Source: Caloramator sp.
Lineage (GTDB): Bacteria; Bacillota; Clostridia; Clostridiales; Caloramatoraceae
DNA length: 41,778 nucleotides
Direction of reading: 5' to 3'
Assembly: GCA_026418935.1 (NCBI GenBank)
Contig: JAOAAJ010000082.1
Location: forward strand, 1 to 41,778
Below, piece by piece: positions 1 to 41,778 of this stretch; position 1 is the first letter of the stretch, and every line of letters starts with the position of its first letter. The translations under genes were made by a program, and so were the position numbers. The notes beneath the pieces are model-generated. The model saw only the letters and a program-made list of their open reading frames with translations. It made no database searches and was not told the DNA's origin.

Positions 1-140
1 CGCGAAGCCCACCTCAAGATGAGATTTCCCATAGCGTTAAGCTAGTAAGACTCCTGGAAGAACACCAGGTTGATAGGCCAGAGGTGTAAGCGTCGTGAGG
101 CGTTTAGCTGACTGGTACTAATAGGTCGAGGGCTTGATCA
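1..140 (+). rRNA. 23S ribosomal RNA, 3' end (truncated by window start)
   Basis: Conserved 23S 3'-terminal sequence ...gtaagcgtcgtgaggcgtttagctgactggtactaataggtcgagggcttgatca; exact 3' end estimated. Confidence 0.93.
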
Positions 141-142
141 TT

Positions 143-283
143 TTAGAAGTTAGATGTTAGAGGTTAGAAGTTAGAAAAGAACTTCTTGGTTGTGCAGTTT
201 TGAGAGAATTTGAAGTTGGAATAAAGGACCTAAGAGGAATACCTAAAAGGTCTAATATCCAACATCAAACTTCAAACATCTAA
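143..283. repeat. Heptamer-periodic imperfect inverted repeat arms in the 23S-tRNA spacer
   Basis: Left arm 143-177 is five 7-mers TTAGAAG/TTAGATG/TTAGAGG/TTAGAAG/TTAGAAA; the reverse complement of 251-283 matches 143-175 at 25 of 33 positions. Confidence 0.7.
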
Positions 284-291
284 TATAATAT

Positions 292-366
292 TCCACGGTA
301 GCTCAATGGTGGAGCATTCGGCTGTTAACCGAAGGGTTGGAGGTTCGAGTCCTCTCCGTGGAGCCA
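292..366 (+). tRNA. tRNA-Asn (anticodon GTT), CCA encoded
   Basis: Acceptor TCCACGG/CCGTGGA, anticodon loop ctGTTaa, T-arm GGTTCGAGTCC, encoded GCCA. Confidence 0.95.
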
Positions 367-379
367 TACATAGAATATA

Positions 380-407
380 AGAGGTTGCAAAAGCAACCTC
401 TTTTTGT
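380..407 (+). terminator. Rho-independent terminator after tRNA-Asn
   Basis: AGAGGTTGC-AAAA-GCAACCTCT followed by a T-run. Confidence 0.85.
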
Positions 408-561
408 TTTGGTTATTTGAAAATTATTGATTATTTACTTGTCTCTTTTTGTATTAAGTTGTTTATAACCAAAAAATAACTAATCATTGGTAGTGGGTGA
501 ATGTATTTTGCTTAATATGTTAATATATGTCAAAAAATAATTTGGAATATTTTATACATAA

Positions 562-618
562 TTGAAATAATTTGATTATATTGATATAATAAGAATATGC
601 ACAAATTGTGCACAATTT
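562..618 (+). promoter_or_regulatory. Predicted sigma-A promoter with overlapping palindromic operator, upstream of the luxE-like gene
   Basis: TTGAAA (562-567), 17 nt, TATAAT (585-590); overlapping palindromes TGCACAAATTGTGCA (598-612) and AAATTGTGCACAATTT (603-618). Confidence 0.65.
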
Positions 619-635
619 TCCTTGGGGGGGATTTA

Positions 636-1769
636 ATGAGTTTTTTTAATGATTTTAAGAAAAACCTCGAAGGCCAATATGAAGAATGTCCTGCATATAG
701 AGAGTTGTGCAGAAGAGAAGGGTTTAATCCCTTTAACGATTTAAAAAACGAAGATGATTTAGAATTTGTTCCTTTTATTATGACAACATCTTTTAAAAGG
801 TCTTATGGGTCATTTACGAAACTTTTAAGGGTTGGAGTTGATAAGGTATATAAATGGACTATATCAAGTAGCACAAGTGGAGATCCAAGTATAGTTGGAA
901 GAAGCAGAGAGGATATTGAAACCTTAAGAAAATTTGTTTTAGAAGATGAAATAAGACATAGAGCAGAGAGGGATTATGAGTGTACTTTTTTCCCAAAAGC
1001 AGAAGAAATGAAGGCGTTTAACAGAGGTATGTTTTTAAATAAAGTATGTGAATCCTATTTAGGAAATATTGTAGATATATATACTTATTTAGAGCAGACA
1101 ATATTTTTGCTGAAACTTCAGGATGGAAAAATGATATTAGATATTGAACCTTTTATAGAGTATATTAAGGAACACAATGGAAAAAATCATCGTGCAGCAT
1201 TAGGTGGTTCTACGCCTTTGATTTTTAAAACAGTATTAAATCTAAAGGAAAAAATGAAACCCGTTGAACTTGGAGATAGAGCGATTCTTCATACAGGCGG
1301 TGGTGGATGGGACGGAAGAAAAGGAAATATAAATATAGGTGCCTTTATTGAAAGATGGAGGTTTGTAGAGGAGGTATCTAATTTCTTAGGTATACCACAG
1401 GAAAACTTTACAGATACATACTCCTTTACAGAAAATAGTTTTACAATGACAGGCCACTATAGTAGAGAGCATAGGGATTATCTATTCCACGTCCCAGAAT
1501 TTGCAAGAGTTATAGTAAGAGATGTAAAAACACTAAAGCCTGTTAAGGAGGGACAAAGAGGATTTATTCAGGTTTTAAATGCCTATGGAACATCAGCCTT
1601 TGCTGGTGCAAGTATTCTTGTTGATGATATAGGAGAGGTGGTTTCCTATACAAAGTGTCCTGAATGTGGTTATAAAGGTATGGTTATTAAACTTTTAGGT
1701 AGAGTCAAGGGGACAGAGGCAAAGGGATGTGGTGCTACCTTAGGAGGTGATGGGGTTGGAAACAATTAA
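636..1769 (+). CDS. LuxE-like acyl-protein synthetase / acyl-adenylating enzyme
   Basis: Adenylate-forming motif ISSSTSGDPS, HTGGGGWDGRKG and TDTYSFTE blocks; ATG at 636 has an RBS-like ggggg upstream (ORF track begins at 597). Confidence 0.82.
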   Translation: MSFFNDFKKNLEGQYEECPAYRELCRREGFNPFNDLKNEDDLEFVPFIMTTSFKRSYGSFTKLLRVGVDKVYKWTISSSTSGDPSIVGRSREDIETLRKFVLEDEIRHRAERDYECTFFPKAEEMKAFNRGMFLNKVCESYLGNIVDIYTYLEQTIFLLKLQDGKMILDIEPFIEYIKEHNGKNHRAALGGSTPLIFKTVLNLKEKMKPVELGDRAILHTGGGGWDGRKGNINIGAFIERWRFVEEVSNFLGIPQENFTDTYSFTENSFTMTGHYSREHRDYLFHVPEFARVIVRDVKTLKPVKEGQRGFIQVLNAYGTSAFAGASILVDDIGEVVSYTKCPECGYKGMVIKLLGRVKGTEAKGCGATLGGDGVGNN

Positions 1770-3081
1770 AAGGGATTATAATGGCTGTTATGTAGATGTT
1801 GCTGTATATGATATTTCTGATATAAAGTCAGAAGTTGTAAGGCTTAAGGAGAATAAATATAGAGCACACAATATAAAAACAGAAGAAACGCTAAATATAC
1901 TTGATTTGTGTGCTAAAAAGTGGCTTGATAGAGACTATTCTAAAAAACACGTTGAGCACATAGCAAAGATAACAAATCAAAGTGAAGAGATGGTTTTGTT
2001 TGAACTTGAAAATGCAATGCAGGGTCTTTTAATGGAAAATACAAAAAAGTTAATAGAGGAAGAATTAAAGAGAGAGGATATTTTAGACAATTGGGTGCCT
2101 ACCCATTATGGCTTAGTGCATAGGCAACCTCGTGGGTTAGTATTCCACAACGTATCAGGCAATGCCTTTATAGTAATACCAGTTAGTATTGCTATGGGGC
2201 TTATATCTAAAAATGTTAACTTAGTAAAGGTATCAAAGGATGAACCCTATTTTGCCAATGCCTTTTATAAAAGCCTAATGGAGATAGATGAGTCAATTAA
2301 GGAAAGATTATCTATAGTTTACTTTGATAGTTCCTCAACGGACATATACGACTATGTAGTTTCAAATTCGGATTGTGTTGTTCACTGGGGAGGAAAAACA
2401 TCAAGGGATTATATGGCTAATTTGTGTGCCAAACATTCTGTTCACTTTATAGAACACGGGCCTAAGATAAGCTTTGAGGTTATAGATAAAGAACCAAGCA
2501 TAGATGAAATAAAAGGTATAGCACTTGATATGTCATTGTGGGAACAGAAGGCCTGTTTATCACCAAGGATTGTTTTCCTAAATACATCAATAAATAAAGA
2601 ACAATTCCTTGAACAATTTAGGTCCTGTTTAGAGGAAATAAACGAAGTATTACCTAAAGGTTACTATGATTATTTTTCTTCTATAAAAATACTTCAGGAT
2701 AGACAAAACCTACTTCTAAAGAATTTAGATAATCCAAACTTTGATATGTTATGTAGTAAAAATTCAGACTACACTATTGTTTACTCAAAGGATTTTCCAA
2801 GAAACAATGAAATAGATATGTGCTTTGGAAGGTTTATCTATGTTTGTCCATACAACGATAAGAAAGAAGTTATAGACTATATTAATACTTATCTAAAGGG
2901 ATATCTTCAAACAATGGGATACTGTGGTAATGATTTAGAATTTATTGAACAAGTAACATTATGTGGTGTTAGCATTGTTACTAAGTTGGGTGAAATGTCA
3001 CTTCATAAGAATGGTACATCACACGATGGAATATATAATTTAAGTGAATTAACCTATGTTGTTAGTTACCAGAGAGATTAG
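1750..3081 (+). CDS. LuxC-like acyl-CoA/acyl-protein reductase
   Basis: HRQPRGLVFHNVSGNAF, VHWGGKTSRDY and catalytic-Cys WEQKACLSPR motifs; overlaps the luxE-like 3' end; TTG at 1756 is a better-spaced alternative start after AGGAGG. Confidence 0.82.
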   Translation: MGLETIKRDYNGCYVDVAVYDISDIKSEVVRLKENKYRAHNIKTEETLNILDLCAKKWLDRDYSKKHVEHIAKITNQSEEMVLFELENAMQGLLMENTKKLIEEELKREDILDNWVPTHYGLVHRQPRGLVFHNVSGNAFIVIPVSIAMGLISKNVNLVKVSKDEPYFANAFYKSLMEIDESIKERLSIVYFDSSSTDIYDYVVSNSDCVVHWGGKTSRDYMANLCAKHSVHFIEHGPKISFEVIDKEPSIDEIKGIALDMSLWEQKACLSPRIVFLNTSINKEQFLEQFRSCLEEINEVLPKGYYDYFSSIKILQDRQNLLLKNLDNPNFDMLCSKNSDYTIVYSKDFPRNNEIDMCFGRFIYVCPYNDKKEVIDYINTYLKGYLQTMGYCGNDLEFIEQVTLCGVSIVTKLGEMSLHKNGTSHDGIYNLSELTYVVSYQRD

Positions 3082-3091
3082 GGGGGATAGT

Positions 3092-4492
3092 ATGAAGGTA
3101 AAAGAATATTATAGGGATTTTATAACTGTTGATGAAGCATTAAATTTTAAGAGAAATGATGTAAGGGAAAACTACAAAGAATATGTTAATTCTGCTGCAG
3201 TACAGCTTTTAGGGCTATTAGACTTTGATAAACACTTTGTAAAGGCAAAGGGTACAAAGGTGTATGATGAAGATGGAAAAGAGTATATAGACTTTTTAGG
3301 TGGATATGGTGCCTTAAATGTAGGTCATAACAACGAATATGTTTTAGAAGGAATTAAAAAGGCTGTAGGTCTACCAAATATATTACAAGCATCTATATAT
3401 AATTTTGCGGGTGCACTTGCTAAAAACCTATCTCTTTTAACAGGAGGACAGCTAAAAAGAACCTTCTTTGCAAATAGTGGTGCTGAAGCTGTTGAAGGTG
3501 CACTTAAAATAGCAAAGATTGCAAGTGGTAAAAGTAAGATAGCATATTGTCAAAACTCCTTCCACGGTAAATCAATGGGAGCACTATCTGTAACAGGAAG
3601 AGAAAAATATCAAAATCCATTTAAGCCTTTAGTTCCTGATTGCTATCCTGTTCCTTATGGTGATGATAAGGCTCTTGAAGACTTAATTAAAATGGGAGGT
3701 TTTGCAGCCTTTATTGTAGAACCAATTCAAGGGGAAGGAGGAATAAACGTTCCGCCTTCAGGATATTTAAGAAAAGCAAGGGAAATATGTGATAAGTATG
3801 GTGTATATTTAATTGTTGATGAAATACAAACAGGTTTTGGAAGAACAGGATATATGTTTGCATATCAAGCTGAGGAAATAGTCCCAGATATAATGTGTTT
3901 TGCAAAATCAATTGGTGGAGGAATAATGCCAATTGGAGGATATATTGCAAAGGATGAGATATGGAAGAAGGCCTATGGTTCTGTTGATAAAGCCTTTTTA
4001 CATACATCAACTTTTGGAGGAAATACATTAGCCTGTGCAGCAGGAATTGCAACTATTGAATATTTGGTTGAAAATCATCTTGATAGACAGGCAAAGGAGA
4101 AGGGAGACTATTTTATAAAGAAGCTTTTGGAACTTAAGGCAAAATATCCAGTAATAAAGGATGTAAGAGGACGCGGACTTATGATTGGACTTGAGTTTGA
4201 GGAACCAAAGGGAATACTTAATAAGATTACCGCTGGAAAACTATCAGAATTATCTAAGGAATATTTCGCATCTTTAGTTGCTGGAAAGCTTATGAATGAA
4301 TATGGAATTATAACTGCCTACACATTAAATAATCCTAACGTTATAAGACTTGAACCACCTCTAATAGTAGGATATGATGAGATTGATAAAGTAATATTTG
4401 CATTAGAGGATATATTTGAGAAAAACGGAGGATTTTTAAGTCTTGGATTGGAAAGTGGAAAACAGGTAATAAAGTCTTTATTTAAAAAATAG
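3092..4492 (+). CDS. Class III PLP aminotransferase (ornithine/putrescine/acetylornithine aminotransferase superfamily)
   Basis: FLGGYGALNVGHN, DEIQTGFGRTG, PLP-Lys motif FAKSIGGG, STFGGNTLACAAG; ATG at 3092 after an RBS. Confidence 0.88.
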   Translation: MKVKEYYRDFITVDEALNFKRNDVRENYKEYVNSAAVQLLGLLDFDKHFVKAKGTKVYDEDGKEYIDFLGGYGALNVGHNNEYVLEGIKKAVGLPNILQASIYNFAGALAKNLSLLTGGQLKRTFFANSGAEAVEGALKIAKIASGKSKIAYCQNSFHGKSMGALSVTGREKYQNPFKPLVPDCYPVPYGDDKALEDLIKMGGFAAFIVEPIQGEGGINVPPSGYLRKAREICDKYGVYLIVDEIQTGFGRTGYMFAYQAEEIVPDIMCFAKSIGGGIMPIGGYIAKDEIWKKAYGSVDKAFLHTSTFGGNTLACAAGIATIEYLVENHLDRQAKEKGDYFIKKLLELKAKYPVIKDVRGRGLMIGLEFEEPKGILNKITAGKLSELSKEYFASLVAGKLMNEYGIITAYTLNNPNVIRLEPPLIVGYDEIDKVIFALEDIFEKNGGFLSLGLESGKQVIKSLFKK

Positions 4493-4518
4493 TGGCTAAA
4501 ATTTTAGCCACTATTTTT
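4485..4518. terminator. Perfect 34-nt palindrome, bidirectional terminator between convergent genes
   Basis: AAAAATAGTGGCTAAAATTTTAGCCACTATTTTT; contains both stop codons (TAG 4490-4492 and, on the minus strand, 4511-4513). Confidence 0.88.
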
Positions 4519-5116
4519 GTGAAACCCAAGGATTATCCTTAATATAAAATCTCCAGGGGTAAAACCTTGCTTCTTCAGCATAATCTATATTTATTCTTGT
4601 AGTTTCAACTATATCAAAATTGGTATAGCCTGTTTCTTCAACATATAGAATATCAGAAAATAGAGTTATTCCATTTAAAGATTTATCAAGATTTAGTGCA
4701 ATACAAAGTTTAGATGGCCCATTTGTTAAATTTTTTAATTGACTTTTACTTATTTCTTTAAGATCTTTGTTGTATCTTAATTTACACATATAATCAATAC
4801 CTTCTATAGGCTCAACAGCTCTTATTAATACAGCACAGGGTTTTCCTTCATCCTCTGTTACAATATTAAAGCAATAATACATACCATAAATAAAATATAT
4901 ATAGGCGTGCCCAGCATCCTTAAACATTACTTCATTTCTTTGAGTTTTTCTGTTATTATATGAATGTGCAGCTTTATCAAAGGGACCTATATATGCTTCT
5001 GTCTCTACAATTCTGGCAACTAACTTACGACCACCAATATTTCTAACTATATTTTTACCAAGAAGTTCTTTAGCAACAGTTAAAGTATCCTTTTTATAAA
5101 AATCCTTATTAAGCAT
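4511..5116 (-). CDS. mpg: DNA-3-methyladenine glycosylase (AAG/MPG family)
   Basis: LLGKNIVR, RIVETEAYIGPFDKAAHSYNNRKTQRNEVMF, AYIYFIYGMYYCFNIVTE. Confidence 0.93.
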   Translation of the reverse strand: MLNKDFYKKDTLTVAKELLGKNIVRNIGGRKLVARIVETEAYIGPFDKAAHSYNNRKTQRNEVMFKDAGHAYIYFIYGMYYCFNIVTEDEGKPCAVLIRAVEPIEGIDYMCKLRYNKDLKEISKSQLKNLTNGPSKLCIALNLDKSLNGITLFSDILYVEETGYTNFDIVETTRINIDYAEEARFYPWRFYIKDNPWVSQK

Positions 5117-5142
5117 AATAACCTCCAGAAAGGGATGATATT

Positions 5143-5988
5143 TTGAAAAAAATAATACCAGTTTTAAAAATATTAGGTTTTCTTATTTTAAACGCATTTG
5201 GTTTTTATATTTTAGAAACAATATTAAACTATTTTGCAGTTAATTTTAGTAATGCGTATCTTTTTAATATTATATATTCTATTGGAACTATTTTAATCGT
5301 AATATTAAATACCAAATTATTTGTTAAGAAAGATATACTAAACTTCTTGAACTTATCTTTTAAAGGTGTTGATTTTAAAAGATTGCTATATTTAATAGCA
5401 TTAGCATCTTTTGTAAATATATTTGTTACCCTTATATTGATACTTCTTAATAAATACAATATTTATAGCTTTATATGGGATAAGCTTTATATAGAGGATA
5501 TTTTAGGTGTAATTTTTACAGGAATAATTATATCACTATCATATTCATTAATTGAAGAAGTAATTTTAAGAGGATATATTTTTAATACGTTGCCTATAAA
5601 AAAAGAAATTAATATAGTTGTTCTTGCACTACTTTATACAACATTTAATGCTTTAAGTAGAGGATTTAATATTGTTTTTATAATAAATACTTTTTTGTTT
5701 TCGTTATTTTTAAATATAATATACTATAAATATCAAAACCTATTATATACATTATCCTTTAGCTTTGTATGGTTTTATATATCTAACTATATTTTCTCCT
5801 TAAGTTTAGAACCTGATAGTTTAGATGTATATTCAGTTATTAATTTAATGTATGCTGGCTACGACATAATAGGTGGTGGAGAGTATGGAATATTTGGAAG
5901 TATCATATTTTCTATTTTTCTCTTAATTATTAATTTATACGAGTTGAAATCCTTTGATGTATTTCGTTGGTGGACGTCACAGGAATAA
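5143..5988 (+). CDS. CPBP family intramembrane metalloprotease (CAAX protease/Abi)
   Basis: Multiple TM segments with the SLIEEVILRGYIF (EExxxR) motif. Confidence 0.75.
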   Translation: MKKIIPVLKILGFLILNAFGFYILETILNYFAVNFSNAYLFNIIYSIGTILIVILNTKLFVKKDILNFLNLSFKGVDFKRLLYLIALASFVNIFVTLILILLNKYNIYSFIWDKLYIEDILGVIFTGIIISLSYSLIEEVILRGYIFNTLPIKKEINIVVLALLYTTFNALSRGFNIVFIINTFLFSLFLNIIYYKYQNLLYTLSFSFVWFYISNYIFSLSLEPDSLDVYSVINLMYAGYDIIGGGEYGIFGSIIFSIFLLIINLYELKSFDVFRWWTSQE

Positions 5989-5994
5989 AAATAA

Positions 5995-6032
5995 AGAGAC
6001 AGTACATTTTTATGATGTATTGTCTTTTTTGT
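5995..6032 (+). terminator. Rho-independent terminator
   Basis: GACAGTACAT...ATGTATTGTC followed by TTTTTT. Confidence 0.7.
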
Positions 6033-6138
6033 TTTTATAAATTTATTAATAAAAGTGTAAAAAAATAAAAAAAGTCAACATAGTTATGGATAATTAATGT
6101 TTATAGATAATAAATAGATTTTAAAAAATACATAGATG

Positions 6139-6186
6139 TGATACTATATTTAGTGTTTATGGTGTATAATAATACTAAATATAGTA
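6139..6186 (+). promoter_or_regulatory. Pair of NrdR-like boxes flanking a -10 element
   Basis: ACTATATTTAGT (6143-6154) and its inverted partner ACTAAATATAGT (6174-6185), centres 31 bp apart; TATAAT at 6165-6170 between them. Confidence 0.65.
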
Positions 6187-6199
6187 AGGGGCGATGTGT

Positions 6200-9100
6200 A
6201 TGGGATTTTCTAAAAATGCTATTAAGGTATTAGAAAAGAGATATTTGGCAAAGGATGAGGATGGAAACATAATAGAGACTCCAGATGAAATGTTACATAG
6301 AGTAGCAACAAAAGTTGCAGAGGCAGATAAGTTTTATGATGAAAATGCTGATATAGAAAAGACAAAACAAACTTTTTATGAAATGATGAAAAGTCTAAAC
6401 TTTCTTCCTAACTCTCCAACTTTAATGAATGCAGGAAGGCCTCTTGGTCAGCTTTCTGCTTGTTTTGTGCTGCCTGTTGAAGATTCAATGGAGGGTATAT
6501 TTGACTCTATAAAGAATGCAGCACTTATTCATAAATCAGGTGGTGGAACTGGGTTTAGCTTCTCAAGATTAAGACCAAGCGGTTCGAGTGTAAAATCAAC
6601 AGGAGGAGTTGCTTCAGGTCCTGTTAGTTTTATGAAGGTGTTTGATGCAGCAACAGAGGCAGTAAAGCAGGGGGGAACCAGAAGGGGTGCTAATATGGGT
6701 ATCCTCCGTATTGACCATCCTGATATTTTAGAGTTTATAAAGTGTAAAGAAGATAACAATGCGATTAATAATTTTAATATAAGTGTTGCAGTTACTGAAA
6801 AATTTATGGAGGCTGTGATAAAGGGAGAAGATTATGATTTGATAGACCCTAATACCAAGAAGGTGAAGGGTAGATTAAATGCAAGAGAGGTTTTTGATTT
6901 AATTGTTAAGATGGCGTGGAAAAATGGAGAACCTGGTATAGTTTTTATAGATAGGATGAACAAGTTTAACCCTACACCTAATTTAGGAGAAATAGAGAGT
7001 ACTAATCCTTGTTTGCATAAAGACACCTTGATATCCACAAAGGAAGGTTTAAAAAAAATATCTGAATTGTATAGTGAGTATGGGGACAAAGAGGTTGAAA
7101 TATTAACAGATAACAGGGTATTAAATGAAGGAATTGGAATTACTGTAAGGAGTGCAAAAATAATAAAAACGGGAATTAGAAAAACATTAAGGATAGAGTT
7201 AAGCAATGGACAATATCTTATGTTAACACCAGAACATAAGGTTATGACTATAGATGGATGGAAGATGGCTAAAGATTTATCTGTAGAAGATGAAGTTTTG
7301 GTACAAAGTGGAGATGGTGTGCTTGTAAAAGAAGACAGTATTGGAAGTGAACTTGGATTTTTATTAGGATATATATTAGGAGATGGTTGGCTTACTTTTG
7401 ATGGAAAGGTTTTAGGTGCTGTGTTTGCAGAAAGTGAAAAATATATAATGGATAAAATACAGGAGATTTCGCAGAAATATAATGGTGGAAAAGGAATAGT
7501 AAATTGGAGAGAAAATGGTACTTGGCAAATATTATTTAAAAGAAAGGAATTTGTTGAAAAGATAAAGGAACTTGGAATAGAAGGGAAAAAGGCACCTTTT
7601 AAGAGGGTTCCAAAGTCTATATTTACAGCCTCTAAGGAGACAATTGCAGCTTTTTTAGATGGTATTTTTAGTGCAGATGGTACTGTAAATTATATAGATG
7701 AAGACTATCGAGATGTTAGATTGTCTTCTGCTTCTAAGGATTTACTACTTGATGTTCAATTAATTCTTTTAAATTTAGGAATAACAAGTAAGGTTTATAA
7801 TAGAACAAAGAAAAATCAAGCACAATTTAAATATAGAAATAAAAATGGTGAAGAGAAGACTTATACAAGTAATAACTTTTATGAGTTAGTTATAAATGGA
7901 AATGATATTATTAAATTTAAAGATGTAATAGGTGGCTTTACACATATAGAAAAAAATCAAAAATTAAATGAGATTTGTAGAGAATCGCATAAGAATATAT
8001 ATTATAAGTTTAAAGTTAAAGAGATAAAAGAATGGGAAGAGTGTGAGGTTTATGATGTTATAGAGCCAGTTACAAATTCACTTATAGCAAATGGAATAGT
8101 AGTACACAACTGCGGTGAGCAGCCGCTACTTCCCTTTGAGAGCTGTAATTTAGGCTCAATAAACCTTGCAAATATGGTTAAGTGGAATGGAAAAGGGTAT
8201 GAAGTAGATTATGAACTTTTAGAGGAGACGGTATTTAATGCAGTTCACTTTTTAGATAATGTAATTGATGTTAATGTATATCCTTTGAAGGAAATAGAAG
8301 CTATGACAAAAAGAACAAGAAAAATAGGCCTTGGTGTGATGGGATTTTCTGATATGCTAATAAAACTTAATGTACCTTATAATTCAGAAAAGGCAGTTAA
8401 TATAGCAGAAGAAGTAATGAAATTTATAAACGATAAATCAAAGGAAGCAAGTAGAAGGCTTGCAAAACTTAGGGGAGAGTTCCCAGAGTTTAAAAATAGT
8501 GTATACAAAGATGGAGAACCATTAAGAAATGCTACAACGACTACAATAGCACCAACAGGTACAATAAGTATAATAGCAGGGGTGTCATCAGGTATAGAAC
8601 CACTATTTGCATTAGCCTTTTGGAGAAATGTAATGGATAATGAAAGACTTGTTGAAATGAACTATCTGCTTGAAAATGTATTAAGGCAGAAGGGCCTTTA
8701 TACAAAGGACCTTATAGATAAAATAGCCGATAGAGGAACGTTAGAAGGGATTAAGGAAGTACCAGAGGATTTAAAGAAGATATTTGTAACAGCTCACGAA
8801 ATAGAACCAATATGGCACATAAAGATGCAGGCAGCCTTTCAAAAGTATACTGATAACGCTGTATCCAAAACAGTAAACTTTAAAAATTCTGCTACAGTAG
8901 ATGATGTAAAGACTGTATATCTTCTTGCCTATAGGCTTGGCTGTAAGGGTGTTACGATTTATAGAGATGGAAGTAGAGAAGGTCAGGTTATAAACATAGG
9001 AAAAGACAAGGAAGCTAAAGTTGATGAGCATATTCCAAGAGAGCGTCCAGAAATAACTATGGGTATAACCGAAAAGGTTAGGGTAGGATGTGGAAATCTT

Positions 9101-9541
9101 TATATTACAGTTAACTATGATGATAATGGAATATGTGAGGTATTCACAAATGTAGGTAAAGCTGGTGGATGTCCATCACAATCCGAAGCTACGGCAAGGC
9201 TTGTGTCAATAGCCTTAAGAAGTGGTATGGATGTAAAGGAAATTATAGAACAGTTAAAGGGAATAAGGTGTCATTCAACTTTAAGACAAAGAGCAAACAA
9301 TAAGGATATAAAAGTTTTATCCTGTCCTGATGCTATAGCAAGAACAATAGAAACATTAATAGATATAAAAAAGGTTGGAGGCTTTAGGGATTTAAATATT
9401 AAACCTGCTGATGAAATTGAGGACTTGATTGCAAATTCAAGTAAGAAATCAAAAATTAAATGCCCAGAGTGTGGAAATGAAATAACTCATCAGGATGGAT
9501 GTGTAATATGTCCAAGTTGTGGATATTCTAAATGTAGTTAG
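6200..9541 (+). CDS. nrdJ: Adenosylcobalamin-dependent (class II) ribonucleoside-diphosphate reductase containing an intein
   Basis: [64 protein letters not shown] (split), C-terminal zinc-ribbon [28 protein letters not shown] at 6200 better spaced to AAGGGG than 6194. Confidence 0.92.
7010..8110 (+). mobile_element. In-frame intein (367 aa) with LAGLIDADG homing endonuclease domain
   Basis: Starts [21 protein letters not shown] block B; LGYILGDG and LDGIFSADG dodecapeptide motifs; ends [11 protein letters not shown] followed by extein Cys. Confidence 0.93.
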
Positions 9542-9565
9542 GGTGTAGAACTTTCTACACCCTAA
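9538..9565. terminator. Shared terminator palindrome between convergent genes
   Basis: TTAGGGTGTAGAA-CT-TTCTACACCCTAA; both flanking stop codons lie inside. Confidence 0.8.
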
Positions 9566-11672
9566 ACTTATTTACAGAGGTATTTAGATTTCCAGATAGA
9601 TGAATTAGATTATCTGCCTGAAGTTTAATATTTTTTATTTCCTCAATCTGATTTAAAACGTGTAGTGAAGATGCTTCAGCCGTCTCTAAAAACTGGTCTG
9701 ATACAGCTAAAGTATTCTTTATACTATTTTCAAGGCTACTGCTTTTAGTTGTAATTTCATTTATTGTATCATACATATTATTTAATGAATATAGCATTTT
9801 CTCAACAGTACCATTTAAATATTCGAAGGAGTTTTCTGTTGTTTTTACTGCATCGCTTTGATTAAATATATTTTCTTTTATAGTTTTTGTATATTCAATA
9901 GTAGAATTAGTTAGTTTGTGTATATCCTCAATAATTTTTCTAATATTGTTTGTAGATAGATTAGTTTCTTCTGAAAGCTTTCTTATTTCATTTGCAACAA
10001 CAGAGAAGCTTCTTCCAGCATCTCCAGCACGTGCGGCTTCAATAGATGCATTAAGTGCAAGAAGGTTGGTTTGGGAGGATATTTGATTAATTACAGTAAT
10101 AACAGAGTTTATATTTTTTATATGCTCAACAAGTAGGCCTATTTGGTTTTCAATATCCTGCATTGATTTTATAGTTTCATTATTCTTTTCCTTTAGGTTG
10201 TTAATTGACTGTAATGCAACTTTATTTGAGTTTTCTATGTTATGGCTTTCCTCTATAAGTTCACATCTTTTTACATTTAATATTTTAGCATCTTCTACAA
10301 AGGCCTTTGCTAATTCAATTGAACTTGTAATTTCCTTCTTTTGGTTTTCTGTTCCTATTGATATTTCCCTCATAGCAATTTCAACAATATCAGAACCTTG
10401 TAGTAGTGATACTGCATCATTATTTAGATTTTGGGACGAATTGACTAATATATCTGAAGCAGACTGTATTTGTTCTATAAGTTGTTTCATATTTAAAAGC
10501 ATTTTATTTAAATATCCTGCAAGTTCACCAAATTCATCCTTTGAATCAATAACAACATCAACGGTTAAATCTCCTTGTCCTATTGTATCCATATATTTTG
10601 AAAGTTTCTTAAGCTTTTTATTTATGTTATTTGAGAAAATATAACCAATAATAATTGATACCACAATAAATATTATAAATACACCAGCCATTATATAAAA
10701 CATAAACAACGATTTAGAGTATATATCTTTTTTGCTTATTTGAGTAATTACCTTCCAATTAGATTTAAAGTTATTTTGGTAAAATATAAAGCTTTTGTTA
10801 TTATTGAATTCAGCTTGTTTTAAGCTTTTTTTACCTGATAGTATTTCCTTGGTAATATTTTTATCCTTTATATATTCATTAATATCTTTATTTATATATT
10901 GAGCCTGTCTTGTTGTAATTATTTTTCCATTTGAATCAAGAAGGAATACTTGTCCACTATTTTCTGTTATAAAGCCCTCAAAGGATTTTAAAAAGTCTGT
11001 TAAGGATATTGTAAACCCAACTATACCAGCAATATTGTTTTCATTATCATATATTGTTTTTGTAAGTACTATAGAAGTTTTATTATTTCCCTTTTCCTTT
11101 ATAGTATTGCTCCAGTAGGGATTATTGAAGTTGTTTATTGTTTTGCTATAAATATCCGAAGTATGAGAAACATCTATGTTTAAACTGTTATTAGGGAAAA
11201 AATAAATATGTCCATCCTTGTTAGAAATAAAAACGTTTTTTATGTTTATGTTGGAAGACATAACCTTCTTAAATTCATCATTAAGCACAGCTTGGTTTAA
11301 GTCATATAAATGTGTCTTTATGGTATTGTTTTCAGCAAAAAGAGTAAGTAGACCCTCAAAGGATGATAGCTTTTCATTGATTAAATTGTTTAACCTTTCA
11401 GAGGTTTGTTCAATGGCACTTGTATAATTTTTTTCAATAGTTTTAATTAAGAAAGAGCTTGATATTAGACCAGATATAAGTACTGGTAGAAGAGATATTA
11501 GTAGCATTATAGATATGATTTGATTTTTTACTGTTTTTAGGTTTAACTTTTTTAGTTTGGATCTTTTAAAATTGATATTTTTTAGATTGGAATCAAATTG
11601 TTTAAACTTAAATTTCTTAAGCTTAAACGTTGGTAATTTAATATTAACTTTTTTTAGAAATTCAAAATTCAT
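9555..11672 (-). CDS. Methyl-accepting chemotaxis protein with Cache-type extracellular sensor, HAMP and MCP signalling domains
   Basis: Two TM segments, HAMP-like region, MCP hairpin tip [43 protein letters not shown]. Confidence 0.93.
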
Positions 11673-11746
11673 ATGCTTACCCCCTATGTTTGTCTAATTA
11701 AAATATAAAAACTTTGATATATAAAAACAAGAATATTAAATTAGTT

Positions 11747-11798
11747 TTAACATAATTAACATAGATTTAACATTGTTACAATTAACAAGAATTTAACC
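11747..11798 (+). promoter_or_regulatory. TTAACA direct-repeat array (Pho-box-like)
   Basis: TTAACA at 11747, 11756, 11767 and 11782, plus TTAACC at 11793. Confidence 0.5.
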
Positions 11799-11863
11799 TA
11801 TACAAAAATGCCTATTTACATAGCACATTTAAAATTTAATTAACAATATAAAAGGGTGATACT

Positions 11864-13609
11864 ATGGATAAATGTAATGAGCTTAAAAAAATACTTGATG
11901 AAAGAAATATAAGAACTTTTTTTCAACCTATTGTGGATGTGAAAAATGTTAAGATTGTAGGATATGAGGCTTTATCTCGTGGACCTGTTGGAAGTATACT
12001 TGAAAGACCAGATGTGTTATTTGATACAGCAAAGGACTGTGGTCTTCTATGGGAAACAGAATACCTTTGCAGGACATTGGCAATAGAGAGGGCAAAAAAG
12101 AATAATATAAGTGAGTATTTATTTTTAAATGTAGACCCGCAGATAATAAAGGATGCTAAATTTAGGGATGGGTTTACGACGGAATTTTTAAAGTTATATA
12201 ATTTATCACCTGAAAAGATAATATTTGAGATAACAGAAAAAACAGCAGTTGAAGATTATAAGGCCTTCAGAGAGGTTTTGCAGCATTATATAAATCAAGG
12301 CTATAAAATTGCAATCGATGATACAGGAGCTGGATATTCTGGTTTTAGGCTTATAACGGAGACAAAACCACAATTTATTAAGCTTGATATGGGGCTTATA
12401 AGGGACATTGATAAGGATAGTTTTAAACAAGCATTATGTAAAAACTTACTTTCACTTAGCAGAATAACTAATATGAAACTTATAGCAGAGGGTGTTGAGA
12501 CTATAAATGAGTTGAGTTTTTTAGTTGAAATAGGTGTGGAATTTGTACAGGGGTATTTTTTAGCAAGGCCAAGTGAAAATATAGTTGGTTTAAGTGAAGA
12601 AATAAAACAACAAATACTATTTTTACAAAAAGAAAAGAGCAAAAAATTAACCTATAATGCAAAGACGTGCCCTATTGGAAAGATTGTTAGGTTTGATACG
12701 CCAATAGAAGAAACTACTAAATGCAAAAATGTTAAGGATTATTTTAATAAAAATTTAGCTCAAGGTGTAGTGGTAGTTAAGGATAACTACCCAATAGGTC
12801 TTGTTATGAAAAGTGAGCTTAATTTTGCATTGTCCAAGCCCTTTGGAAATGAGATATATTTAAATAGACCAATAGGAATAATTATGAACAAATCTCCACT
12901 TGTTGTAGATTATAACCTTCCTATTTCTGAAGTAGCAGAACTTGCAATGTCAAGAAAGGAAGAAAACCTTTATGATTATGTAGTTGTAATTAAAGATAAT
13001 AAATACTATGGAATAGTTACAGTAAAAAAGCTTTTAGAGTATGCTATGGAACTTGAACTAAACTATGCAAGACATTTAAATCCACTTACAGGACTTCCAG
13101 GCAACTTAATAATAGAAGAGAAGTTAAATAGTTTAATAGAAAATAAAAATATGGCATCTATATTATATATAGATTTAGACAATTTTAAACCCTTTAATGA
13201 CCTTTATGGATTTGAAAATGGTGATAGAGTAATTAGAATGTTGGCAGATATTTTAATAGAAGCTTCCAAAGAATATAACGGATGCTTTGTTGGGCATATT
13301 GGTGGAGATGATTTTGTAGTTATATTAGATGAATTAGGAGTAAATATTGAAGGATTATGTAGACAAATTATAAGGGAGTTTGATAGAAGAATTAGGTCCT
13401 TCTACACCATAAAGGATTTAAATAATGGTTATGTAATATCGGTTAATAGAGAGGGAAAAGAAGTTGAATTTCCTTTAGTATCTGTTTCTATTGCGTGTTT
13501 GGATGGCGAATTAAAAGGATATGATTCGGTTAAGGAGATAGGAGAACACCTATCTTCCATAAAAAAACAATGCAAACAGATTAAAGGGAGCTGTTTTATT
13601 GTTTCTTAG
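11864..13609 (+). CDS. EAL - CBS pair - GGDEF cyclic-di-GMP turnover protein
   Basis: YEALSRG, FLNVDPQ, IFEITEK, IDDTGAGYSG, IKLDMGL, IAEGVET, QGYFLARP (EAL); central CBS-like repeats; LTGLPGN, DLDNFKPFND, GGDDF (GGDEF). Confidence 0.9.
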   Translation: MDKCNELKKILDERNIRTFFQPIVDVKNVKIVGYEALSRGPVGSILERPDVLFDTAKDCGLLWETEYLCRTLAIERAKKNNISEYLFLNVDPQIIKDAKFRDGFTTEFLKLYNLSPEKIIFEITEKTAVEDYKAFREVLQHYINQGYKIAIDDTGAGYSGFRLITETKPQFIKLDMGLIRDIDKDSFKQALCKNLLSLSRITNMKLIAEGVETINELSFLVEIGVEFVQGYFLARPSENIVGLSEEIKQQILFLQKEKSKKLTYNAKTCPIGKIVRFDTPIEETTKCKNVKDYFNKNLAQGVVVVKDNYPIGLVMKSELNFALSKPFGNEIYLNRPIGIIMNKSPLVVDYNLPISEVAELAMSRKEENLYDYVVVIKDNKYYGIVTVKKLLEYAMELELNYARHLNPLTGLPGNLIIEEKLNSLIENKNMASILYIDLDNFKPFNDLYGFENGDRVIRMLADILIEASKEYNGCFVGHIGGDDFVVILDELGVNIEGLCRQIIREFDRRIRSFYTIKDLNNGYVISVNREGKEVEFPLVSVSIACLDGELKGYDSVKEIGEHLSSIKKQCKQIKGSCFIVS

Positions 13610-13650
13610 TGTATATAAAAAAATAAATAACAAAAAATAAAATTAGATGC

Positions 13651-13688
13651 TTAACCTAAATTTAACACAAATGTGCAGGAACTTAACA
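13651..13688 (+). promoter_or_regulatory. TTAACA-type repeats (Pho-box-like) upstream of pstS
   Basis: TTAACC 13651, TTAACA 13662 (11-bp period), TTAACA 13683. Confidence 0.5.
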
Positions 13689-13747
13689 ATTGAAAATTAT
13701 AAAATGTAATTGTAATTTGAAAGAATTAAAATGAAAGGGGAAAAATT

Positions 13748-14653
13748 ATGAAGGCTAAAAGGTTTTTAACTTTAGCATTGACAGCAGTTCTTTCTTTATC
13801 AATGGTATCTTGTGCAGGACAAAAGAGCAAATCACTTAGTGGAACAATTAAGATTGATGGTTCAAGTACAGTATATCCAATAACTCAAGCAGTAGCAGAA
13901 GAGTTTAAGAAAGAAAATCAAGGAGTTGAAATAACAGTAGGTGTATCAGGAACAGGTGGAGGATTTAAAAAGTTTGTAGTAGGTGAAACAGATATAAACG
14001 ATGCATCAAGAAAGGTTAAGCAAGAGGAGCTTGATAAAGCTAAGGAAAATGGAATAGAAATGACAGAAATACAAATTGCATTTGACGGTATAGCAGTTGT
14101 TGTAAACAAACAAAATGATTGGGCAAAGGATATGACAGCAGAAGAGTTAAAGATGATATGGGATAAGGATTCAAAGGTTCAATACTGGAGTGATGTAAGA
14201 CCTGAATGGCCAAAGGAAAAGATAAAGTTATATGGCCCAGGAACAGATTCAGGAACATTTGAATACTTTACAGAAGCAATAAATGGAAAAGCAAAGCAAA
14301 TAAGAGCAGACTATACAGCAAGTGAAGATGATAACGTTCTTGTTCAAGGTGTTGCTGGAGATAAGTATGCTATGGGATTCTTTGGACTTGCATACTATGA
14401 AGAAAATATGGATAAGTTAAATATCGTTAAGATAAATGGTGTTGAGCCAACAATTGAAACTGTAAAGAATGGAACATATAAACCACTTTCAAGACCACTA
14501 TTTATGTATGTTTCTAATAAGGCTTTAGAAAGACCAGAAGTTAAGGAGTTTGTTAAGTTCTATCTAACAAAGGGTAAGGATTTAGTTAAGGAAGTTGGAT
14601 ATATTCCAATGGAGGATTCAAAATATCAAGAAGAACTAAACAAGATTAAGTAA
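13748..14653 (+). CDS. pstS: Phosphate ABC transporter substrate-binding lipoprotein PstS
   Basis: Lipoprotein signal ending SMVSC; GTIKIDGSSTVYPITQAVAEEF; SGTGGGFKKF; gene order with pstCAB-phoU. Confidence 0.95.
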   Translation: MKAKRFLTLALTAVLSLSMVSCAGQKSKSLSGTIKIDGSSTVYPITQAVAEEFKKENQGVEITVGVSGTGGGFKKFVVGETDINDASRKVKQEELDKAKENGIEMTEIQIAFDGIAVVVNKQNDWAKDMTAEELKMIWDKDSKVQYWSDVRPEWPKEKIKLYGPGTDSGTFEYFTEAINGKAKQIRADYTASEDDNVLVQGVAGDKYAMGFFGLAYYEENMDKLNIVKINGVEPTIETVKNGTYKPLSRPLFMYVSNKALERPEVKEFVKFYLTKGKDLVKEVGYIPMEDSKYQEELNKIK

Positions 14654-14657
14654 TTTG

Positions 14658-14675
14658 GGCACCCCTTGGGGTGCC
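14658..14675 (+). other. GC-rich intercistronic hairpin between pstS and pstC
   Basis: GGCACCCC-TT-GGGGTGCC with no strong U-tract. Confidence 0.7.
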
Positions 14676-14704
14676 TTATGGCCTGTAAAGAAGGGGGAGA
14701 TGTT

Positions 14705-15610
14705 GTGAGAAGGATAGAATTTGAAGGAAAAGAAAGAATGAATAGGCTTGAAAAGGCTGTTAAGATAATATTAACTACGCTTGGACTTATATCTATATTT
14801 ACTACAATTGGAATTATTTTTTCACTTTTTGAAGAAACCTTTATGTTTTTTAAAGAAGTATCTATAGTAGAGTTTTTAACAGGCACAAAATGGACACCAC
14901 TTATAGAACCAACTCACTTTGGAGTACTACCACTGGTTGCAGGTACAATGCTTATAGTTGTAATTGCAGGTTTAATATCTATTCCATTAGGACTTGGTAG
15001 TGCAATATACTTAAGTGAGTATGCTCCAAAAAAGGTAAGAAAGTTTTTAAAGCCAATACTTGAGGTTTTAGCAGGCGTTCCTTCAATTGTCTATGGATAT
15101 TTTGCATTAACTGCTATAACACCTCTAATTAGAAATATATTTCCTGAAACAAGTGTATATAATGCCCTAAGTGCAGGTATTGCTGTTGGTATAATGACAA
15201 TACCTCTTGTATCTTCTATGAGTGAAGATGCAATGATGGCAGTGCCAGACTCTTTAAGAAATGGTGCCTATGCCCTTGGAGCTACAAAACTTGAGGTTAC
15301 AAAGGATGTTGTTATTCCAACTGCTATGTCAAGTATAGTTGCGTCCTTTATACTTGCTATATCAAGAGCCGTTGGAGAAACAATGATTGTTGCAATGGCA
15401 GCAGGTTCAACACCTAAACTTACAATAAATCCTTTAGAGAGCATTCAGACTATGACAGGATATATAGTTCAAATAAGTATGGGTGATGTACCTTATGGTT
15501 CACTTGCCTATAAGACATTGTTTGCAGTAGGAACACTTCTTTTCCTTATAACATTTATATTAAATGTAATTTCAAGACATTTTGTTAGAAAATATAGGAG
15601 GGCTTATTAA
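14705..15610 (+). CDS. pstC: Phosphate ABC transporter permease PstC
   Basis: GVLPLVAGTMLIV, EYAPKKVRKFLKPILEVLAGVPSIVYGYFAL; GTG start at 14705 downstream of AAGGGGGAGA. Confidence 0.92.
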   Translation: MRRIEFEGKERMNRLEKAVKIILTTLGLISIFTTIGIIFSLFEETFMFFKEVSIVEFLTGTKWTPLIEPTHFGVLPLVAGTMLIVVIAGLISIPLGLGSAIYLSEYAPKKVRKFLKPILEVLAGVPSIVYGYFALTAITPLIRNIFPETSVYNALSAGIAVGIMTIPLVSSMSEDAMMAVPDSLRNGAYALGATKLEVTKDVVIPTAMSSIVASFILAISRAVGETMIVAMAAGSTPKLTINPLESIQTMTGYIVQISMGDVPYGSLAYKTLFAVGTLLFLITFILNVISRHFVRKYRRAY

Positions 15611-16482
15611 TGAATAATGAGGAGTTAAAAAGGCTCAAAAAAAGAAAAATGTTAAATAGCGTAATGCACGGCATATTTTTAGCCTGCACATTGTTTGGAG
15701 TTATAGTACTTGCAGTATTAATGATAGATATATTAAGAAAAGGTCTTCCTTGGTTAAGTTTTGACTTTTTAAAGAATTTCCCTTCAAGATTTCCAAAAAA
15801 ATCAGGTATATACCCAGCGTTATTAGGAAGTCTTTGGGTAATTCTTTTAACTGCAATAATAGCATTTCCTATAGGGGTTGGTACTGCTATATATCTTGAA
15901 GAATATGCTGAAGATAATAGATTTACAGAGTTTATAAAACTTAATATTGCAAACTTAGCAGGTGTGCCTTCAATTATATATGGTATGTTAGGTCTTGCAG
16001 TATTTGTAAGGTTATTTAGTATGGGAAGAACTATACTTGCGGCATCATTTACAATGGCGATTTTGATTTTGCCAATAATTATAATAGCATCACAAGAGGC
16101 CATAAAAAGTGTACCATCATCCTTAAAGCAGGCATCCTATGCACTTGGTACAACAAAGTGGCAAACTGTAACAGGAGTAATAATTCCTTATGCACTACCT
16201 GGAATACTTACAGGCTCAATACTTGCTATATCAAGAGCCCTTGGTGAAGCAGCACCACTTATTGTTGTAGGTGCCCTTGCCTATGTATCCTTTATACCAA
16301 AGGGACCCTTTGATCAATTTACAGTGCTTCCAATACAGATATTTAACTGGGCAGGTATGCCTAAAAAAGAATTCCAAGATGTTGCAGCAGCAGGAATTAT
16401 AGTGCTTCTTGTAATATTGCTTGGAGTAAACTCTGTTGCAATCATTTTAAGAAATAAATATCAAATTAGAATGAAGGACTAA
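15610..16482 (+). CDS. pstA: Phosphate ABC transporter permease PstA
   Basis: YPALLGSLWVILLTAIIAFPIGVGTAIYLEEYA, NLAGVPSIIYGMLGLAVF. Confidence 0.93.
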   Translation: MNNEELKRLKKRKMLNSVMHGIFLACTLFGVIVLAVLMIDILRKGLPWLSFDFLKNFPSRFPKKSGIYPALLGSLWVILLTAIIAFPIGVGTAIYLEEYAEDNRFTEFIKLNIANLAGVPSIIYGMLGLAVFVRLFSMGRTILAASFTMAILILPIIIIASQEAIKSVPSSLKQASYALGTTKWQTVTGVIIPYALPGILTGSILAISRALGEAAPLIVVGALAYVSFIPKGPFDQFTVLPIQIFNWAGMPKKEFQDVAAAGIIVLLVILLGVNSVAIILRNKYQIRMKD

Positions 16483-16494
16483 GGGGGCAAAGAA

Positions 16495-17250
16495 ATGGAA
16501 CCAATATTAAGTATAAGAAACTTAAACTTTTATTATGGTGAACACAAGGCCTTAAAGGATGTAAATATGGATATCTATAAGAACAATGTTACAGCCTTTA
16601 TAGGGCCATCTGGATGTGGTAAATCAACTTTTTTAAGAACTTTAAACAGAATGAATGATTTTATTGAGAACGTTAAAGTAGAAGGAAACATAATATATGA
16701 AGGAAAGGATATTTATTCAAAGGAGATGGAGCCTGTAGAGTTGAGAAGAAGAATAGGAATGGTATTTCAAAAGCCAAATCCATTCCCAAAGACTATATAT
16801 GAAAACATCGTATATGGCTTAAGAAAAAATGGAGTTAATAAAAAGGAAGTACTAGATGAGGTAGTTGAAAAGACTCTAAAGGCAGTTGCATTATATGATG
16901 AAGTAAAGGATAAGATTCACAAATCAGCCCTTGAGCTTTCAGGAGGACAACAGCAAAGACTTTGTATAGCAAGAGCTATTGCAATGCAGCCAGATGTTGT
17001 ATTAATGGATGAACCAACTTCAGCCCTTGACCCAATTTCAACTATGAAGATAGAAGAATTGGTACTTGAACTTAAAAAAGATTATACTATAATAATAGTA
17101 ACACACTCTATGCAACAGGCAGCAAGAATATCAGATTATACTGCGTTTTTCTTAAACGGGGAAGTTGTAGAATATGATGAAACTAGCAAAATATTCTCAA
17201 ATCCAAGGGATAAAAGAACAGAGGATTACATTACAGGAAGATTTGGTTAA
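16495..17250 (+). CDS. pstB: Phosphate ABC transporter ATP-binding protein PstB
   Basis: Walker [45 protein letters not shown]. Confidence 0.96.
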
Positions 17251-17264
17251 AAGGAGAGGTTAAT

Positions 17265-17915
17265 ATGAGAGAACATCTTGATCAACAACTAACAAGATTA
17301 AACCACGACTTAATTAAAATGGGTGCAATGGTTGAAGCAATAATAGACAAAGCTGTAACTTCATTAAAGAATCAGGATTTAGAGCTAGCAAAGAGTATAT
17401 ATACAGACGATGATGCTATAGATGAAATGGAGCTTAAAATAGAAAAGGATTGTTTAAATTTAATTGCACTGCAGCAGCCTATGGCAAAGGATTTAAGAAG
17501 GATTGCATCTGCATTAAAAATAATAACTGATTTAGAAAGAATAGGAGACCATGCAGTTAATATAGCAAAAATAACTTTGGATATTGGGAATGAACCCTTA
17601 ATGAAGCCTTTAATAGATATACCTAAAATGGCAGAGATTGCTCAAAATATGATAAAGTTAAGCCTTGATGCCTTTGTTAATCAAGATATAGAACTTGCTA
17701 AAAAAGCAGCAGAAATGGATGAGCAGGTTGATGACCTATACGATACTGTAATAAATGAAGTATTTAATTATATACAAAAGGATAGTAAATTCTTAAACCA
17801 AGGAATAAAGCTATTGTTTGTAGGAAGATATCTTGAGAGAGTTGCAGATCATACTACAAATATATGTGAGAGAATTGTTTATATGGTAACAGGAGAAAGA
17901 GTAGAAATAAATTAA
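17265..17915 (+). CDS. phoU: Phosphate transport regulator PhoU
   Basis: LQQPMAKDLRRIASALKIITDLERIGDHAVNIA; RYLERVADHTTNICE. Confidence 0.95.
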   Translation: MREHLDQQLTRLNHDLIKMGAMVEAIIDKAVTSLKNQDLELAKSIYTDDDAIDEMELKIEKDCLNLIALQQPMAKDLRRIASALKIITDLERIGDHAVNIAKITLDIGNEPLMKPLIDIPKMAEIAQNMIKLSLDAFVNQDIELAKKAAEMDEQVDDLYDTVINEVFNYIQKDSKFLNQGIKLLFVGRYLERVADHTTNICERIVYMVTGERVEIN

Positions 17916-17941
17916 GGTAGCATTTGCTACCTTAATTTTTT
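17910..17941. terminator. Shared terminator between phoU and lepB
   Basis: AATTAAGGTAGCA-TT-TGCTACCTTAATT plus T-run; contains phoU TAA and lepB TAG. Confidence 0.82.
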
Positions 17942-18457
17942 TATGTCAGAGAAGGGATAGATTCTAAGTACAGCGTGTCCTTTAAGATTTTTTATAGGAA
18001 TTGGTCCTATATAACGACTGTCTTCACTAACTTCTCTATTATCACCTAAAACAAATACACAGTCTTCTGGAACTTTAATTTTTAAATCAACATCCGTATA
18101 GGTACCTGGCTCTAAATAATCCTCTTGAAGTTTGTCACCATTAATATATACATTCCCATCCTTTATTTCAACAGTTTCATTTGGAAGTCCAATAATTCTT
18201 TTAATATAAATTCCTCTTCCTTTACTGCCGGGGTCTAATATAACGATTTCTCCTCTATGAATTTTTTTGCTATACATACTTATTTTTTCAACAATAACTC
18301 TATCATTATTATGTAGTGTAGGAACCATTGATATACCTGAAACCTGTATAATATCAAATATAAAGGCTTTTATAGTAAAGGCAAGAACAGCTGCGATTAC
18401 TAAAGAATATATCCACTCCTTAATTTCATTTTTAATGTTTTCCTTCAATTTTAGCAC
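17927..18457 (-). CDS. lepB: Signal peptidase I
   Basis: QVSGISMVPTLHNNDRVIVEK, RGIYIKRIIGLPNE, VFVLGDNREVSEDSRYIGPI. Confidence 0.95.
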   Translation of the reverse strand: MLKLKENIKNEIKEWIYSLVIAAVLAFTIKAFIFDIIQVSGISMVPTLHNNDRVIVEKISMYSKKIHRGEIVILDPGSKGRGIYIKRIIGLPNETVEIKDGNVYINGDKLQEDYLEPGTYTDVDLKIKVPEDCVFVLGDNREVSEDSRYIGPIPIKNLKGHAVLRIYPFSDIKKLR

Positions 18458-18677
18458 CTCCTAAATGTAACTAATAATATTATACACATTTTTCATAAAA
18501 TTTGTAACTAAAAAATACAATATAAATAAAAGATTAATAAAATGTATAAAAAACCAATTAAAGTATAAAATAATAAAAGATGTATTTTCGAAAAATTTGA
18601 AAAATTAAAGAAGGATTTTTAAAAAATCTATAGAAATAATAAAATAAGGCATAAAAACTGCCAAAGGGGGAATTGAT

Positions 18678-20765
18678 ATGAAGGAGTACAAAGCCGAAAA
18701 TGTCCGAAACATCGGGATTATAGGTCATGGAGGTACAGGTAAAACATCTCTTGCAGAGGCAATTCTATTTAACACAAAGGAATCAGACAGGTTAGGTAGA
18801 ACAGATGATGGTACCTCTATATTAGACTATGATCCCGAGGAAAAGAAGAGAAAGATTTCAATATCATCAGCAGTAGCAAATTGTGTTTGGAATGGACACA
18901 AGATTTATTTAGTAGATACTCCAGGATATTTTGATTTTGTAGGAGAGGTTATTCAGGGGCTAAAGGGTGTTGACGCAGCTTTAATAAGTGTTTGTGGTGT
19001 TTCAGGCCTTCAAGTAGGAACTGAAAAATCATGGGATTATGTTAATAGGTATAAAATTCCAAGAGCATTTTTTATAAATAAATTAGATAGAGAAAATTCA
19101 AGTTACGATAAAACATTGCAAAGTCTAAAGGATAGATTTGGACTTGCAGTTGTTCCTATAGAAATTCCAATAGGAAGAGAAAGTGAGTTTAAAGGAGTTG
19201 TAAATATTATTAATAAAAGAGCAAAGGTATATGATTCAAAGTTAAAATCAATGGTTGATGTAGAAGTAGCAAGTGAACTTGTTCCAACCATTGATGAATA
19301 TAGAAGTGCACTTATGGAGGCTGTAGCAGAAACAGATGAAGAATTATTAGATAAATACTTAAGTGATGGAGAACTTTCAGAAGAAGAAATAATAATGGGT
19401 CTTAAGAAGGGTATATTATCCTGTGAAATAGCTCCAGTATTCTGTGGTTCAGCTGCAAATAACATAGGTATTCATACACTTCTTGATAATATAATAAGTT
19501 ATTTCCCATCACCAGTTGAGAGAACCTATGAAGGAATTAATCCAAAGACAGGAGATATAGAAAAGAGAAGTTCAAGTATAGATGAGGCCTTTTCTGCTGT
19601 TGTATTTAAGACAATTGCAGACCCATTTGTAGGAAGATTGTCATTATTTAGAGTTTTATCTGGAAGTATTTCAGCAGACTCTTCAATATATAACTCAACT
19701 CAAGATAAGGTAGAAAAAGTAGGAACACTTTATCTTTTGAAGGGTAAGAATCAAATTTCAGTAGATAGACTATATGCAGGAGAAATAGGAGCAGTATCAA
19801 AATTGCAATATACATTAACAGGAGATACTCTATGTGATGTTTCAAAACCAATTGTTTATGGTAAGATAGAATTCCCAGAACCTTGTTTATCAATGACAGT
19901 TAAGCCAAAATCTAAGGGAGATGAAGATAAAATTTCAAATGGTCTTCATAAATTGCTTGAGGAAGACCCAACCTTTAAGATTACAAGAGATGTTGAAAAC
20001 GCAGAAACTATTATTTCAGGGCTTGGTGAAATTCATATTGAAATAATTGCAAATAAACTTAAAAATAAATATGGAGTAGATGTTGTATTAGAAACCCCAA
20101 AGGTTCCATATAGAGAAACAATTAGAAAAACATCTGATGTACAAGGAAAGTATAAAAAGCAAAGTGGTGGTCATGGTCAATACGGTGATGTTTGGATAAA
20201 GTTTGAACCACAAAATGAAACTGAAGATTTAATATTTGTAGATCAAATTGTGGGTGGTGTTGTTCCAAGACAATACATACCAGCAGTAGAAAAGGGTTTA
20301 AGAGAAGCTATGAAGCATGGCGTTCTTGCTGGATATCCTGTTATAGGAATAAAGGCAACATTACATGATGGTTCATACCATCCAGTTGACTCATCAGAAA
20401 TGGCATTTAAAACAGCTGCATCATTGGCGTATAAAAAAGGAATGAAGGAAGCAGACCCAGTTTTATTAGAACCAATAATGCACGTTGAAATTACTGTTCC
20501 AGATGAATATATGGGAGATGTTATGGGAGATATAAATAAGAGACGTGGAAGAGTTTTAGGAATGGAACAAAAGAATGGTCTTGAGATGGTAACAGCAGAA
20601 GTTCCACTTGCAGAAATGTTTAAGTATGCAACAGAATTAAGGTCAATGACTCAAGCAAGAGGAAGCTTTACAATGAGATTTGAACGTTATGAAGAGGTTC
20701 CTCCTGTAATTAGTCAAAAAATCATTGAAAATGCTCAGAAACTTAAGGAAATGGAAGAAGAATAA
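18678..20765 (+). CDS. Elongation factor G-like GTPase (EF-G2 type)
   Basis: GHGGTGKTSLAEAILF, DTPGYFDFVGEV, NKLDRE, GHGQYGDVWIKFEP, C-terminal EF-G domains IV/V. Confidence 0.92.
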   Translation: MKEYKAENVRNIGIIGHGGTGKTSLAEAILFNTKESDRLGRTDDGTSILDYDPEEKKRKISISSAVANCVWNGHKIYLVDTPGYFDFVGEVIQGLKGVDAALISVCGVSGLQVGTEKSWDYVNRYKIPRAFFINKLDRENSSYDKTLQSLKDRFGLAVVPIEIPIGRESEFKGVVNIINKRAKVYDSKLKSMVDVEVASELVPTIDEYRSALMEAVAETDEELLDKYLSDGELSEEEIIMGLKKGILSCEIAPVFCGSAANNIGIHTLLDNIISYFPSPVERTYEGINPKTGDIEKRSSSIDEAFSAVVFKTIADPFVGRLSLFRVLSGSISADSSIYNSTQDKVEKVGTLYLLKGKNQISVDRLYAGEIGAVSKLQYTLTGDTLCDVSKPIVYGKIEFPEPCLSMTVKPKSKGDEDKISNGLHKLLEEDPTFKITRDVENAETIISGLGEIHIEIIANKLKNKYGVDVVLETPKVPYRETIRKTSDVQGKYKKQSGGHGQYGDVWIKFEPQNETEDLIFVDQIVGGVVPRQYIPAVEKGLREAMKHGVLAGYPVIGIKATLHDGSYHPVDSSEMAFKTAASLAYKKGMKEADPVLLEPIMHVEITVPDEYMGDVMGDINKRRGRVLGMEQKNGLEMVTAEVPLAEMFKYATELRSMTQARGSFTMRFERYEEVPPVISQKIIENAQKLKEMEEE

Positions 20766-20792
20766 GCCGTTTGGCTTATTCTTTTTTTAATT
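20757..20792 (+). terminator. Rho-independent terminator after the EF-G-like gene
   Basis: GAATAAGCC-GTTT-GGCTTATTC followed by TTTTTTT. Confidence 0.83.
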
Positions 20793-20939
20793 TCATTAAC
20801 ATTAATTAGCTTCTAATTTAAAAAAATACAATATGTGATGATTTTTTTTATAAAAGTAAATTTTATATTTTTTATTTCTTATAAATACCTTTATAAAAAA
20901 AACGTAAAGGGTAAAACTAAATATTGAGGAGGGGAGATA

Positions 20940-21173
20940 ATGTCAGATTATAGAATAAATTTTGGCAGCATTATAGATCAATTAGATCAGAGGAAGTTGT
21001 TAGACGTAATTGATATAGTTGGTAAAAATGATGAGCTTGTTATAACAATAGATGCAAAAGATGCAACTCAAACTGAAAATATTAATAGGGTTTTAGAAAA
21101 CAATGGATTTGATGTTACTGTAAAGGGTGGTCACGACGATAATAAATACAATATTATTGCAAGGAGGCGTTAG
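20940..21173 (+). CDS. Small protein, unknown function (77 aa)
   Basis: Strong RBS aggagggga; coding-like composition; followed at once by another small ORF. Confidence 0.7.
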   Translation: MSDYRINFGSIIDQLDQRKLLDVIDIVGKNDELVITIDAKDATQTENINRVLENNGFDVTVKGGHDDNKYNIIARRR

Positions 21174-21174
21174 T

Positions 21175-21315
21175 ATGAAGGATGAATACAATCTTCACTT
21201 ATATGGAGAAATGGTTCCCTCTGAATTTGCATGGATGACTCCAGAGGAACAGAGAAAAAGGGTAGAGGAAGTTGAACAAAAATTAAAGTCAAAGGATAAT
21301 AAAAATAAAAAATAG
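21175..21315 (+). CDS. Small charged protein, unknown function (46 aa)
   Basis: AAGGAGG RBS, ATG 1 nt after the previous stop; MKDEYNLHLYGEMVPSEFAWMTPEEQRKRVEEVEQKLKSKDNKNKK; terminator follows. Confidence 0.65.
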   Translation: MKDEYNLHLYGEMVPSEFAWMTPEEQRKRVEEVEQKLKSKDNKNKK

Positions 21316-21338
21316 GTGGTTTATCCACCTATTTAACA
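21310..21338 (+). terminator. Terminator after small-ORF pair
   Basis: AATAGGTGG-TTTAT-CCACCTATT. Confidence 0.7.
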
Positions 21339-21418
21339 AAAAAATGAGAAATAAATATATAATTTTAAATATTAAATTATAATTGATATAATTTAAATTA
21401 AATTGGCAATAATTGAAT

Positions 21419-21480
21419 TTGATGAGTAATTTTGAAGTATTATAATTATAGGTGAAAGGTCAAAGAAAGTCAAAGTCAAA
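21419..21480 (+). promoter_or_regulatory. Promoter plus CtsR operator upstream of ctsR
   Basis: TTGATG-16-TATAAT (21419-21446); GGTCAAA-GAA-AGTCAAA-GTCAAA (21458-21480) matches the CtsR direct-heptamer operator. Confidence 0.82.
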
Positions 21481-21492
21481 AGAGGTGGTGTA

Positions 21493-21951
21493 ATGGCAAG
21501 ACTGTCTGATATTATAGAAGATTTTATTAAACAAATGCTTGAGACAAGTGAACAGAATGTATTAGAAATACAGAGAAATGAACTGGCAAATATATTTAAT
21601 TGTGCACCATCACAAATAAATTATGTATTAACAACAAGGTTTACCATAGATAAGGGTTATTATATAGAAAGTAGACGCGGTGGTGGAGGATGTATAAGAA
21701 TAACAAGAGTTGAACTTGATAAAAATCAATATATAAAAAGAGCAATAAAAGAAAATATAATGGATAGTCTGACTCAAAATGAAGCAGAAACTTATATAGA
21801 ATTTTTTAAAGATAGGGGATTTTTAAGTGAAAAAGAGGCAGCAATTATAAAGGCTGCAATAAGCGATAGAAGCATTCCTCTTGATGGTGAGACAAAAAAC
21901 AGAGTACGTGCACATATATTAAAGAATATTTTAGTAACAATGGTAGAATAG
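21493..21951 (+). CDS. ctsR: Transcriptional repressor CtsR
   Basis: MARLSDIIEDFIKQML, CAPSQINYVLTTRFT, ESRRGGGGCIRI; first gene before mcsA-mcsB-clpC. Confidence 0.96.
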   Translation: MARLSDIIEDFIKQMLETSEQNVLEIQRNELANIFNCAPSQINYVLTTRFTIDKGYYIESRRGGGGCIRITRVELDKNQYIKRAIKENIMDSLTQNEAETYIEFFKDRGFLSEKEAAIIKAAISDRSIPLDGETKNRVRAHILKNILVTMVE

Positions 21952-21956
21952 GGGGT

Positions 21957-22490
21957 ATGAATATGTTATGTCAAAGATGTAACCAAAAAGAAGCAAATGT
22001 TCATATAACTAAGATAATAAATGGAGTGAAGACAGAACTTCATCTTTGTGATGAATGTGCAAAGCAGAGTGAAGATATAAGTATGAACTTTGCATTTAAC
22101 TTTGGTATGCCTATGTCATTCCAAAATATTTTAGATGGGTTTGTTGAAATGTTAGGATCTTCCTCTAAAGCTTATGAAGAAGAAGTTTGTCCTGTATGCA
22201 AGATGTCCTTTAATGATTTTAGAAATAAAGGAAGAATGGGTTGCAGTAGATGCTATTCAACCTTTGCACAGAAGATAACTCCTATTATAAAAAGAATACA
22301 CGGCAATATAGAGCATACAGGAAAGGTTCCAGCAAGAACAGGTGGAGATTTAAAGTTAAAGAGGGACATTGAGAGATTAAAGGAAGAACTTAAAATAGCA
22401 ATAAATAAAGAAGAGTATGAAAGGGCTGCAAAATTAAGAGATGAAATAAGAAATCTTGAATCAAAATTAGGCAATCAAAGGGGTGAATGA
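21957..22490 (+). CDS. mcsA: McsA, UVR-domain zinc-finger activator of McsB
   Basis: MLCQRCNQKEANVHITKIINGVKTELHLCDECA; CxxC pairs; C-terminal UVR motif. Confidence 0.95.
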   Translation: MNMLCQRCNQKEANVHITKIINGVKTELHLCDECAKQSEDISMNFAFNFGMPMSFQNILDGFVEMLGSSSKAYEEEVCPVCKMSFNDFRNKGRMGCSRCYSTFAQKITPIIKRIHGNIEHTGKVPARTGGDLKLKRDIERLKEELKIAINKEEYERAAKLRDEIRNLESKLGNQRGE

Positions 22491-22491
22491 T

Positions 22492-23514
22492 ATGGCTTGG
22501 TTCTTTTCAAAATCATCAGATGAGGGGATTGTTTTAACAAGTAGAATAAGACTTGCACGTAATATAGATAATATACCTTTTCCACATCTTTTAGATAAGG
22601 AGAATGCCAAAAGGGTAGTTGATGAGGTTAAATCTTCAATTTTAGAAAGCAATTCTGCAATATCAAACGATTTTGAAGTAATTAACTTAAGTGACATCTC
22701 ACTAAATGAAAAGATGTCAATGGTTGAAAAACATTTAATAAGTAAAGATTTAATAAATAGAAGTGATATTTCATCTGTTTTGATTAATAAAGATAAAAAT
22801 GTGTCAATAATGATAAATGAAGAAGATCATATAAGGCTTCAAGTAATTTATCCTGGATTTAAACTTAAGGAAGCCTATGAACTTGCAAGTAGAATAGATG
22901 ATTTAATTGAACAGAGAGTTAACTATGCCTACGATACAAAGCTTGGATATTTAACAAGCTGTCCAACTAATGTTGGAACTGGTCTTAGAGCATCAGTTAT
23001 GCTACACCTACCCGCCCTTACAATTACAAAAAACATAAATAATATTATAAATACAATAAACCAAGTAGGTTTAACAATAAGAGGGCTTTATGGAGAAGGT
23101 AGCAATGCACTTGGAAATGTATATCAAATTTCTAATCAAATAACTTTAGGACTTTCAGAGGATGAAATTATAAATAATCTTATAGCTGTAACTAAAAAGA
23201 TTGTAGAAAAGGAAAAGAAGGCAAGGGAGATGCTACTTGAAAAACAATCTGTTGAGCTTGAGGATGAACTTTATAGAGCTCTTGGAATATTAAAATATGC
23301 AAGAAGCATATCAACACAAGAGAGCTTAGAGCTTATATCTAAAGTTAGAATGGGAGTAGAAATGGGAATAATAAGGGATATACAAGTAGATAAATTAAAT
23401 GAGCTGTTTGTAAGCGTACAGCCAGCAACATTACAACTTTTAGAAAAAAGAGAACTAAATCCAAAGGATAGGGATATAGTTAGAGCAAGGCTAATAAGAG
23501 AAAAACTTAATTAA
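22492..23514 (+). CDS. mcsB: Protein arginine kinase McsB
   Basis: [63 protein letters not shown] at 22492. Confidence 0.96.
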
Positions 23515-23527
23515 GGAGGTGTATAAT

Positions 23528-25960
23528 ATGTTTGGTGGATTTACAGAAAGAAGCCAAAAAGTATTAAATTTGGCTGCAGAAGAGGCCCAAAGGCTTGGAC
23601 ATAATTTCATTGGAACAGAGCATATTCTTCTTGGAATTGTTAGAGAAGGCGGATATGCTTCAAAGGTTTTAGCTGAGTATGGAATAGATGCAAACAAGCT
23701 AAGACAAGAAATAATAAATATAGAAGGAGTAGGTGAAGTTGACTTTTTCCTAAAGCAACTTGAACTTACTCCAAGGACAAAAAGATTAATTGAAGTTGCA
23801 AAGGGAGAAGCCAGTTCGTTAAATCATAACTTTATTGCACCTGAACATCTTCTTCTTGGAATAATAAGAGAAGGAGAAGGGGTTGCAGTTACATTACTTG
23901 AAAAGATGGGAATTGATTTTAATAAGGTTAGAAATGATTTGATTCAAAATATGTCCCAAAACAATGAGGTTCAAACTAAAGCAAGACAAGACAAAAAAAC
24001 AAAAGCTAATACTCCAAATCTTGACCAGTTTGGTCGTGATTTAACTGAACTTGCAAGGTCAGGCAAACTTGACCCTGTAATAGGAAGAGAAGAAGAGACT
24101 GAAAGGGTAATAGAAATACTATGTAGAAGAACTAAGAACAATCCTTGCCTTATAGGTGAACCAGGTGTTGGTAAAACAGCAATAGCAGAGGGATTGGCAC
24201 AAAAGATAGTAGAGGGAAATGTACCAGAAATATTAAAGAATAAAAGGGTTGTAACCCTTGATCTATCAGGTATGATTGCAGGTTCAAAGTATAGAGGTGA
24301 GTTTGAAGAAAGATTAAAGAGGGTAATGGATGATATAAAAAAGGCAGGAAATGTAATATTGTTTGTGGATGAAGTTCATACAATTGTAGGTGCAGGTGCA
24401 GCAGAGGGTGCTATGGATGCCTCAAATATATTAAAACCAGCTCTTGCAAGGGGAGAATTACAGGTAATTGGTGCAACTACAATTGATGAATATAGAAAAT
24501 ATATAGAAAAGGATTCAGCTTTAGAGAGAAGATTCCAACCCGTTATGGTAGGCGAACCTTCTGTAGAGGAATCAATATTAATATTAAAGGGATTAAGGGA
24601 TAAATATGAAGCACATCATAAGGTAAAGATAACTGATGAAGCAATAGAAGCAGCAGTTAACCTTTCACATAGATATATAACAGATAGATATTTACCAGAT
24701 AAGGCAATAGACCTTATGGATGAAGCAGCTTCAAAGGTAAGATTGAAGACCTTAACAGCACCACCTGATATAAAGAGATTAGAAGAAGAAATTGAAAAGG
24801 TTAAAAAGGATAAAGATGAAGCTGTAAATATGCAGGAATATGAGAAGGCAGCAAAACTAAGAGATAAAGAGCAGGAGCTTGTTAATGAACTTAATAGATT
24901 AAAGGATAATTGGCAAAATAAGAAGGACAATGAAACTCTATCTGTTATAGCAGAGGATATTGCTAATGTTGTATCAAGATGGACTAATATACCAGTGAAC
25001 AAATTAACTGAAACAGAATCAGAAAAACTTTTAAAACTTGAAGAAATTCTTCACAACAGGGTTGTAGGACAAGAAGAAGCAGTAAAATCAGTGGCACGTG
25101 CAGTAAGGCGTGCAAGAGTAGGACTTAAGGACCCAAAGCGACCAATTGGTTCCTTCATCTTCTTAGGTCCAACTGGTGTTGGTAAAACAGAGCTTACAAA
25201 GGCACTTTCAGAGGCAATGTTTGGTGACGAAAATGCAATGATTAGAATAGATATGTCAGAATATATGGAAAAGCACGCTGTATCAAGACTTATAGGTTCT
25301 CCTCCAGGATATGTTGGTTATGAGGAGGGTGGACAATTAACAGAAAAGGTTAGAAGACAACCTTATTCAGTTGTATTATTTGACGAAATAGAAAAGGCAC
25401 ATCCTGATGTATTTAATATACTTCTACAAATACTTGAGGATGGAAGATTAACCGATGGTAAAGGAAAAACTGTAGATTTCAAAAATACAATAGTCATAAT
25501 GACATCAAATGTTGGGGCAAGTACGATAAAGAAACAGCAGAGCCTTGGTTTTGCAGCAAATACTGAAAAGGATAAGGAAAATTCCTATGAAAAGATGAAA
25601 GAAAACGTAATGGAGGATTTAAAGAGAACCTTTAGACCTGAGTTTTTAAATAGAATTGATGATATAATAGTATTCCATTCACTCGAAGAAAAGGATATTG
25701 AAAAGATAGTTGAACTTATGTTAAATAGTGTGATAAAGCGACTTAAGGATTTAGATATAGAAGTAGAGTATACAGAAGAAGCAAAGAAACATCTTGCAAA
25801 GGCAGGATTTGACCCTGTATATGGAGCAAGACCACTTAGACGTGCAATAACTAAGGCTGTTGAGGATAAGCTATCAGAGGAAATGCTAAAGGGTAACATC
25901 AAAAAGGGTGATAAAGTAAAAATGGATGTAAAGGATGGAGAAATTGTATTCGATAAATAA
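23528..25960 (+). CDS. clpC: Clp protease ATP-binding subunit ClpC
   Basis: [50 protein letters not shown] motif, [17 protein letters not shown] at 23528 after aaggaggtgtata. Confidence 0.97.
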
Positions 25961-25990
25961 GGGGATTAAAAATTCCCCTTATTTTTTTAT
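25956..25990 (+). terminator. Rho-independent terminator after clpC
   Basis: AATAAGGGGA...TTCCCCTTATT plus T-run. Confidence 0.85.
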
Positions 25991-26070
25991 CTTACATATT
26001 TATTTTTTAAAAACTTAGTGTAAAATAATAAAATGGATATAAAAATTTTTAAAATTGTGGATGTGATATT

Positions 26071-27432
26071 ATGCCAAAGATTAAAACTAAATTTATTTGT
26101 CAAGAATGTGGATATGAATCACCAAAATGGATGGGTAAATGTCCAGAATGTGGTGTATGGAATAGCTTGGTGGAAGAGGTAGAACAAAATATTGATAAGA
26201 CATATATAGCTACGACAAATGTAATAATGCCTCTTACTGTAGATGAGATAGAGGTTACAGAGGAAGAAAGATTAAAGACGGGTTCAGATGAACTTGATAG
26301 AGTTTTAGGTGGAGGAATAGTTAGAGGTTCTTTGATTTTGGTAGGTGGAGACCCAGGTATTGGAAAATCAACCCTACTACTTCAAGTGTCCAAAAACTTA
26401 TCATTAAATGGCTATAAAGTTTTTTATATATCAGGTGAGGAGTCAGAAAAACAAATTAAAATTAGAGCACAAAGGCTTAAAGTTAAAGGAAGCAATCTTT
26501 ATATTGTTTCGGAAACAAACCTTGATATTTTAGAAAAGCATATACAAAATTTAAAACCAGATATAATAATAGTTGACTCTATACAAACAATGTTTAAAAT
26601 GGAACTTCAATCTGCACCAGGAAGTGTAAGCCAAGTTAGAGAGTCTACATTAGCTTTTATGAGGATTGCAAAAAGTCTTTCTATACCAATTTTTATAGTT
26701 GGACACGTTACAAAGGAAGGGGCTATTGCAGGGCCAAGAGTTTTAGAACATATGGTTGATACTGTTTTATATTTTGAAGGAGAAAGACATCATACCTATA
26801 GGGTTATAAGAGCTGTAAAGAATAGATTTGGCTCTACTAATGAAATAGGAATATTTGAGATGAAGGGAGATGGATTAAAGGAGGTACTTAATCCATCAGA
26901 AGTTATGTTATCAGGAAGGCCTGAAGATGTGCCTGGTTCAGCTGTTGTTTGTAGTTTAGAGGGAACAAGGCCTGTTCTTGTTGAGATACAAGCCTTAACA
27001 TCTGCAACTGCCTTTGGTATGCCAAGAAGGATGGCAACAGGGATAGATTACAATAGAGTTGTTCTTTTAATGGCAGTTTTAGAAAAAAGAGTTGGTATGC
27101 AGCTTCAAACCTTTGACGCCTATATAAATGTAGTTGGAGGTTTAAAATTAGATGAACCAGCTTGTGATTTGGGTATAGTTTGTGCGATTGCTTCAAGTTT
27201 TAGAAACATTCCTATTGATTCTAAGACGGTTGTAATTGGAGAGTTAGGTTTAACTGGTGAAGTTAGAGGAGTAAACTTTATAGAAAAGAGAATATTAGAA
27301 GCACAAAAGCTTGGTTTTGAAAGATGTATTATTCCATATGAGAATTTAAAGGCTATCGAGGATAAACTTGACATAAATGTAATTGGAGTTAAAAATATAT
27401 ATGAAGTATTAGAAGAGGTATTAGGGGGATAG
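26071..27432 (+). CDS. radA: DNA repair protein RadA (Sms)
   Basis: [26 protein letters not shown] zinc finger; [29 protein letters not shown]. Confidence 0.96.
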
Positions 27433-27437
27433 TTAAT

Positions 27438-28493
27438 ATGAGATATAGAGAAACGGAACTTTTAAATGTTTTAAAGTTGATGGCACCGGGTACACCACTA
27501 AGGGATGGACTTGAAAATGTTTTAAAGGCAAAAACAGGTGGACTTATTGTTATAGGTGATCAAGAGGAAATTATGAAAATAGTAGATGGTGGTTTTTATA
27601 TAAATAGTGAATATTCACCTTCGTACTTATATGAACTTGCAAAGATGGATGGTGCAATTATAATTAGTAGTGATTTAAAAAGAATTCTCTATGCCAATAC
27701 TCAGCTAATACCAGATCCAACTATTCCAACAACAGAAACAGGAACAAGACACAGGACGGCAGATAGGGTTGCAAAGCAGACGGGAAATTTAGTTATTGCT
27801 ATATCTCAAAGAAGAAATGTAATTACAGTATATAAAGGAAATTTTAAATATGTACTAAAGGATATAAGTATAATACTTACAAAGGCTAATCAAGCAATTC
27901 AAACTCTTGAAAGATATAAACAGGTTTTAGATGAAGCTATGTCAAATCTTTCTGCACTTGAATTTGAAGATTTGGTTACAGCCTACGATGTAACTGTGGC
28001 AATACAGCGAAATGAAATGGTAATGAGAATAGTATATGAAATTGAAAAGTATATATATGAACTTGGAAACGAAGGTAGACTTGTTTCAATGCAGCTTGAT
28101 GACTTAGCAGATGGAGTAGAGGAGGAGGGTTTGCTTCTTATAAAGGATTATGCAGAACGTGATGTTGTAGATGTTCAAAAGGCAATAAGAAGTATTCCTT
28201 CTGATGACTTGATAGATATAAATGTTGTTAGCAAAGTTTTAGGATATGCACCAGATGCTATGTTTGAAACAATGATATCTCCAAGAGGATATAGGCTTCT
28301 AAACAAAATACCAAAATTACCTCAGGTTGTAATAGAAAATATGGTTAAGACCTTTGGACAGTTTAAGAATATTTTAAACGCAACAATTGAGGAACTGGAT
28401 GCAGTAGAAGGTATAGGAGAGGCAAGAGCAAGAGCAATTAAGGAAGGGTTAAGAAAAATACAGGAACAAGTAATTTTAAACAGAAGAATATAG
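27438..28493 (+). CDS. disA: Diadenylate cyclase DisA (DNA integrity scanning protein)
   Basis: [48 protein letters not shown]-terminal HhH; downstream of radA. Confidence 0.97.
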
Positions 28494-28517
28494 GGCTAAA
28501 TATAGCCCTATTTTTTA
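28488..28517. terminator. Shared terminator between disA and the convergent 131-aa ORF
   Basis: ATAGGGCTA-AATA-TAGCCCTAT flanked by A and T runs. Confidence 0.8.
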
Positions 28518-28910
28518 TAGCATTGAAAATTTTCCAAGGGTGGTTATGTTTTTATATTCCTTTAATAATACATCAAACAAGTTGATGTTTAATGCATCAC
28601 AAAGAGCAGCAAGATAATATAGTTCTGTTCCAATTTCATCCTCAAGAACTTCGCGGCAGTTATCGCAAAGTTTCCCCTTAATTTGATAGGATAGAAGTTT
28701 TGAAGCTTCTTCTAAAGAGCAGTTGTCAGGCAGCTTTTGTTTCTCAGCGTCTATCTTAATACAACCACAATTTGTTGCTGACTTTGCAATAGCTCGATTA
28801 ATACGAGATTGTGATTCATTAAGTTTTGTCATTATGTCAATTATACTTTTGTGCCTTATTAGTGATTCGGAAACGGCATTTTGAAAGTCATCGATTATTA
28901 TGTCCTTCAT
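28515..28910 (-). CDS. Conserved clostridial-type protein, possibly DUF1573-like
   Basis: MKDIIIDDFQNAVSESLIRHKSIIDIMTKLNESQSRINRAIAKSATNCGCIKI; family assignment from memory only. Confidence 0.55.
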   Translation of the reverse strand: MKDIIIDDFQNAVSESLIRHKSIIDIMTKLNESQSRINRAIAKSATNCGCIKIDAEKQKLPDNCSLEEASKLLSYQIKGKLCDNCREVLEDEIGTELYYLAALCDALNINLFDVLLKEYKNITTLGKFSML

Positions 28911-29118
28911 ATGCTTACACCCCTTTTCTTAATAATTAAACAGGAGGTACAAAGCTTACAATTTGGTGGGGTAAACTTTGCTTTAATAATATTATAAATA
29001 TTCTTACTTTAATGTGTCAAATGTAATGCTTTAATGTATACAATATTTAACATATTAAAAAAGATAATAATATAATGAATTAAGGGGATTTCTAATTTTA
29101 AATAAAAGAGGGGTTGCT

Positions 29119-29598
29119 ATGTTTAATATAGGTGATAAAATATATCATCCTAAGTTTGGAGCAGGAACTGTAGTTAATATTGAGGAAAGAGAGATATTAA
29201 AGGAGATAAAAAGATATTATATGATAAAATTTATCATAGATGAGATAGAGATCATGCTTCCTGTAGACGATAATAGTCATAGAAAGATAAGAAGGGTGAT
29301 AGAAAAGGAAAAGCTTGAACAGTTGTTTAAAAAAATAAGTGAATCTCCAAGCAGTCTTCCTACAAAATGGATAGATAGATTAAAAATATATGAATCAATC
29401 TTTTCTAAAGGTAGTGCTTACGAGATTGCAGAGATTATAAGAGATATTAATTTTTTATCAAGTAAAAAACAGTTATCAAAAAGTGAAGAGAAGGTATTAG
29501 AGAATTTTATTTTATTTTTATCAAGTGAAATTTCTATTGTTCTTGATGTATCAATTGAAGAAGCAAAGCAAAAAATAATTAATAACTTATTGTCGTAA
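29119..29598 (+). CDS. CarD/CdnL-like RNA polymerase-binding regulator
   Basis: MFNIGDKIYHPKFGAGTVVNIEEREI...YYMIKF...IMLPVDD; CarD_CdnL_TRCF-like N-terminus. Confidence 0.85.
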   Translation: MFNIGDKIYHPKFGAGTVVNIEEREILKEIKRYYMIKFIIDEIEIMLPVDDNSHRKIRRVIEKEKLEQLFKKISESPSSLPTKWIDRLKIYESIFSKGSAYEIAEIIRDINFLSSKKQLSKSEEKVLENFILFLSSEISIVLDVSIEEAKQKIINNLLS

Positions 29599-29708
29599 AA
29601 TTAATAAAAATATAATAATATTATCTTTTACATTCATTGCTTTTTTTTTATAATTGTTGTATAGTAGATATTAAAATATGGAAAATATATGTAATAGGAG
29701 GTGTATAA

Positions 29709-30836
29709 ATGCTAAATAAAATATTTAGATGGCTCTTGACGATATCAGGGTTAATATTAGGATATGTATTGACAGCAATTGTGATTAAAATTGACTATGT
29801 TAAGCATTATTTTAATATCAATCCAACATCACTTACAGGAATTATAGTTTATATTTTTGGAATTCTATTCGTAGGACTAATATTTTATATCATATCACCC
29901 TTTATTATTTCTTTAGTTTGGAAACTTGTTGAACTATTAGAATCGGGACTTCAAAAGGTTCCAACAAATGAAATAATAATTGGAGTTATTGGACTTATTA
30001 TAGGGCTTTTAATTGCTAATCTTCTTATAGGTTCAGTTGCAAGCTTTTTACAGACTAATTCTGTTTTGTCAGCAATAGGTAGTGTACTATCTTTGATAGT
30101 TAATATTGTCTTTGGTACATTAGGTGTAAATGTAGCGATTAAGAAAAAGGATGAACTTTCAAATGTATTTACATTTATGAAGAAGTTTACTAAGGACAAA
30201 AAGCAGAAGATAGATATCAGACCAAGTCAACCTAAAATACTTGATACAAGTGTTATAATTGATGGAAGAATATTAGATATTTTAAAGACAGGATTTATTG
30301 AAGGTACAATAGTAATTCCTCAATTTGTTCTTGAAGAGTTAAGGCATATAGCGGATTCATCAGATAATCTGAAAAGGGCAAGAGGAAGAAGAGGTCTTGA
30401 TATATTAAATGAAATACAAAAGGAACTTCCTGTAAATGTTGAAATATGTGATAAGGATTTCCCAAATGTAGCTGAGGTAGATAGTAAGCTTCTAAAACTT
30501 GCTGAAAGCTTGGGTGGTAAGGTTATAACAAATGATTTTAATTTAAATAAAGTCGCAGAGTTTCAGGGCGTTCCAGTTTTAAATATAAATGAACTTGCCA
30601 ATGCAGTAAAGCCAGTTGTTATACCTGGAGAAGAGATGAATATTCACATTATAAAGGATGGAAAAGAGTCTGGACAGGGCGTTGCTTATCTTGATGATGG
30701 AACGATGATAGTTGTTGAAGGTGGAAAGAAATACGTTGGAGAAATAGTTGATGTTGTTGTTACAAGTGTTCTTCAAACAGCAGCAGGAAGGATGATATTT
30801 GCAAAGTTAAAAAATGCACAGGATAAAGCAGTATAG
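29709..30836 (+). CDS. Membrane-anchored PIN/TRAM domain protein (YacL-like)
   Basis: N-terminal TM helices; PIN motif PKILDTSVIIDGRILDI...ITNDFNLNKVAEFQGV; C-terminal TRAM; precedes ispD. Confidence 0.9.
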   Translation: MLNKIFRWLLTISGLILGYVLTAIVIKIDYVKHYFNINPTSLTGIIVYIFGILFVGLIFYIISPFIISLVWKLVELLESGLQKVPTNEIIIGVIGLIIGLLIANLLIGSVASFLQTNSVLSAIGSVLSLIVNIVFGTLGVNVAIKKKDELSNVFTFMKKFTKDKKQKIDIRPSQPKILDTSVIIDGRILDILKTGFIEGTIVIPQFVLEELRHIADSSDNLKRARGRRGLDILNEIQKELPVNVEICDKDFPNVAEVDSKLLKLAESLGGKVITNDFNLNKVAEFQGVPVLNINELANAVKPVVIPGEEMNIHIIKDGKESGQGVAYLDDGTMIVVEGGKKYVGEIVDVVVTSVLQTAAGRMIFAKLKNAQDKAV

Positions 30837-30844
30837 GAGGAATT

Positions 30845-31519
30845 ATGGTTACAGCACTTATTGTTGCGGCAGGTAAAGGAAAGAGGATGGGATTAGGATA
30901 TAATAAGCAGTATCTTTTGATAGATGGTAAAGAAGTAATAGCAAGAACAATAGATATATTTGAAGAGGCAGATTTTATAGATAATATAGTTGTTGTGGTT
31001 TCAAAGGACGAAATAGAATATTTTAAAGAAAATATAATAGATAGATATGGATATAAGAAGGTTGATAAATTAGTATGTGGAGGAGAAGAAAGACAGCATT
31101 CTGTGTACAATGGTTTAATTGAGTGTAAAGATAGTGATATAGTAATCATACATGATGGTGCAAGACCCTTTGTAAAAAAGGAACATATATTAGAAACTAT
31201 AAATAGGGCTAAAACGTTTGGGGCCTCTGCTCTTGCTGTTAAGGCCAAGGATACGGTAAAACTTGTAAAGGGAGATTTTTTTGAAGAGACTTTGGATAGA
31301 GATAGTATATATTTCATTCAAACTCCACAGACCTTTCAATATGAATTAATTATGAGGGCTCATGAGCATGCTAAAGAAAAGGGAATTATTGCAACTGATG
31401 ATACAAGTTTGTTAGAACAGTTGGGTAAAAAGGTAGCAATGGTTGAAGGTTCCTATGATAATATAAAAATAACTACTAAGGAAGATATATATTTAGCAGA
31501 GCTTATATTAAAAAAATGA
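30845..31519 (+). CDS. ispD: 2-C-methyl-D-erythritol 4-phosphate cytidylyltransferase
   Basis: ALIVAAGKGKRMGLGYNKQYL, GGEERQHSVYNGL, IHDGARPFV, QTPQTFQYELI. Confidence 0.95.
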   Translation: MVTALIVAAGKGKRMGLGYNKQYLLIDGKEVIARTIDIFEEADFIDNIVVVVSKDEIEYFKENIIDRYGYKKVDKLVCGGEERQHSVYNGLIECKDSDIVIIHDGARPFVKKEHILETINRAKTFGASALAVKAKDTVKLVKGDFFEETLDRDSIYFIQTPQTFQYELIMRAHEHAKEKGIIATDDTSLLEQLGKKVAMVEGSYDNIKITTKEDIYLAELILKK

Positions 31520-31537
31520 AATTTTTATAAAAACAAG

Positions 31538-31566
31538 TTGCAATTTTCATGTGTATTTAATATAAT
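31538..31566 (+). promoter_or_regulatory. Predicted sigma-A promoter upstream of glnN
   Basis: TTGCAA (31538-31543), 17 nt, TATAAT (31561-31566). Confidence 0.6.
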
Positions 31567-31569
31567 ATA

Positions 31570-31654
31570 CTATGTAAAGTAAATAGATTATCGGAAACAA
31601 CGGCGTTTCCTTATATACACAAATGTGTATTTAAGGGGCGCCGTATCTTTTTTT
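31570..31654 (+). promoter_or_regulatory. Transcription attenuator leader of glnN, candidate ANTAR-type antitermination target
   Basis: Hairpin GGAAAC-AACGGC-GTTTCC (31593-31610) with A1/G4 hexaloop overlaps the 5' arm of terminator ACGGCG...CGCCGT-at-CTTTTTTT (31600-31654); possible upstream hairpin 31570-31586 with loop AAAGTA. Confidence 0.62.
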
Positions 31655-31675
31655 GCAGATTAGGAGGGGTTTTAT

Positions 31676-33799
31676 ATGGCAAACGGAAATGGAAAAATCG
31701 ATTTAAAGCAAGTTTTTGGTGAAAATGTATTCAACGACGAAGTGATGAGGGAGAGACTACCTAAAAATGTTTACAAAGCATTAAGGAAAACAATGGATGA
31801 GGGAGTTCCTCTGGATCCATCAGTTGCAGATGTTGTTGCAAATGCAATGAAGGATTGGGCAATTGAAAAGGGAGCAACACACTATACCCATTGGTTCCAA
31901 CCTATGACAGGAATTACAGCTGAAAAGCACGAATCCTTCTTGAATACTATAAGTGAAGGAAGAGCTATAACGGAGTTTTCAGGTAAATCATTAATAAAGG
32001 GAGAACCTGATGCATCATCCTTCCCATCAGGTGGAATTAGAGCAACCTTTGAAGCAAGAGGATACACTGTTTGGGATGCTACATCCTATGCATTTTTAAA
32101 GGAGGATGAAGGTGGATTAACGCTTTGTATTCCTACTGCATTCTGTGCCTATACAGGAGAGGCATTGGATAAAAAGACACCGCTTTTGCGTTCAATGGAG
32201 GCAATTTCAAAGCAGGCACTTAGAATATTAAGATTGTTTGGTAATACAACAGCAAAAAGAGTATTTGCAACTGTTGGAGCAGAGCAAGAGTACTTCTTAA
32301 TAGATAAAGATTATTATCTAAAAAGAAAGGATTTGGTTTTCACAGGAAGAACACTATTTGGAGCAAAACCTCCAAAGGGACAGGAACTTGAAGATCATTA
32401 TTTTGGAAGCTTAAAGGATAGAGTAGCAAACTTTATGAAGGATTTAGATTATGAACTTTGGAAGATGGGAATACCAGTTAAAACAAAGCATAATGAAGTT
32501 GCACCAGCACAGCACGAGATAGCTCCTATATTTGAAAATGCAAATATTGCAACTGACCATAACCAAGTTATAATGGATACTCTAAAAAGGGTTGCAAATA
32601 GGCACAATTTAGCGTGTCTTCTACACGAAAAACCCTTTGCAGGAGTTAATGGTTCTGGAAAACACAACAACTGGTCTCTTTCTACAAATGAAGGCCAAAA
32701 TCTTTTTGAACCAGGCAAAACTCCACATGAAAATGCACAGTTTTTGATATTTTTAAGTGCAGTTATAAAGGCAGTTGATGAATATGCAGAGCTTCTTAGG
32801 GCATCTGCTGCAAATACAGGAAATGACCATAGACTTGGTGCAAATGAAGCCCCACCTGCTATTGTTTCAATGTTTTTAGGAGACCAATTAACAGGAATTT
32901 TAGAGAACATTGAAAATGGCAATGGAAATGAAAAGAGAGAAAGAGAGTATTTAAGAATAGGAGTTAATACTTTACCACCACTACCAAAGGATTCAACAGA
33001 TAGAAACAGAACATCACCTTTTGCATTCACAGGTAATAAATTTGAGTTTAGAATGGTTCCTTCATCTGCATCAATTGCAAATCCAAATGTTGTTTTAAAT
33101 ACAGCTGTTGCAGAAGTTTTAGGTGAAATTGCAGATAGGCTTGAAGGAGCAGAGGATTTTGATTCAGAGGTAAATGCAATAGTTAAAGAAATAGTAAAAA
33201 ATCATAAGAGAATAATATTCAATGGTGATGGCTATTCAGATGAGTGGGTAAAGGAGGCTGAAAGAAGAGGACTTAAGAATATTAAAAATACTGTAGATGC
33301 AATACCAGCTTGGATTTCAGATAAATCAATAAAATTATTTACAAAACATGGAGTATTTACTGAAGTTGAGTTAAGAGCAAGATATGAAATAAAGCTTGAG
33401 GAATATATAAAGCACATCAATATTGAAGCAAGAACTATGATAGATATGGTTAAAAAACAAATTATACCAACAGTTGTAGATGAAATTACAAGTATTGCAA
33501 ATTCTATTAACGCAGTAAAGATGGTTATGCCTGATTTAGAGGTTACAACTCAAGCTGAGTTATTAAGGGAGCTACAGACTAATTTAAATTTATTAAAGAA
33601 GGAAACATTTGAGCTTGAAGCAGAACTTGAAGGGGCACACAGGTTTAATGGAGATATATTTGAAAAGGCTTGTTTATTTAGAGATAAAGTAGCAGAAAAG
33701 ATGAAGTCAGTTAGAGTATACGGAGATAAATTAGAGACAATGATTGATGAAAATAAGTGGCCATTCCCAAGCTATGAAAAGTTACTTTTCTATGTATAA
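31676..33799 (+). CDS. glnN: Glutamine synthetase type III
   Basis: [93 protein letters not shown]. Confidence 0.96.
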
Positions 33800-33834
33800 T
33801 TTAAAACAAGACCTTATTTGAAAATAATTTACAA

Positions 33835-33888
33835 AACCCCACAATGGATTATAAAAGATATGTTTATTTTCCATTGTGGTTTTTTTAT
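33835..33888 (+). terminator. Rho-independent terminator after glnN
   Basis: CCACAATGGA...TCCATTGTGG type stem plus TTTTTTT. Confidence 0.78.
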
Positions 33889-34032
33889 TGAAATTCTAAT
33901 TATAAATAACCTTATAAATTAAGGGATATTAGTGTATATTTATTATATGTGAAATACTTGTTAAAAGTTTAAATTAATACTTGGATTTTATTTAGATCTA
34001 TGGTAAAATTTGTATGTATAAGGAGGTATAGT

Positions 34033-34509
34033 ATGAGGATAGGTCACGGTTATGATGTACATAGGCTTGTTGAAGGTAGAGAACTTATAATAGGAGGAGT
34101 AAATATTCCCTATGAAAAGGGACTTCTTGGACATTCTGATGCAGATGTACTTCTTCACGCTATAATGGATGCAATATTAGGTGCTGCAGCGTTAGGAGAT
34201 ATAGGTAAGCACTTTCCAGATACAGATGAAAGGTTTAAGGGGGCAAATAGTTTAAAGCTATTTGAATATGTGATTAATATAATAGAGGAGAAGGGCTATA
34301 AGGTAAATAATATAGATGCTACAATAATAGCTCAAAGACCCAAGATGGCACCATACATTGAACTAATGAGAAGGAATATAGCAGAAGTTTGTAAGGTAAG
34401 TATTGATGATGTTAATGTAAAGGCTACAACAGAGGAGGGGCTTGGTTTTACAGGTGAGGGCTTAGGAATTGCAGCTCATGCTGTTTGTATTATAAAAAGG
34501 GGGGAATAG
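34033..34509 (+). CDS. ispF: 2-C-methyl-D-erythritol 2,4-cyclodiphosphate synthase
   Basis: [50 protein letters not shown] at 34033 after AAGGAGG. Confidence 0.96.
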
Positions 34510-34510
34510 A

Positions 34511-35239
34511 ATGATAGAGGTAATTGAATTAACAAAAAAGTTTAAAGAAGTAACAGCAGTTGATAATATAAGTTTTAAAGTTGATGCGGGGGAAATCGTT
34601 GGGCTCTTAGGAGAAAATGGGGCAGGAAAAACAACGACTTTAAGAATGATATCTACAATGTTAAAGCCCACATCAGGCACTGTAAAGGTGTGTGGATTAG
34701 ATTTGTTAAAGGAACCAGATAAAGTAAGGAAGAAAATAGGAATATTATTTGGAGGAGAAGTGGGGTTGTATGATAGACTAACTGCGAGGGAAAATATAAA
34801 GTACTTTGCAGACTTAGGTGGACTTTCCAGTGAAGAGGCAAATAAAAATATTGAGCTTTTAGCAGAAATGCTTGATATGAAGGAATATATCGATAGACGT
34901 GTTGGTAAGTTTTCAAGAGGTATGAAACAAAAGGTTGCAATAGCAAGGGCAATTGTGCATAACCCTGATGTTATGCTTTTTGATGAGCCAACAATAGGAC
35001 TTGATATTTCATCAAGTGCAATTGTTCAGGATTTTATATTAGATTGTAAGAAAAAAGGAAGGGCAATTATATTTTCAAGCCACAGTATGAGGGAAGTAGA
35101 AAAACTTTGTGATAGGGTGGTAATTATACATAAAGGAAGGCTTGTATATGATGGAAGGATTGAGGATTTAAGAAGGGATTATAATGGAGAAGATTTAGAA
35201 AAAGTATTTTTAAGATTGGTGGGGGATAAAAATGAATAG
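34511..35239 (+). CDS. ABC transporter ATP-binding protein (NatA-like)
   Basis: GLLGENGAGKTTTLRMISTML, SRGMKQKVAIARA, DEPTIGLD. Confidence 0.92.
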   Translation: MIEVIELTKKFKEVTAVDNISFKVDAGEIVGLLGENGAGKTTTLRMISTMLKPTSGTVKVCGLDLLKEPDKVRKKIGILFGGEVGLYDRLTARENIKYFADLGGLSSEEANKNIELLAEMLDMKEYIDRRVGKFSRGMKQKVAIARAIVHNPDVMLFDEPTIGLDISSSAIVQDFILDCKKKGRAIIFSSHSMREVEKLCDRVVIIHKGRLVYDGRIEDLRRDYNGEDLEKVFLRLVGDKNE

Positions 35240-36407
35240 TTTGTGGTCAATTGTTTTTAAGAAGGAATTAAAGGATTTATTTAGAGATAGAAAAACAGTT
35301 ATAATGTCAGTTATTTTACCTTTGGTACTTTTTCCATTATTATTTGGGCTAATAGGTAAAGGAGTAAAGAGCACAACTGAAAAGGTAACTAAGGAGGTAA
35401 AAATAGCTTATATTGGAGGAGAATCTTCCTTTAAAAAATTCTTAAGTAGTGTGCCTAATATTAAGATAGTTGAAACAAATGATTATCAAGAGCAGGTTAA
35501 AAAAGGAAGTTTATATTTAGCTGTTGTTGTAGAGGAAGATTTTGATACAAAATTGGCACAGGATGAAATGTCGGATATAAAAATTATATATGATTCGGAG
35601 AGTACAAACTCCCAAACAGCTTTAGATGTTGTTGAAGATATAATAAGTACATATAAGGATGAGGTTGTAAAAAGAAGACTTGAAGCAAGGGGAATAGATG
35701 TATCTATTTTAAAACCTATTGATGTTAAAAATGAGCCTATAAATAAAGAAAAGTCAAGTGAAGGGGCACTAATATTAACAATGCTTCTTCCGCTTTACTT
35801 AATAATATATGCAATTACAGGACCTATGGCTGCTGCTGTTGACTTAGGTGCAGGAGAAAAGGAGAGAGGAACCCTTGAGCCACTTCTTACAACCCAAGCA
35901 AGTAGAATGCAGCTATTATTTGGAAAGCTATTTGCTATAACTGTTATGGGTATAATAGGAACAACATCTTCTTTAACAGGACTTTACATAGCCTTTAAAT
36001 ACTCGATGGACTTTATGGGGGATGTTGGATTAAATATTTCAATAGGTTCTCTACTTTTAATAGGAATTACAGCAATAATATTAAATATGATTTTTGCAGC
36101 AGTTGAACTTGCTGTAAGTATATATGCAAGGTCCTTTAAAGAGGCTCAAACATATCTATCTCCTGTAACTATTATTGGTATGATTGTTGCTTATGGAACC
36201 TATATGATGGATGTGAAAAGTGCATCTACTATAATGTTTAACATACCACTTGCAAATATTTCACTTATTATAAAGGAATTTGTTATAGGAGTTTATAATC
36301 CTGTACACATAGCCATAACATTTGTTTGGGCATTTGTTTATATAATAGCAGCAATATTGTTTGCAAGATATATGTTTAGTAAAGAGGAAGTTGTATTTAG
36401 GACTTGA
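35232..36407 (+). CDS. ABC-2 family permease (NatB-like)
   Basis: ELKDLFRDRKTVIMSVILPLVLFPLLFG; PMAAAVDLGAGEKERGTLEPLLTTQASRMQLLFGK; overlaps the ATPase gene by 8 bp. Confidence 0.9.
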   Translation: MNSLWSIVFKKELKDLFRDRKTVIMSVILPLVLFPLLFGLIGKGVKSTTEKVTKEVKIAYIGGESSFKKFLSSVPNIKIVETNDYQEQVKKGSLYLAVVVEEDFDTKLAQDEMSDIKIIYDSESTNSQTALDVVEDIISTYKDEVVKRRLEARGIDVSILKPIDVKNEPINKEKSSEGALILTMLLPLYLIIYAITGPMAAAVDLGAGEKERGTLEPLLTTQASRMQLLFGKLFAITVMGIIGTTSSLTGLYIAFKYSMDFMGDVGLNISIGSLLLIGITAIILNMIFAAVELAVSIYARSFKEAQTYLSPVTIIGMIVAYGTYMMDVKSASTIMFNIPLANISLIIKEFVIGVYNPVHIAITFVWAFVYIIAAILFARYMFSKEEVVFRT

Positions 36408-36475
36408 TTTAAGTAATTAAAGTTTGAATTGTTTTTATAAATATATGTATTTATCTATATGCAAAGATTATAAAT

Positions 36476-36514
36476 AAAGCCCAATGAAGGTTTAAAAGTC
36501 CTTCGTTGGGCTTT
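36476..36514. terminator. Bidirectional terminator
   Basis: AAAGCCCAATGAAGG...CCTTCGTTGGGCTTT. Confidence 0.85.
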
Positions 36515-36517
36515 ATA

Positions 36518-36931
36518 TCAATTATTTATTAAATCGTCTAATAAATCCTTCATACTTGAGGTTATATACGAAATTTTATCCTCAAGTATTTTTTTGCTCT
36601 CTGAATAGATATCATCAACTTCAATAAGTTTAAGCTTTGTATCTATGTTATTGAGCTTTCTATAGGCTTGGGTAAAAAGGTTATTAAGTAGGTATCCCTT
36701 TGATGAAGGATTGGAATTACATAGGTATAGGCATTTTATAAATCCAAGGCTTTGAGAAAAATAAGAAAGAGAAGTTAGATAATCATTATAGATTTCACGA
36801 TATATAGGCATAGATTCTTTTGATACTTTAATTCCCTTTAAATGATATGAAAGGTTAATAAGAGTTTTTTCAAGAGAGTTCATCTTGAAAATTGCACCTA
36901 CAAGAGAACTTTCCTTATATTTTGTTTCCAA
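36518..36931 (-). CDS. Hypothetical helical protein (137 aa), probable TTG start
   Basis: AGGAGG upstream of TTG on the minus strand; followed by a terminator. Confidence 0.65.
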   Translation of the reverse strand: METKYKESSLVGAIFKMNSLEKTLINLSYHLKGIKVSKESMPIYREIYNDYLTSLSYFSQSLGFIKCLYLCNSNPSSKGYLLNNLFTQAYRKLNNIDTKLKLIEVDDIYSESKKILEDKISYITSSMKDLLDDLINN

Positions 36932-37290
36932 GGGGAAAACCTCCTAAAAATTTATTTTATACTATAAAATATGCAGAAAATATAGTTAAGATGTTTAATA
37001 TTAAATTCAATTAAAATTCTGTAATCTTACAGCAATATAATGTTTGTATACAGCGGACAATTTAAAGAATATTTTTCGAATACACTGTAAAAAAATAGAT
37101 ATATAAAGTAATAATGAGATATGACAAGAAAACATAAATAAAAATTGTATAAATTTTAATAATGAACAAATAATAATAAATACACTCTAAAATAATCAAA
37201 AAAGGTGATATTCTCAATTGAATTTTTTTGTCGAGTAATGTATATTAAAATTAAGATAATTAAAAATTTTTATAGGAATGAGGGAAAAAT

Positions 37291-38256
37291 ATGCAAGTTA
37301 CTTTTGAAATGATTAAAGAGGCTCAAAATCGTTTAAATGGAGTAGTAAGAAAAACAGAACTTGCTAAGTCCTATAGCTTAACACAATTAACTGGGATGAA
37401 TGTTTTTTTAAAGGCAGAAAATAGACAAAAGACAAATGCATTTAAATTAAGAGGTGCTTACAATAAAATAGCAAGCTTAAGCGAAGAAGAAAGAAAAAGG
37501 GGAGTTATCGCATCATCTGCAGGAAATCATGCACAGGGTGTTGCGTATGCTGCAAAGGTTTTTGGTATAAATGCAACTATATGTATGCCAGAGACTGCTC
37601 CAAAGACTAAAGTAGAATCAACAAAATCATACGGTGCAACAGTAGTTCAATATGGACTTGTATATGATGATTGTTATCAAAAGGCAGTTGAAATTCAAAA
37701 AGAAACAGGTGCTACATTTGTTCACCCCTTCAATGATCCTTATGTAATTGCAGGACAGGGGACAATAGGACTTGAAATATTAGATGAGTTTGGTGATGTT
37801 GATGCTATAGTTGTTCCAATTGGTGGAGGCGGAATTATATCAGGTATAGCAGTTGCAATGAAGGAAATAAAACCAAGCATAAAGGTAATAGGAGTTCAGG
37901 CTGAGGTTATAGCATCAACAAGGGCGTCACTTGATGCTGGCAAAATAGTAACATTGCCAGGTGTAAAATCATTGGCAGATGGTATATCAGTTAAGACTCC
38001 AGGAGATTTAACTTTTGATATAATTCAAAAATATGTTGATGATGTAGTTACTGTATCAGAGGATGAAATAGAGGATGCTATATATAGGCTTCTTCAAAAA
38101 TCTAAACTTGTAGTTGAAGGAGCTGGTGCTACAACAGCAGCAGCTGTTATAAACGGAAAGGTTAATATGCCAGGTAAAAATGTTGTTTGTGTTTTAACAG
38201 GTGGAAATATAGATCCTATGGTGCTTGCGAATATAATTCAAAAGAAGAATGCGTAA
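37291..38256 (+). CDS. Threonine dehydratase, PLP-dependent (short form without ACT domain)
   Basis: FLKAENRQKTNAFKLRGAYNKIA, SSAGNHAQGVAYAA, GGGGIISGIA; ends at about 321 aa. Confidence 0.92.
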   Translation: MQVTFEMIKEAQNRLNGVVRKTELAKSYSLTQLTGMNVFLKAENRQKTNAFKLRGAYNKIASLSEEERKRGVIASSAGNHAQGVAYAAKVFGINATICMPETAPKTKVESTKSYGATVVQYGLVYDDCYQKAVEIQKETGATFVHPFNDPYVIAGQGTIGLEILDEFGDVDAIVVPIGGGGIISGIAVAMKEIKPSIKVIGVQAEVIASTRASLDAGKIVTLPGVKSLADGISVKTPGDLTFDIIQKYVDDVVTVSEDEIEDAIYRLLQKSKLVVEGAGATTAAAVINGKVNMPGKNVVCVLTGGNIDPMVLANIIQKKNA

Positions 38257-38287
38257 AAAGCTGCAGCATTTGCTGCAGCTTTTTTTA
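38255..38287 (+). terminator. Rho-independent terminator
   Basis: AAAAAGCTGCAGCA-TT-TGCTGCAGCTTTTTTT. Confidence 0.9.
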
Positions 38288-38356
38288 TATATATGTTGAA
38301 AAAAAATGAATAAATATATAAAATTGTATTAGTATATTATTTTGCGGAGGTGTATT

Positions 38357-39811
38357 ATGGAGAGAGTTAGATTTGCCCCAAGTCCAACAGGGCATTTGCA
38401 TATAGGTGGTGCAAGAACAGCACTATTTAACTATCTTTATGCTAAAAAAACTGGCGGAAAATTTTTGCTTAGAATTGAAGATACAGATTTAAACCGTTCA
38501 ACAGAGGAGTCAGAAAAGGTAATTATAGAAGGATTAAAGTGGCTTGGAATTAATTGGGATGAAGGTATAGAGGTTGGAGGAGAACACGGACCATATAGAT
38601 CAACAGAAAGAGTACATATATACAATCCTTATGTACAAAGACTTTTAGATGAGGGGAAGGCATATCTTTGCTACTGTTCTGAAGAGGAGCTTGAAAGAGA
38701 AAGAGAAGAAGCTCTAAAGAGAGGAGAAATGCCAAGATATTCAGGTAAGTGTAGACATTTAACAAAAGAGGACAGAGAGAGGTTTGAAAAGGAAGGTAGA
38801 AAACCTGTTGTAAGATTTAGAGTACCAGAAGATGAATTGATAGTAGTAGATGATTTAGTAAGAGGAAGAGTAGAATTTAATTCTAATGATATTGGAGATT
38901 TTATTATTGTAAAATCAGATGGAATTCCTGTTTATAATTTTGCAGTAACAATAGATGACTATTTAATGGAAATAACAACAGTAATTCGTGGTGAAGAGCA
39001 TCTTTCAAATACACCAAGACAAATCCTTATTTATAAGGCATTAGGTTTTGATATACCAAAATTTGCACACGTTTCTCTAATACTTGGAAAAGACAGAACA
39101 AAGATGAGCAAACGCCACGGTTCAACATGGGTAGAACAATATAGAGATGCTGGATACCTTCCAGAGGCTATAATTAATTTCCTTGCTCTTCTTGGCTGGT
39201 CCCCAGAGGGAGAAGAAGAAATATTCTCTATGGAAGAGCTTGAAAAAATGTTTGATATAAACAGAGTAAGTAAAAATCCAGCTGTATTTGATATTGATAA
39301 GTTAAATCATATAAATGGAATCTATATAAGAAGTGCAGAACTTGATAGAATAGTTGATTTAGCAATTCCTCATTTTGTTAAGGGAGAATTTATCACAGAG
39401 GAATTTGCAAACACTAATAGAGAATGGATATCAAAGATAGTAGATACAGTAAGAGGCGGATTATCTAATGTTGCTGAAATAGTAAATCATGTAGGTATAT
39501 TCTTTGGAGAAGAAGTTAAATTAGAAAATGAAGAAGCTCAAGAAGTGTTAAAGCAAGAACATGTTCCTGCACTACTTGATGAGTTTAAGAATATACTATT
39601 AGAAACAGAAGTTGTAACTAAAGAAAATGCAAAGGATATAATGAATGAAATCAAAAAGAGAACAGGAGCAAAGGGAAAGGCATTGTTTATGCCTATAAGA
39701 GTTGCTGTAACAGGTCAAGTACATGGTCCTGAGCTTGTAAATGTTCTTGAAATATTAGGTAAAGACATGCTAATTAAAAGAATTGAATATGTAAAACAAA
39801 ATTTGCTATAA
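38357..39811 (+). CDS. gltX: Glutamyl-tRNA synthetase
   Basis: RFAPSPTGHLHIGGARTALFNYLYAK, KMSKRHGSTWVEQYRDAGYLPEA; ATG at 38357. Confidence 0.95.
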   Translation: MERVRFAPSPTGHLHIGGARTALFNYLYAKKTGGKFLLRIEDTDLNRSTEESEKVIIEGLKWLGINWDEGIEVGGEHGPYRSTERVHIYNPYVQRLLDEGKAYLCYCSEEELEREREEALKRGEMPRYSGKCRHLTKEDRERFEKEGRKPVVRFRVPEDELIVVDDLVRGRVEFNSNDIGDFIIVKSDGIPVYNFAVTIDDYLMEITTVIRGEEHLSNTPRQILIYKALGFDIPKFAHVSLILGKDRTKMSKRHGSTWVEQYRDAGYLPEAIINFLALLGWSPEGEEEIFSMEELEKMFDINRVSKNPAVFDIDKLNHINGIYIRSAELDRIVDLAIPHFVKGEFITEEFANTNREWISKIVDTVRGGLSNVAEIVNHVGIFFGEEVKLENEEAQEVLKQEHVPALLDEFKNILLETEVVTKENAKDIMNEIKKRTGAKGKALFMPIRVAVTGQVHGPELVNVLEILGKDMLIKRIEYVKQNLL

Positions 39812-39812
39812 T
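39783..39812 (+). promoter_or_regulatory. Predicted promoter overlapping the gltX stop codon
   Basis: TTGAAT-18-TATAAT with extended -10 TGC. Confidence 0.55.
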
Positions 39813-39824
39813 AAAATAAAAGGC

Positions 39825-40037
39825 TATGAAGGGAAGAATAAGGAATTAATCCATTTCAGAGAGTAGCTGCCTTAGGCTGTGAGCAGCTATATGGACACTC
39901 CTTTAGTGCGTCCTTGAGCTTTTCTGCCGAAGTTTAAGTAGGTAGAAACGGTAATTCCGTTATAATTTTGAGTGAGGCTTTTGCCTAATTAGAGTGGAAC
40001 CACGGAGTGCCCCTTCGTCTCTAAGGAGATGGAGGGG
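39825..40037 (+). ncRNA. T-box leader (tRNA-sensing riboswitch) of cysS
   Basis: T-box core AGAGTGGAACCACGG (39991-40005); 12-bp terminator CCCCTTCGTCTC-TAAG-GAGATGGAGGGG (40010-40037); candidate specifier TGC at 39907-39909. Confidence 0.88.
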
Positions 40038-40064
40038 TTAATTTATATAAAAAGAGGTGATGTT

Positions 40065-41468
40065 ATGGGAATTAAGGTTTTTAATACTATGACAAGACAA
40101 AAGGAGGATTTTGTAACAGTAGAACCTGGTGTTGTAAAAATGTATGTATGTGGGCCAACTGTCTACAACTTCTTTCACATTGGTAATGCAAGAACCTTCA
40201 TTGTATTCGACACAATTAGAAGATACCTTGAGTATAGGGGATATCAAGTAAAATTCATTCAAAACTTTACAGACATTGATGACAAAATGATTAAGAGGGC
40301 TAATGAAGAGGGAGTTACTGTAAAGGATGTAGCTGAAAAATATATTAATGAGTATTACAAGGATGCAGATGCATTAAATTTAAAAAGAGCAACTGTAAAT
40401 CCAAGAGCAACAGAATATATAAATGAAATTATAAAGTTTGTAAAGGATTTAGAAGATAAGGGATTTGCCTATGCTGTTGATGGGGATGTTTATTTTGATA
40501 CAACGAAATTTAAAGAATACGGAAAGCTTAGCCATCAAAGTATAGAGGATTTAGAGGCTGGTGCAAGAATAGAAGTAGATGAAAGAAAGAGAAATCCTAT
40601 GGATTTTGCACTTTGGAAGGCAAAGAAGGAGGGAGAACCAGCTTGGGAGAGTCCTTGGGGAGAAGGAAGACCAGGTTGGCATATAGAGTGTTCTACAATG
40701 GCTTGTTCATTACTTGGTGAAACAATAGATATTCACGGTGGAGGAGCAGACTTAGTATTCCCTCACCACGAAAATGAAATAGCACAAAGTGAAGCAAGAA
40801 ATGGAAAACCATTTGCAAGATACTGGATGCATGCTGCTTACTTAAATGTTAACAATCAAAAGATGTCAAAATCACTAAATAACTTCTTTACAGCAAGAGA
40901 AATACTTGAAAAGTATGATGCGGAAGTTATAAGAATGTTTATGTTATCTGGACACTACAGAAATCCAATCAACTTCAGCCTTGATTTATTAGAACAGGCA
41001 AAGGCTGGACTTGAGAGAATTTATAATTCAATAGCAAACCTTGAACATGTAATTGAAGTTTCAAACTATGACACAATAAAAGAAGAGGAAAAAGCATTTA
41101 GCTCTAAACTTGATGAATATAAAAATAGATTCATTGAAGTTATGGATGATGATTTCAATACTGCAGATGCAATTTCTGTTATATTTGATATGGTAAGAGA
41201 TATAAATAGCAATATTAATCTTGAAAGTTCTAAGGAGATTGCAAAGAAGGCGTTAAACTTAATAAGAGAACTTGGTTCACCTCTTGCAATACTTCAAAAG
41301 AATACAAAGGAATCTTTAGATGAAGAAATAGAAAAGCTTATTGAAGAGAGACAAAAGGCAAGAAAAGAAAAGAACTTTGCTCTTGCAGATAAAATAAGAG
41401 ATGATCTTAAGGCAAGAGGAATAATATTAGAGGACACACCACAGGGTGTAAGATGGAAAAGGATATAA
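40065..41468 (+). CDS. cysS: Cysteinyl-tRNA synthetase
   Basis: [69 protein letters not shown] at 40065 after AGAGGTGA. Confidence 0.96.
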
Positions 41469-41469
41469 A

Positions 41470-41490
41470 AAGGGGCCGAAAGGCCCCTTA
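41470..41490 (+). terminator. Terminator-like hairpin after cysS
   Basis: AAGGGGCC-GAAA-GGCCCCTT. Confidence 0.7.
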
Positions 41491-41502
41491 CAGATTGTTG
41501 AT

Positions 41503-41550
41503 AAACCCCTTGATTTTTAGAACCCCTTGATTTTTAGAATCAAGGGGTTT
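41503..41550. repeat. Perfect 17-nt tandem duplication followed by a complementary arm
   Basis: AACCCCTTGATTTTTAG at 41504-41520 and 41521-41537, then AATCAAGGGGTTT at 41538-41550. Confidence 0.85.
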
Positions 41551-41552
41551 AT

Positions 41553-41778
41553 TTATGCGGTAGCATATAAATTTTCATAATAAATTTTTGATTTTAACAT
41601 AGATATTTTATTAATACTTTTAAAAAATAAAAGGGACAGTACCCTTGCAATCTTTTTCATATTTTGAACTGCTGCTGTAAGTAAGCATTGTTCGCTTACT
41701 TTAGCTAATCCGCGGAAGCGACAATAGCGAAGCCCATGTAATTCTTTCGAATCTGCAAAGCTTCGCTCTATTGTTTCC
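41553..41778 (-). mobile_element. C-terminal part of an IS1182-like transposase (truncated by window edge)
   Basis: Minus-strand frame reads [74 protein letters not shown]. Confidence 0.85.

Follow-up and report, generated by a model that had tools for sequence, protein, structure and literature searches.

The window, that is, the whole stretch of 41,778 nucleotides of Caloramator sp. DNA that was analysed, contains three intact open reading frames that form one operon, luxE-luxC-AT (AT, aminotransferase), with a promoter in front and a hairpin behind (Table 1). The coordinates of these elements bear out the original prediction of three tightly coupled genes between a promoter and a terminator. 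The luxE and luxC frames overlap by 14-23 nt, varying with the luxC start codon, for which there are three in-frame candidates (GTG 1747, ATG 1750 and TTG 1756), with an AGGAGG at 1742-1747 that suits TTG 1756. The luxC stop and the AT start are separated by 10 nt. An alternative luxE ATG at 597, lying upstream and overlapping the operator, is unlikely as a start.

The promoter is the top match within the scanned region, where promoter-like sites are in no excess (18, vs 23 in shuffles); because this count is no better than that of shuffles, support for the promoter comes from the conservation of the element in relatives. The hairpin sits at the AT stop and is common to a convergent MPG gene. 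It was found by folding and is absent from the hits of the pattern scan of the scanned region. At the other end, the locus is bounded on the left by the tRNA-Asn gene, a border conserved whether or not the relative carries luxE-luxC. The original prediction mentioned neither the upstream tRNA-Asn and 23S rRNA nor the palindrome at 598-612.

Table 1 Features of the luxE-luxC-AT locus, with the evidence for each
Feature	Position	Strand	Evidence
tRNA-Asn, adjoining the end of the 23S rRNA gene	292..363	+	Rfam tRNA 68 bits; LSU rRNA match
Promoter TTGAAA-17-TATAAT, extended -10	562..590	+	11/12 consensus; same element before luxE or AT in relatives
Operator palindrome TGCACA-AAT-TGTGCA, 15 nt (TGCACAAATTGTGCA)	598..612	+	Conserved in family
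Second palindrome, overlapping the operator (ATTGTGCACAAT)	605-616	+	Sequence
luxE-like acyl-activating protein, 377 aa	636..1769	+	Pfam LuxE; 7xc6 LuxE chain; Cys motif
luxC-like acyl reductase, 444 aa	1747..3081	+	Pfam LuxC; 7xc6 LuxC chain; invariant Cys
Class III aminotransferase, PigE/TamH/PatA branch, 466 aa	3092..4492	+	NCBIfam; PDB match; active-site alignment; tree
Terminator hairpin, flanking A and T runs	4485..4518	.	-18.5 kcal/mol, z = -8.1

The three enzymes and their active sites

The first two proteins belong to the LuxE family (Pfam PF04443, 81.3 bits vs a cut-off of 24.9) and the LuxC family (PF05893, 379 bits vs 21), and each matches its counterpart chain in the solved structure of LuxC-LuxE (7xc6). 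The LuxE acyl acceptor, Cys365, is located near the C-terminus within the motif KGCGATL, invariant across 24 homologues, and the catalytic Cys270 of LuxC lies in QKACLSP, the cysteine being invariant across 25 homologues. Both proteins are homologues of the bioluminescence LuxE and LuxC of LuxC-LuxE-LuxD systems, with the catalytic cysteines conserved in both, but they score well below the equivalog cut-offs of the bioluminescence models (NF052244 for LuxE, 64 bits vs 550; NF052251 for LuxC, 137 bits vs 750). The locus also differs from a bioluminescence reductase in its gene order, E-C, and no luxA, luxB or luxD was found among the adjacent genes identified or the Pfam-scanned proteins of the partly annotated window; with neither luxA/luxB nor luxD among these, the locus does not show the make-up of a lux bioluminescence operon.

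The third protein is a class III aminotransferase (PF00202, Aminotran_3, 341.5 bits vs a cut-off of 30.5) and the sole Aminotran_3 protein found in the window genome. Its pyridoxal phosphate (PLP) lysine, Lys272, aligns with PatA Lys300, and the catalytic Cys, Cys and Lys on which the original prediction depended are thus intact in the alignments. By both NCBIfam and PDB sequence score, its closest characterised relative is PigE of prodigiosin biosynthesis (top NCBIfam match NF053554, 486 bits, below the equivalog cut-off of 850; best PDB match 4ppm). PigE resembles the window system in coupling a thioester reductase to a class III aminotransferase. It differs in being a fusion with the reductase N-terminal, whereas the window AT contains no reductase domain and so is not a PigE in the sense of a fused reductase. 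The scores against the PatA models TIGR03372 and NF008570 (323 and 403 bits) likewise remain below their cut-offs (658.65 and 612). In the tree, the AT is grouped with PatA, PigE and firmicute homologues, and a branch with 97/93 support separates this group from E. coli ArgD, AstC, GabT and PuuE. This placement speaks against membership in ArgD (acetylornithine aminotransferase) and makes an enzyme acting only on ornithine or acetylornithine unlikely.

The likeness to E. coli PatA (YgjG) comprises 39% identity, an N-terminal extension and most of the substrate-contact residues. When the alignment to YgjG is read against the putrescine-contact residues listed in PMC4244111, the AT keeps Gln119, Phe180, Glu243, Phe327, Thr332 and Leu419, and differs at Phe91 (Tyr) and Tyr402 (Ser). 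In the active-site comparison with PatA/YgjG suggested alongside the original prediction, most putrescine contacts are kept, and several of them are also present in PigE (some in GabT), so they are not diagnostic of the AT substrate.

Distribution of the operon and its modules

The luxE-luxC-AT triplet is present in seven sampled genomes of one family only, namely all five of the Caloramator/Thermobrachium genus (g1) and two of the four of its sister genus (g2), and in all seven luxE-luxC lies directly upstream of the AT. The expected co-occurrence in relatives is thereby found, limited to this family; the notion of a general clostridial unit finds no support, as LuxE-LuxC and the AT mostly occur apart. 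LuxC relatives at E <= 1e-40 were found in none of 390 other genomes of the class, a sample drawn evenly that included few luxE-luxC-carrying lineages, and the triplet was rejected as a general clostridial unit. A contig scan recovered three relatives only, because its peptide patterns were exact.

The site itself can be compared between species. A filled site, tRNA-Asn-luxE-luxC-AT, is seen in g1 and in the g2 genomes G001 and G004, and an empty site, tRNA-Asn-AT, in G002 and G003. The AT also occurs without luxE-luxC in genus g3, near an iron alcohol dehydrogenase, and in G009. Across the phylum, AT homologues at E <= 1e-110 were found in 118 of 349 genomes, usually with no fixed neighbour. 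Conversely, luxE and luxC are paired in about 15 Clostridiaceae genomes, with varying neighbours and no AT alongside (luxC identity 52-59%), and a close AT homologue was not found anywhere in these genomes. The triplet is a union of two modules found apart elsewhere.

In the LuxE tree, all members of the window's family fall into one clade with 100/100 support, and in the AT tree the triplet and non-triplet g2 species group together. These topologies are consistent with luxE-luxC having been gained once in the family and then lost in some species, or having been transferred. Given such a single origin, the seven loci amount to one or few events.

The acyl-ACP-reductase-like partner and the operator

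Outside the window's family, the AT has a different reductase as companion. In one genome (G429), the AT gene is followed after 2 nt by a gene for a 361-aa acyl-ACP-reductase-like protein (AAR), whose homologues include the N-terminal domain of PigE and the acyl-ACP reductase of cyanobacteria. In PigE and TamH, an acyl-ACP-reductase-like part is the half that forms the aldehyde. In a search of 80 genomes, with the AT-lacking ones re-read at a relaxed threshold, AAR was present in 46 of 49 phylum genomes with this AT type vs 5 of 14 without it (Fisher p ~1e-5, the relatedness of the genomes being ignored). In seven of these firmicute genomes, AT and AAR are joined into a single protein, AT first, in the order seen in TamH; the three of these fusions placed in the tree group with PigE (support 92/80). 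All 9 stand-alone AARs examined, and all 7 fusions, have a cysteine at the position of the AAR active site in the alignment.

Among the members of the window's family, G001-G004, G006 and G009 possess AAR, and all five g1 genomes lack it by genome search. Two g2 genomes, G001 and G004, bear both AAR and LuxE-LuxC, and two AT-bearing g3 genomes, G005 and G007, were found to have neither. In distant relatives, AAR often lies within a cluster coaX-dus-c1-c2-AAR-greA-lysS; in the window genome this cluster reads coaX-dus-c1-c2-greA-lysS, with AAR missing and greA adjoining c1-c2. The 300-aa c2 was considered as a specific pathway member and rejected, as it occurs also in several AAR-less genomes. 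Among 48 Clostridiaceae genomes, including AT-like ones and containing no positive control, the AAR search gave no match.

The operator, of the general form TGCACA-N3-TGTGCA, connects these genes. It stands just 3' of the -10 box of luxE in all triplet genomes, and at the equivalent position ahead of the AT wherever a family genome has the AT without luxE-luxC (in G003 with one mismatch). The six family genomes with AAR all have it ahead of this unlinked gene as well (in G006 with one mismatch). Among the matches listed, G001, G002 and G004 hold two exact operators each genome-wide, one at AT/luxE and one at AAR. Two further exact matches, in G006 and G007, lie within an ORF and were discounted. 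Shuffled sequence of ~1.9 Mb yielded two matches at one mismatch. Beyond the family, the operator was not found within 300 bp upstream of the AT at ~35 loci, so that AT-AAR co-regulation is seen only in the window's family; it was also not found before luxE of Clostridiaceae. We interpret this arrangement as the trace of a single regulon that AT and AAR would once have made up in the family. An operator-like palindrome, with one to two mismatches, also occurs at the start of c1, which encodes a helix-turn-helix (HTH) protein, in several genomes; the window genome has one near the c1 start, with one mismatch. This location makes c1 a candidate regulator that may bind the operator.

A putative acyl-to-primary-amine pathway

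The operon, the AAR companionship and the fusions all provide the coupling that marks PigE and TamH, in which an aminotransferase is combined with an enzyme forming an aldehyde from a carboxylate or thioester. PigE reduces a thioester and then transaminates the resulting aldehyde (PMC8341465), and TamA-TamH, using L-Glu and NADH, converts a C12 acid to a C12 amine (PMC9594044). The latter system, from the tambjamine pathway of Pseudoalteromonas tunicata, likewise proceeds by adenylating acid activation, aldehyde reduction and transamination to a fatty amine. It differs in that TamA works with an ACP fused to it and the reductase of TamH is of the AAR type, whereas in the window activation would fall to LuxE and reduction to LuxC as separate proteins. 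Nor was a cluster for a natural product observed at the window locus.

From the gene content and its relatives, the operon probably converts a fatty acid to a fatty amine. LuxE would use ATP to activate the fatty acid, probably long-chain, onto Cys365 and hand it over to LuxC, which would reduce the acyl-enzyme to an aldehyde with NAD(P)H; the PigE/TamH-type AT would then aminate the aldehyde, taking the amino group from an amino acid and yielding a primary amine. The reaction direction, chain length and amino donor in this scheme are those that we infer. The earlier proposal of a route from acyl acid through aldehyde to primary amine is strengthened by several independent lines that were not available to it: the AT homology to PigE/TamH, the companionship and fusion with AAR, the operator and the lack of AAR in g1. 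Taken as a whole, with its general clostridial unit, the original interpretation is borne out in part.

The main rival reading takes the AT as diamine-specific, a putrescine/cadaverine aminotransferase like E. coli PatA, with luxE-luxC sharing its promoter or serving an unrelated acyl substrate. The six retained PatA contact residues, with Phe91 replaced by Tyr, and the wide occurrence of the AT gene, mostly without luxE-luxC, are in keeping with it. However, the top family and PDB match is PigE and not PatA, several of the same residues also occur in PigE, and the genomic companions of the window-type AT, unlike those of PatA, are acyl reductases, with which it persistently co-occurs and is even fused. 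With the operator common to AAR and AT in the window's family, a diamine-specific AT appears rather unlikely. A further possibility is that the LuxE-LuxC aldehyde serves an alcohol, a plasmalogen-type lipid or aldehyde salvage, the AT being an independent member of the same regulon. The Clostridiaceae luxE-luxC pair without AT or AAR and the iron alcohol dehydrogenase beside the AT in g3 fit such a use, but the invariable position of luxE-luxC directly before the AT (7/7), under the AT's operator, and the lack of AAR in 5/5 g1 genomes with luxE-luxC render it improbable. A reverse pathway, leading from an amine to the free acid by deamination through the AT and oxidation of the aldehyde by LuxC-LuxE, is highly improbable: transaminase reactions are generally reversible, but LuxE is an ATP-driven activator, the known LuxC/AAR partners work reductively, and oxidation would need no more than an ordinary aldehyde dehydrogenase.

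Since an AT-AAR regulon, the luxE-luxC insertion, the genomes with both systems and g1 without AAR converge, the acid-aldehyde-amine route is the best reading, and it is fairly likely that, in a pathway from acyl substrates to primary amines, LuxE-LuxC took the place of AAR in supplying the aldehyde. In the ancestral version of the family, the AAR gene would have lain away from the AT but under the control of the same operator. The luxE-luxC pair would then have entered between the AT and its operator and have coexisted with AAR, G001 and G004 being the apparent intermediate state, and AAR would afterwards have been lost in the Caloramator/Thermobrachium genus. By analogy with known Lux enzymes, the exchange would allow the cell to begin with free fatty acid plus ATP instead of acyl-ACP. 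Several observations stand against this overall reading: the AT persists in G005 and G007 without AAR or LuxE-LuxC, it retains PatA residues for a diamine, in Clostridiaceae no close AT homologue and no AAR were detected to accompany LuxE-LuxC, and the family's seven loci represent one or few events.

Neither the triplet nor an AAR-AT pathway of firmicutes was found described in the open-access literature searched, which likewise yielded no report of the product of such a pathway. It is possible, and proposed here tentatively, that AAR and AT, encoded at dispersed sites, constitute an undescribed pathway to fatty or other acyl-derived primary amines in about one third of the sampled Bacillota, in one lineage of which the reductase was swapped for LuxE-LuxC under the same operator. 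The operon would thus point to a common, unnamed amine pathway in anaerobic Firmicutes, its product possibly a fatty amine. It would also give non-luminescent LuxE-LuxC a concrete, testable function and represent a stepwise enzyme replacement with an apparent surviving intermediate in the two genomes carrying both systems. Thermophilic enzymes for the conversion of fatty acids to amines may be obtainable from the operon.

Aminotransferase and Lux-type gene neighbourhoods

In three loci of a further aminotransferase-bearing genus (L077, L078 and L081), a gene for an iron-containing alcohol dehydrogenase lies 5' of the class III aminotransferase gene, and in L077 and L081 it sits between tRNA-Asn and the aminotransferase gene, the position held by luxE-luxC in Caloramator/Thermobrachium. 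The aminotransferase gene occurs without the luxE-luxC pair in seven other genomes of the class (loci L096-L102), among which several of family f25 carry it amid alaS, ruvX, fur and RNase J genes, together with genes for an uncharacterised protein of ~735 aa and an aldo-keto reductase-ferredoxin protein.

In Clostridiaceae luxE-luxC pairs (loci L039, L040, L041, L044, L045 and L046), a ACTGACNNGTCAGT-like palindrome is found 5' of luxE. This palindrome differs from the operator of the window's family and resembles TetR-family operators, which suggests that these pairs are under separate regulation. Another unusual Lux-type arrangement is seen in locus L053, where the LuxC-like reductase carries a fused PaaK-like ligase domain and its gene lies beside those of a LuxE-like and a GNAT protein; similar LuxC-like proteins of ~885 aa occur in L027, L028, L029 and L031.

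Putative intein in ribonucleotide reductase

The ribonucleotide reductase of the window contains an intein-like internal stretch, with VVHNC as its last residues. In three genomes of the sister genus (L076, L079 and L050) the enzyme is only ~740 aa long, and this difference suggests an intein presence/absence polymorphism.

Further features

Orthologues of the conserved protein c2 are common across the phylum. Pfam and NCBIfam searches with the L175 orthologue returned no match, nor did a PDB sequence search with c2 of L236. The T-box leader before the cysteinyl-tRNA synthetase gene is an ordinary arrangement.

Positions of features in the window and in related loci
Feature	Location	Remarks
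Ribonucleotide reductase	window 6194-9541	1115 aa; downstream of operon
T-box leader	window 39817-40025	5' of cysteinyl-tRNA synthetase gene
Cysteinyl-tRNA synthetase gene	window 40029-41468	
LuxC-like reductase	L053 7681-10356	PaaK-like ligase domain fused behind
c2, conserved protein	L236 2864-3793 (G000:C27)	300 aa; adjoins HTH protein c1
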